From Microbotryomycetes sp. JL201 (taxonomy: Eukaryota > Basidiomycota > Microbotryomycetes), in the NCBI GenBank assembly GCA_033819885.1, contig JAQYUZ010000034.1, positions 62,001 through 126,000 of the forward strand: a stretch of DNA of 64,000 nt. Direction: 5' to 3'. Both the position numbers and the translations under genes were made by a program. The notes below the pieces were generated by a model. The model had not been told where the DNA came from. It did not search any database and saw only the letters and a list, made by a program, of their open reading frames with translations. Numbering within the stretch: position 1 is the stretch's first letter; every line of letters begins with the position of its first letter. This document shows, one piece after another, positions 1-64,000 of this stretch.

Positions 1-1547
1 ACCTTGAAGCGCTCAAAACAATTTATGCGCAAGGATCGACTGTACGTCGTATCGTGTTGTTTGAAAGGCACTGATCTGACAAATACTGCATGCTAGTGCA
101 TCAAAGACGAACAGCTCTACGAGGTGAGAGAATGACAGGCAACCGCTTATTCAGCCAAAACCGTAACCTTTGCCAACGTCACGCAGTCTGCCCAAATCGA
201 CCCCGTTCATACCGGAGTGTTCTCCATGGCCAAAAAGGAAGACCACGCTCGGCGGCGTCGAATTTTGTCTCCCGCTTTCGCACGCGCCACAGTCGAACAA
301 CACGAGCAATTCATAACTGAAAAAGTGCAAAACTTGGTTGCCAAGCTTCGCGCCAAGAAGGGAGAGACGGTTGACGTCCTCGCAATGTGGCGTCTATTTA
401 CGGCGGACGTTGTCGTCATGGCTTCGCTCGGGACAGACCTCAAAATGACGGAAAGCGCGAGTGTGCATCCGTTCGTTATGGACGTCGATTCCGCAATGAC
501 AATGAGTATCTTGAGAAGTGCCATCGGTGGTACGGTATACGATGCAGCACAACTCATTGCGAAGCGAGTCCTGAGTGGCGGCAACAAAATCCGCAGAGCG
601 TTCGAGGCGCGGGAGCGCGCTCTTCACTCGGTGGGTGATTCAACGGGCGCCTGGTATCCAGCCCTCTCTCTCTGACGATTGCCCAACAGTTTGGAGCTCC
701 ACTTGTGAATCAGTACAAGGCAACTGTCGGGCACGATCCCAACTCGAAAGAAATTGTTTCCCGGTTGCTCGGTGGCATGAGCCTCAAAGACAAGCCCCTG
801 TCTATGGGTGACGTTATTGCAGACAGCATCAACATGTGAGCGGAATCAAACCTGGTTCGTCTTTTGACCTGACATGGGAACCCGCACACAGGCTGATTGC
901 AGGAACGGACACGACCTCTACAACTTTGACTTATCTCACGTATCGCCTTTTAAGCAATCCTCGCGAGTATGGATTAATCCATGACGAGCTTGTAGCCGTT
1001 TTTGATGAACACGATGGCGCGCCTTCACTCAAGACGCTCGAAAAGTTGCCGCACTTGCAACGCGCGATTAGAGAGACACTGCGACTTCATTCTGCAGCTC
1101 CCGGAACCCTGCCTCGGATCACGCAGGGGCAAGGTATCATGGTGGAGCACTATCACATTCCTGCGGGCTACTGTGTTGGTGCACAGGCACACTCTGTCCA
1201 TCGAGATGCGTCAATCTGGGGCCAAGACGCTGAAGAATGGAGACCACAGAGATGGGAAAGCCTCACAAAGCAGCAAGAGGAAGCTTTCCGTCCGTTCTCG
1301 ACAGGCAGGTCTAAAGGCCGGTACAACAAAGAGTTTTTGCTTACACGCCTCGCTTACAGGACCTACGAGTTGTCCTGGGCAAACTTTGGCTTATATCGAA
1401 GCGACCATGGCAGCAGCGTACATCTTTAGATACTTCCGGGGTCAATTGGCGCCTGGCTTCACCGAGGCGCAAATGGACCATCGAGACTTTTTCTTGCTTG
1501 TGCCGGCGGGTCATGCTTGCAAAGTCGTCCTGACGCCCGTAGCGTAA
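1..1547 (+). CDS. Cytochrome P450 monooxygenase (5'-truncated by window edge)
   Basis: Heme-thiolate monooxygenase; the substrate cannot be told from sequence. The 5' end lies outside the window. Visible P450 landmarks, in order: a fungal-type helix C stretch KKEDHARRRRILSPAF, the I-helix oxygen-binding motif AGTDTTS (from about 890), the K-helix ETLRLHS (about 1074), a PERF-like EEWRPQRWES region, and the heme loop FSTGPTSCPG whose Cys codon is at 1369-1371. At least four introns interrupt it; those near 629-691 and 835-890 are ordinary GT-AG introns. The heme loop is intact only if positions 1305-1359 are removed as a GC-AG intron. The motif's usual Arg (FxxGxRxCxG) is read as Thr (ACG). 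The C-terminus HACKVVLTPVA ends in TAA. The type resembles benzoate/pisatin-hydroxylase-like fungal P450s. It lies beside, but has no evident link to, the amino-sugar genes. Confidence 0.88.
1305..1359 (+). other. GC-AG intron in the P450 heme-loop region
   Basis: Removing AG^GCAGGT...TTACAG^GA (55 nt) restores the frame FSTG-PTSCPGQTLAYIE. The nearby GT donor at 1309 would shift the frame and lose the heme Cys. The donor matches the usual GC-AG consensus. Confidence 0.65.
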
Positions 1548-1638
1548 CTGATTGTAGAGACCGCACGTTCTTGCAAAAACCCAGATATCACAACATAGAA
1601 TGACACGCTACGCAAACACTCGACAACAAGCTACTTAT

Positions 1639-2938
1639 TCACGGCGACGGTAGACCGTTGAAACCGTTCGTGTTGGCAGTGCTGACTCGAGCTTTGCGAA
1701 TTGCCGCACTGCCGTAACGCTTCTCTACTTCGTCCTGAACCTTTTCGATCGACTTGAAGTAGCGGACTGAGATGAGAGGAGTAAGCGAGCGACGACTCAC
1801 AAAGCTTGATGGTGTACTCACCCGTTTTCACACGCAGCTCCAGCGTCGCGTCTTCATCACACACAAGCAAGGCCCAGGGGTGAGCCTGCAACGCGCTCGC
1901 TGTCCACTTTCCAGTAAAGCTTGTCAGCTCCAGTCACAACCGAAAATTTAGGATGACTTGCAAAGTGATTGACACCATTTTCGATGCATTGTGCCAACGC
2001 CATGGCCTTGTTCTGACCTGTGACGACGAGAATGACCTCTCGCGCGTCCATGACGGTGGCGATTCCGACGGTCAGAGCCATTCTCGGAACAGCGTTCAAG
2101 TCATTGTTGAAAAATCGTGCGTTGGCCAAGATGGTATCGTAAGCCAAAGTCTTGATCCGTGTGCGTGAAACCAATGACGAGCCGGGCTAGCAAGAGTGAA
2201 ACGCGTCAGAGCGAATTGTGGAATGGACCACATCGCAGCCGAGACGAACCTCGTTGAACGCCAAGTGGCCATCTGCACCCATACCACCCAGGAAAATATC
2301 GATCCCTCCGACAGCCTGAATCTTGCGTTCGTATCGCGCGCATTCTTCAAGTAAATCGTCCGCCTCGCCGTTCAAAATGTTGGTATTCTCCGGCAGAATG
2401 TCAATCTTGGAGAACAAGTTTTCGAACATGAAAGTGTGATAGGATTCGGGGTGATGACTGGGTATGCCGACGTATTCGTCCTAAGGACTCTTGTCAGGTA
2501 TGCGATGGCTTATTCTGCAGTTGCGCTCACCATGTTGACTATCGAGGCGGTAGGTCAAGGTCTTAGCTCTGTTCTATTCCCCACTCCTGAACAGCACGAC
2601 TTACACGTGATGACGTTCTGCGAAGGCGCGCGTGGTAAGTTCCTATCATCTGCAAAGTGGAAGGCTGAGGTCGACACTCACTTTGAAGCTGACACGGCCT
2701 TGCTCGAAAAGATTCACGAGCCGACGATAAGTTGGTAGGGGTGAACTTCCCGTAGGTAATCCAATGACAAAGTATGGCTTGTCACTGGTCGGGACAAACT
2801 CATTGATCCGTTTCGCAAGATAGTCTCCGACCTGGTCAACAAAAAAAAGGTGTGTCAGTGATATGCATGAAAGCATTCAAACGTTTGCCCTACATATTGC
2901 CCAACTTGATCGGGGTTCTCGCGAATAGACAATCTCAT
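1639..2938 (-). CDS. NAG1: Glucosamine-6-phosphate deaminase (NagB/NAG1)
   Basis: Converts glucosamine-6-phosphate to fructose-6-phosphate plus ammonia, the last step of N-acetylglucosamine catabolism; cytosolic. The N-terminus [15 protein letters not shown] is joined across a 62-nt intron to [12 protein letters not shown]. It is followed by the phosphate-binding loop [17 protein letters not shown], the NMDEYVGIP-type segment (exon near 2600), [34 protein letters not shown] (active-site His region) and an [21 protein letters not shown]-type strand, which is the family order. At least five introns. The end NGFNGLPSP-stop matches a normal-length enzyme of about 290 residues. The start was chosen because MRLSI matches the conserved N-terminus of the family. 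The gene is divergent from the deacetylase at 3205 with 266 bp between start codons, so a shared promoter induced by GlcNAc is likely (inference). Confidence 0.93.
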
Positions 2939-3204
2939 GGTTTGCGTGAAGAGTGCTCGGTGGCTGAAAGAGATGGTCTCCTTGGTGCTCGTCGCCGGTC
3001 GTGCAGCGCAGCTCAAAGTTCGATGCTATTAGAGGTCGGACAGGTCGCCGTCCGTCACTTGCGATCTCTCGCGCCGTGAAACTCTCGTGAGTGTCCCGCT
3101 CGCCGGTTTCGCCGACGTGCTGCGGGTGCACGTGACCTGCGGTTCGTCTTCGCCCGTTCAGCCAAATCTCTCGCTCTCTGCCCAAAAATCAGACGCTGTA
3201 ACTG
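2939..3204. promoter_or_regulatory. Bidirectional promoter of the NAG1/DAC1 pair
   Basis: A gap of 266 bp between two divergent start codons of the same catabolic pathway. No other gene fits here. I see no clear TATA box. Co-regulation is inferred from the layout. Confidence 0.6.
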
Positions 3205-4863
3205 ATGACGATCGTCAAGTTCATTAACGCACATCTGGCTTGGAAGGATGGCACAGTAAGCAGCATGCACACCGCTCCCTCGCAAAACTCACCTCGCTGC
3301 TCGAGCAGTTTCGGAAAGCCGACCTTGTCATTGACAGCGAGACGGGCTTGATTTTGTCGCCACAGCAACTCTTTTATGCGCACAAGAAGTTTGACCGGAT
3401 CATCAACTTGGAAGGATTCATTTTGGCTCCGGGCTACATTGACGCGCAAATAAACGGTGCCTATGGAGTCGACTTTTCGCTCGTCGAGCGGGACGACAAG
3501 TCGTATCTTGACGGGCTGGATGTCGTTTCGAAGCGGATAGTCGAGACTGGCACGACATCGTATGTCCCAACAGTCATCACGCAACAGAAAACAATGTACA
3601 AAAGAGTGGGTGACATTCCTTCAGGCTCGGTTTATGCGATTTGCGTTTGCTGACGTCTGGACGCGCAGCTTTTGCCGCTGCTGAAGCCTAGATCAATTGG
3701 ATCGGGTGCTCATGTTCTGGGCTATCACGCCGAGGGTGAGCAGTTCTCTCCTGCTGCCGACGGCTCGGATACTTAATGAGTCTCATCAGGCCCATTCTTG
3801 TATCCGGCCAAAAAAGGCGCGCACGAACCTTCATTCTTGCTTGATGCTCCAGAGGGGATGACAACCTGGGAAGAAGTCTACGGCAGAGCCGCGTTGGATC
3901 AGCCTGGCGTCAAAATTATCACTGCCGCTCCAGACGTGTCCGGGGTCATGGACTGCATCGAGCCGGCAACTCGGAGAGGCGTGACGTTTTCCATCGGACA
4001 CTCGTAAGTAATCGCCGCATTACCAGACGTAGCGCACGTATTGAGCGTTCGTGTAAGAAACGCCCCCGTCGACCTCGCCACTCAAGCTATTGAACGCGGC
4101 GCACGATGGGTAACCCACTTGTTCAAGTGAGTGCCTTTTCCGCCGGTACCAAGCCAGTACCAACTAGAACCTTGATCAATAGCGCCATGCCTCAGATGCA
4201 TCATCGAGATCCCGGTGTGATCGGAACACTCGGAGCACAATCTGAAAACGCGCGACCGTTCTACGGAATAATTGCGGACGGAATTCACGTACATCCCAAT
4301 GCAGTCCGATTAGCTTACGACTGTCATCCAAAGGGAGCAGTCCTTGTAACCGATGGTGAGTAGCAGCGTGGAACACCTTGTATGAATCTAACGGTGCATG
4401 ATCAGCGATGCCATTGATGGATCCAAGACTACCAGATGGAACGCATGCATGGCGCGATGGACGATCAATCAAGAAGGAAGGCATGCGTCTGACCATAGAC
4501 GGCACGGAAACTTTAGCAGGAGCGTAAGCTGGCCAATCCCTTTCCGCAACCTGTTCCAAGGCTGAGACAAAGGTTGGCGTCGGGGGAATCGACAGGGCAA
4601 TCTCACTCGACGCATGCGTCCGGAATCTCGCTTCATTCACATCAACTTCGTTGGCTCAGGCCATCAAAGCAGCCACGTACAACGTTGCCCAAATGCTCGG
4701 AGGACACGTCGCAGAGACGAAAGGATCGCTGGAAGTCGGCAAGCATGCCGATTTGGTGATCCTTGATCAAGATGGTAATGTCAGGAGCACTTGGATCATG
4801 GGTCGCCAACTTTGGACGGCGGACGAAGGCGCCACTCTAGAGGAAAGATTAGGCAAGCTCTAA
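3205..4863 (+). CDS. DAC1: N-acetylglucosamine-6-phosphate deacetylase (NagA/DAC1)
   Basis: Metal-dependent amidohydrolase that removes acetate from GlcNAc-6-P and feeds the deaminase encoded next door. Start MTIVKFINAHLAWKDGT is joined over a 53-nt intron (3256-3308) to FRKADLVIDSETG. Then come the first metal-site strand APGYIDAQINGAYGVDFS, YHAEGPFLYPAKKGAH (catalytic Glu), SIGHS, THLFNAMPQMHHRDPGVIG, the substrate-site segment GIIADGIHVHPNAVRLAY, LVTDAMPLM (catalytic Asp in VTD) and the C-terminal KGSLEVGKHADLVILD sandwich strand. About six short introns. The C-terminus is EERLGKL-TAA. Length of about 430 residues is typical of the fungal enzyme. Nothing is missing. Confidence 0.94.
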
Positions 4864-5262
4864 GTGCGCGCCCAGTGGTTCGTCTCGGCATGCTGTTGTT
4901 GTTGTACATGAGGCCTTGGCAAATGATTGGAGAAGGTTGTGCGCGGCACAACGGTTCCCGCAGTAGTCAAGTCGGCGTGTTGTAATGTGCCAGTCAAGCC
5001 CGTTTGCGAAAGCCAGTGGAGTGGCAACTTGAGAACGTCACGTGATGAGGTTTCCGCCACGTCAAAAATCCCGGGACGCAGGAGAAGGAGTCGCCTACAG
5101 CATGCGCCTCTCTTTTGGAAAGATTGCTCGTGTGGTAGCATTCTGGAACAGCGTCTGTATCGGTTCTCCGACCCGTTCAAGAGTTCTCGGCAACCATAAT
5201 GAATTGCACGCATAACAAAGTACAAAAGTCTTCTTCAGAGGCAAACCCCCTAGTCATTTTAT
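4864..5262. other. Convergent intergenic region DAC1/GAPDH
   Basis: A 3'-3' gap holding no convincing gene. It contains the palindrome TCACGTGA at about 5038-5045. The following bases, TCACGTGATGAG, recur upstream of BTA1 at about 61057. Confidence 0.5.
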
Positions 5263-7056
<1,794 letters not shown>

Positions 7057-7387
7057 TGATTCAGGGAGATAAGGGAGAGAGCAAGAGCGAGCTGACGAGA
7101 TCAGGCCGCCGGTTACTCTCGAGCGCGAGCGAGGGTCACGAGGACCTCCGATCTGATCCGATCAAACGCGAGTACCCAAGACGACTCTTGTATAGACATG
7201 ACACGCGTCACCTCAGATTTATTGCAACCTTGGATCTCACTGGATAATGGGTTTCTTCCATCAGCCCAACGAGGCCTGTGCGCGTCCTGTCCATTTTCAG
7301 CGAGCCTGATCGATCAACTGGAAAAAGGAGGTACGCCTTCATGGCACGACGCTTAGCTTGCACCAACACGTCAGTCATCTTCAAACT
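7057..7387. other. GAPDH upstream region
   Basis: A gap between the GAPDH start and the stop of the regulator gene, both on the minus strand, so it must hold the GAPDH promoter. Purine-rich on the plus strand near 7070-7100 (pyrimidine-rich on the GAPDH strand). No gene seen. Confidence 0.5.
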
Positions 7388-10178
7388 CTATCGGGCACTA
7401 CCGAGGAACGATCCATGAGCGCGCGTCACCATATCTTTGGCGCGCTCTAGGGCAGTGCGCAGCGCTACTGTCGCGGACCTGCAAGGATGATGGGCAGGCA
7501 CAGGCGCGCAAGACAAGTTGTCCGCAACCTGATTAATCGTCGTCATAGCTGACCGGATCAGATTTCAATAAGTGAAAAAAAAAACCCCCTTTTGTGAGTT
7601 GCGCGCCCTTTACTCACCTTGTTCGAGCGTGCACGGCATAATCATGAACAGACTGTCTTGAAAAGAATCAAGCACAATCACAGCCGACAGCAAAACCATC
7701 TGTGTGGCCCCGTCCTTTGTCGTCAGCAACCGTTTGATTCCCAAAGAATCAACTTGACGCGCCTTGATGAAGAATGGGAACAAGAGATTAATGTTGCCGG
7801 CTTGAGGCTCGTCCTTGACAAACGTCAAGAGTTCCCAGGCCGCATTTGCACTGACAGACTTGAACCTCCACTTTTCTGCCCTATCTCTCAATGCAGCTTC
7901 CTTGAACGTCGGCAAGTTGACAAAAATCCGCCCAAAGGATTTGAACATGCTCAATGTCATGTCCACCGTGGACGTTGTAAGGTCTTGTTCGGACCACCAT
8001 CGGTCGAGGTCCGAGTTCCAACCATCCGCTGAAGCGATGATACTGTCTGCAGTGGACGACGCTACCCATAGAGGTGACGCGCGTGTGTACTGAACCTTTT
8101 GCAAAAGTGCGCACAAGCGGGCATGTGCGACTAGCTCACGGTCGTGTTGCTGGTCAATTAAATTCGGCATATTGTCACTTTGGGCCAGCAGCGTGTCGCA
8201 AAAGTAGTGCGGATCACTGTACATGGCGGGTGCAAATGAGCCAGACCCAATCTTCACCAAGGTGTCGAGTGTGACTCACAAAACGGGTGCCAAGCTCTCT
8301 CGATGCAGAGACTGCTGAACGTCGACGACGTACCCAATCAACCACAACCGTAACCAGTTCTCAAATGTCAAGTCTCTGTACGCCGTCAACAGGCCAAACA
8401 CTTCGCCGTACGTTATTTTTCTAGGCGATGAGAGCATGAACGTCTTGAGGTATCCTCGGGCCCATTCGAACGCCGTCCGGGCAATGGTATCGGAGCGCGG
8501 AGACGACGAAAAACTCGCATACACCAGCAATGCAGATATCTCTTCTGGCCCGATGCCCAATTCGGGATCAAGGTCCGGTTCGAGTCCATTCTCGGCAGTA
8601 GACTCGGATCCTGGCGCGAATGACAACCCAGGAGTGGCATTCAGAATTGGCTCGTTCAGCTCTGACGATTCGAGACGCTCGAGCAACTGATGGAAACGCG
8701 GAAGTCGTTCAGCGGCGACAAGACAGATTGATGCGAGAACCAGTGGAGTAATCGTCGACTTGCCGGCGGGCAGGTACGGCCATCTGAGGTGAATCGGTCA
8801 ACCCTCTGTACTGAAGCAGTGAACTCGAGCCACTCACGCCCGCATGCGAAGCACAAAGCCGTTAAAATGAGGCGCGAGCTGTGCGTGGAAACTGAGCTCA
8901 CGACGTGTCAGCGCTTAGGATCGCTTTCGAGCACAAAAACTCACAAGTCAAGCAAGACCTCTGCATCGGTAGACGACACGGCTCCGCTCTTGACGATATC
9001 ATTGCGAGGATCCTGCGAGCCAACGATTTCGAGGTCCGCCGCGTTGATTCCTGTACTTGATTTTTGGAGGGCTTCGGTAGACATGTCGGTTGACAAGCTT
9101 GTTTGCTGTCCGGTGACGATGTCTATCAGGTCAAACATGCTGTTTGCAGCGGCTTGTGCATCTCTCTGCTGGGTTCGCGCGACGGCCAGGTTTGGTTGCC
9201 GCGATTGCGGTGGCAGTGGGACGGAAGACTGCTGGGGGGATAGTAGCGAAGCCGTAGCACTCAAATTTGGCAGAGCTGCAAGCGCGGATGGCGGCGAAAA
9301 GCGAGCGTAACCTTGAAGGAGCAAGCTCTCGGCGCCCGATTGAGTCAAATAATCGTAATCCGGTGCCGCCGACGGCATCCTCCTACTTGAAGTGCTCGCT
9401 TCTTCCGAGGGAGATCGCGCTCGCTTGCTTTTATTGACGTTGTTATGAATGGTTGTTGGAGGCGCAGACGGACTCCAAGATCCAACTGGTCCAACGGCTT
9501 GCACGATCTGTGCTTGTGGACTAGCCTGCGGTGGCTGGAACGGAATCGATAACTGTCCAGCAATATTTCCGATGACTGTGACGAGGTACTCGACCTGGCT
9601 TTCACTGGGTCAGGTCATCTTCAGGTGACGGTGGCGCCAGTCAGACTGACCGTATCGCTCAAGTGCTCGACACGTGACTCCATCGATTGCTGCCATTTGA
9701 GATCATGTAACGGTGTCGTGTACACACATTCTTCGCCTCGCGCGGCGCATCTGCGTCGAGTGGTCAGTCAACCTGCTGGCGGCTTCGGGCTTTTCAGAAC
9801 ATGGACTGGCGCACCGCTTGCAAGGACCGCCTTCATTCTCGACCACACACCTGAGCTGCAATGTCATCAAGTTGAGTGCGTCTGGCCTGCAGCTGTGCGC
9901 GAGGATTTGGAGACAGAGAGGCGGATGCGCACCTTGACCCTCCTGCACGAATGGCAAGCCTTTGTCTTCTTCTCTGGATGACCACTGTCGTTCAATTGCG
10001 CCGTTTGGATGTCTGCGCTGGCCACCTGATCGCCTTCTGCTGCTGAAGACTTCTTTCGTCGCTTGGGCGGAGCAGCAACGGCCGACGGTGCACGGCTGCC
10101 GGACGCCGTAGACAGATCCGGCGCAGATGTCACATTGACACCAAACGGAGCCGTGCTGACATGTGCTGGCCCGCTCAT
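7388..10178 (-). CDS. Zn2Cys6 fungal-specific transcription factor
   Basis: Nuclear DNA-binding regulator; its target is unknown. The binuclear zinc cluster is rebuilt from three exons: KACHSCRRVK, then LRCVVENEGGPCKR, then CAARGEECVY. This gives the canonical C-x2-C-x6-C-x8-C-x2-C-x6-C. Two introns therefore fall inside the DNA-binding domain. A Ser/Ala-rich basic leader (PPKRRKKSS) precedes it, and a coiled-coil-like linker (QQSMESRVEHLSDT) and a disordered region follow. The fungal-specific middle homology region is visible as YASFSSSPRSDTIARTAFEW, WLRLWLIGYVVDVQQ and the helices of 7610-8260. The last exon ALRTALERAKDMVTRAH ends in TAG at 7388-7390 and depends on a weak GA^GTAAAG donor. 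The start MSGPAHVS was chosen; the next Met upstream is at 10247. The family cannot be resolved further. Confidence 0.8.
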
Positions 10179-10528
10179 AGTTGGCAAGGCGGCCCTTGCA
10201 GCCGAGATACGGCAAGCCAGCTGGAGCAGCCGCAAATTGTGGGGCAATAACTTCAGCTCATGGCGCCGAGACAGCCCTTGATGGTTGATATAACAACAAC
10301 AGCAATCACTCTAGCCAAACCATTACATCAAAGCGATGCAAGCCCAATGATGCGAAAATCATGCCCCGCAGTCGACGACGTCGCCATAATCTGGCACGTC
10401 ACAGTACTGCAGGAAGCGCGATAGACTTAGCAATCGCAATCGCGACTTATTCACGTAGACGCGAAGGAGACTGACTGAGTTCCGTAAGCCACAGAGTCCG
10501 CCACCACGTGCCAACTGCCGATACAAAG

Positions 10529-12394
10529 TCAGCAATGCATGCCTAGAGCTGGCTCAGGCAAGACTGACATAGGACCGGCCGCTGCCCTATCTACAAATGC
10601 GTCAATCTCTTTGCCAGAGCTGAAGTTTTGATCGATAAAGCACCAAGCCTTGCCAGGTTTGGTGAGAGCACCAGCACCGTTCGACGTCCACTGCAATAGC
10701 GTTCAAGGTTGAGCTCTTCCGCCTGCTCACAATGGTGTGGTGCCATACTGACCACGAACAAGCCGACCTGCGTTCCAGTCCATTCGAACGTGACTCGCGA
10801 TCCTACCGAGGCACTCTGATACGCCTGCTTGTCATTCCATTCAATCTTTTGCCAGTTAGACCCCAATTTGTGTTGAGAGCCAGTCAAGGCGGTCAGGTTT
10901 GCGCTTGACAGCATGCACTTGGGTCGGACCGGAGGTACTTGAAATTGTTTGTCGTACTGACAGTCAGGTGGGATGCATCAGTCACAACACGTGATACATC
11001 CTGAAAGTCACGACTGACTGCTTGCCACAAGTATTGACGCGGTACAGTCTCGAGCACATCCCGTTTTGGCCAGATCGAATCTGCTCGGGGCTCGAGCTCG
11101 GGAAACTTTTCAGCCCGCTCGACCCGACACAATTGTTCTTTGAGGTAGAGCGAGAGCATGTCTGATAATCCATGATGGCTCTCTTCCGACATGTGTCGCT
11201 GCGAAAGCGAGTGAGTTCTGGGCAGTGGGAACCCGGAAGCGAGGTGCGTACCCAGTCGACGACACCAGCTGCGTCTTTCGAAAAGTACTGGTGCGCTTCC
11301 TCTGGATGCAACAGCGACTGGGGCGCGAGCCAGTTTCGGACGCTATCGGAAGCAGGCCTTGAGCCGCCAGCAATTCCCGTGCCGTGACATCGACTCACGT
11401 GATCACAGGCACGTCCAGCCATTGCGACGTCATGATGCTGGACGCGGCTCCACGAACCATGTCACTAAACCAAAGAGCAAACACTTGCATTCGGATAACG
11501 GCCGGTCTTTGCGGTAGATCGAGCAAGCCTCGCATCAAGTTGTCGTCCATTTTATACGTTTCTGGCAGAAATTCATTGTTGAGGTCGAGCTCGATCAGGT
11601 ACAGGTCCAGATCGTCTGGAACGATCGCCGAGTAACAGTAGCTGAAGAATTCGCCTAGCTCGACCGCCAATCAGCTCGCCCGATCTCGCAGGACGGATGT
11701 GCGTACTCACTGTTCATGCCCGGTGAAGACCCATCAAAGATTTCAGTCTTTGGAAACCGCTTTTGAAAATTCCCCAGAAACCGCCATTGCCAGCGAGCCT
11801 CGAGAGTCGTCAGAATGCCATGACCCGCCTGCACGCACTTGATCAGTCCGCGACGACCAAGCAGGTGCGAATCGAGCTCACGCTAACGCTTGAGCCTAGC
11901 ACGCCAATCCGAACCTGCTCGCCCCGCAGGGCTTTCGCGAGTACCTTGCGCACCCGATCTCCGCTACCTTCGTAAGCCCGAGAAAGCCTGATGTTGGCGG
12001 CGCCGTAGACGCACAATGGGTCTGCCGGATCAAGCAAGCACGGCTCGCAGGTCGGAGGCTGAGACACGGAGGCAAGCAGTGGTCGGTCACGTGACAGGCA
12101 AGCCTTTCCTTCATCTGCCGCTTCGTTTGCAGCTGACCATTCCGCGGGTCGCAAAAAGTGGAGTGTGCTAGGGACAGAGACTTGAGACATGAGTTGCAAT
12201 GTTGCCACGGCGACCAGACTGAAGCAGAGCGCGACAGCCAGCCATTGCTTGACATGGCGTGGACTCGCGCTCGTCGACGAGGACGAAGCGAACGAGGTAG
12301 CCGAAAGGCGGCGCGAGATATCTCTGAGGCTACTGTGTTTGGCTGAGGTGGTCGTGGCGGTCCCAGCTGTTCGGTTTTGCTGCTGCTGCTGCAT
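10529..12394 (-). CDS. Type II membrane SGNH-hydrolase-like protein
   Basis: Starts at the poly-Gln MQQQQQ. It has a Ser/Thr-rich cytosolic tail, one membrane anchor (about residues 49-70, WLAVALCFSLVAVATLQLM) and a lumenal catalytic domain. Block I reads RIGVLGSSVS-AGHGI across an intron; most relatives have GGSVS, here GSSVS. Then follow FDGSSPGMNS, VPDDLDLYLIELDLNNE, PAVIRMQVFALWF and SHHGLSDMLSLYL, which could supply the catalytic His. The C-terminal third (HKLGSNWQKIEWNDKQAYQ, VTFEWTGTQVGLFVVSM, PGKAWCFIDQ) resembles the beta-sandwich appended to this fungal family. About five introns; ends in TGA at 10529. Probably a Golgi or cell-surface esterase or polysaccharide-modifying enzyme. The substrate is unknown. 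Confidence 0.75.
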
Positions 12395-12697
12395 GCCTCG
12401 TTCGACCGTCGTCCCGAGCTCGTTCAGACCCAGTTGTCGAGGATGGTAGAGACTGCTGTCTTGGTACTGATCTGGTTACCTTGACAATGCGAGCTCTAGA
12501 AGTGTTGATGGAAGTGGCAGAAGAACGTGCTCCACTCATCATCCCAAACGGGAAATTATTCAAAGTACGCGGATCAGCCGTCGGTAGCGCAAACAACATG
12601 CGATTAATAATGGCCGCGCGAGCGACCTTGTGGTGAAAGCAACAATGGTCCGAAGAAGCAGGAAAGTTTGCCCGTATGTTCTATCGTCACCTCCGCA
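12395..12697. promoter_or_regulatory. Divergent promoter region SGNH protein / TDG
   Basis: About 300 bp between divergent start codons. Open frames on the minus strand continue upstream of the chosen SGNH start, but without conserved sequence. No separate gene seen. Confidence 0.45.
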
Positions 12698-14187
12698 ATG
12701 TCAACGACGACGCAGGACGAAGCCGATGAAGGGGTCAACGTGGCGCAGCTTGCCACTCGGTTGACAAAGTATCGTTACCAATCATCTCCGGGCGTGCCGT
12801 CGTCATCGTCAAGCGCGGGCGGCCATTCACGCATCGTCAATCGCGCGCCCCCTTCGCCACCCGTCACGCCCATCAAGCGAGAGCTCGACAGCCCGACACG
12901 TGTCACCAGATCTCATTCAGGTCGTCAGCCGCCAAAGTCGAGGTACTTTGACGGAGCAGGCAGCAGCAGCAGCGACGACGAATTCAAGCCGTCGCCACAC
13001 GATGCAGAAGATCCCGTCAATGTATGCATGACATCGGCTAACTCTGCTCAAAGTACACTGATACATTCCGGCCTGGCAGCCCTCACCGTCAAAGAAGAGG
13101 AAAAAGAAGCCCAGCCGTCCATACGCAGATCCATCTCTGTATGCTCATCTAGGCGGCTTGACCGACATCTTGGACGACAACCTGGATGTCATGATTTGTG
13201 GCATCAACCCAGGTACGCCTGTGGAATACCCGCTACGAGAGACAGCTCACTTCTGACTCTTTGAATCGCTACACAGGTCTGCAGAGCGCCGCCACACACA
13301 CTCACTGTCAGTTCGGGCAATGTCAGGCGTACAGCAGTACAAATCCAGACTTACCAATCCTGCCGCCAGATGCCCACCCAACAAATCATTTTTGGAAGTC
13401 GTTATGGAAATCTGGTGTGACCGACAGACTATACGCTCCGCGCGAAGGCCAACTGCTTCTCGAAACGGCGAAGATGGGCTTGACAAACTTGGTCGCTCGC
13501 CCAACAGCAGAAGTGAGTCTCGTTCGGGATGTGACGCTGTAGGGCAGAGACTTGATTCATTGTCGATTCGTGCAGACTTCGGAATTGAGCGCGAAAGAAA
13601 AATTCGAGTCTGTTCCCGTGTTTCTCGCCAAAGTCATCAGATTCAAACCAAAAGTCGTCGCCTTCACTGGGATGGAAATTTGTGACGTGACGATGAAATA
13701 CCTCCACCTGTTGCCCAACGTTTTCAAACTTTCAAACTCACCTCCCGCCGCCACGACCGATAGAGTCCAGACGAGGACAGATTCGGCGTATTTTTCGCAG
13801 CATTCGTCGACAACTGATTCACCGAAATCTCCCACACGTCCTGTGAAACGTAGAAAAGCTCGCGCGAAAACGATCAACGGTCTCCAACCTGTTTGCTTGA
13901 CTTTTCCAGCTACCAGCGATACCACCGACCAATTACAACGCAAAGTGACCTATTTCGTTTGCTTACCATCACCCTCAGCCAGAGTCACAACGTACCAACT
14001 TCAAGACAAAGTGGACGAATTTGTTAAACTTAGAAAACTAGTTGAAACGATCAAACGTCACGAACAAGATACGAATGTCGATTGGCATCATGTCAGGGCG
14101 AACTTGACACTGGCTGATCCGAAAAATGATTGGGTTGAACATAGGGTCGAAGAGTTGGTAGAAAAATTGAGACTTGTATCGATGTGA
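12698..14187 (+). CDS. TDG: G/T-U mismatch-specific DNA glycosylase (TDG/MUG family)
   Basis: Base-excision repair enzyme removing T or U opposite G; nuclear. The N-terminal ~125 residues are disordered, followed by an NLS-like KKRKKKPSR. The catalytic core has motif I MICGINPG (catalytic Asn in GINPG), HPTNHFWKSLWKSG, MGLTNLVARPTAE and, near the C-terminus, VCLPSPSARVTTYQLQDKV, which parallels VMPSSSAR...QDKV of TDG. Three introns can be placed exactly from reading frame (donors near 13021, 13212 and 13303); a fourth lies at about 13513-13575. Between the fourth core strand (about KYLHLLPNVF) and the SPSAR motif there is a Ser/Thr/Lys-rich insert of about 60 residues (13740-13900) that looks disordered. 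Start MSTTTQDEADEG; an in-frame upstream Met is also possible. Confidence 0.88.
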
Positions 14188-14487
14188 GAGGACGTGAGCC
14201 ATCCGTCCGTTCTGCGTACAGGTTTCACAATCTGTGCTTGTTCGCCTGCTGTTGTCATTTGTCCAGATGGTTCTTATTCGCGAAGTTGGCGCGTTCCTTT
14301 TTTGTTTGCAACAATAGAGATGGATCAACAGAGAGAGAGAGAGACGCGGCTCTGACACGATCCTCATATGATCAACGCTACGAACGTAACGAACAGCACG
14401 CAAGCAAGTAGGATTTATCGAGAGGAAAACAGAGAGACGAAGAGACACGCAAGACGAACGGTTACTCGAGTCAGCCGACAAGCGCCA
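14188..14487. other. Convergent intergenic region TDG/SET2
   Basis: Shared 3' region of about 300 bp, T-rich at first, with a (GA)7 tract at 14331-14344. No gene seen. Confidence 0.5.
14331..14344. repeat. (GA)7 microsatellite
   Basis: Seven uninterrupted GA units in the TDG/SET2 3' gap. Confidence 0.85.
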
Positions 14488-17400
14488 TCAACGTCCCCAA
14501 CGACGCCAACTTGGTGTATCTGATTGCCTGAATGATGTATCCGAGTTTGACCTCGGCGAGTCTCTTCCGCCACTCCTGCCGTTGACCATCTCTCGCACGA
14601 GCGCGCGATCGCGCGAATCGAGTCCCTGACCCACGCTCGACACGGGTCGGACGTCTCGCGGCGCGACAAGAGGCGTTTGAGGAGTAGACATGGACGGACT
14701 GTCTTCGTAAGAGGACCTTCTTTTGTAACTGCTGCTGAAAGCCTCAGAAAGTCTGCCAGATCGATCGCCGTTCAAGCTCGATCGAGGAGTTGGACGTTGA
14801 GCCGAACTCGTTGAAGGCGCCGGTGGTATCGCACTTGCGCTTGCCGACGGGGTGCTCGGCGACGGCGTTGCAATCATCGAAGGCGTGCCCGCGCTATGGT
14901 TGCCGTTCTTCGGAGTGTCCGTTCCACCGCCTCCGGGTGTTGAACCTGAGCCAGTGTGGGCACGCTTGCGTTCGATCAACTTCTTTGTCCACTCTTTCGT
15001 AAAGCTCTTGACTTTGGCCGCCTTTTCTGCGGACAACGACTCGTAAGAGTCTGTTGCGTACAAAGGATGCTTGCGCTCCTTGTCGACGAGCAGGAGGGTG
15101 ACCTTTCGAAAGCAGTCAAGTCAGCTTTGTTGAATCTGTGAGTTGTGCAGTGCCTGACTGACCTCTCGGGCTCGCTTTTTGAATTGATCCGAGTCAAAAT
15201 GCTCCTTGTACTTTGACATGACTTGAACCACGACCGTGCTGAACAGTCCCATAATCTTTTTGTCTTTGCCGCTCATCGAATCAGCGACTTGAGCTGTCTG
15301 CGCCTTTTTCTTGCCTCTTCGTTTCTGCTCATCTTCTCGCTCTTTCGCCAAACGTTGCTCTTCTTCCAGTCTGGCAGCCTCCTTTGCTGCCGCCTCTGCT
15401 GTCGCTTTTGCAATAATGTCATTGACATCGACAGCCGCAGAAGGCGTCGTCTTGACCGAACTCGGACCGGGCGTCGCAGGCGCTGAAGGGTAAATCCACT
15501 GACGCTCATTCGTGAACGAATTGACAAAGAAAATTTTGCCCTTTTCGTTTCGATGTTGCACCCAACCCGCAGGCAAAGTCGGCGCCGTTTTCGTTCGAGG
15601 TGGTGGGGCAACGGCAGAAGGTTTGATAAACTCTGGCACGTCTGCTGCGTCCTCGGCATCCGTGCGAGCTCGCTTAAAGATATGGTCAATGCTATACTCT
15701 GCCGCTCTCTTCCGATCTGCATCTTCGCCAGCCTCCTGCTCGCGCATTGGCAGTCAGAGTGCTGTTCTGACAGCAGCCGCTGAAGTTGTGCGTGCTCACC
15801 TTGGCCGACCTAGGTATCCGATAACCAAGCTCGAGCGAGTCCCAGTAGTTGAGCAGCTGCCAATGCAACGGTATGTGTCGATACCACGCCTCAGAAATGC
15901 GTGCCCTTGTTGAGCGCTCACCTGTTTTGCCATCTCCTGAATACGGGCGTCCGACATAGCGGCGCACTTTTTGACAGGCTCTTCGATACCGGACGACTCG
16001 ACCTTGTTGCGTTGCTGCAGGTCCCATCCGGATAGGATCTCCAGATCCTACACGAGCGCAAGAACAATCAGAAACAGCACGGGCACGTTTTGCGTAGATG
16101 CTTGGACTAACTAAGGTGATTATTTCCTTGTCGTTGGGATACTCTTTGAATATGTGATTCATCACGTTGAAGCCGTGCAGCCTCAACAAAGCCTTTCGAA
16201 CCTCGAGGTCGGTCGTCATCTGGAAAAGCGCTCCGCTTGAGCCTTCAATCAGACAGTTCGCCGAAACGAAAACTCACTTGTATGCGAGTCAACAGCTTCT
16301 GCAAGATTCTTCTCGTCTGAATCGACTGTCGCACGGCTGCCGACACTTTTGGCACCTCTTCGAGCCTAATTGGTTTCAAGTCGGGCTGCAGGTCAAATGG
16401 TCTCAGACGTGTACCTGCCGCGCGGAGGAGCACGTGTGCTCACCCAGAAATCTTCATCAAGCTTTTTGCCTTTCTTTTTCTTGGTTCCACGCAGATTGAG
16501 TGCTTCGACTTCTTCGGCAATGCCGAGAGCTGCAAGAGATAGAATCAGCATGGAAGACCGACCTCGCGAGCGTCCTCATACGAACCATCGAGGTACAGCT
16601 CGTCCATTCCTCCGATATCTGTCTGAGTCTTGCCGCCAATGTAACCAACGCAGTTTGGCTCGCCGCAATAACACTCCTGCGCCTCGTGGCTGCGCAGCGA
16701 GTCGTTTCAGTCAGCCTGGTCTTCGCGTTCACGGGAGTGCCCGCCTGTTTACCCATAGCGATCGACGTTATAGTTGAAAGTCAACTCTTCATTTTGCTTG
16801 ATGTCTCGTTTAGCAAAAATGCCCATGTGCATTTTTTTGCCAATCGTCCATTTCGCGACGACGCAATTCGGGTTGCACGAATGATTAAGGAACCTGCCCT
16901 TGCCTCCTTTCTTTGTTGCATCAATAAACTGCCCGTTAAAATCAAAGACAAGAGTCAGCTTTCAAGTGTTACGAGACAAGAGAAAGATACGCACAACGTC
17001 GCGGTCGAGCGCCATGAAGTAGAAGTGTCGAATCCCGCTAGCCGCGTACTGTTTCATGCGTCGTGCAAAGGCATCCGGCCCGATGACTTCGCCGACGTAT
17101 TCGTAAATGAACGTATCGCTGTGTGAGCGGGTTCGAGGCTCAGTGTACTAGTCACCATTTGACCCAAAGAAAAGTACTCACGCAGACATGTCCTCTTTCG
17201 CTCGTACTCCAAAGCCTTTCTTTTTCGTCTTGACAATGTCAATCGGCGCGTACTCTTTGCGTTGGAAGCTGTTGTGATCCGGCTCAGCGAACGTGAAAAT
17301 CTTTCAGGCCCACGCTCACAGAACTCACCGTTGATTAAAGCACCGGTCGCCGCATCGGCACTCGTTCATGGCGCACTCGATCTGCATTAGCCTGTTGACG

Positions 17401-18594
17401 CAATTCGAGTTTTCGCCGCACGGTATCGGATCGCCAGGCCAGTGTGAGCAGTCACAACGACTAGAATCGACATCGAAATAGGCCATGTCTCCAAGCGCTT
17501 TGGATGCGTAGGTACATTCAGGAATGTCGACATACGTTGCCAGAGCCTACATTCCGTCAAAAGACCGGTCAGTATCCGAGTAAGTGGCAGGAGAAAGCAG
17601 GCAAACGCCTTACTTCTGTCTCTGCCTTCGGAAGATCTGGAATCAACTGTGGCTCGGGCGTCGGCTGTTTCGACTTTTTGGCGCGAGCTCGTGCAGGAGT
17701 GCTGCCAGTCCGTCTGTCACCTGAAGACGTCTTGCGCGGTGAAGCGGTAGACTCTTGGTCGGACATGTCCATGTCGCTTTCGGAGCGGTCAGGCTCGTCA
17801 TTTTGCTCCTGCTTGACTTGTTTGATGTCATATTCGCTGTCGTCCTCTTTAACGAATCGTCGAGAGGGCGGAGGCGAGTGACTGGCACGCGACGAGGGCG
17901 AAGCCGAGCCCGATGTCGACGCCACGGGCGCAGGCGACGGAGCAGTCGAGGCTGAAGCTTCCCTCTTGAGGTGTGAGAGGGTCCTTGACGGGCTCATTGG
18001 CCTTGCCAAGGGCTTTCCGTCGAGTGGTGTACGTGAGGCGACTGTCGAGGCGAGCTCGAAAGCGCCAGACGCGTCAATAGGGCCTGCAGCCACGGCTAGC
18101 TTTGTGTCAGATTTGTTCTCATGGGTCGTCATATATGTCCGAGCGGGAGCAGTTGATGCCGTGTCGCCTGACGTGACCAACGCCGAGTCACGAGGGTGGC
18201 GAGTGTCGACCGATGACACGATCAAGCCGCCTGACGACTCAACAGACGCGTCGCGAGTTCGAGACGGAGACAATGATTGCGACGCTGATGCGTGCATCGT
18301 GTCCGCTGTTGCGCTGGCCTGTGACTGGTCGGAAATGTCAACACGGCCGAGCGCGTCCTCGCCTGCGACGGCTGCAACATCAGCGACAGGCTTGAGCACA
18401 TGCGGCGCATGTTGTTGCTTCAGTGGAGACTGTGCTGGTGTGCCGTTAGCGGTCTGGGCCGCGTCCTGCGACATGGCAGTGCGGCCGTTTGCTCGTTTGT
18501 TGTCGTCCTTGTCCACGATGAGAGCAGACGTTGTCGACAGCGGCGGAGATGTCGGAGTGGGGTAGGATGGCGACGTGCAGATCTTGCCAGACAT
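14488..18594 (-). CDS. SET2: Histone H3-K36 methyltransferase SET2
   Basis: Chromatin enzyme that trimethylates H3 lysine 36 during transcription through binding of phosphorylated RNA polymerase II. A long disordered N-terminus (about 340 residues, Ser/Ala/Pro/Asp-rich) starts [12 protein letters not shown]. Then come the AWS Cys-rich region ([25 protein letters not shown]), the SET domain ([45 protein letters not shown]), the post-SET motif [14 protein letters not shown], a linker, a WW domain ([17 protein letters not shown]...W) and a C-terminal SRI-type helical domain ([20 protein letters not shown]). The Pro/Ser/Thr tail ends SWRRWGR-TGA. The order AWS-SET-postSET-WW-SRI is diagnostic of SET2. 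About eight introns, several in the catalytic half. It is divergent from RPA49. Confidence 0.95.
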
Positions 18595-18961
18595 GCGCCG
18601 GATGCGCGGGCTGCAGGAACAAGCGCCGCCGGTCTCGATTGCCGCCTACTTTGCACTATGCAACAAGTGCGGTGGTCCCGTGCCAGATCTTGACGACTCT
18701 GCGTTGACTTGACGTTCTTGTTGTGATCGTAGAGCGTGCAAAGGCTCGTTAGGCGCTGCCGAGTTTCGATCACGCGTGCCGCTGAATGTATGCACGCAGG
18801 TCATCAATAGTAAACGAACTCGAGAACCAGCAATCACTGAGCTACTGAAATTTTTCCGATACGCTTCGTCTGTGTCATCTTGTCATTGACGGTTAAAGGT
18901 CACGTGCTGGCGTTTATAAAAGTTGCAGTCGCGCATGTGAGCTCGCTCGCTACGACGTGCG
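18595..18961. promoter_or_regulatory. Divergent promoter SET2/RPA49
   Basis: 367 bp between two start codons. It contains GGTCACGTG at 18898-18906 and a TATAAA at 18915-18920, both just upstream of RPA49. Confidence 0.6.
18915..18920 (+). promoter_or_regulatory. TATA box upstream of RPA49
   Basis: TATAAA 42 bp before the RPA49 start codon, 8 bp after a CACGTG element. Its closeness to the ATG implies a very short 5' leader if it is used. Confidence 0.4.
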
Positions 18962-20716
18962 ATGAGCGACTCCAATACACACAAGCGGCGCAAGGGCTCT
19001 GATGGACAGTCAATCACTGTCAGCGTAACCAAGGTGTCGTCGTCGTCTCATGGTCCTGCGCTCGGTAAGCGACGATGCGCGCTTTTCTTTGACGATCGCA
19101 TGAGCCGCGATGCAGCGCACACGAGGCACGCTTGCTGACCTCGAGCACCTGTTCATTCGGTGACAGCAATCTTCCCGTCGGCGCAACCTCCGAAAGATGC
19201 GCCATTCTCTGTGTTTGCCAAGCAGGCAGACGTCCGCACCGGCGCAGACAAGGACAATGGCTCGAGGCCGACACTGCTCGTCGCAGAGACGCAAGACGTC
19301 GAGTACGAGAGCAGGAACCACACGGCTGACGCGTCACTCAAGGCGTTTGTTGCCCCGCCAGGCGACCAGCTGGACCGCGAGGGTCAAGGCTATTCTGTCC
19401 AGTCAGTAACACGTCTTGCTCTCTCTCGAGCCTGATCGTTGATTGTATCTCTGATGCATCGCTCGCTTCCTCCGCCATACTGTCCCCACAGGTACATGCT
19501 CGGCGTTCACGACAAAAAGAACAAGACCTTGACTTTGCACGCTGCACCACTACATTCGTTCACGCCGACTGTCAAAGCTCAAAAGGCATCCACCTCAGTC
19601 TCGGCTACTCAATCCTTGTTCACGCAACAGAAAGCAGCTCTTGGCTCAGCCTTCGGCACAAAAAAAGCAATCCGTCAACTCAACGCCCAGGAGCGCAACA
19701 AGCTCGACAGCACTTCGTTTGGCGTCGGATCAGCATCGACATCGTTGCAGTCTCACTTGCTGTCGACCATCTCTGCTTCCGCTGCCAATCTGCCCACGCT
19801 CGAAGACGTGACTCACGAAGCAAACTTGGCAAGAGCCACGAACCCGACTCCAAACTTGGAAGCGACAAGACCTGACGAAGTGTACGACATCAACTCGATC
19901 GTCACAAAGACTGAACTGGCATCAATCGATCTTGCAAAGGCGCTTGAAGCGGCTACGTTCAAGGAATTCCAGGGCACGTTGCCATACCGGAGGTCAAAGT
20001 TTGTCACAACGCAGCTGAGACGATTGTGGTCGTCGAGACCTAAGGCTGTCGAACACGAGCGAGACGAAGACGAGCAAGCAGAAGAAAAAGAAGAATCCAA
20101 GAAAGTAGCGTTGCCGACGTGGAACATGTCCAACAAGGACAAGGACAAACTAAGGTTGCTCGTCCACATTTCCCAGTTGTTTGCGTTCAGGCAGGCAGTG
20201 TCCAACGGCAGGGATGCAGCTCTCGAACGAAACAAGATGCAACAGAAACTCGGCGGTGCACCAATGACGATCGTAGACGGCATGCTCGACAGGTACTCGC
20301 AAGGTCAACGTGTCGGTTCGAGCTCGTCTTCAAGAGTCGAAAGGAGAAAGTTCACGGCGACATCAGAAATCAAGCTGTTGGGCTACTTGTTTGTGCTAGT
20401 GCTCAAGGTTGACGGGTTTAGCACGGATGTGACTACGATCGCAAACGACCTTGGTATGGGCGCGAAAAAGTGGGTCCAAGTTCTAGTCGTAATTGCATTG
20501 AACTGCTTGTTCCTGACCCGAATCTTCCTCTGCAGGGTCGGCGAAATCTTTAGATCGCTCGGTTGCAAACTTTTGATCCCGTCTGCGCCCGATATCGAAC
20601 GTTTGGTCAACAACAAGGTAGCCGCTTCAAAGTCTGACGCGAGAAAGCTCAAGCAGGCCGTCTTGAAGGTTCCAGTAGAGTTTCCGAGCGTGTCGAGGGG
20701 ACCGGCAAAGCGTTGA
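18962..20716 (+). CDS. RPA49: RNA polymerase I subunit A49
   Basis: Pol I-specific subunit (TFIIF/TFIIE-like) for rRNA transcription; nucleolar. The first exon, MSDSNTHKRRKGSDG, is basic. The dimerisation half contains IFPSAQPPKDAPFSVF and YMLGVHDKKNKTLTLHAAPLH. The linker contains QKAALGSAFGTKKAIRQLNAQERNK. The tandem winged-helix half contains KDKLRLLVHISQLFAFRQ, EIKLLGYLFVLVLKVDGF and EIFRSLGCKLLIP. Three introns; the last (20470-20535) is 66 nt, free of stops and a multiple of three, so unspliced RNA would stay open. Splicing gives GMGAKK-VGEIFRSLGC, which fits the family better. Normal length (about 450 residues). Confidence 0.9.
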
Positions 20717-20894
20717 TAGAGCAGGTTCTCTTGATGACAATTGCTTTTCAATCGTTGATGATGGCTGCAAAGTATCGTCGAGTCTTCTTGTTACTTTCGC
20801 ATGGATGACGTGTTAGATCGAGTAAAGCCTATCAATTCTCGCATTACAACCGTACAAATCCACGTTACCAAACTCAATCAAGCTGTCTAGGGTC
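20717..20894. other. Convergent gap RPA49/urate oxidase
   Basis: 178 bp of shared 3' sequence. Nothing recognisable. Confidence 0.4.
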
Positions 20895-22258
20895 TTACAA
20901 CTTTGCCTTGTCATCCCTATCGACCGTTGCGATGATCAATCCTGACGGATGAGCGACCGGCATAAACACTTCTGCCTTGTCTGGTCTGACGTTCTCTTCT
21001 CCGATATAACTCATGTCGACGGCAAAGTAATGCTTGTTAGGAAGCTTGTACGTTACTGAAGACACTTTGTCGTTTTCTGCCAAAATTTGTTCGCACATTT
21101 GGTACATGGTCGCTTGTACGGACGCAGAATCGTGTTCGGCAAAAGTCTCGAGCGTGATGCGAGTGACGGACGCAAAGATAGAGTCAAAGTCGATCGAAAG
21201 GTTAGGCAAAGCCGATGGCGTCAGCGCAGAGGGCGAGATCGGGATCGTGTAGGAGCAGTCGACAGAAGTTGAAAAGATGCGGTCATTGACGGCTGCAAAA
21301 ACGGAAGGGGAAATGAGCTTGTCGAAGCCATTAATCAATCACAGCAAGTAGATACGTAGCACTCACGCTTGAGCGTTGTAAACTTGTCAAAAACGTAGTC
21401 TTCAAAGGATGAGCCGGTCGACTTGAGCACCAGCAAATCTTGCAAGCCCGAAGTAACCGAGCCTGTGATCTTGTCTTTGCCATTTGTACCGTCCAGAGTG
21501 ACGCTCGCCAACCTTTTTTCGTCGCCATCGCGCACGAAAGAATACTTGTGAGGTTGACCTTTGACCGGAATCCGTGACCACTTGAGCTGCTGAACCTCGA
21601 CGTGCGACTTGTTGACTTGGGGCTGCACAGTAGCCAAGCGGTGTGGTTAGATACGGTCGATGAAGCTCGACATCGTGAAGCTCACGTAAAACGTCAACAA
21701 GTGCATCGCAAACTCGAGAGCAAACTTTTCAGGCTGAAGGCAATTTTTGCTCTTTTTCGAAAAGTAATAGGTCTATGACATGATGTGAAAGAGTCAGAGA
21801 CGTGTAGTCCAGACCATGCGTCGGTCGCCCATCATGAGCATCGGAATGGTCGTTCGGAAACTGACCATGTTCTTGATGGCGTCCGTCGTGACGATTTTCT
21901 TGTTGTTTGACTCTGTCCATGCCTCTGAAATGTCGCTGTCAAAGATGCATTACCACGCTGTCAGTGACCGCCGTAACACAATACATCAAAGTGAGGGCGA
22001 GCGTGAGCGTTCGCGGCGAACTGATTTCGACACGAAGCGCGCCGCGATCTAACTTTGTACGAGGACTGACCCTTCAATCAATGCACAGACGATCCATTCG
22101 GCGACTTGGTGCGTGCCGTCGCTGCCACGGACAATACGAAACACTCGCACCTTGTCTTTGCCGTCTGCACACAGTACAGTGCCACATTGGCGGTCAGCGG
22201 CAAGCAAGCTTCAGCCTTTGCATTGAAACGGACACTTTGCGAGCTTGAGGTGGACCAT
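20895..22258 (-). CDS. UOX1: Urate oxidase (uricase), peroxisomal
   Basis: Oxidises urate to 5-hydroxyisourate with O2, a purine-degradation step. The start was found by splicing: MVHLKLAK plus a split Tyr codon joins GKDKVRVFRIVRGSDG across an intron with a CTGAC branch point. This restores the catalytic Lys of YGKDKVR. Next come KKIVTTDAIKNM (catalytic Thr region), TYYFSKKSKNCLQPEKFAMH, VNKSHVEVQQLKWSRI, TTLKAVNDRIFSTSVDCSY and PNKHYFAVDMSYIGEENV (conserved Asn and His). It ends DDKAKL; AKL is a type 1 peroxisomal signal. Six or so introns, one unusually long (about 130 nt). It lies directly downstream of PEX6 on the same strand. Confidence 0.94.
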
Positions 22259-22684
22259 GTCTGCGATATTGCGAGAGCAATCAAAGGATTCGGCCGAGAG
22301 AGCGCTGATAAGCGGCTGCGAGCGGATTTGTGATCAGCTCATTGTTGTTCACTAAAACCTGATCGAGCTCACTTTCGTGTACCAAGACAAAGAAGAAGAA
22401 GAGAGAAAGAGAAACGACACGCCTTGCCTCTGACGATTCGGTCCGTGTATGCGCAGCACCCCACCTCCGTCGGGGTGCGACGCTCTCGTCCGAAGCGCGC
22501 TCGACTCGCCAGAGGAAAGTGCGCGAACTTGCTCGGGGATGCCCGAATTTCTTCACAATATGCAGGAGCGCATTGACAGTGTGGGCCGAACCCGCATGCT
22601 CATGCGCAAAGCGGCCGGTTTCCAGTAATTCAAATCCGTCGCATTATTATTCAAAGCACAATACAACATGATGGCCACGTCAAT
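22259..22684. promoter_or_regulatory. Urate oxidase upstream region
   Basis: About 425 bp between the PEX6 stop and the uricase start. It includes a strong pyrimidine tract on the transcribed strand (plus-strand AAGAAGAAGAGAGAAAGAG at about 22390-22410), as is common near fungal start sites. No gene seen. Confidence 0.45.
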
Positions 22685-25600
22685 CTAGTCCCCTTGTTTC
22701 CGCGTTTTACCCTTCTTCTTCTTGTTGCTGGATGAATGTGCACCATTGACAACCACGTTCGGTTTGATAGACACCTCAGGTTTGACCGCTTCGCCCACCT
22801 TGACCAAAACGTCCGATTGACCTGACAAATTGCCTTCCGATGGCGCATTTGATGTTTCAAGCGTCGGCTCGTCAAGTTTGAAAGCTTTGCTCGTCACGAG
22901 GTTACCTAGGTCAGAAGAGTCAACGACAGCTTTTCCTTTGCCCTTGCCCTTTGACAAGACGGGCTCGGGTTCTGATTCATCCAAAGCCGCGTGGCCGTTG
23001 ACGAGCACTTCAGGCCTTTCCGAGCGACCATTGTCCAGCGATACGTCCGTCGTACCGTCTGGATTGCTCAAGGCCGGCATCTCAATCTGCTTTTGCAGCA
23101 TCTTGTCTTCGCTGTTCATTGTCTCTGTCGAAAATCTCTGCTGTACGAGTTTGTAATGCTGCATCTCGGCTTGAGAGACACTCGGCACGAGCTGAAGAAA
23201 GGATCAGCATGGAACGAAAAAGGTATGCGAGACCTCAGTTCAGCTCACCTCCGCCAGAGCCGCTTCAAAATCTTCTTGAGATACGAGTACTTCAATTTCC
23301 GCCGGCGTCGCCAATTCGGCCAAGTAGTATTGAGGCGTAAGCGCTGGGCCTTCGTTGTAAGGCGGTTGCTTGTTGAATTCTTCAATGCGCTTATCAATCT
23401 CTGAAGCTTTCCGAGTCATAGCTTTGAGCATTGCGTCAGAGCACAATGCATAAAAGTCGGCACCCGTGTAATTGAATGGACATTGCTGCGCGATGAGGTC
23501 GAGACGTATGGCAGGGTCGAGCTTGAATTTGCGAGTGAGAGCTTGAATGATCTTGAGTTGAGCATCATGGTTATCGCTGACGCCAAGGTACAGCATGCGA
23601 TCGAAGCTGGGTCGGGGACAAGCATGTCAGTCTCTCTCGAATGTTCGGGAGATCCTCATACGAGGACGATGCTCACCGCCCAGGACGAAGCAAAGCAGGG
23701 TCCAACAAGTCTGGCCTGTTGGTCGCTCCGATGACGAACACGTCGCTACCGCCCTTGCCTTCCGACATGCCGTCCAACTCAGCCAGCAACTGACTGACGA
23801 TTCGATCCATAACGCCACCAGAGTCACCCTGGTTGCCACGCTTTGGTGCAACAGAGTCGAGCTCGTCGAAAAAGATGACGCAAGGTTTCGCGTCTCGGGC
23901 GCGCTGAAAGACTCGTCTGACGTTTGCCTCAGACTCTCCAATATACATATTGAGGAGTTCTGGACCTTTGACCGAGAAGAAGTTGAGCGAGCACGATGTG
24001 GCGACCGCTTTTGCGAGCAGAGTCTTGCCCGTTCCTGGAGGGCCGTACAGCAGAATACCCGACCGTTTTTTGAGCCCATCGGCGAACAGCTCGGGATGCT
24101 CTAGGGGTAGTTGAATTGTGTCGAGAATGTCGCTCTTCACATTCGCCAGACCGCCCACGTCGTCCCAAGTCACGTTAGGAATCTTTGGTGCGCCGATGCT
24201 CTCAGAGTAAGAGCTTCGAGCCTTGTCAAGCGCGGCATTGAAGTCTACAGACGTGAGTGCCACGCCTGCGTGTTTAATATCGCCTAAGCTGAAATGTACG
24301 TCGTCAAGCGCCGTGCACCTGATGACGCGATCGGCGGCAGCAATGCTGGCTCGTCTGACTAGGTCGACCAGATCATTAGCTACGAGAGCGGCCGTCTGTA
24401 CCGCCAATGCACGCAGAGAAACGTCTGGGGCAGTGTTGAGTGAGGCGGTCAATGATTTGAGTATCGCGAGACGCTCAGGCTCGCTCGGCGCCTGTGACTT
24501 GAAGTCAGCGCAAGCACTCAAGTAATGCGCGCCACCCTGATACGTACGTCGATCGCAATCTCTTCCTTGAAAGCACCCAGTACGCCCGTCGAGACTTTGT
24601 CTGCATCGCTGGTAGTACCCACGACGATCACCGGGTAACCTGAGGTCTTCCACCCTTGCTGTGCGCTTGCCAGGCACTCTTTGACGATTGTCGACATGGC
24701 AGGCTCTACGTGCAAAAATGAGTACATACATTGGAGAAAGCCTCTCAGAACTGACCTTGACCTGTCTCGAGGGCTTGATTCTTCCTAGCAAGGGCTTCAA
24801 CATTGCGCAGCAATAGAATGCAGGGCGAGCAAGAGATTGCCTTCTCTATCCGCGCTCGCAAGTGACCTTCTGTTTTGACGTCCGTCTCGCCTACCAGGTC
24901 GAAACAGTCGAGCTGGAAACAATCAAGAGTTACATCGTTTGCAACCTGCTCACGTTGATGAGCCGGAACTTGCCTCTAGCAGATGGAAACCAGCCCGCCA
25001 AGCAACCGACTTGACCAATGTCTTCTTGCCTGCCCCATGAGCGCCTTTAATCAAAACGGTCAAGTTGAGGTCGTAATTGGCCGCGCCCGGTCGCAATGAT
25101 GCCTGGACGTATTCGTGAAGTCTGTGTGCTGGTGTGCCTTTGACTGCGGCGTCAACATCGACCGTCGGTCCATCCACTAGCTCCGTAGATGCAGACCCAA
25201 TCAGTCATGCTCCTCCTAGCCCGCAATCGTCCATACGCACCAACGCTCAGAAAACCGCACATATCAGGGACCAAAGCATGTTCAATTCCCGTTTGAAGAA
25301 GCTTCGTGACCGTAGGATCAACGATGCAGCCGAGTCCGCCGGCGTCTAGTTGGTCCCTCAGCTCTTCCTCTGCCGTTGTGGACGGAATGAAGCCATTCTG
25401 CTGATTAGGTGCCTCAAGGGATATGATTTGGAAGTAGACTACTGTTGTTGGAGCATCTGAGCTTTCGGGAAGTCTGATAAAGACCAACAGTCAGTAACGC
25501 TGCTGCCCGCCAAGATTCGGCTGGCTTACTCGATTTCGTCCTCTTCGCCCTTGCCTTCCGAAAATCTAAGCATGTCTTCGCATATCCCTACTGCGAGGAT

Positions 25601-27163
25601 GTCACCCATCTTGAGCACTCGCTTTTTGAACTGGAAGTACTCCTTCAGACCCCGCAGGAATAGTGGCTGGTAGAGTCTGTTAACGCTATGAGGTGACGCG
25701 ATTCGGGCGACAGTGACAGACTGCGCTGTCGGAAAAGAGGGTAGTCCTAGGCGAGAAGGAGCCAGTACAAGATGCTCTTGTGGAGATAGTTTGAGATTGT
25801 GCAGCAGGACGGGTGGGAGCCAGGCTACGAGTAAGCTGTCGTGGAAGATTATGTGAGCAGATTGAATGCTTCCTAGCAGCGACAGACGGGCTCACTCATT
25901 CGGCCCATCACCTTCATAGACAATATCGTCGGCTGCGAATACTCGGACGAGCCTTTGAGCTTGTGCATTCCGTTCTGACGAAATTGTGACCCAATCTCCG
26001 CTGAATAGCCCTAACCGGCCAAGGTCGCGCGTCTTGAGATACACACGCAGAAGATCATCCTCATCTTTTGGAGGGTCGGGTGTTAACGCCGAATATTGCA
26101 CAGCATCTTGAAGCGCTTTCGGGAATACCAGCAGCTTTCGCGAGGGTCTTGGTGCATATCCGCCATTCACCAATTTGTCGGATGCAGCGCCGCCAGCGGT
26201 ATCAGCATCGAGAGCAAACCCATTTGTCAAAGCGACCGAGGACCGCGCCGGCGGAGACGACACAGGTGTCGTCAGACGAGATTGCGGGCCTGGCGGAGTC
26301 AAGACTGAAGGCGCCAGGAATGCCTCGTCAATGTCAAATTCGTCGCTACTCTCTGAATCGTCATCTGTGCTCCCGATGCTAGCCTTGTCTTCCCCGTCGG
26401 CATCCGAAAGTTGCCGTTCCTGACCATGGTCTGTCGGCCCGGTTGGCGGCGGCAATACGACGAAAGAAGTCTTGCTCGGTTTCACGATGCCTTGAAGCAC
26501 TGGTTCTGCCATGACTACTGTCCATGTCGATCCGTCGACGCCAACCTTGCTGCCCTGCCTCAGTATTTCGCCAGAGTCGGCCCAAGCACGCTCGAGCGCG
26601 GCCGAGTCGGTTTGAGAGCGCGAGTAAGCATCTACAGAGTCGGCCACGAGAATGACAGAGTCGAGATGAATTGTACGAGTGAGGCTGACGTTCACTTGTC
26701 GCCCTGCATCATCCTGCTCGCCATGTGGAGCCGCGCTTGGCCGACCGCCGACGACCTGGGCAATCACGTCGACCAAGCTCGGAGGACAGTACACAACACA
26801 TCGCTGACAGTTCAAGTGCAAGCGAAAGTCAGCCCGGTCTCCCCAAGGGTCATCATGCAGCTCTGAGAGATGCATGTCGACCGGCAGCACGCTCACGTTG
26901 AATTCGCCCTTGTGGGCCCGTCGTGCATTACACACGACCGTTTGAAGGAACGTTCGACTCTTGTGAGCTCTGTTGGCTTGTCTACGAGCAACAGATGGCC
27001 TTCCAGCGCCGTCTATGGCGACGGTCAGGCGCGTAGGTGCTTGTTCTGGGCTGCTGTAGTCCAGCTGACCGACCAGCAGCGACCACAGCTCGGCTGATAG
27101 CTCCAACGAAGAGTCATTGAGCCGCGTGTCCAGCTCGAGCCGGGCACGCACGCCGGGCGGCAT
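22685..27163 (-). CDS. PEX6: Peroxisomal biogenesis AAA ATPase PEX6
   Basis: Subunit of the Pex1/Pex6 motor that extracts the import receptor Pex5 from the peroxisomal membrane. Long N-terminal domain from [15 protein letters not shown]. The D1 ATPase is degenerate ([18 protein letters not shown]), as is usual in Pex6. The D2 domain is canonical: [16 protein letters not shown], Walker [16 protein letters not shown], Walker [16 protein letters not shown] and the second region of homology [23 protein letters not shown]. After the usual C-terminal helices ([28 protein letters not shown]) there is a tail of about 160 residues, low-complexity and Lys-rich at the end ([13 protein letters not shown]). 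About nine introns. An upstream in-frame ATG at 27280 would add 39 residues. Confidence 0.93.
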
Positions 27164-27335
27164 CGTGTCTCGGGCTCTGCGAGAGATTCGAGGAAACTCC
27201 GGCTCGCCGGACGCGTTAGCCGGCCATCTGCACTTCACTCCAAAGGAACGAAACTCTGTGCAGCATAGAACTACAATCATACAAGCTCAAGATATTCGAC
27301 AAACGAGGCAAAAAAAAATCCAGGGTTCATGATAT

Positions 27336-30300
27336 TCAGGAGGTCCACGTTTGTTGCTCGTGCATCGTTGGCAAGGCAGGCACTGGAGGCACGCTCATGT
27401 CAAGACCGGGTCCACTTGACCTGTTGCGGTATGAACCGCGCGTCGATGCCACGGGACGACCGCCAGCGCCGGACCGCCTCTGCAAGCTGCCCAACGAGCT
27501 CTGGGCCACTTCCTTCTTGGCTTGTTCAGCATGCAGCTGGTGCAAAGTCGTCAGTTGCTGGTTCAAGAAGTCGTGGGTTCCCCGGCTGTCATCAAAGTCG
27601 ACGGTCAGGAAATATTCGCAGCAACTGCTGGCGAAAGTCAAACTCACTGCATCCTCAACACTCTCAGAATCATCTCCCCGCTCGTCTCTGCATTCTGCTT
27701 CTTTTCCTTTTTACGAGCTTTGATAGTACCGAGATTGCGCTGCTGGTAAACAGACTTCGAGCGGCCAAGACCAGACACTGAAAGAGAGTCGTTGCGGCTC
27801 AATGTCTGCATTTTGCGTTGCACTAAGCAGCAAGCAGCACCGCTGTTAGATAATCGCGATCACACAGACGCGGGCGAGAAGCTCACTTGTCCTGACACTC
27901 TCTTCCATCAGCTGATCAGTTGACCAGTCATAGTACATCCGAGCCTCGACGAGCTCTGCAGTGCCGTCTTAGCGTGTGCTCTTTGTCTGACGCAACGCAC
28001 GGTCTTACCTCTGTACTTTGCGTTGCGCAGATCCTCCAACGGCACCCCATCCCCGGCTCCGTGGAAAAAGTTGACTAGAAACTGGTATAGTCAAAGGCTT
28101 GATCAGTCTCTCGCGATTGGATGCCACGTCAACAAGGAAACACCCACGCCGAGCCACTTGAAAACAATGTCAACTTCACGGTCGCTGAGCATCTTCATGT
28201 CGGTCGGCCTGTCCGACAATGGTGGAACGATCAAATTCTCGATTGTGCCCAAAATCTCTTTCCACAATCGGTTAATGACAAGGTCCCAGGCTGATGCGCG
28301 CATGCAATCGTCAATCATACGAAAACCGAGATCATCGAAATCTGCGGAGGAAAGCTCACCTTCCTGGGACAGATTCTCCTTCAATGTACCGAACGTCTCG
28401 TTAAAGTAATCAAACAGGTCTCCAATCGCATCTTCGATCTGCAAGTCTGTCAATGGCAATCGGCCTCTTTTCTTTTCGTTCGACGTCGTCGAGTTCTGTG
28501 ACGGTGACATAGAAGTAACAACGTTGCCATGCTCGTCATATTCAGGTGCAGGTGGAATGCTGTAACTCGGCCCGCTGATAGCATCGCGCACGTAAGCATT
28601 CAATCGCCCTCCGACTTTGACAACGTCGCCCTTGACTTTGTCGAGGTCAATGTCAAAGTTGTACGACGTCTTGACGAGCGCTTTCAAAGTTGAATGAGAA
28701 ATGTAATGTCGCACAAAAGGTGACATCTGTAGGTTCTCATTGCCTTAGTTAGATCCGTCTCGCCGCTGCGAGTATAGGAAACTCGCCTTGTCAACCATTG
28801 TCCGAACCATGTCATTCTCGGCACGTTTCAAGAACCTGAAGGCTCGACCAAAGTAGAATCGAATGTCGTCTTTTTCACCTTCCATGCTGATCCGCAAGGA
28901 TAATCGACTGTCCAACGGTTTCCTAGACAAGTCTTCGAGCTGGAACCACAAATCTTTCGGTAAAAAGTCGCTGAATTTTCTGGGGTCGAGATGTATATAA
29001 GCACAACCGACGTTGTCGTGATGCTCGACAAGATTGCGGTTGTAAACGTTTGCTCGCAGCCACAAGTCGCCTTTCACCGAAATGTCGAACGTTTCGTCCC
29101 ACCTTGGATCATTCGTCTCGTACAGCGTGCGTGTCTTCGCCATGCGAAACCCGGAAGGGTCGCTCATCGTCAAGAATGGGTCCAGCTTCTTGCTGCGGGT
29201 CGATCCGTCAGGTGCGATCAAATTCTCCGCCAATACGACTTTGATCGTAAACAGGTACCGCATCTGAGCTGGGTTCTCGGGCGGTGCTGGAGGAGAATTG
29301 ATTTCGACTATCCTCGAGACTTTGTCGGCATCGAGACTGCTGTACAGCAGGTCGAGCAGCTTGCGTGCAGCCTGAATGTTGTTGAGCTTGACGCAGCTCT
29401 TGTAGAACGGTTTGGTCAGCCCAGGGAGCATCCCAAATGATCGACGCGTCGCTCACTTCTGGTCTGAAAACGAATGGCTCAATCTTTTTGTCGCCTTGGA
29501 CAGCAAGCTTTGCCTTGGTCAACCAGGCCGAAGGTCGCGCGACCTCCTTGTCGATCGGTCCGTGCGAGTGACGGGGAAACATCTCAGAAATAAACATATC
29601 TTCTAGTTGTGTTGCATATAGCTCGATTGACCTTGCAATCGCCTATCGCAAGCACTTATTAGCTCCTGTGGCAACTCGATCCCCGAGACGTGCTCGCCTT
29701 TGACAAAGCAGTGAGATATTTGGCATTCTCGTACTCGTTTGGCCATTCTAGTTTGATGATAAAATCCGTGGCCGACTTGCAAGAGTCGATCAAGTCAATG
29801 ATGGACGAACTGTGGCTGTCTTCACCCTCTGGCTCAAACTAGGTGCGCAGAAAGTCAGGCTCACGCCGAAAGTTTCCTTCTCCGTATAGACTGACCTTGT
29901 CATGCTGGATCGCAGCTTGGACCCACTGCCGTGTCTTTGTCTCGGTCGTTGCGATCCAGCGTCTCACGTATGGCTCGAACCAAGCTGAGAAATCGACCTC
30001 GAGCGGATCCCTTTCAGAAAAGTCATCAGCGCAAATCACGACTTGTCCCAATTGCAGCTCACTCTGGTCTGAATGCATCATGCATCTTCTGAAGGTTGAT
30101 GACTCCACGGTACAGCTCGAGCAAGTCGTCGTCGCTCGCCGCACCATCTGATCCTGATGCAGCTGCCAGCAGTGCATCTCGTGATGCGTCGAGGTGTTGG
30201 ACGAACCATGGTCCGGCAATGCCGAGAAATATGGCTGGAGGATCAATCGCTCTAATGGACGATTGCAGGCGAATGTCAGCGTTACGAGAAAGCTATGTAC

Positions 30301-32393
30301 CGCATGACGTGACTGACTCCATGAGCTTGCGCGGAAATTGTCGGTCGTATGCCTTCGCTTCTGCTCCGATCCAGTCCAACATGACTAAAAACGGGTACAA
30401 GTCGTGAGGCCGAGCCATCGAATCGACTTCGATCTGCTTCTCTTCATAAGCCATGGCGACAAATTTGCGCATGCCTTGTTGAAGTTCTTGAAACGTCAGA
30501 GACAAATCGCGGGCGTCTTCTCTGAAGATTTCGTTATTGAATATGGCTTCGAGCAAGTCGACGACCTCGTCAAAGGGCAAGTCGATAATGCCTTGAAAGA
30601 TCTCGAAAAAGCGGGACAGAAGGTTGTCAAAGATCATTGACAGAGAGGTGAAAACATGTTGACGCTGCGAGCGTCGGCGTTAGTGCTGTGCTGTTCTGGA
30701 TATTCCCGGCTGGCTCACCTCCGCCCAGGGCCATCTCCAGTACTCCCACGTTTCTGCAACGCGCGCTATCCCGCCCAAAGCCTCGCCAACACACGCCTCT
30801 GGTACTCCCTGGAATTTGTAATGCTGTCCAATCAATGCCAGGAATGTGCCAGCCCGCAAAGGCGCCATGATTCGCCACCTTGTCGCACAAGCATCCAGTA
30901 ACTGCTCGTTGATCGAGGACAGAATCGTCAAAGATACATCCTGGTCTGGTGGTAAATCTTTCATCGCCTCGTAGTCGAACTGAAGCGCAACCTCGTATAG
31001 CCGTCTGAAGTAGTATTTTGGATCTGGAGGCACAAAGACGAGGGAGGGGTCGACCAAATGGTCATCGTCACCGGACGAGCCATACGCGGATCCATCAGGC
31101 GAAGGCGCTTGCAATGTCATGGCCGACATGCGTTTGTTCATGGAGCTTGTTACTCCGGCGCCGTTGGTGGACGAGTTCAGGTCTGATGGCCCTGCAGACC
31201 GCAGCAGCTCCGGGTTTCGCTTCGTCATGTCCAGCAGCAGCTCCTGCAACTGATCAGCTTCTTGCTTTCGCCATGCTGCGAACGCGTCGTCGGAATCGAA
31301 ATCTTCTCTGCGCGCTGGGAATCGACTGCCGCCTTGCGCTACATTGTTGATGCAAGCTTTGAGATCGAAGAAGGCGGCCTGCACCCAAGCAAGCCCATTA
31401 GCGGAAGATTTTCAAAGCACGAATGTGGACGCGATATACCTGTTCCGTGCACGTCCGCTTGATGGCAGACACGTCTCGCGACAGCTCTACCTCAGATTTG
31501 GCAAACAGCCGTCCGACAGCCATAACTTGCGGCATATCTCTGATGCTCGTAAGCGTCGGAGCCGATTGTGAAGGACCATCGAGAGTCTGTTGCGATGTCG
31601 AGGCCCTTAGGTTCTCGTCTGCTTTGGTCGTGAATGACGGCGCCAGAGGCGCCGCGGCGTAGTAAGTCTCGAGCCGCTGCAGCAACTCCGGCGAGACGCC
31701 TCTCAGTCCCTTGAGCACATCTCTGACCAGCTGTGCAAACTCTGCCACCGAATCATCCCATTGCGGCTTCCACTCTGGTCCTGGCACTCGCTTTTTGAGA
31801 ACGTCCGACGCCACCGAGGCGTATTTTAGAATGACTTGCTCGATCTGTCGCGAGTCGAGCAGCTTTGATTGGAAAGATTTGTCTTTGTACACGCCGTAGA
31901 ACGCTCCGACGGTGGCTCGAAACAAGTGGTCCTGGTGTTTCGAGTCCTGACCTTGCGAGATCTTGACGAGCCGTTGCTCAAACGTTTTGACAAACTCTTT
32001 AGGAAACTTGACTTTGCCGCTCGACGACGACGACAACAATGCGAGAGACGATGATAAAGTCCCTGTGTTGCTGCTGTTGCTGGACCCATCGGAATCTTTG
32101 AACATTGCAGAGAGCGTGTCCCTGAAGGAAGATGACGACGCCACAGCCGAAGCTTTAGCGGGAGATTGTCTCGTCATTGCCTTTGCAGACACGGTTGAAG
32201 ACCTCTGCCGCCCAATCGCCGTCACTGTCGAGCCAGACGAGGCCGTTCCTGGGGCTGCAGTCGACGCTGCGCCAGCCGACGCCGCACCGGACAGCACGTG
32301 AGACAAGTAGGCGACTCGGAGCGCATACTGGTACACGTCAGAATCTTCTCGCGGGATGTAGTTGACCGAGCTCGCATGCGACCGAGTCGTCAT
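27336..32393 (-). CDS. Git1/Ync13-type Munc13-like protein (C2 + MUN domains)
   Basis: A large (about 1,450 residues) fungal relative of Munc13, expected to act in vesicle exocytosis and cell-wall integrity at the plasma membrane. N-terminus MTTRSHASSVNYIPREDSDVYQYALRV, then a Ser/Ala-rich segment and helices FVKTFEQRLVKISQGQ. The first MUN-type helical half runs through 30200-31400. A central C2 domain follows (RYLFTIKVVLAENLIAPDGS, KLDPFLTMSD, NDPRWDETFDISV, NVGCAYIHLDPRKF; several putative Ca-binding Asp). The second helical half is FYFGRAFRFLKRAENDMVRTMVDK, MSPFVRHYISHSTLKAL and VDIVFKWLGVG. The C-terminus (HDFLNQQLTTLHQLHAEQAKKE) is coiled-coil-like, with the final tail PALPTMHEQQTWTS. 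Some ten introns. Direct neighbour of the oxysterol-binding protein gene on the same strand. Confidence 0.82.
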
Positions 32394-32696
32394 CGAACGA
32401 GCCGAACGGTGGCACGGGACAGTATCCTCGTGCTCCGGACAAGGCCTCTCGTGACACTCGGGACAGCTGCAGAGAGCTGACTGTCACGCGACGTTCGTCG
32501 AGCAGGTCCTGCAAACCCGGCGTCGCAGGGAGAGGAGCTCAAAAAGGGCGATGACCTGACGCTGCTGCGCACTCTCCGCTCATATGTACTTCAGTCTCGA
32601 TGCGCTGTCGTGCACGCCAGGCAGAAGGACCATTATTTTCTTGAACGTACCGCAGCTTTGTAGCCATTCAAGAAGATTTTCTGTCTTTTATGGTGA
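32394..32696. other. Upstream region of the Ync13-type gene
   Basis: About 300 bp between the stop of the sterol-transfer gene and the start of the MUN gene, both minus strand. Promoter by position; no motif I trust. Confidence 0.4.
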
Positions 32697-34408
32697 TCAA
32701 ACGAACAGAACTCTGTGACGCGGTACGAGAATATGTCTTTGCGATCCCTCGCCTCCAATAAACATGTCAAACTTTCTTGAAAACGTAGCTGGTTTCTTGT
32801 GCAGGCGTATGCTTGCACATGGCAGCCAATCGGGCGTCTGCGTACGACAGAGCTCGAAGTCAGCGCGTCGCGGCGTGACTTGATTCAAGAAAAAAAACTT
32901 GCACTCGGCATCATCGTTGACAACGTCAAAGAGTCGCAACTCGAACGATTTGCCAGCAGCCGCTTCATCCTTGCGCTTCTGTCTCTCAGAGTTCTGTGCG
33001 GTTCGACGGTGGATCAGTCAATAAATGGAAATGTTAGGCCTTGGGCAGGAAATTGACCTCGAGTGCACTCTTGGCAGCGCTCGCTGCTTCAAAGTCCCCT
33101 GCGAGAGTGAATCCGTCTCAGTACGGCAATAGGGCTCCGAGGACGAGCAGAGCGCGAACCTTTTCTAATACCATCAGCAACCGCCTTCCACGCCCTGCGA
33201 CTCTCGTACTCTCCTTGTTGTTCGACAGGCTTGACCTCGATTGGATTCGTGGGTCCAGCTGCATTCAAAAACAGTTGACCGTCTTTCGGACCGCCCTTAT
33301 AGTGGCTCTCGCCAGTCCATGTGCCCGTGACAGTGTACAATGAGCTCGACGAGCCATTCTTGGTGACATTTGCCGTGAACGTGTGAGCCTTGCCCGAGAC
33401 CCAACCTTTGCCAGCGTACGAGATCGTGGTCAAGAAGCCGGCCGAATTTTGGATCATAGACGACCCATCGAGCTCGATGTAAGGTGCGCCGTACCACAAT
33501 CCCTCAATTTTGAGTTTGGGCAAGGTGATCAAGTAGCTTTCGGTTTCTCCGCTCGCGAGCTTGAGCCGCAGTATGGCGTGTCCGACTTGCTTGACGACAA
33601 TCGTTCGACCAGAGAATGAGGTCTTTTGAGCGCAGTTGCCTTCCAAAACGAGACCCTTGTCCTTTTGCTCAATGTGGTAGGCTGCATTCGTGAAGGGCAG
33701 CAGTCAGAACGTTGCGAGTTCGCTGTTGTGGAGGCGATGCTCACCAGTCACGGGCGGGTGGTGAGAGACTTGCTCGACGTGGAGGACAAGAGAGCCTCCG
33801 TTCCAGCTGCCAATGAATTGCTCGCCAAGGAATCTGTGCGAAGCAGCAACCCTGTCAGCAATCTATTAATTTGCTCAGGACTTCGTCACAACCCACGGGT
33901 TTAAAGGCTTCTTTTCGCTGCCCTGTGAGGAGTTCCGAGCTACTATGAGTCTTGCTTCATCACAGATTTGTGCGACAGCCTCACTGTCTCTTTCTCTCGG
34001 CGGGTGAATTGGCCGCTCAAGGTGGCGAGGAACCATTTGGTGACGAGCAGCTGTCGCTCCTCTGGGGTCTGATAGGGCGACGCCAACCTGTTAGCGCAGA
34101 GAAATGTGAACGCGCATTATGAAACAACTGACCGAACCTCCGGCTATGGCAGCGAACTCGGCGACAGGCTCAGCCCAGTAAGAGGGAAACTCGCACAAGC
34201 TGACAGGGGACAGGATGAACGGTGGAGCGGTCAAGGCCGACAAGTCGCCCGTAAACGATGCGATCTGCTTCAGGAACGAGGACCATCCTTTGTGCGGGGT
34301 GCGCGCGGGCCCCGTTAGTCCGACAGTCGGGCGCACAACATGAACGAAGAGTAAGCGGGCATGGCTTACCCTGTTTGTGTTGAGCTGGCACAGCTTCTCC
34401 GTCAGCCA
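32697..34408 (-). CDS. Oxysterol-binding protein family (short Osh type)
   Basis: Lipid-transfer protein at membrane contact sites; probably carries sterol or PS against PI4P. No PH or ankyrin domains, so Osh4/Osh6-7-like in size. Core: GWSSFLKQIASFTGDLSAL, LTAPPFILSPVSLCEFPSYW, TPEERQLLVTKWFLATLSGQ, KKPLNP-FLGEQFIGSWN (across an intron), the family signature EQVSHHPPVT, ITLPKLKIEGLWYGAPYIEL, SGFLTTISYAGKGWVSG-like strands and VTGTWTGESHYKGG. The C-terminal helix is ALE-NSERQKRKDEAAAGKSFELRLFD across an intron that hides an in-frame stop. No ATG is visible in frame 5' of the first conserved exon: that exon begins TGGCTGACGG right after an acceptor, so the initiator may be A^TG split by an intron. 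The last residues (after about 32880) are uncertain. Confidence 0.86.
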
Positions 34409-35659
34409 CTGGAAGAAAGGAAGGCGGCAGGGAGTGTCAGTCGTGCAGGCAACGCGAGGCACCAGCGAAGCCACCGACTCGTGTGCACAAAGAAGAGTCG
34501 AGGTTGTGGGCTGCACGCGAGAGCAGAATAGAATACCGAGCCGACAGAGAAACTTGCTGCTGCTGTGACAGGCCTTGGGCAAGCACTGGAGCGAACACTG
34601 ACACCGCGCCTTCAGCTCAGGACGCCGATGACGCGCATGTCCAATGTATTGCGCCCTGTGTAAACAGAGGAGATCCGTAGTCTACTGTGCTAGATTCCGA
34701 GAACTGCACCTCGCTTCATCTAGACGCATACCACTTGTCGCCTCCTGTATGGCGACGACAGGAGTCGTCCTGCGTGGCCGTGTGCAGTGGTATCACCTGT
34801 GACCGAATTCAGAGCATAATCTTTACATGTTGTGCTCCTCAATGGTGCAGTGCGAGTAATTTCCGATAAACATCTCGCGTAGGGGCGTCCCGCGTGCGAG
34901 AGCGGCGCCGCGCTGTTGTTCGCCCACCGCCCGCCTGCTGTGAGTGCGCGCCTGCGCTGAGCCGCCTTGCGCCCGGCGCGCTCAGACGCTCAAGCTGGCG
35001 AGAGCGACCGTGCTGACAGCCTTTCACTCGACTTTGTGCTCGTTTTGCACCCGTGACTGCATCAGGTTGCCTCGCGTTCCACGTCGCCGTCCCCACTTTA
35101 AACCGATTCGACTACATACCCAGGTCAGTCATTGCGCAACATGCCCCGGCAATGCAGCAGCGAGAACACAGCATTTTGTGCACCAAGTCTTTGCTGCGTG
35201 CACACACGATACAACGCAGTCCGACCCCAGTGTTTTGATTCGAAAGCGCGATCGAAAGTGGCCGAACGCGCCAGAGACGCGCCAGTCAGGCTTCGGCAAC
35301 GGCTTGCAGCGTTTGCAAGCACTCGATGGCACTCATCGGCGCGTCCATGCAGACACTCGCGTGCGCTGCGCTCGCATGCAGCCGATGCGACAAGAAACCA
35401 TTCGCGTGCCTAGCTCGAGGCAGCAACCGCACTCAACAGCTTTGAGACGGTCATGCATGCTCGCTGGATCTTTCGCACGTTTTGTTGGTGCAACAGACGC
35501 GTCACTGCGCCCTGTTTGAGCCCTGACGCTTGGGTCAGCTGTGCGAGGCGCGTCTGAGGCGACCAAAACAAAGCAACGCCAAGCGCGCTTCTGCAACCTC
35601 ACATCCAGGACGCGACGACAGACGAGCTGACATTTGTTCATGAACACTCGCAAACAGCA
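34409..35659. other. 1.25-kb gene-poor region between the divergent Osh and HMG-box genes
   Basis: Longest stretch without a gene. GC-rich, with many overlapping open frames on both strands, none with conserved sequence or consistent splice signals. It must contain both promoters and, on the minus side, the non-coding first exon of the Osh gene (branch point CTGAC and a pyrimidine tract before 34409). No tRNA or repeat found. Confidence 0.5.
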
Positions 35660-36168
35660 ATGGCCAAGGAAGCAAAGCCCCGCGCCGGCAAGGCCTCTGG
35701 CTCAAAGGCCGCCCGCACCAAGAAGGATCCCAACGCACCTAAGCGCCCGTTGTCGGCCTACATGCACTTCTCGCAGCAGAACCGCGAGCAAGTCAAGAGT
35801 GACAATCCCGAGGCTTCATTCGGTGAGCTTGAGTGCTTTGAGTTGCTGCAACAAGCGAGCACAAGCTGAGAGTTTTCCCCGCCATTAGGTGAGCTCGGCA
35901 AGCTTCTCGGTGGCAAGTGGAAGGAGATGAGCGACAGTGAGAAAAAGGTGAGTGCGCACAGCCACAAGAGAAACAAATCAGGCGGCTGATCGCACCGCAA
36001 ACGCCAGCCCTACGTCGACATGGCCGAGAAGGACAAGGTGCGCTTCGAGATGTGCTCTGGCGTCGCTTGCCTCACTGACCCGTGTCCGCGCTCGCGCAGG
36101 CCCGCTACGAGAAGGAGAAGGCTGCTCACGACTCTGGCGCCGCCAAGGAAGACGAGGACGACGAGTAA
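35660..36168 (+). CDS. NHP6: HMG-box chromatin protein (NHP6/HMGB type)
   Basis: Small non-sequence-specific DNA-bending protein of about 106 residues; nuclear. Basic leader [20 protein letters not shown], then a single HMG box: [49 protein letters not shown], then [20 protein letters not shown]. The acidic tail is KEDEDDE-TAA. Three introns (at SF^GEL, KK^PYV and DK^ARY) cut the box into four exons. Single-box NHP6-like architecture with an acidic end closer to animal HMGB than to yeast Nhp6. Confidence 0.95.
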
Positions 36169-36514
36169 ATCTCCCTCGGGTCCAACGTTTTATTTTCTAG
36201 ACGATACCTTTCTTCTCCACCCTCGCGCGCAGCATCTCTGTCCACTTGAAAAGAGTGCAGCTCGCATCATACCCTCCAGTCTTTCCGCCTTTCCATCGTC
36301 AAAGTTCCTTCCTTGGCTTACTTTTTCAAATTTAAACCCGTTTGGGCTGTGTCGATCGCTGTATAGCTTTCCCTCTCACTTTCGTGTTGCGTCATGTGTT
36401 TGTCTGTGTGTGTGTGTGTGTTTGAAAATTCCTTTTTTCTCTCCTTGCTTTGGCCAGGCTTTTGCGAAAATAAAGGTTTCATTCATTCGAAAACATCTTC
36501 TCTATGCGTGGGAT
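36169..36514. other. Convergent gap HMG-box gene/LHS1
   Basis: 346 bp, T-rich, containing (TG)8 at 36405-36420 and AATAAA at about 36470-36475 on the plus strand, the latter a possible polyadenylation element for the HMG gene. No gene. Confidence 0.5.
36405..36420. repeat. (TG)8 microsatellite
   Basis: Eight uninterrupted TG units in the 3' region of the HMG-box gene. Confidence 0.85.
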
Positions 36515-39500
36515 CTACAGCTCGTCCTTGACTCTAGGCTCGCCATCTTCGGCCTTTGGTGTCTCTTGAGACTTTTCGTCATCGCTTGTTGTCGTCGCGC
36601 TCGTCGTCTCTCTACTTTTAACTTTTCTCGGCACCTTTTTCTTGCTCAACCTCCTCACTTCGTTGCCAACCTCCTTGATCCGTTTCTCCAAATCGTTCAC
36701 CCTCAAGATTGGGTCATCAGTCTCTTTCAAAGCGTCTTGCTTTTTGACGAGATCGTTCAACCATTCTGTCGAATCTTTGACAATCTTGTAAAGTTTGTCC
36801 AGCTCGGCGGCCGTGAACCTTTTCAGCTCAGTCAAAGTGTCGTTGTGAGTCGCAGACGTGTGGAACTGTGTCGCTTGAGACAACGAGTCTCTAAGCGATT
36901 CGATCAACGAAGGTCGAGCTCGTGCTTCTTCGGCCCTCGTCTGGATCAACTTGACGAGTTTTCTGCGTAACAAGAATGAGATTTTAGATCAAGTACCATC
37001 AATGATCAGGCAAATCAGAGACGCGTCTTGGACGCATACAACGTACTCAATCTCGTTCTTCTTGGCACGTAGCTCTTTCGTCAAAGCCTTGTCCGCTTCA
37101 TCCCACAGCCACTCGTTTGCAGCCTCGACCTTCTCACGGATCATCTTGCGCTCGTGCTCAAGACTGACTCTGCCAAACGTGGCATCTTCGACCAAATCTC
37201 GAACTTTGTAAATATAAGATTCGAGGCCGTTACGAGCTTCCTCGCGTTGAACTTTACGAACTTCAGCCGCCTTAATCTCCCGCAAGCTGATACTCAGAAT
37301 ATCGTCAATCGAAAGTAACTTTCCTGACTATAAAATATAAAGACTGACCGTTTCCTGCCCTCGAGCTTTTCATCAAAGCTCATGGGCATTCGCTCGAGCA
37401 TGACGACCTTTGCATCAAGTGTGACCGTACTGTTCTTTGGTTTCAACGCCGAAGCCTCCTTCAACAGTTCGTCGAGTTTGTCCTGGGTTTCCTTGTCATA
37501 ATCATCGGCGTCAAAGTCGCCGTCGGTGGCGCCGTCGTCCGAAGACGAGTCTTTAGTCTTGTCCTTTGAACCAAACTTGCCCAAGAATCCTTTGAGCTTG
37601 TCTATGAGCATCGAGAGTCAGTAAGCAATACAAATTCCTGTGACGCTCTGCGACGAGTCTCACCGTTGAGTGATCCGTTCGAATTGTTATCGCTCTCGAC
37701 CGTTGTCTTGATCACTGCCTTGCCAACCTTGATGATGTTCGATTCGTCAAGTTCAATCGTTACCGTCACGGTCGAATTGGCAATTGCGTCCGCCGTCATG
37801 TTTTCAAACGCGCCCGTCAAGCCAGTAAAACTCGTCTCCATGATGCTATCGGGCAACAGTGCTGAAACGTCGGCGGCGGATCTACGGTAGGCGAAATGAA
37901 GCGAGAAATCTCGAGTCTTTTTGATCGTCATTGTCTTTTTGACCCCAAGTTTTGATTGGGCCGGGAACAAATGAGTCGTGATGCTGCGCGCCTCCGAATC
38001 TGCTCGATAGAGGAAAATGAGCACCGCAAGTCCTATGTCTGATCAGTTTCATGACAGAACATACCTTCGGTGATCTTGTCTGCCTCGTACGACACGTCGA
38101 TGCCGAACAGATTGATGTCTTTGACGCGAATATCTTTGGTTCTGAATCCTCGCGTCAATCCGGCTCCGTACAATGCGGCGCCAAGAACGTTGGCTTCGTC
38201 GGCATTGACGTTCTTGGCGATGCGCTCCTCGCCAACGACAGAGGCGACTGCCGCTTGAACCATGGGCACACGGGAACTGCCACCGACGAGAACGACCGAC
38301 TCGATGTTATTCTGTCCAGTAACGTGACGCGGTCAGAGTGGAGTTCAATAGCGGAATACCGACAAGTTTGAGACGCACGACAGTCAGATTGGCTTGTGAC
38401 AAAGCGTCTTGTATCGGCTGGGTGAATCGCTGCAACAGATCGGCCGAGCCTTCTTCGAGCTGTTGACGGGTCACGGGCGCTCGGAAATCGTTGTCCTCGA
38501 CGAGTCCTTCGATCTGTGGCGCACCCAAGCTTCGTCAGGCCACCAGCTCGCGTCTCGGTCTGAAGCACTCACGCGCGCCATAGCCTCAGTATTTGCGCTG
38601 AGGACTTGTTTGACTCTGACTGCTTCTTTGAGTAGTTTCGCCATTGCCCTTTTGTTGTCTCTCAGCCCAGTCATGCCTTGAGCTTCAGCCGCATCGATCA
38701 TCAGATCCCTGACGACTTTGTCCAACACGAAGCCTCCAACTTGAACATCGTACCCGACGCCATGCACGGTCATTGAAGTCACATTCTTCAAATCAGGCTT
38801 GGCCGCGAGAGAGTACAAGTCTGGGAGCATGGCTGATTTGAATGAGACGACCGTAGCGCGCAGCGACGACGCGCCGAGATCGTAAAACAAGTGGTGTGTT
38901 GGCTCGGGCGGGAACTGTCGACTCATGGCAAAGTTGACGGCGGCTGAAGAAGCAGTCAATAATGAAATGGTCATAAAGCGCCTCGCATACAGTCGTTGCC
39001 ATCCTACAGGAACTCACCTGCAGTGCCGTCGTTAACGAGCGCCACATTGTTCAGTCCAGCCAATTCAATCGCGTCGAGCACAGCCATGCGTTCGCTGTGA
39101 CTAAACCAAGCTGGCACAGTCATGACAACGTCCCTGACCGTCTCGCCCGCCTGTTCTTCAGCAACTTCTTTGGCGTGCTGCAACTGCATCGCCAAGACCT
39201 CTTCGACTGAAAATGATGCCGAAGAGGTTGAGAGCGCCGGTGATTCTCGAGCTGTTGTTGATAGCTTTGTCGCGAACAATGATTGGTACAGTTGAGACTG
39301 CGGGTGCGAGTGAGGATGTCCGAGGACGAGCTTGACAGAGTTGAACGTGTCTTGCGGGAACCTGGTCGCCTGCAAAGGCGATTCATCGTCGTCAATATGA
39401 TCGTTCATTTTAGTTGAGGGCTTTCCGAACGGAAACATGGCCCGTATGCAGCGACACGTGTACTGACCAAGTTGACACTTTCACCGCCGAACGCGCGGTC

Positions 39501-39731
39501 GTCGCCCCTCATTGTCAACGTTGATGGAGTCTTGCGTCTGCCTTCCTTTGTCACGAGCACGTCGAATGGCACGCCGGGCTTGACGAGCGATGCCTTGAAG
39601 CTGTCGGCGCCATAGTCAATCGCCAGAAGTGCCGCACCGACGACGCGATCCGCCAAGGTGACAGCAATGAGCACGCAGAAAAGCCATTGGATAGCCCTCT
39701 GGTCTGCGCTCGTGCCTCGTCGTAACCGCAT
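36515..39731 (-). CDS. LHS1: ER-lumenal Hsp70-like chaperone LHS1 (GRP170/HYOU1 family)
   Basis: Nucleotide-exchange factor and holdase for BiP/Kar2 in the ER, helping translocation and folding. The signal peptide is visible (MRLRRG... then WLFCVLIAVTLADRVVGA). The ATPase domain follows: ALLAIDYGADSFKASLVKPG, RRKTPSTLTMRGDDRAFG, VRDVVMTVPAWFSHSERMAV, NNVALVNDGTA, HHLFYDLGASSLRATVVSF and VVLVGGSSRVPMVQAAV. A substrate domain with an acidic loop (SKDKTKDSSSDDGATDGDFD) and a long C-terminal helical domain come next. The protein ends EPRVKDEL: a KDEL retrieval signal. About nine introns. About 900 residues, right for the family. Confidence 0.93.
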
Positions 39732-39877
39732 CGTCGGATGGAAACACTCTGGACCGAACGCTAGCGAAGGCCTTTGCACAGAGGGGCCCGAGCGTACATG
39801 TGCACTTTGACATTCCAACAATTTCGAAACACAAAAAAACGGTAGACTGCTTACAGCAATTTCGTGGCGAGATCGTC

Positions 39878-40996
39878 CTAGTAAAACTCACTGTACGCCA
39901 ATAGCAACACGGTCGCGGCAGAGCCAACCACTTGAAGGCCCCGGTAACCGGCGACGGCTTCGAAACCCCATTTGAGGCTCGTCGAGCCAGGGCCAGCAAA
40001 CACGTACCCAGTCAAGATGGATATCGCCAGGCGCGCAATCGCGAACGACATGGGATTGGCGGGATACGGTTTGAGGTGGCGAGAACGCGCGGCCGATGGA
40101 CGCGAGCGACGAATCGACGAAGAGGCTTGGGCGTGAGGGAACGCAAGCACGACAGATAAGACGAGCGGGATCAAGACCGTCAGAGTGGTCCACTTGAACA
40201 AAGCTCCTCTGAACGTCGGATGCACCAATACGCTCAAGTCTGGTTGAAGCACGTGGAAAGCAGGCGTGGGCGAGCGTGTGAGCCATTTGTGAGGCCCATA
40301 CGTCGTTGGTTGCCACGGCACGGCAACAAACGCGAGGTATCCGAGCTCGGCAAGTACGAGCGAGGTGATCAGACGCCAGGGCTCGGAGAGTCCTAGCTGC
40401 ACGTGCCTCACGGCCTGCTCTGCTTGTCTCTCTGCATTGACGGCGGCGTGCTTGAGGTTTGTGCTCGACTTGCGTACGGCAAGACTCAATCTGCTCGCCG
40501 ACCGCGTTAGGCGGCCATTTGTGGGTGTGGCGAGCGCGAGGGCCTGGCTTGATACGTCGGCTACGACATCCTTGGCTGCCCTGACAGGTGATGATGGTAC
40601 GTCGTCATAGTTGACCCTTTCTCCGATTGCCTCGACCGCTTGCCTTGCGTTTGCAGACAAGTCGTGCCACAGGCCCTCGAAGCGCTTGTCGACCCTGAGA
40701 GCAGAGTCTGCCCTTAGTGCGTCCTTGATCGTGTCTTCGACTGTGAGTTTGAAAGCGGTTCTCTGAGTAAGCCGATGTGTCTGGTTTGTCCGTGTCCTGT
40801 GACCCTTGGCCGGCTCGCCGGCCCCACCTCGGTGATGTTACTTACGATCGAACTTGAGCCCACCAACGGGCACATGCAACCCCATTTCCTGGACAATCTC
40901 TACGAGCTCGGTCTTTTTCTTTGACGAGAGCGGGCCTGCGCACGTGACGAGATCAATGCGGCAAGAGGCGCGCGCGAACGGGTCGAGAAGGAGCAT
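39878..40996 (-). CDS. Predicted four-TM membrane protein with SAP/HeH-like N-terminus
   Basis: No family recognised. The N-terminal exon (MLLLDPFARASCRIDLVTCA) leads into PLSSKKKTELVEIVQEMGLH and, across one intron, LEDTIKDALRAD. This has the helix-extension-helix spacing of SAP/HeH motifs (LKKAELVEI-like), which bind DNA. A basic, Ser/Ala-rich linker follows (RLTRSASRLSLAVRKSSTN), then an amphipathic segment and four hydrophobic helices: ITSLVLAELGYLAFVAV, WTTLTVLIPLVLSVVLAF, FAIARLAISILTGYVF and LQVVGSAATVLLLAYSEFY-stop. An upstream ATG at 41062 is in frame but followed by a stop unless spliced, so 40996 was chosen. A nuclear-envelope or ER protein is plausible, by inference only. Confidence 0.6.
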
Positions 40997-41480
40997 CGTC
41001 AGCTCCTCGGATGGCTATGTGGAAGCCTGAATGATGAACTGACCCGAGTACTGCTTGGACATGGCTGCCAGTGCTTCTCGAGGTGAATGTGAGAATGACG
41101 CAAGGGCGAACTACGGAGAGCGTTGAATGATCGTTCAAAAGAGGAGTCCCCGAGCCCAAAATCCCATTCGAGCCGCAAGCGGATACTATTTTGATGCTGT
41201 CAAAACCGCTCTGTTCCGGTCAGCTTCTTTGGTTTTGACCTGCACCGCCGTCGAGAGAGTGCTGCGGACGGCATCAAGTCCGAGGCTTGGCCCCGGTCTC
41301 ATCAGTTCTGCACGTTTCAACAACATTGTCGCAGCTTCTCTCATTGATAAATCGTCTCGTTGTCTGCTATACCGGATCAAATCCGGCTTGTACATCGCAT
41401 TCGGTTGCACAGCAACTCTCTCGCCTCGGCCACCTTGACCATTCACTGCTTTCTTCGGATTCTGACTGCCGACCAACCAC
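40997..41480. promoter_or_regulatory. Divergent promoter region, four-TM gene / VHS gene
   Basis: About 480 bp between divergent starts. It may hold a 5' exon of the minus-strand gene (ATG at 41062). No other gene seen. Confidence 0.4.
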
Positions 41481-43892
41481 ATGAAGCGGCTATTCAACAA
41501 AAAGGACAAGTCAACTGCAGCATCTGTTGATGCTAATGATGGCCAGCAACAGCCATATACCAATGGCGGTACAGCTGGCGAAGGCGGTCGCAATGCGGCA
41601 CAGCAACTGTACACGGGCCCACAGTATATGGGTCCAGGCGGCCAGCAAGTACCTCAAGGGTATGTGCTCATGCACGCGCCCGTCCTCGTGCCCGTCTCGG
41701 CCAGCCCGATGCGGCCGCCACCGCCGACCCAAGTCTCGAACGCGATAGGTAAGCCTGCACACAAGCACGCGATCAGCTTACTGCCACAAGCCCGCATTAC
41801 ATCGAGTCGGATCAGAGTTCCGCGATTCCGAATTCCGTTTCGCTGACCCTTGGCCTGTTGCCACCGCGATCCAGGCTGGAGCTGTGCCAGTAGCACTTTC
41901 GACTTTCCATACATACTATCTCTCGCAGATCATCTCAGCTCGTCCAGTGCCGCATCAAAAGAGGCGGCCAAAGCATTGCGCAAAGAGTTCAAGGTGCGCT
42001 TTGTCAACGAAAGACGCACTCGATCACTCCAGGTCGTTGACGCTATCCTACACAGCACGCCACGCCAGAGGCACAGGAGAGAGCCGTCAGGCTCACAGGG
42101 ATCCTCATGCGCAATACTGACGTTCGCTTCAGAGGTTCGTAGTCTCGTCGGCTTCGACTTGCCACCCAATCTCAGCTTCACTCCTGCCATTTTGCAGAGC
42201 AAGTTGCGAGCAAGAAATTCCTTGCCGATTTGTCGGACATGTCCGCAAATAAGAAAACGGATCCTCGCGTCAAAGACATGATCGTACGAGTGCTCAGTCC
42301 GCTCGCTTTCGAGTATCAGGTGTGTTCCCGTTCCCGCTCGTGAGCGAACATTTGGTACTGATGCACTCGAGTGATAGCGTGACGCCGATTTAAATTCAAT
42401 CACGACTTTGTACAACAAGATCAAGTCGCCAGAAGCGCCCATCAATGGTTTACCGCTCGATCCCGACGATCCCCTCTTGCAACCGACGGTGGATCCGAGA
42501 ACGAGCGGAAACATGCAGGGCAGGCGACGAGCCCCTCAACGACTGCCGTCCCAATCTGAGCAATTGTCGGATCTGAGACGTCAGGCCGAGCAAGCGAGAG
42601 GCGATGCTCGACTGCTCAGCGACGCCTTGTCATATGCCAGACCCGAAGACGACATAAGGCAGAACGAGATCGTACAGGTGAGACATCGTTTTGCAAAGCG
42701 GAACGGGCAGTATTTGACAAAGCCCCGACGGGTCGCATAGGAATTCCATCTCAAGTGTTTCGAGGCTCAAGAGTTTTTAAGCAACAATTTGCAGTGGGCA
42801 ACTGTGCAAGCCGAACAATCGAGAACAGCTGTTGATCAAGCGAGCGTGACCGACGGCAACATTACCGACACCGAGGACCACGTCATTCGAGCGGACTCGA
42901 AGGCGCAAATCCAGCAAGGCGACGACGCTCGGCTGTCGTCCAACAATCCATTCGCCCCAATTGTGTCCGGCGAAAGACCAATGCCGCCACCGTCTCGTCC
43001 TGTCAGAGAAACCCGGGAGGAAGCAACGCTGGCCGTGTTGCTTGCTGCCCATTCTGAAGTACTTGAAGCCCTGCAAGCGTACGACCATCATACTCAAATG
43101 TGGGATGAGATGAGAGACGTCAGGGCCGCTGAAGAACGCAGCAAGGTCGAAACAAAATTTGATCGAACGCGAGCCGGCTCGCCTGATCAGGATGGTTATT
43201 ATCGAGAGAATCGAGGAGAAGATCCATTCGTGGACGCTCGAGAGCAAGAGCAGAGTGGTAGCCGCAATCTGAATGACCTTTCTGGCGGGGTTGTGCACGT
43301 TCCGATTCAGCAACGCTCGACGGCTTCTTCTCCGCCGAACCGCAATCCTTATGCAGCATATCTGTCCTCGACCGCAAGCACCACTTCATCACAGAGGGTC
43401 ACTCCATCCGAGTCCGAGCACGAGCCCAAAATGGAGTATGGTGGCTTTGTCATTCCAGACTCTTTCGATTCGCAACGAAATCCGTCTGTTCGTCAAGTCG
43501 ATCCTCTTTCAATCACGACTGCCTCGAACGGCTCCGCGTCGGGTCCGACTCATCCTGTGACCATGAACGAGCCCCTTGTCGACACCCCTTCTTCTCCTTT
43601 CGCCGGCAATCAAAGACGAGATACGTCTGAATCTGCGAGCGAAGGACTTCAAACGCCCGTCGTACCTTCAGAGAAAGCGCTTGGTAAACTCAGAAGAGTC
43701 AGCATTCGCGAAGGTCAGTCTTGCATTTCTTTCTCACATACTCTGCAAATCTTTGACAAACGTGTTTCTGTTACCTTTGCCTTGTTTGCAGATTCGGACT
43801 CTTTGGCTTCAGAAGACCAACAAGCGAGATTGGAACAAGCGTTGCGCGAGAAATACGCGCGAAACTATAATGAACACCACGGCAACCTCTAG
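41481..43892 (+). CDS. VHS/GAT-domain endocytic adaptor (LSB5-like)
   Basis: Likely ubiquitin- and actin-linked sorting adaptor at endocytic sites. Start MKRLFNKKDKS, then a Gln/Pro/Gly-rich leader. A VHS domain follows across an intron (IGWSCASSTFDFPYILSLAD, SKEAAKALRKEFK, ERAVRLTGILMRNTDVRF, KKFLADLSDM). A GAT-like helical region comes next (LSDLRRQAEQARGDARLLSD through TREEATLAVLLAAHSEVLEA). The disordered C-terminus carries NNPFAPI (an NPF motif for EH-domain proteins) and GEDPFVDA (DPF, adaptor binding). The last exon is EDSDSLASEDQQARLEQALR...HHGNL-TAG. About six introns. The VHS-GAT-NPF order resembles yeast Lsb5; distinction from other VHS adaptors is not certain. Confidence 0.72.
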
Positions 43893-44197
43893 CAGAAAGA
43901 TGGCCAAAAGTCCTGCCGCTCTCGGCTGACATTTTTTTTTTCGTTTTTTTTTTTTTTCTTCGATGGACACATCGAGCCTTTGCGAGTTGTTGCATTGTTG
44001 CAGTATCAATCTCAATCATTCTTGTGCGCGCTTGTACAGCTGTTCTGACCAAGAACCCCTGTGCTGGCGACTTCTGTAATGTGCCAACTGAAAAATCGCA
44101 ACACTCGTTCTATACACTTTGTACATTCGGCGAACCGACTATTCACAGACATGAACTACAAGACAAGTTTGATCGAGATCGAGAATCTGTTCGAGGG
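43893..44197. other. Convergent gap VHS gene/phosphatase
   Basis: Shared 3' region of about 300 bp. Long T tract at 43932-43957 just after the VHS stop. No gene. Confidence 0.5.
43932..43957. repeat. Poly-T tract
   Basis: Two T runs interrupted by CG, immediately downstream of the VHS gene stop. Confidence 0.8.
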
Positions 44198-46369
44198 TCA
44201 AGTAAAACTGACAACTTCGACTGCTGGCGTACAAGGTCCAAAGAAACCTTTTGACCTTGTCGTACCTCTGACCGATTGTTCCCACAACATCAATTCACCC
44301 AAGAAACCAATATTAGGCTGAATATCTTTACGACGGGATGAGACGTGGTCGTAAGCTCGTTTGAGTGAATAGTGACGTTGTTTGACCAAGTAAGCCAAGA
44401 CGATCGCAACCGAGCGAGATTTGCCTGCTCGACAATGACAATAAACTGGTTTCGACGCGGCGTGCGCTTGCTCTGTCAAAGCATTGGGGAGCATCGTCAG
44501 CTTGACTTTTGCATGCGTTACAGCGGATCAAGGGAACGACCAAGCTGTAGCTCACCTATAATGTCACACGCTTTCTCAAACGATTGCTGAACGGCCGTCT
44601 CGTCAACGATATCTCGCATAGGTACCCTATGAGCCTCGAATCTTGTGCCAATCTCGTGCTTCAGATCTTGGCATTCTATAGCCAAGTTGACGACGACTTT
44701 GACACCCAAAGATTCGAGCTTGTCCAAATGTTCAAGTTTGGTTGGTTCAGGTCCGAGGAACAGCAGATTTTCGATAATGGTCGATACGTCGAAATCGGTA
44801 AACGTGGCTGCGGGAGTCGACGGTGATTCCAAACCAAGTTGGTTCGTCGAGCTCATCACGTCAGTTGGGTCGACGGGCAATCCGTTTGCGGTAAACCCAA
44901 CGCTGTCAGCATCCGTCAATCTGCCCGGCGATCGGCCTGCTGATTGCATAGAGCAGACAGACTGGACAGACGAGCCTCGACTTCGACCGCCGGTGCTGCT
45001 GCCCTGGGAGCCGCCGCAGTCTGGGTCGACACGTAGGTTGGCGATAGCAGCCGCAGGAGACCGGCTGTTGACCGAGCTACTTCCAGACGAAGCTCGGCTG
45101 CGTGGTGCAGTCAATAATGATTCGGACGTATCAATCCGTTTCAATCTGGGTCGTGGCCTCCCACCGCTACTCGCGATCGAGTTTGGAGTGCGAGGCGGAG
45201 TCGTTGGAGTTGTCGGGCTGCGGGGAGGGGATAAAGACACCCTGATAGGTGATGACGGCTCGTTGTTATTCGATGCGGTTGCTTGACGCTGGCCCTGGCC
45301 GTCTTCATGGACGCCTTCCCCGCCAGACTCTGGTCGTTCGTCCTCCTGCTCGCCTTCGACCATGCACTGATCGAGCCGAGCTTCGTGCGAGACAGCGTCT
45401 TCAAGGGTCTCCTCGAGAAAGAACAAGTCGCCTCGTCCGCCCTGCGCCTCGAGCACGCTCAAGAGGACAGAGCCCAAATTGAGAGATTCTATGTCTCGAC
45501 GCTCTGGCTGGTCACCAACGATGACCACATCGTCCTTGTAACCCCGCGTTCTCGATCGATGATCCAGAATGTCCTTGCCGAGATCTGTCGTGACAAAGGC
45601 GTCCAACGAAAAGCAGGCCGTATTGCCGCGTTTGAATCGTTTCACCAGCAGACTTGGCAAATTGATATTGCTGTGGGTCGTCGGGGTCAGCTGAGCTTCG
45701 ATACTGCCATGGATTGCCTTGTTCCTACATGGAATGCCTTAGGCGTCTTTGCTCAAATCTGGCCACGTTGCGGACATCGACAACGAGAACATCGTTGGCG
45801 ACCAATCGATCGGCGAGTGTTTGTGCGTCGATCCGCTTGGCAGGTCGAGGTTTCTTGATGTTTGTCAGACCTGGCTGTGCCGCCGTTCTCGTTGGGTCAA
45901 CGAGAGTGGCAGGGGCTTCGAGTCGTGAGAGAGTGCTCGAAGACGAAGCTGGTACTGCTTCAGTCAAGCAGGGCGAGTCAGCTTTGGAAGATGAATGGGA
46001 AGGAATGTTCACGCTAGACGACTTGCCACTGTTGTTCGATTTGGAAGTTTGCTGCGAGCGCTGCGCCGTGAGAGGTGGCGATGAGGCTTTGGCCTGCGTC
46101 TCTGGCTTGAGATGCCTGATATCCAATTGGGATGATTCGTCGCTTTTGTTTTGCGCCTGTACACCATTACGTGCAATACTGTCGTCGAGTGCACCGCCCA
46201 GTGGCTCGAGCGACATGGTTTGTGCCGCGCTCGGACCCACCCGGACTCCGTTTTCGCCCTTGGGCACATGCTTGTGCTCTTTCTGATCCGAGTGCACTAT
46301 CATTGGCTTCGTTGAGGCGTGTCGTGCTTCGGAGGCGGCCCTCGAATTGCCGTTGTCACTGTCGGACAT
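44198..46369 (-). CDS. Rhodanese-domain dual-specificity phosphatase (MAPK phosphatase type)
   Basis: Protein phosphatase for Thr/Tyr-phosphorylated MAP kinases. N-terminus MSDSDNGNSRAAS; about 180 disordered residues. A rhodanese/CDC25-like domain follows (RIDAQTLADRLVANDVLVVD, NVARFEQRRLRHSM, then FKRGNTACFSLDAFVTTDLG, YKDDVVIVGD), as in MKPs, where it docks the kinase. A disordered Ser/Pro/Thr-rich linker of about 200 residues (SPPRSPTTPTTPPRTPNS) leads to the catalytic domain: ENLLFLGPEPTKLEHLDKLE, VVVNLAIECQDLKHEIG and VYCHCRAGKSRSVAIVLAYL, with an intact HC-x5-RS loop. The end is ERR-rich in neighbours but here PCTPAVEVVSFT-stop. Two or three introns. Could regulate HOG1 (54.9 kb) or the pheromone/cell-wall MAPK; not decidable here. 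Confidence 0.87.
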
Positions 46370-46822
46370 GGTCCCCCACGGCAGAGCCAGCGACTGCAGC
46401 AAGGCGGGCACAGTGTATGTGCTTAGAGAAGCGAGCTGACACTTGTTGATTGTCGTCCTTGGGCGTGGCGGGCTTGATGATGGCGAAGGCGGTTGCTCAG
46501 GTCAGTCGGCCGACCCTGAATGTATGCGTTCTTCAGCAGTCCATCGACGGAACCATTGACTCAAAGAATCAAGATCCTGGCGAAACTGCGCAACGAATTG
46601 CGCTTCTTGGTGGCCTGCGAACGCGGGGAGAGCTAGACGCCGCGCCTCAACTGTCCGGGGGACGGATAGGGGGATCGCGAACTGGGTGGTTACTTGTCAT
46701 GTTAATGGCCTGGCAGAATGCAGCAGTTGACCACATACTGTGGCGTGAACGCTATTTTGGCTTGTTTATCGGAAATGTCATCATGTCGGGTCACGTGCCT
46801 TGACGTGAGCTTGTCACCCGCC
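46370..46822. promoter_or_regulatory. Divergent promoter region, phosphatase / PTPS-like gene
   Basis: About 450 bp, including GGTCACGTG at 46789-46797, 26 bp before the PTPS-like start. Weak open frames on the plus strand have no conserved content. Confidence 0.45.
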
Positions 46823-47633
46823 ATGTCGATGCAGGTCGACAGCGAGCGATTGCCGCAGCTGTCACAGCTGGCTCAAGATGAGCAGGCCCCTGTCGTTGAG
46901 GTTGTGCATTCGACTACAGGTGAGTGAACGCGGCCTGACCGTGCTGTGCCTCGCGCGAGCGCTGACAGGCCACATCGATACAGTCCATGCAGTCCACAGG
47001 CTGTGGTCCCAATCCTTGACAGAGGTACAGACTTGAGCGGCTCGTTTGTGCTGCATTCTGCAGCCATAGCTCACTCTCGCGCTTGCCCGCTCGGTCATGG
47101 CTCAGCAAGGCAACATTGACAGGTACGGTCCCGCGATTCACGTCCACGGACACGAGTACAAGTTCAAGATCAAGTTCAGAGGGCCCGTCAACAAGGTCAC
47201 GTGCGTAACGCGCAAAGTAACGCCCGCCCGCGTGGCCCGAGCTGAAATAAACCTCCCAAACATGGCAGCGGTGAAGTGACTGCCGCAGAGCTGCTCGAAG
47301 ATGTAGTCGTCATGGCAATCTCTGAAGTCTTGGACCGCAAAAACCTGGTCAGCACCATGGGCCCGCGTCCACCTCATCATCAATCTCTTGTCTGATCGAA
47401 CCGTCTCGTTTCGGTGTGCTGGCACGCAGGACCAAGATATTTCATTCTTCCTGTCACGGCCATCGACATTGGAAAACGTCTGCTTGTTTGCGTTTCGCAA
47501 CATTGGCGTCATCATGCGACCTCACCCGTTCAGTTGTACGGCCGTCACGGTAGAAACCTCTGGTTGCCACAGGGGACAGTCGAGCAAAGCACTCACAAGT
47601 ACGAGTGTCACGTACGCAGGTCAGTGTTTCTGA
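46823..47633 (+). CDS. 6-pyruvoyl-tetrahydropterin synthase/QueD-fold protein, catalytic residues altered
   Basis: A tunnelling-fold protein of about 170 residues. Splicing four introns by frame gives MSMQVDSERLPQ..., VVEVVHSTTG, HIDTVHAVHRLW (first zinc His), SLTEQGNIDRYGPAIHVHGHEYKF (HGH, the other two zinc His), KFRGPVNKVTGEVTAAELLE, ISEVLDRKNLDQDISFF, RPSTLENVCLFAFRNIG and TAVTVET (pterin-anchoring Glu). These follow the PTPS order (AHRL, HGHNY, DHKNLD, STxEN, VxET). The catalytic Cys usually found just before HGH is Ala (YGPA), and the Asp-His of DHKNLD is Asp-Arg. Fold and zinc site are therefore kept while the classical Cys/Asp/His relay is not. The C-terminus (SVTYAGQCF) may be affected by a further splice. 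Function unknown. Confidence 0.7.
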
Positions 47634-47884
47634 CCGATTTGTTACATTCGAGCCATTCTCGTGTTGATCCTGAGATGGTTGACACGCAACCATTCAGGCG
47701 AGATGATGTCGGCGGCTCCGGCGCTAACAGAAAACGCGATCCTGCAACTCGCCACTCAACACGGCATGCAAATGCCGCAACAGTAATCTTCAGAAATGTG
47801 CTGTCGTAGATCATCATCATGTTGTAAGCCATGGAAAAAGAAAAGTTACAACAACAACCATGCCAACGACAGCGACGACAATGA
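47634..47884. other. Convergent gap PTPS-like/METTL16
   Basis: About 250 bp with no gene; CAACAACAACC-like repeats near 47850. Confidence 0.4.
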
Positions 47885-49890
47885 CTACCGGTTTGAGGCT
47901 TCCGACCGGGTTGCGTCTGCGAGCTTTCGAATCAAGAACGACCACAGCGTGGTCCAATCTTTCACATTCCTGTCGTACCCCCTCGTCCAATCCGCTACGA
48001 TCTTAACGTGACGACAACCTTCTTGATTTTCGACCGTCAGAGTCACCGTCGCCTCCAGCTTGACCGTCCCTCTTTCCATTGTACCAATGTTTTGATGACA
48101 TTCGACTTGCATATCGTTCGCCGCGCTCGAAGCCAGTGCTCTTCTCGCTTTCCTGTTCCAACTGTTCCACTCTGTTTCGAGTACTCCAACGCGCTTGTCA
48201 ACGTTCAGTACGGTCCACGTGACACAAACGCCCGCAAGATCCTTAATGATATCAGCAATCTTGGTTTGGTATCGATTCAACATGTCCCAAGAATCGACGA
48301 TGGTAGACTGTAAGAGCGGTGGGCAGTGATAGGTGTGCGAGTTCGATGGAGCCAAAAACTTGGCGATAGACGGGTTCGAAGAGTCATGGTACTGGTACTT
48401 TCGAATTGCTAGTCAGTTGAAATCGCCCTGAAACTCGAAAAACCAAAGGGACGAATCTGCCTACCGAAGATAGTCGATCGTCTCCAAAAGACCAAGCGAT
48501 GACCCAACGCTTTGTTTGAGATTGACCCAGCTCTGCCACAGTGTAATTAATCACCTGCCGATTCAAAAGTCAGCTGGATATTGCGTTTCATCGGATATGG
48601 CTACAAAGACTTGCGCCAGCTTGCTTAAGCCTCGCCACAATAGGGTCTAAACTTGAATGTTTGCCAACTAAGCTCGAATACCACCTAAAATCCCGAGAGA
48701 ATAGCCGATGACAGGTCTGTCGGCTCAACACATTCAAACTGGGGGAAACGGAGACCGACCCACCTGATCTTTTCACCAATGACCAGACTTTCCTCAACCA
48801 GTCTCGAAACGAACGCGATCTCGCCTCCGGGCGTAATCATTTCATTCTCTGCGCCTGTGCAAGCTGAAAACGCGTCGAGTTGCTTGTTGTCGGCCGATTC
48901 TCGCATTTCCTGTGCTGAGCTATAAAAAGGCGGATTGCACATTGTGAAATCGATTCTGGAGGAAAGCTTCAGAATCAGATGCTGTACCGGTCCAGCACGG
49001 GCAACGCAGAACGGAGCTGACATGTCATGGCCAACCAACTTGTCCAGCGGAAGCAAAGGTCCTTTGACGGTCGTCAGCATGATTTTGATGCGCTGGTCGA
49101 GGCTGTTGCGCGCTACGTTTGCTGTTGCAACGGTGTACGACCTTTCGTCAATTTCTGTGGCCAGCATCTGACAATTTTCCAACGTTTTGCAGGCGAGCAG
49201 GGGATAGATTGCGGACGCGCCAGTTCCTCTAGAGATGTGAGACGGATTTGTCTGGTTAGCCGTCGTCTCAATGGCGCTGGACCCAAGGATAACCCATTGC
49301 ATACATGTCAAGACCGGTGAGTCGCTGAGACTGTGAGATCGTTTTCAACACGCCAAGTGCCAGTCGCATGATCCAGACGACGTATTCCAATCTGTTGCGT
49401 GGCAAAATCAGTCTGCGGAGATTGCCTATCGAACACAAGAGAGTAATTCGTACCGACCGGGGACCTTGAACACAACGATACTTTGAGCATTGTGTCAATC
49501 AATACACATCGCAGTCACGCGGGCTCACCATTGGACAGAGCCGGTCATCTGGCAAATCCACCTGCAAGCCGAAATCGCGTTTGAGCAGTGTTGTCGACAG
49601 CGCTCTGCCAGTCCAGTGTCAGTACACGTACAGCGTGCTCTGCCAGAGTGCTCACTTGACGGCATGCTGGTCGTGCCAGTCGATCGTTGGCCGACCTTTC
49701 GCCGTCCTTTTGACACTGATGCGCAGTGGACGAGCGAGACAAAGTAAGCCATGTGCCGAACTGTGACCACAGTGATGTTGCCATCGACGCACAATGCTGC
49801 AAAATGGCTGTCACTGAGCGCGAGCTCGTCAAAGTTGATTGAATGTTGCTGCCCGTATGGATTGCGCAAGGTCAACATGACGGTGTCCAT
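47885..49890 (-). CDS. METTL16: METTL16-type RNA m6A methyltransferase
   Basis: SAM-dependent N6-adenine methyltransferase of the METTL16/RlmF family, in eukaryotes acting on U6 snRNA. MDTVMLTLRNPYGQQHSINF starts at 49890; then TIDWHDQHAVK, RALSTTLLKRDFGLQVDLPD, NRLEYVVWIMRLA, the SAM site (LD-GTGASAIYPLLACK), the acidic strand LATEIDERSY, the catalytic MCNPPFYSSAQEM (NPPF motif), CTGAENEMITPGGEIAFV and SQTKRWVIAWSFGDDRL. A C-terminal exon of about 150 residues (VDSWDMLNRYQTKIADII to TRSEASNR) has an alternating strand/helix pattern and probably belongs to this gene, in the place of the vertebrate C-terminal RNA-binding region. Six or so introns. Confidence 0.88.
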
Positions 49891-50377
49891 GTGATGTAGT
49901 ATTGCTCTACTGTGAACGCGCGAGCGTCATGTCCTTTGCAAGAAAGATACCTGCGAACTGAATTGAACGACGGACCCGAAATCGGCTGCCAGACAGGATT
50001 TGTAGCAGCTAATTAAGTAGTCTCACTACTCAAAGACTTAAAAGGCGTCCAGACCCCTGCTCAGTCTATTTCTCGAAGATGGGAGCTCGCTCTCCCCCTT
50101 GCGGCGCTAGCCCATTTTGGGTTCGGGTTCAGGGGTAGATCAGTGGCGACATTCAAAAGAACAGCAGCGGCTGCATGACTTTTTGTTGCACAGTCTGAAC
50201 AACGCGATCTTGTGCGATCCATTTTGCAGATCACTTCAATCGAAAACGGAAGCTTTGCTGCGCCCGGCGCTTCCGGTTGCGAGGCGAGCTCGCACGCGGT
50301 GGGGCTTCGAACGACAACAAACTGGCCACTGGACCGGCACATTCGGCAAACGCACAGAAGGAAGTCAGGCGGTGAGA
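49891..50377. promoter_or_regulatory. Divergent promoter region METTL16 / multi-pass membrane gene
   Basis: About 490 bp between divergent starts. Open frames exist on both strands near 50120-50370 but none looks coding. Confidence 0.4.
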
Positions 50378-52940
50378 ATGTCGGACAGACTCGACTTGCC
50401 GGACGTGCCGGCAGGCGAGAATCCGTTCAGGGTGGCGTTGCGTTCGCTCGGCCAAGTCTTGTTCACGACACCGAGCAATGGCTTCGAAGCTAGGCTCGCC
50501 GTCTTGTGGGCCCTCATGGCATAGTCAGTCTGGCCACTTGGTGCGCCTGGAGCTCGCGCTCACCCAATTCTGTCCTGCAGTGTCATCGTTGTGGCGGCAT
50601 TGCATTTGGTTTGCGTCGCCGTCGACTACCGCCGAAGGGGCAAGACTTTCTGGGTCTGGAGGCTCGTCTCGCGCAGTAACGGACAGTACATCGTCGGCAA
50701 GTACGTCTTCAACTTTTTGTTGCCACTCAGGAGCCAAGCAGGAGCACAGGCTGACGTTGGCGGCTGGCACGCGCGCGTCTACCGCTCAGTCAACATGTCT
50801 TGTTCTCGGCACTGTCAATCATCAGCTCGGCTGTAATGATTGGCTACAATCTCAATTGCTACAGGACCCTCGTGCTGCGCGAATATGTGGATCGCGCATA
50901 TTTCTGGAGGACGCTGGTGTGGTCAGTCTTGAATTAGCCTCGGGTATCCGTCTGGCGGCGTCTGTTGGCTCAGCAATATTCAAGTGGGCCACAAATCACT
51001 GACACGCTTGACACAATACAGGCTCCCTATACTCGTTCATGGCTGGATCAGTTCTTGGGCCAATCTACAAGCGGCCGTGTTGTCTTCGCAGAGAGCGGCC
51101 AACAACCACGTATTGTCACCACGTCTTGCCAACGGGCTGTACATTGGTGTTCTCATCATCTTCGTCGTTCCTCTGATCGTACTGCCCGTCTACTCAGCAT
51201 TCGCCTGGGTGAAGTTCTGGGACATGGCGCTCAGGTTAAGAGATATTCTCGTCAACGGCATGCGCACCTTTGACGACACTGGAGTCACGGATTATGGTCA
51301 GCTAGCTTTGGCCTCGCGGCAACGAGTTTCGGCAACAGAGCAACTCGATTTTTTCATAAAGTGAGTGATGCTTGCATCCAGTCAAAGATGTGGTCAGAAG
51401 CCTTGACAGCGTTCGCCGTCAGAACTCAACAGGCTGTCTCTGGAATTTATTGCTTTGCTTGTCTGGCGATCATTGCCATTAATGTTGCCGGACTGTCTCT
51501 GTTGCTCACGCTTAGACGACAGATCAAGTGGGTCTAGGCAACAGCGTGCACGTGTGTTTGCTCTGTTGACTTGCTGTCTCACTCTGCAATCTTGCAGATT
51601 CAACACTCGGCGATTCTCTTCGAGCGTCAGAACGGGTTCGAGAGGCGTCATCAGCGATTTCGGCCCCGACACGGCTCAGCAAGCGTCTAACAATGCCAGA
51701 CCTTCAATGTCTGGCTCGGTGGCGAGCAGCCAGCCTACGTCTGCAAGCGGAATGCACGACCGTAGAGTGTCGACGACGTCAACCTCGAGCGGTCTGGGAC
51801 GCAAGGTGTTTTTCGCAAACGTCGGATCAAACGCGGCCGCGGCAGCAAACGGAAACATCACAGAAGAGACTGAGGACGAAGCTGCTGCGTGTGAAGAAGT
51901 AACTCATGGTCATGGTTCGTCGCATGATGAAAAGGATGTCTCAAACGAAAAAGACGATGCTGCGCTGCACTCTAATGGTCCAGAGAACGGCTTGACAATC
52001 AAAGAACTGAAGCAGACGGCGTGCGAGAGTGCGCCAGGAGCGGTACACATGCGCGAGCAGGCAAAACAGATTCTCGCTCTTCGTAAAGTCCAGTGGGACC
52101 TGATTGTGGTAAGTCGGTCGTCAATTTGACAATGGTCGAGCCTTGAGCTGATTCCTGCCCGAAATCGTCTCAGTTTGTCGTTGCTGTCGTGTCCTTGGCG
52201 ACCATGTTCATGGGCGTAGCTATCTGGCGGGCCGTCTCTGCGAGCAATCCTAGGAGAACGTGGGCTTCGTAAGCTTGCGAGATTGGCCAACCTAGTCGGA
52301 TTGCTTTGGGCTGACTGCGACCGACTTCAGCGTCGAATGCGCATTCTTCTTGATTCCTTGGGGTTACCTCGTCGGCATGTGTTTCGCCAATACTTCACTC
52401 GTTTACAACGCTCTTCGTCACTTGTCTCGTCCGTCAAATCGCAAGAGCGTCACATCGGTCGGCGTCAATGGCGCTGCAAATGGAGCTGGTGTCTCTGGTT
52501 CTCGGAATGTTGCCCGGGATCATCAAATACCTCCAGACAGCGTCACCGGTTTCTCGTCGCTGTCTGACGAGACATTTTCCTCCGAAGACGTTTGCAGGTC
52601 TGGCGAGAGAGGCAGGTCGGCCAGCTTTGCGGCTGGTGCAGCTCGAGCGGCCGAAGCATCCCGTCTGCAGCACCAAAAACAACAACAGCAACATCATCAA
52701 TCGATAGCGTCCTCTATTCCGCATGGCACATTCGACTTGACCCGTGCGCCCGCAATTATGATCTCTTCGGGGGATGAAGGCGACCGCACGAACGCGAAGA
52801 TCTCGTCATCTGAGGGCAAGAAGCAGAAATGTTCACCCAAAAAGTCCCAGAAGCGAAGGACGAGCATGGATGATCAACCTGCTGTCGAATTTACTCAGCC
52901 GTTCGCGTCAGTAAGTCGGTTGTCAAACGCGACAAAGTGA
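50378..52940 (+). CDS. Orphan multi-pass (about seven-TM) membrane protein
   Basis: No family recognised. MSDRLDLPDVPAGENPFRV opens a short N-terminus. Hydrophobic segments follow in order: LAVLWALMAYVIVVAALHLVCVAV (across an intron), LTLAAGTRASTAQSTCLVLG, IGYNLNCYRTLVLREYVD nearby, ANGLYIGVLIIFVVPLIVLPVYSAF, SGIYCFACLAIIAINVAGL, FVVAVVSLATMFMGVAIW and VECAFFLIPWGYLVGMCFAN. Between the fifth and sixth helices lies a disordered, acidic, Ser-rich loop of about 180 residues (SVASSQPTSASG, EETEDEAAACEEV, EKDDAALHSNGP). The C-terminal tail of about 180 residues is also disordered (QHQKQQQQHHQ, KKQKCSPKKSQKRR). About six introns. The layout recalls a receptor with a large third cytoplasmic loop, but no receptor signature is visible. 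Confidence 0.65.
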
Positions 52941-53214
52941 TCGTGTTGCATAGTGCTCTCCGCTGGTAGCATGCTCTTCCGAGCTGCCAGCGTGAGTGTG
53001 TGTGTAATTTGTGCATTCGCTGTGTTGTTGTAAACTGGTTCATCTTTGGTTCCGTCAAACTCGCGGCTTGCGTTGAACGTTTTGCGCGCGGGCGAACGCG
53101 CGCGCCGCGGTCCCTAAGGAGCGAAACGCAGCGGCAAGTCTCCTCCCTTTGTTTCCCCCGCACTTTTCGCTCAGACGCAATGACCATCACTATGGCAAGC
53201 TTCTGATCATTCGT

Positions 53215-54279
53215 ATGAAACAAGTTGGTCTGCTCGCTGACTCGGACTATACCTTGCATCGCCTTGTCGGATTCGATTTCTTCAAACGACACTCAAGCAG
53301 GGTACTGATGGAGTTGAACGCATCTCGAGACCAAATCCAGACGAGGGATTAAACAATGAACGAAACAAGTCCAAGTTTTTGTTGCTCAGTGGACCGAATC
53401 ACAACTTGTTTGGCAAGCGAGACCCGAAACAGTCAGTCTCGGAGCGGTCGCTTCATCGGATGCCTCTCGTACTTGAGATTGAGGACTCGCATGCACTGTT
53501 TCGTTCTTGTTGGGCTTGTATGGGCTCAATTTAGGTATGGAACGACGACGTTGGCAGAGATTGAACAACGGGTGACAAAGCTGGGCAAAGAATTGGGAGT
53601 CGAGGTGGTTTGCGCTCAGACAAACTGGGAGGGAGAGATGATTGATCTGGTCAGATCTGTTCTTTCTCTACGAAGGCCCTTGGCACGAGTCGACGATGCT
53701 GACGACTGTGACGCAGATCCACTACTCGAGGTGTCTCGGAGGCGTGATTATGAACCGTCAGTTGGGCTGCATATCAAATCTTTGGTCTTTCGAAAATTGC
53801 TGAGCAGCTTGCCGATGGTTGATAGCTGGCGCGTTTGCGCACTATTCTTACGCTTTGCATGACGCGATAGATGCGTGTGGCGTGCCAGTGATTGAAGTCC
53901 ACATCTCGAACGTGTAAGCACGAGCATCAAAGGGCAGATGCTGCAGCGGGAAAGTGCGCAAATTGATCGTTCTCGTCTTGCTGAACGCGTACGTCTGTCA
54001 GTTATGCGCGAGAAGAATTTCGACACAAAAGTGTGACGGCGCGAGTTACGAAAGGGTTGATTGCTGGAGCTGGTATTCTTGGGCAAGTTTCTTTGTGGTG
54101 CTTCTGTATGTGTGTGTCGTCAAGGTCAAGACGCTGATCAACTGCTGCTTTCCATGCAGATATGACGTGAGTTGCCGTTCGATGGTCCCGCTGATTGAAT
54201 TCACAATGACTGTGGTGTGCATTTGCAGCTTGGACTGAGGTGTGCGATTGAGCGAGTGCAAGAAGAGTCGAAACAATAG
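53215..54279 (+). CDS. Type II 3-dehydroquinate dehydratase (catabolic dehydroquinase)
   Basis: Interconverts 3-dehydroquinate and 3-dehydroshikimate by the anti-elimination (class II) mechanism. Spliced segments: [21 protein letters not shown] (GPNxN and the catalytic Arg), [20 protein letters not shown] (catalytic Tyr in YG), [18 protein letters not shown] (NxEGE), [29 protein letters not shown] (catalytic His in EVHxSN), [21 protein letters not shown] and [19 protein letters not shown]. All key residues are present. About five introns. The start codon is uncertain: the exon carrying SKFLLL has no in-frame Met, so a small 5' exon is needed (ATG at 53215 is a guess). In fungi this class serves quinate use, while the shikimate pathway uses the class I domain of the AROM protein. 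Confidence 0.87.
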
Positions 54280-54944
54280 CTGGATTAGTCTTTCTGGGAT
54301 TGCAGTACAGATCGACCGTGTCGGTGGTCTAGGCCTTGGTTGCGTGCATTTCATAGGCTGGTTTGCGTGGCCAAAGAAAAGACTGAACGGGAGAACAATC
54401 AAGTATTCGACGAGGACACGGATTCCTGACCGGTTGTTGTGCAAGGCAGTCCAGGCGCGGGCCAGTCGATGCCAGTGGTCGAGCTGCGCGCGCGCGCCCG
54501 CCCGCTGCCGCGCCTGCCCTTCTTGCACGCACTCGCTCGCTCGAGCTCGCACTTGACAGCTTTCGGACGCTCGGCAGGCAGGTCAGTCGAACGACCAGAG
54601 TTGGATCCATGTTCGACGCTGCGTGCGTGCTCTCGTCCTCGCGGACGGAGGTGTGTGTGCGTGCATTGGACGAAGCAGGCGCCGACTGTCGAATCACGCA
54701 CACGGAGCTCGTCAGGCACAGCCAGCGAGCGCACAGGGTGACGGTGTAGCTGGTCAAGACAGCGTCGGGCATGCGCTTGCCGCGCCCCTTGTCGTCTAGA
54801 GCGCAGGCGTGCTCCCGTCCACAGTCGTCATCGCTCCGCCGCGCCGCCGCAACTCGGCCTGGCGCACACGCACACAGTACTGACCGCACACGTCAGCAGG
54901 CAGTTGCAGCAGCATACTACCAGACACCGACAAGCCTGCGCGCG
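54280..54944. promoter_or_regulatory. HOG1 upstream region
   Basis: 665 bp between the dehydroquinase stop and the HOG1 start. Contains a CG dinucleotide run (about 54485-54497) and a GC-rich stretch up to 54700. No gene seen; open frames are on both strands and unconserved. Confidence 0.5.
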
Positions 54945-56944
<2,000 letters not shown>

Positions 56945-57315
56945 TCCGGTCACCGTCCTGGCCCTTCTCTGCTTGTTCTCCTTCTTGTCGAACACACGAC
57001 TTTTTTTTTCCCCTTTTTTTTGGTCCTTGTCAGCGCAAGCAGCTCCGCTTGTCCTGTGACACTTCCAATAAGTCTCTTTAAAAAGACATGGGTTAAGACT
57101 TTTCTTTGCTGTAGAGTGTGTCAATTGTAGGACAGGGTGACAATTCCTAAAGTTTAAAGTATTTCCAGTGATGAGCGTGGCTTGGGACGGCAAGCCGAAG
57201 ATCTCCGCAGCGTGCGCGTGACCTGGTCGAGTTTGTCTGGGGTTGGCCGCTTCGGTTCCACGCCGTGCGCTGGTCGGGCGTCAGGACCTCGCTCTGACGA
57301 CGATTACGGAATACG
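56945..57315. promoter_or_regulatory. HOG1 terminator / AASS promoter region
   Basis: 370 bp between tandem plus-strand genes. T tracts at 57001-57022 follow HOG1. No gene seen. Confidence 0.45.
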
Positions 57316-60300
57316 ATGCTCTTGAATGTCAAGCGAGCATGTCTCGCCGCAGCAACTCGAACACGCTCTGCTGCGAATGTTCGTACGCTCGCTCGACTTG
57401 TCGTTCGCGCCGAAGACGATCGACGGACTTGGGAGAGACGAACTCCATTGACACCTACAGACGTCTCTCAGCTCGTCAAACAACACTCTCAAGATGGACT
57501 GCGAGTCTTGGTGGAAAACAGTGACAAGAGGTGTTTTGGAGCAAAGGCTTATCGAGAGGTGCGCTTCTCGTTCCGTCGGCTGTCGATAGCGAGTATTTCG
57601 CTGAACGTTTGATCGGCTCACGATTGTCACAGGCGGGAGCACAACTCATCAACACTTTAGAGAGCCAACCAACCGACTCTGAAGATGGCGACGTCGTTCT
57701 CGGCATCAAAGAAATTCCAATCTCTGCTTTGGAAGCTCAATCCACAACATCATCGCCGAAAACTTATGCATTCTTTTCACATACTCACAAAGGACAACCT
57801 TACAATTTAAAGTTGTTGCAAACGATGCTAGAGTCGAAAGCTTCGAGGTTCATTGACTGGGAACTTTTAACGGACGACAATGGTCAGAGGACGGCTGCTT
57901 TCGGTTGGCATGCAGGATTTGCTGGAATGGTTGATGGGTTGACGGGTTTGGGAACCAAGCTGCTGGCCAGGTTGGGCGTTGCAACTCCCCTGTTGGAGTT
58001 GAAGAGGCCACACCAAGTTGGAATGGGCGGAGTGGACGAAATCACATCAAGCTTGGAAGAATGTGGAAAGCGGTGGATGGAAGAGATGAAGGAGGATGGA
58101 AGTGGCGAAAGGATAGGTCCGATCGTGTTTGGAATCAATGGGACTGGCAGAGTTGGGAATGGAGCAAAGGCCGTGTTGGACCATCTCGGCGTCACTTGGA
58201 TCAAGAAACAAGAGCTAGAGTCGCTTGTCAAGGAGGGCGGTCAGTCAAACGCAGTGGAGTGACGCGAAACCTTTGCAGCTTACTTTCCCGTTACGCAAAG
58301 CAGAAGCCGACACGAGCAAGCTGTACGCTTGCCAGCTCACACTCAAAGACTGGATCAGACCTCGCGACACGTCCAAAACCTTCGACAGAGAAGAATACAG
58401 GCGACATCCCGAGCGGTTCGAATCGGTGTTTGCGTCAGAAGTCGCTCCTTTCTTGACTATGGTCCTCAATGGAGGCTTCTGGGAAACGGGATGTCCAAGA
58501 CTGTTGACCACTAAGGAGCTGGCGATTTTGCAACAGACTGTCCCAGCAAACAGGTTCTTATCGGTCGTCGACATTGGTTGCGACTGGAACGTACGCTTAC
58601 AAGGGAAGCCACATTCGAAACAATAGCTGACTTCGGACACAGGGATCGCTCGAGTTTGTGACCAGAGCGACGACCGTAAACGATCCTTTTTTACAAATCG
58701 ATGCTGCTACGGGCGAAATGAGTCGAGAGTAAGCATTTCGTTTGTTCAAATATAGTCACAGAACGGACTCACTTAGTCCTGGATCAGTCCGGCCTCTCCC
58801 CGGACGACACAAGTATCAGCAGTCGAGATATACCCTTCCACGCTTGCCGTCGATTCGTCTAAACATTTTTCGTCTTGCATCATGCCCTACGTCGACAGCC
58901 TTGTCAAAGATCCGACATGCTCTAACAATCAAGATCCGCTCGCTCGGGCCCTTAGAAGAGCAATCGTTGTTGAGAACGGACAGCTTGCCGAAAAGCATCA
59001 TTGGCTCCAGACTCTACTGAGCGAGGCAGACAAGCCAAAGCGAAAAGTAGTTCTCTTAGGCTCAGGGTGAGCGTGGGAGGGCTTGGTCACCGCCAAGTGA
59101 CAGGCCACGACTGACTTCGATTGCTCGAATCATCAGACTGGTGGCTGGTCCGGCTGTCAGAACGCTCGCAGCCCGTTCGGACCTCGACGTGGTAATTGGT
59201 AAGGAAAGAAGTGTCTGCTCCTGGCGTCGATGATTCTGATCAGGCGAGCTTATAGCGAGCAACGACATGCAAGCTGCTGAAAAGCTAGCAGCCGGCCATG
59301 ACAATGTCAGACCCGCGCCACTAGATGCAAATGATCAGACCGCTCTCGAGAACCTCATCGAGGGAGCTGATGTCGTATTGAGGTGAGCACGTTTCCGTTT
59401 TGGACGCGGTTCTGTACGCTGGACTGAGTATCGTGAATAGTCTCTTGCCTGCTCCGATGCACCCCGGTGTCGCCAAGCTCTGTATTCGTCATGGAGCCTC
59501 ATTGGTCACTGCTTCATATGTGTCAGAAGACATGAAGGCGTTACACTCTGAAGCAGAACGAGCAGGAGTCGTCTTGTTGAACGAGCTGGGCTTGGTCAGT
59601 CGAGTTCGTTCGTTTCGCGAGGTCATACTGAGCTCGAGTGAATAGGATCCCGGTATTGACCACGCATCGGCAATGCAACTCATCAAAGAGGCGCAATCGG
59701 CCGGTAATACAGTGCGGATGCTTCTGATCATCAACATCGGCGTTGTACTGACGAACCTTAATTAGATCGAGTCATTCGTGTCGTTCTGCGGCGGACTGCC
59801 CGCACCCGAAATCAGCAATGGGCCTCTCGGATACAAATTCTCGTCCGTCTGTGCATCGAGCTGTTGTTCGAATCGTCAGTCGCTGACACATTTGTTCCCA
59901 GCTGGTCACCTCGAGGAGTCTTGTCGGCAGCATTAAACGATGCCACATTCCGGCTCAATTCTCGACAAGTCTCTTTTCCCGGTACTCGACTGCTCAAGTC
60001 ACACTTTAGCTCCGTACCGATCCTGCGAGGCTTCTCGTTCGAAGGAGTCGCAAACCGAAACTCGCTCGGATATCTAGAGGAATATGGTTTGCCTAGCAAT
60101 CTGCCGACAATTTTACGAGGCAGTAAGTTGAGACACGATCGTGTTCTTTGAACCTTGTTCATTTGATACTCGGCAGCCCTGCGGTATCCTGGTTTCGCTC
60201 GGACTGTCGATATCTTCAAACGCATCGGCTTGCTCGATCAGGAGGCTCTTTCAAGGCCTCTGGAGAGATGGGACGAGCTCTTCGACTTGTGCTTGGCGCG

Positions 60301-61048
60301 CAAAGGCTGCAATATTGAGTCTGAACACGATCGAGTCGCCGCTATAACTCGCCTTGCTGGCTTGCAACCCGGTTCTGAGGCAACTGTAGAAGCCTTGTCA
60401 ACTCTGGTCCAGTCAGTTCAGGAGGGCATCTGTCTGCACCTTGCTCGGCTGATGCCTGCTTCCATGGCAGACTTGGCCTTTGTCCTGGATCACGCGACGA
60501 AAGCTTGAGTTTACCGACGGTCCCGAAATCCGCCGCCGCTCCATTAGACTTGCTGTCGACTCTTCTCGGGACTTCATTGGCGTACAAGGCTGGGGAGCGG
60601 GATGCCGTCATTCTGCACCACGAGTTGTCGACCAAAACAAAGAACAATCAGATAGAGCTGTTCACGTCGACTCTGGTTCAGGTGAGTGCTAACCTTGACA
60701 TGCCAACATAAATTGAACATATCTTGCTATGGACAGTACGGCGACAACGAGGCTTCTGCGATGGCAACCACCGTTGGAATTGTAAGTTGTATCTTGCAGG
60801 CCGACTTCGCAACGTCAGCTCACCGCGGCATGGTTTCACAGCCCATCGCATTGGGTGCTCTTCTGTTCCTGGATGGTCACATCACTTCACGAGGTCTAGT
60901 GTCACCGTCGTCACCTCAAGTGTGGCGACCATTGCTCGAGCAACTTGGCGAGCACGGCATCACGCTCGTCGAAAGGAGAAAGACAATTCAAGGCCCTGGG
61001 CAGAGCCTAGTGGACGTCTTGAAGGAGCAAGTGAAGGAGATTGAGTAA
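57316..61048 (+). CDS. AASS: Bifunctional alpha-aminoadipate semialdehyde synthase (LKR/SDH, AASS type)
   Basis: Fuses lysine-2-oxoglutarate reductase to saccharopine dehydrogenase, the two first steps of mitochondrial lysine breakdown in animals and plants. The start [20 protein letters not shown] is Arg/Ala-rich and acid-free: a mitochondrial presequence. LKR half: [72 protein letters not shown]. Linker: [56 protein letters not shown] half: [20 protein letters not shown] (dinucleotide fold), [86 protein letters not shown] and [20 protein letters not shown]. Stop at 61046-61048. About eleven introns; about 950 residues, as in AASS. The domain order matches the animal/plant enzyme, not fungal LYS1, LYS9 or SPE3-LYS9. 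Confidence 0.9.
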
Positions 61049-61057
61049 TTAGCAGGT

Positions 61058-61063
61058 CACGTG
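61058..61063. promoter_or_regulatory. CACGTG box upstream of BTA1
   Basis: Palindromic E-box in context GGTCACGTGATGAG, about 600 bp before the BTA1 start. Fits Pho4/NUC-1 or Cbf1-type bHLH factors. Confidence 0.4.
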
Positions 61064-61206
61064 ATGAGTTTTGGCCGAAACGTTGTTTTCAGCCAAGCAC
61101 GAATACAGAGTGTATAGTATGTTGATGCATTGCATATACGAGCCGCAGGAGCTTGTGTGACTCGGAAACTGGGCATTCACGCGACATTAGGGCCCGAGCG
61201 TGCAAT

Positions 61207-61212
61207 CACGTG
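61207..61212. promoter_or_regulatory. CACGTG box upstream of BTA1
   Basis: Second E-box, context AATCACGTGTCAG, 450 bp before the BTA1 start. Confidence 0.4.
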
Positions 61213-61663
61213 TCAGAAGCACAGGATGCAATGCTACGAGCTTCTTCATTTGATCATCTTGAGCAGCTTTGTGTGGTCGACACTCTGCAACACGAGGCTC
61301 ACAAGTGCAGATCAGCCGAATCTTGCAAGCGCACGTTGTCTGAAATGTGTTTGCGGCCAAGTGCTCCGAATTCGCTCTCTGATTGGCCCCCGGCATTTTT
61401 GAGACGCTTTCCGCGACAAAGGCAATTCACCCTCAAGGCGCGGCTCCGCTCAATCCCTCTGAATCCCCACAGAGCCGGAGCTCGGGACCCTCTCATTCTC
61501 CTTACACTTCCCACACCACAGGCTACAATCCTGTACATTTTCAAGCTCAAAGCCGAGAAACTCTACTTCTCCACCGGCAGCGCCTCTTGATAGTGCTCCC
61601 ATTCTGCTTAAACTTCAACAGCCTGCTGCTCGGGCCCCTCCTTCACTTTCTCGCTCTTCAAAC

Positions 61664-64000
61664 ATGTCGACCGTCTCCCGAGTCGCGCTTGGCGCGTTCG
61701 CAGCAGGAGTAATCGTTGCTTTCGAGCCTTTGAAAGCCTGGCTGACGTCTTACACGTCGCATTCGTCGGCGAGTGCCGGATGGATCTTGGCCTTCGCGTG
61801 CTGGTTGGCGATCGCTCTCACATTCGCGTCACAATTGTCAACGGCATGTCTTTTTGCATGGAACTGCTTCTTCAAACCATTGGGCAAGTCTGCCAACCAG
61901 CAAGGCAGACTTGACGCGTTCTACCAAGGTCAAGCTCAAATCTACGACCGAACGAGGTCAAAGCTGCTACGAGGACGTTCGACCATGCTCAAGCTGTCGG
62001 CTGCTCACTTGGCTCAGCAACGTCAAGAGAATCCTGACAAACGACTTGTGTGGCTCGACATTGGTGGTGGAACCGGTGAGCTTTGCAGAACTACTCTCTG
62101 TCACGAGCACGTGTGCTGAGCTCGGGCCCCACACGTATCTTCAGGTTGGAATGTGGAAGAGATGGACAAGGTGAGTGGTAGTTGCAAGATTGGCGGGAAA
62201 CCGCTAAGACTGCTCAATATAGTACTTTCCCGTTGCGGATTTTGATGGTAAGCAGAGTGTATGTGGTCACGTGATTGAAAGCCCACGTGTCGATTCGCTC
62301 CTGTTCAGCTGTTTACGTCCTGGACTTGTGCGAGCCTCTCCTTGACGTCGCCAGGAAGCGCTTCGAGGCTCGAGGATGGAAGAATGTCCACTGTCTGCTG
62401 CAAGATGCCACGGCTTTTGTCTTGCCAGAATGGGAAGAGGAAGGCATCGACCCGGAGGGCGACCTAGACTTTGTCTCGATGTCATACTCGCTCAGGCAAG
62501 TCCTTCAGGCTACATTACTACACGGTGTGCTGATATATGCTGCAGCATGATGCCTGATATGCTCAAGCTTATCGACCGCATCGAAAGATTCCTGAGCCCG
62601 TCCGGTTTGCTCTCCGTCTGCGATTTTTACGTATCATCTCGAGAGAAATCAACTTTGGCTGAAGTGATAGGCGACACGGCCTCGCGTCACTGCTCTTGGT
62701 TGTCGCGCATGTTCTGGCTGCACTGGTGAGCACGCCTAAGCTTGTCTCGGAGGCGGACATTGAAAGACAAGTCATGCCTCAGGTTCGAATTCGATCACGT
62801 GGATCTTCATCCGTCTCGCCGTCAGTACTTGGAACATACATTTGCTACCATCAAGTCTTTCAATGGCCGGTAAGCCCGATCAAAAGTGGCATCTTTTCTT
62901 AGGCTGACGAATGATCGCATGGAGCAGTAACAACTTTGTCGTGCCATGGTTGATCCGGATGTGAGAGGGCTGTATGTCTTTGGTCTGTGACATGGATCTG
63001 ATTGAACCCTGTCTCTGAAAGCCCGTACTACGTCAACCTTATGACTTCGCGCCGAGCCGATACCAGCAACGCTCGCACAGCATTCGAAGTCGACGCCGGC
63101 AATACAATCTCTGCCACGGCTTCACCAATACTTGTACCAGCTCGCAACCCTTCGTCTCTCGACTTGCCCGCCTTGACTCTCGGACTGTCTTCGCTGCAAA
63201 GATCCAGCTCGACTCGGTCGCGCAAGCTGCGACGAACCATTTCGTACGAATCCGACAGTACACGCATCGACATTGCCCCTGAAGAGCAATTGTCGTCGTT
63301 CCACTACGGTCGTCGTCACTTTCGGGTTCCATACCTCGATTCGCCGGTGCACAAAGAGTTTCGCACATGGGTGTATGGCTTCACTTGGGAGGACCCCGCA
63401 GTCGACATGCAGCATTTGAATTTGACGAGCGAAGACCACATGCTTTGTATTTCCTCGGCTGGCGACAATGCCCTGCACTGTGAGTTCTGTCAAGTTTTTC
63501 AGGATCTCGCCGACTGACTTGGTCACGGACGACAGACGCGGTTGATGGTCCCAAAGGGCAACAGCCCAAGCGGATTCATGCCGTCGACATGAATCCTTGG
63601 TGCGTAAACCATCTGCTGACTTTCGAGAACTCTGCTGAATCGCAATCAAAGCCAAGGACACTTGCTGGAATTGAAACTAGCTTCGATTTGCGCCCTGGAC
63701 TACGAGGACCATTGGAAGGTCAGAAGTGCGCCCAATTCCACACACTATAAATCGGCTGAATCTCTTGCCATAGCTCTTTGGTGAAGGCCGTCATGAAAAT
63801 TTCCGCGCTCTTCTCGACACAAAGCTTTCGCCGTATCTGACGTCTCATGCATATCAATTCTGGAGGTACGTCAGCGCGCTTCTTTTGAGCAATCGCATCA
63901 GGCGATTCTGACGCATATGCTTCGTCACTGTGTGCAGGAAAAACGACAATGCTTTCTCTTCGGCATTCTACCTTCGTGGCTACTCTGGCTGGGCTCTTCG
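61664..64000 (+). CDS. BTA1: Betaine-lipid (DGTS) synthase BTA1, 3'-truncated by window edge
   Basis: Makes the phosphorus-free lipid diacylglyceryl-trimethylhomoserine from diacylglycerol and SAM; ER membrane. Start MSTVSRVALGAFAAGVIVAF with two hydrophobic segments (also GWILAFACWLAIALTF). The N-terminal BtaB-like methyltransferase has RLVWLDIGGGTG (SAM motif I), AVYVLDLCEPLLDVARKRFE, LDFVSMSYSLR and FLSPSGLLSVCDFYVSS. The C-terminal BtaA-like 3-amino-3-carboxypropyl transferase has SSFHYGRRHFRVPYLDSPVH, FTWEDPAVDMQHLNLTSEDH, MLCISSAGDNALHY, KRIHAVDMNPCQGHLLELKL, ASICALDYEDHWKLFGEG and SPYLTSHAYQFWRKN; the reading continues past 64000. The BtaB-then-BtaA order is the fungal arrangement, the reverse of the Chlamydomonas enzyme. 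About eight introns so far. Confidence 0.92.
62268..62289. promoter_or_regulatory. Pair of CACGTG boxes inside a BTA1 intron
   Basis: CACGTG at 62268-62273 and 62284-62289, in the short intron region before the AVYVLDLCEP exon. Could be regulatory or chance. Confidence 0.3.

What the first reader, a model, noticed from the sequence alone, without database searches (positions are those of the whole stretch)
57316..61048. Animal/plant-style fused LKR/SDH (AASS) in a fungal genome
Seen: one spliced gene carries a lysine-2-oxoglutarate reductase half, the AASS linker ([26 protein letters not shown]) and a full saccharopine dehydrogenase half, with an Arg-rich N-terminus that looks like a mitochondrial presequence. 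Known: fungi make lysine with separate enzymes LYS1 and LYS9, and basidiomycetes such as Cryptococcus fuse LYS9 to SPE3. Inference: this species may break lysine down in mitochondria by the animal/plant route, separate from its cytosolic biosynthetic enzymes. Either an old gene kept in few fungi or a transfer.
Basis: partly seen in the sequence, partly recalled or inferred. Interest (0 to 1): 0.75.

Follow-up and report, generated by a model that had tools for sequence, protein, structure and literature searches.

The report
Fungal mitochondrial-type lysine-breakdown enzyme (AASS)
The gene is a real, intact fused lysine-breakdown enzyme like the one in animals, but it is an old enzyme that many mushrooms, rusts, moulds and aquatic fungi share, so it is neither a rarity nor a borrowed gene, although several papers still say that fungi keep the two parts as separate genes.

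Summary
Confirmed: 57316-61048 (+) is one 15-exon gene (14 GT-AG introns, 968 aa) with a full LKR/LOR half fused to a full saccharopine dehydrogenase half, colinear with human AASS. My splice model equals the deposited hypothetical protein OIV83_004779 of Microbotryomycetes sp. JL201. The same genome has separate LYS1 and SPE3-LYS9, and ALDH7A1-like and DHTKD1-like genes; the N-terminus is presequence-like. A mitochondrial catabolic route beside a biosynthetic one is the best reading (inferred). But 'few fungi or a transfer' is not borne out: three searches gave 276 relatives, 244 of them counted as fungal, from Rozella, chytrids and Mucoromycota to Agaricomycetes, Tremellomycetes and rusts; among listed rows I saw no ascomycete. 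Full-length and SDH trees largely follow fungal taxonomy; Microbotryomycetes with fish is rejected (p-AU 0.001). The LOR half rooted on distant LYS1 is ambiguous. So: most likely an ancestral fungal AASS. Several database entries already bear that name; what may deserve print is that four papers seen here state or imply that fungi have only separate genes.

The parts
57316..61048 (+). AASS (LKR/SDH) gene, 15 exons: 57316-57558, 57633-58239, 58304-58590, 58643-58728, 58788-59066, 59137-59198, 59256-59382, 59441-59594, 59646-59711, 59766-59842, 59902-60122, 60177-60411, 60471-60681, 60737-60781, 60842-61048; 968 aa
   Evidence: all 14 introns GT-AG; translation identical to P0001 = OIV83_004779
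57316..57405 (+). N-terminal 30 residues, presequence-like (6 R/K, 0 D/E)
   Evidence: localisation inferred, no TargetP available
57403..59031 (+). LKR/LOR half and linker (introns included); counterparts of human R39, K93, H111, K114, Q116, R146 and D358 are R42, K107, H131, K134, Q136, R167 and D377 of the 968-aa protein
   Evidence: Pfam AlaDh_PNT_N; human LOR 8dda 1e-60; residues; half boundaries approximate
59032..61048 (+). Saccharopine dehydrogenase half (introns included), with Rossmann GSG motif and ASN cofactor loop
   Evidence: Pfam Sacchrp_dh_NADP and Sacchrp_dh_C; human SDH 5l78 3.4e-83; cofactor loop; half boundaries approximate

Best explanation
The gene encodes a bifunctional alpha-aminoadipic semialdehyde synthase that was most likely inherited vertically from the common ancestor of living fungi or earlier. 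Most likely the protein is imported into mitochondria; its LOR half condenses lysine with 2-oxoglutarate to saccharopine, and its SDH half oxidises saccharopine to glutamate and aminoadipate semialdehyde, which an ALDH7A1-type dehydrogenase (presequence-like N-terminus, same genome) turns into 2-aminoadipate, and a DHTKD1-type dehydrogenase acts further down. LYS1 and SPE3-LYS9, whose N-termini do not look like presequences, run the opposite reactions in lysine synthesis outside the mitochondrion. Shown: gene, fusion, active-site residues, coexistence with LYS1 and SPE3-LYS9, wide spread in fungi, tree of the SDH half and of the full length. Inferred: import, direction, substrates and physiological role.
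For: Gene model identical to the deposited protein; both halves colinear with human AASS. Residues that structural work on human LOR names as catalytic, substrate-binding or latch (PMC13174811, passages) are present here and, among 276 relatives, kept in: R39 274, K93 275, H111 275, K114 275, Q116 249, R146 273, D358 271. Own LYS1 matches yeast LYS1 at 7.9e-114 against 5.1e-8 for human LOR; the own LYS9 part matches the Magnaporthe enzyme at 5.5e-176 against 2.1e-89 for human SDH, and its start shares one open frame with the end of spermidine synthase. ALDH7A1-like gene with R/K-rich N-terminus, best PDB hit ALDH7A1 3.7e-112, first hit of another name 1.3e-94. DHTKD1-like C-terminal exon, 2.3e-23 against 1.7e-19 for the best OGDH, and a second locus that is OGDH-like, 1.2e-21 against 8.3e-6 for DHTKD1. 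Presequence-like N-termini: 273 of 276 rows have the WERR-type anchor; 256 of these a 12-90 residue extension, of which 250 have at most one acid and 239 at least 3 R/K and an excess over D/E above 2. The Arg of the LYS9 cofactor loop (ACR, 3 of 3 LYS9 examined) is Arg in 0 of the 273 AASS rows with a letter there, 3 of 276 being gaps. Trees: fungi against non-fungi 96 SH-aLRT in full length, Basidiomycota 100, Pucciniomycotina 99; SDH half rooted on LYS9: Basidiomycota 99, fungi 87; Microbotryomycetes plus fish as one clade rejected, p-AU 0.001.
Against: No expression, localisation or enzyme data. Ser266/Arg267, named for NADPH choice in human LOR, are not kept: of 244 fungal rows, the 12 letters listed for the Arg column cover 242 and hold no Arg, and the ten commonest of the Ser column cover 214 and hold no Ser, in a loosely aligned stretch; so cofactor and drive of the LOR half cannot be read across. 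Fungal monophyly in the SDH tree has support 87, below the tool's star, 'not shown, not rejected'. The LOR half rooted on LYS1 puts the root among Basidiomycota; LYS1 is very distant (2.58 changes per column on each side of the root), and fungi as one clade is not rejected there (p-AU 0.302), nor shown. Zoopagomycota are not one clade in any of the three trees, Mucoromycota have support 57 in full length, and one chytrid stands apart in the SDH tree. Trees are of the quick kind; non-fungal sampling is 4 fish, 1 plant, 1 amoebozoan and 3 unnamed rows. Glutaryl-CoA dehydrogenase was not identified among 16 acyl-CoA dehydrogenase stretches, read by eye. The DHTKD1 call rests on one exon.
Confidence: 0.85

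Rival explanations
1. Horizontal transfer of AASS from an animal, plant or protist into this or a few fungal lineages.
For: A fused AASS in a fungus is unexpected if the literature statements are taken at face value. The LOR half rooted on LYS1 does not give fungi as one clade.
Against: 244 of 276 fetched relatives are counted as fungal, from many phyla (list); full-length and SDH trees largely follow fungal taxonomy; Microbotryomycetes plus fish rejected. Plant or protist sources were not tested by AU, and animals are represented by fish only.
Confidence: 0.04
2. The enzyme is a second, mitochondrial route of lysine synthesis, or a shunt to pipecolate or other precursors, rather than mainly catabolic.
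For: The reactions are reversible in principle; lysine-derived intermediates feed secondary metabolism in fungi (PMC9854754, passages); the human NADPH residues of LOR are not conserved.
Against: The SDH cofactor loop lacks the LYS9 Arg in all 273 rows with a letter there, which I take to fit NAD-linked oxidation; LYS1 and SPE3-LYS9 are present for synthesis; ALDH7A1-like and DHTKD1-like genes coexist.
Confidence: 0.08
3. Two separate transcripts, or LKR and SDH as separate proteins.
For: Plants and mouse also make monofunctional SDH mRNA (PMC3017810, passage).
Against: One continuous spliced frame without internal stop; relatives from other assemblies have similar length, median 973 aa, range 730-1460, over 276 rows. 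No RNA data were available.
Confidence: 0.03

Closest known systems
Animal AASS (human alpha-aminoadipic semialdehyde synthase, PDB 8dda LOR, 5l78 SDH)
   Same: order and extent of both halves, catalytic residues; mitochondrial by name in the PDB entries
   Different: 31-34% identity to fish AASS; Ser266/Arg267 of human LOR not kept
Fungal AASS already in databases (e.g. P0017 Cryptococcus deuterogattii, P0050 Kickxella alabastrina, P0175 Hypsizygus marmoreus, P0103 Rhizophagus irregularis, each named alpha-aminoadipic semialdehyde synthase by a source)
   Same: same fused architecture; P0017 and P0103 fall in the same fungal part of the tree
   Different: lineage divergence only: 38% identity to P0017, 79% to the nearest other species, P0002
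Plant LKR/SDH (P0037)
   Same: both halves fused
   Different: P0037 has no presequence-like extension and is a long branch
LYS1 plus SPE3-LYS9 of the same genome
   Same: homologous catalytic domains
   Different: separate genes, N-termini not presequence-like, LYS9 with the ACR loop

Membership tests
AASS (bifunctional LKR/SDH) | LOR/LKR half N-terminal to a full SDH half in one reading frame | tested here: met
AASS (bifunctional LKR/SDH) | LOR residues K93, H111, K114, Q116, R39, R146, D358 (human numbering) | tested here: met
AASS (bifunctional LKR/SDH) | SDH half groups with AASS, not with LYS9 | tested here: met
   the three LYS9 form one side (100), all 71 AASS rows the other
AASS (bifunctional LKR/SDH) | LOR half groups with AASS, not with LYS1 | tested here: inconclusive
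   the two LYS1 are one side (100), but the root then falls among Basidiomycota; fungi as one clade not rejected, p-AU 0.302
AASS (bifunctional LKR/SDH) | NADPH-binding Ser266/Arg267 of human LOR | tested here: not met
   the plant row (S, C) and the Phypoly row (T, S) do not keep the pair either, so I do not treat it as defining the whole family
AASS (bifunctional LKR/SDH) | SDH cofactor loop without the LYS9 Arg | tested here: met
   Asn here; Arg in 0 of 273 rows with a letter; that the position chooses NAD over NADP is inferred
AASS, mitochondrial type | mitochondrial import | not testable with these tools
   composition only: 6 R/K, 0 D/E in 30 residues; hydrophobic moment 0.54
AASS (bifunctional LKR/SDH) | both enzyme activities | not testable with these tools
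   needs assay

The most novel reading that the evidence does not exclude
The last common ancestor of fungi ran two saccharopine routes in opposite directions, a mitochondrial catabolic AASS and a separate LYS1/LYS9 biosynthetic pair; many fungal lineages still do, and Ascomycota lost the catabolic one. The printed rule that fungi use the saccharopine enzymes for synthesis only, from separate genes, is then an ascomycete-based error.
Probability: 0.65. Interest if true: 0.5.

Novelty: new member of a known kind. Interest (0 to 1): 0.36.

Why it matters
The gene itself is an ordinary member of AASS. Its spread matters more: it would make fungi outside the Ascomycota, including yeasts related to Rhodotorula, usable models for an enzyme that is defective in hyperlysinemia (PMC3626681, start of abstract in a listing) and is proposed as a drug target for glutaric aciduria type 1 (PMC9490328, start of abstract and passages), and it corrects a statement found in several papers. 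It also raises a testable question: how a cell keeps the same two reactions running in opposite directions in two compartments.

Tried and rejected
Grouping with animal AASS was tested and rejected for the SDH half (Microbotryomycetes plus fish); plant and protist sources were not tested so. Reading NADPH use of the LOR half from the human residues led nowhere. Rooting the LOR half on LYS1 gave a root among Basidiomycota; I treat it as a long-branch effect because the AU test does not reject fungal monophyly (p 0.302), and the tree without LYS1 gives Basidiomycota 100 and non-fungi 98. NCBIfam gave no match of use for P0001 (two weak ones far below cut-off). Glutaryl-CoA dehydrogenase remained unresolved. 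Pfam scans of two partial neighbour ORFs gave no hit. Absence in Ascomycota was not tested directly: I saw no ascomycete name in the listed rows, but only 120 of 446 hits and 120 of 292 were listed, about 8000 candidates per search were scored, and no other fungal genome could be searched whole. No structure prediction was run.

Full report
What is there. The window is C28:62001-126000 of a 17.15-Mb, 92-contig assembly. A protein search returned hypothetical protein OIV83_004779 of Microbotryomycetes sp. JL201 on a contig of 192794 bases, the length of C28; the species is Basidiomycota, Pucciniomycotina, Microbotryomycetes. The gene at 57316-61048 on the + strand has 15 exons and 14 GT-AG introns; its 968-aa translation is identical to that record. 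My first hand model had 973 aa and two other acceptors; searches used it.

Both halves are real. Pfam finds AlaDh_PNT_N, Sacchrp_dh_NADP and Sacchrp_dh_C. Human AASS structures match both halves in order, LOR at 1e-60 and SDH at 3.4e-83. Yeast LYS1 matches only residues of the N-terminal lobe at about 1e-13; yeast and Magnaporthe LYS9 match the SDH half nearly as well as human SDH does (2.2e-77 and 3.6e-75), as homologues would. The residues named for human LOR in PMC13174811 (passages) have counterparts here and in nearly all of 276 relatives, Q116 being the most variable, 249 of 276.

The rest of the genome. PF16653 gave 5 stretches at two places: this gene on C28, and C23. On C23 the end of spermidine synthase runs into saccharopine reductase in one open frame; the best match is the Magnaporthe saccharopine reductase at 5.5e-176. 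PF05222 gave 3 stretches, at this gene and on C1; the C1 gene is LYS1, yeast LYS1 at 7.9e-114. An ALDH7A1-like gene lies on C67 (3.7e-112) and a DHTKD1-like C-terminal exon on C13 (2.3e-23 against 1.7e-19 for the best OGDH chain), with an OGDH-like locus on C16. None of these is on C28, so there is no gene cluster. Glutaryl-CoA dehydrogenase was not identified among 16 PF00441 stretches.

Localisation. The first 30 residues hold 6 R/K and no acid. The largest 18-residue hydrophobic moment in the first 35 residues is 0.54, against 0.43 for the ALDH7A1-like gene, 0.20 for LYS1 and 0.27 for SPE3-LYS9 (the last two starts were joined by eye). Of 276 relatives, 273 have the anchor; 256 of them have a 12-90 residue extension, 250 of these with at most one acid and 239 clearly basic; 7 rows have a shorter one (the plant, two unnamed JGI rows and four fungal rows) and 10 a longer one. 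This fits mitochondrial import but is no proof; these counts include the fish.

Direction. In LYS9 the loop after the second strand reads ACR in the three sequences compared; here it reads ASN, and Arg is found in 0 of 273 rows with a letter there (3 gaps). That this position reads NAD against NADP is my inference. In the LOR half the human NADPH residues Ser266/Arg267 are not kept in fungi, so I draw nothing from them.

Spread. Three searches listed 44, 120 (of 446) and 120 (of 292) rows, 276 distinct proteins; 275 have the LOR lysine K93 and 274 the GSG of the SDH half. I count 244 as fungal after setting aside 14 fish rows, one plant, 4 protist or unnamed rows and 13 further unnamed metagenome rows (list; one of the 244, P0004, has its organism name cut off). 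They span Rozella, Chytridiomycota, Blastocladiomycota, Zoopagomycota, Mucoromycota with Mortierella and Rhizophagus, Pucciniomycotina, Tremellomycetes and many Agaricomycetes; the assignment of genera to phyla is from memory. Reading the lists I saw no Ascomycota and no Ustilaginomycotina, which is weak evidence of absence.

Trees. I chose 71 of the 276 by hand to cover groups (62 fungal, 9 not); all trees are IQ-TREE 'quick' with SH-aLRT. Full length, 916 columns: fungi against non-fungi 96, Basidiomycota 100, Pucciniomycotina 99, Agaricomycotina 99, chytrids 99; Mucoromycota only 57, Zoopagomycota split. SDH half rooted on three LYS9: fungi 87 (not starred), Basidiomycota 99, own LYS9 with the other LYS9; one chytrid and one zoopagomycete stand apart, and fish, plant and protist rows branch one after another. 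Forcing Microbotryomycetes with fish costs 74 log units, p-AU 0.001. The LOR half rooted on two LYS1 put the root among Basidiomycota, against my reading; holding all fungi together costs 8.6 log units, p-AU 0.302; without LYS1, Basidiomycota 100 and non-fungi 98.

Literature. PMC7253579 (passages) says the saccharopine route of lysine catabolism is widespread 'except for fungi'. PMC3017810 (passage) and PMC4303824 (passages) say that in fungi the two activities have separate genes. PMC9490328 (passages) lists animals, Dictyostelium and plants for the fused form and names S. cerevisiae for synthesis. PMC9854754 (passages and a reference title) does describe lysine catabolism in fungi by reversal of the last two steps, and saccharopine formation by a lysine 2-ketoglutarate reductase in Penicillium. 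PMC8779187 (term search) and PMC10051792 (the SPE3-LYS9 fusion; term search) do not contain the words AASS or bifunctional; PMC4339202 and PMC3287585 (term searches) do not contain AASS. No paper describing fungal fused AASS turned up in paper searches (13, 14 and 28 found nothing; others listed only part of their hits; most papers were seen as listings), all in an open-licence library. The 2012 FEBS Letters study of bacterial LKR and SDH, cited, was not seen.

Verdict. It is an ordinary, most likely ancestral AASS whose breadth in fungi contradicts several papers.

Noticed in passing
P0018, P0019, P0020, P0022, P0025, P0026, P0027, P0044: These 8 of 276 rows (six named rusts, two unnamed) have Lys where most AASS have Asn and LYS9 has Arg in the SDH cofactor loop; the SDH of rusts might have shifted cofactor.
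   Followed up: no
window 61664-62119 (+): The next gene downstream begins MSTVSRVALG and contains FYQGQAQIYDRTRSKLLRGR and WLDIGGGTG; from memory it resembles the betaine-lipid synthase BTA1. Pfam gave nothing on this partial exon.
   Followed up: partly
window 55954-56720 (+): The upstream gene looks like the C-terminal part of a MAP kinase (from memory, Hog1-like); Pfam gave nothing on the last fragment, 56304-56720.
   Followed up: partly
G000:C21:33361-33729 (-) and C21:185124-185492 (+): Two acyl-CoA dehydrogenase fragments with the same score and the same 125-aa frame lie in opposite orientation on one contig: a large inverted duplication or an assembly effect.
   Followed up: no
P0007 (1288 aa), P0067 (1460 aa), P0152 (1205 aa), P0116 (1211 aa): AASS records with extra Pfam domains (methyltransferase PF13649, PF00026, PF00089, PF00078); probably neighbour genes merged by annotation.
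   Followed up: no
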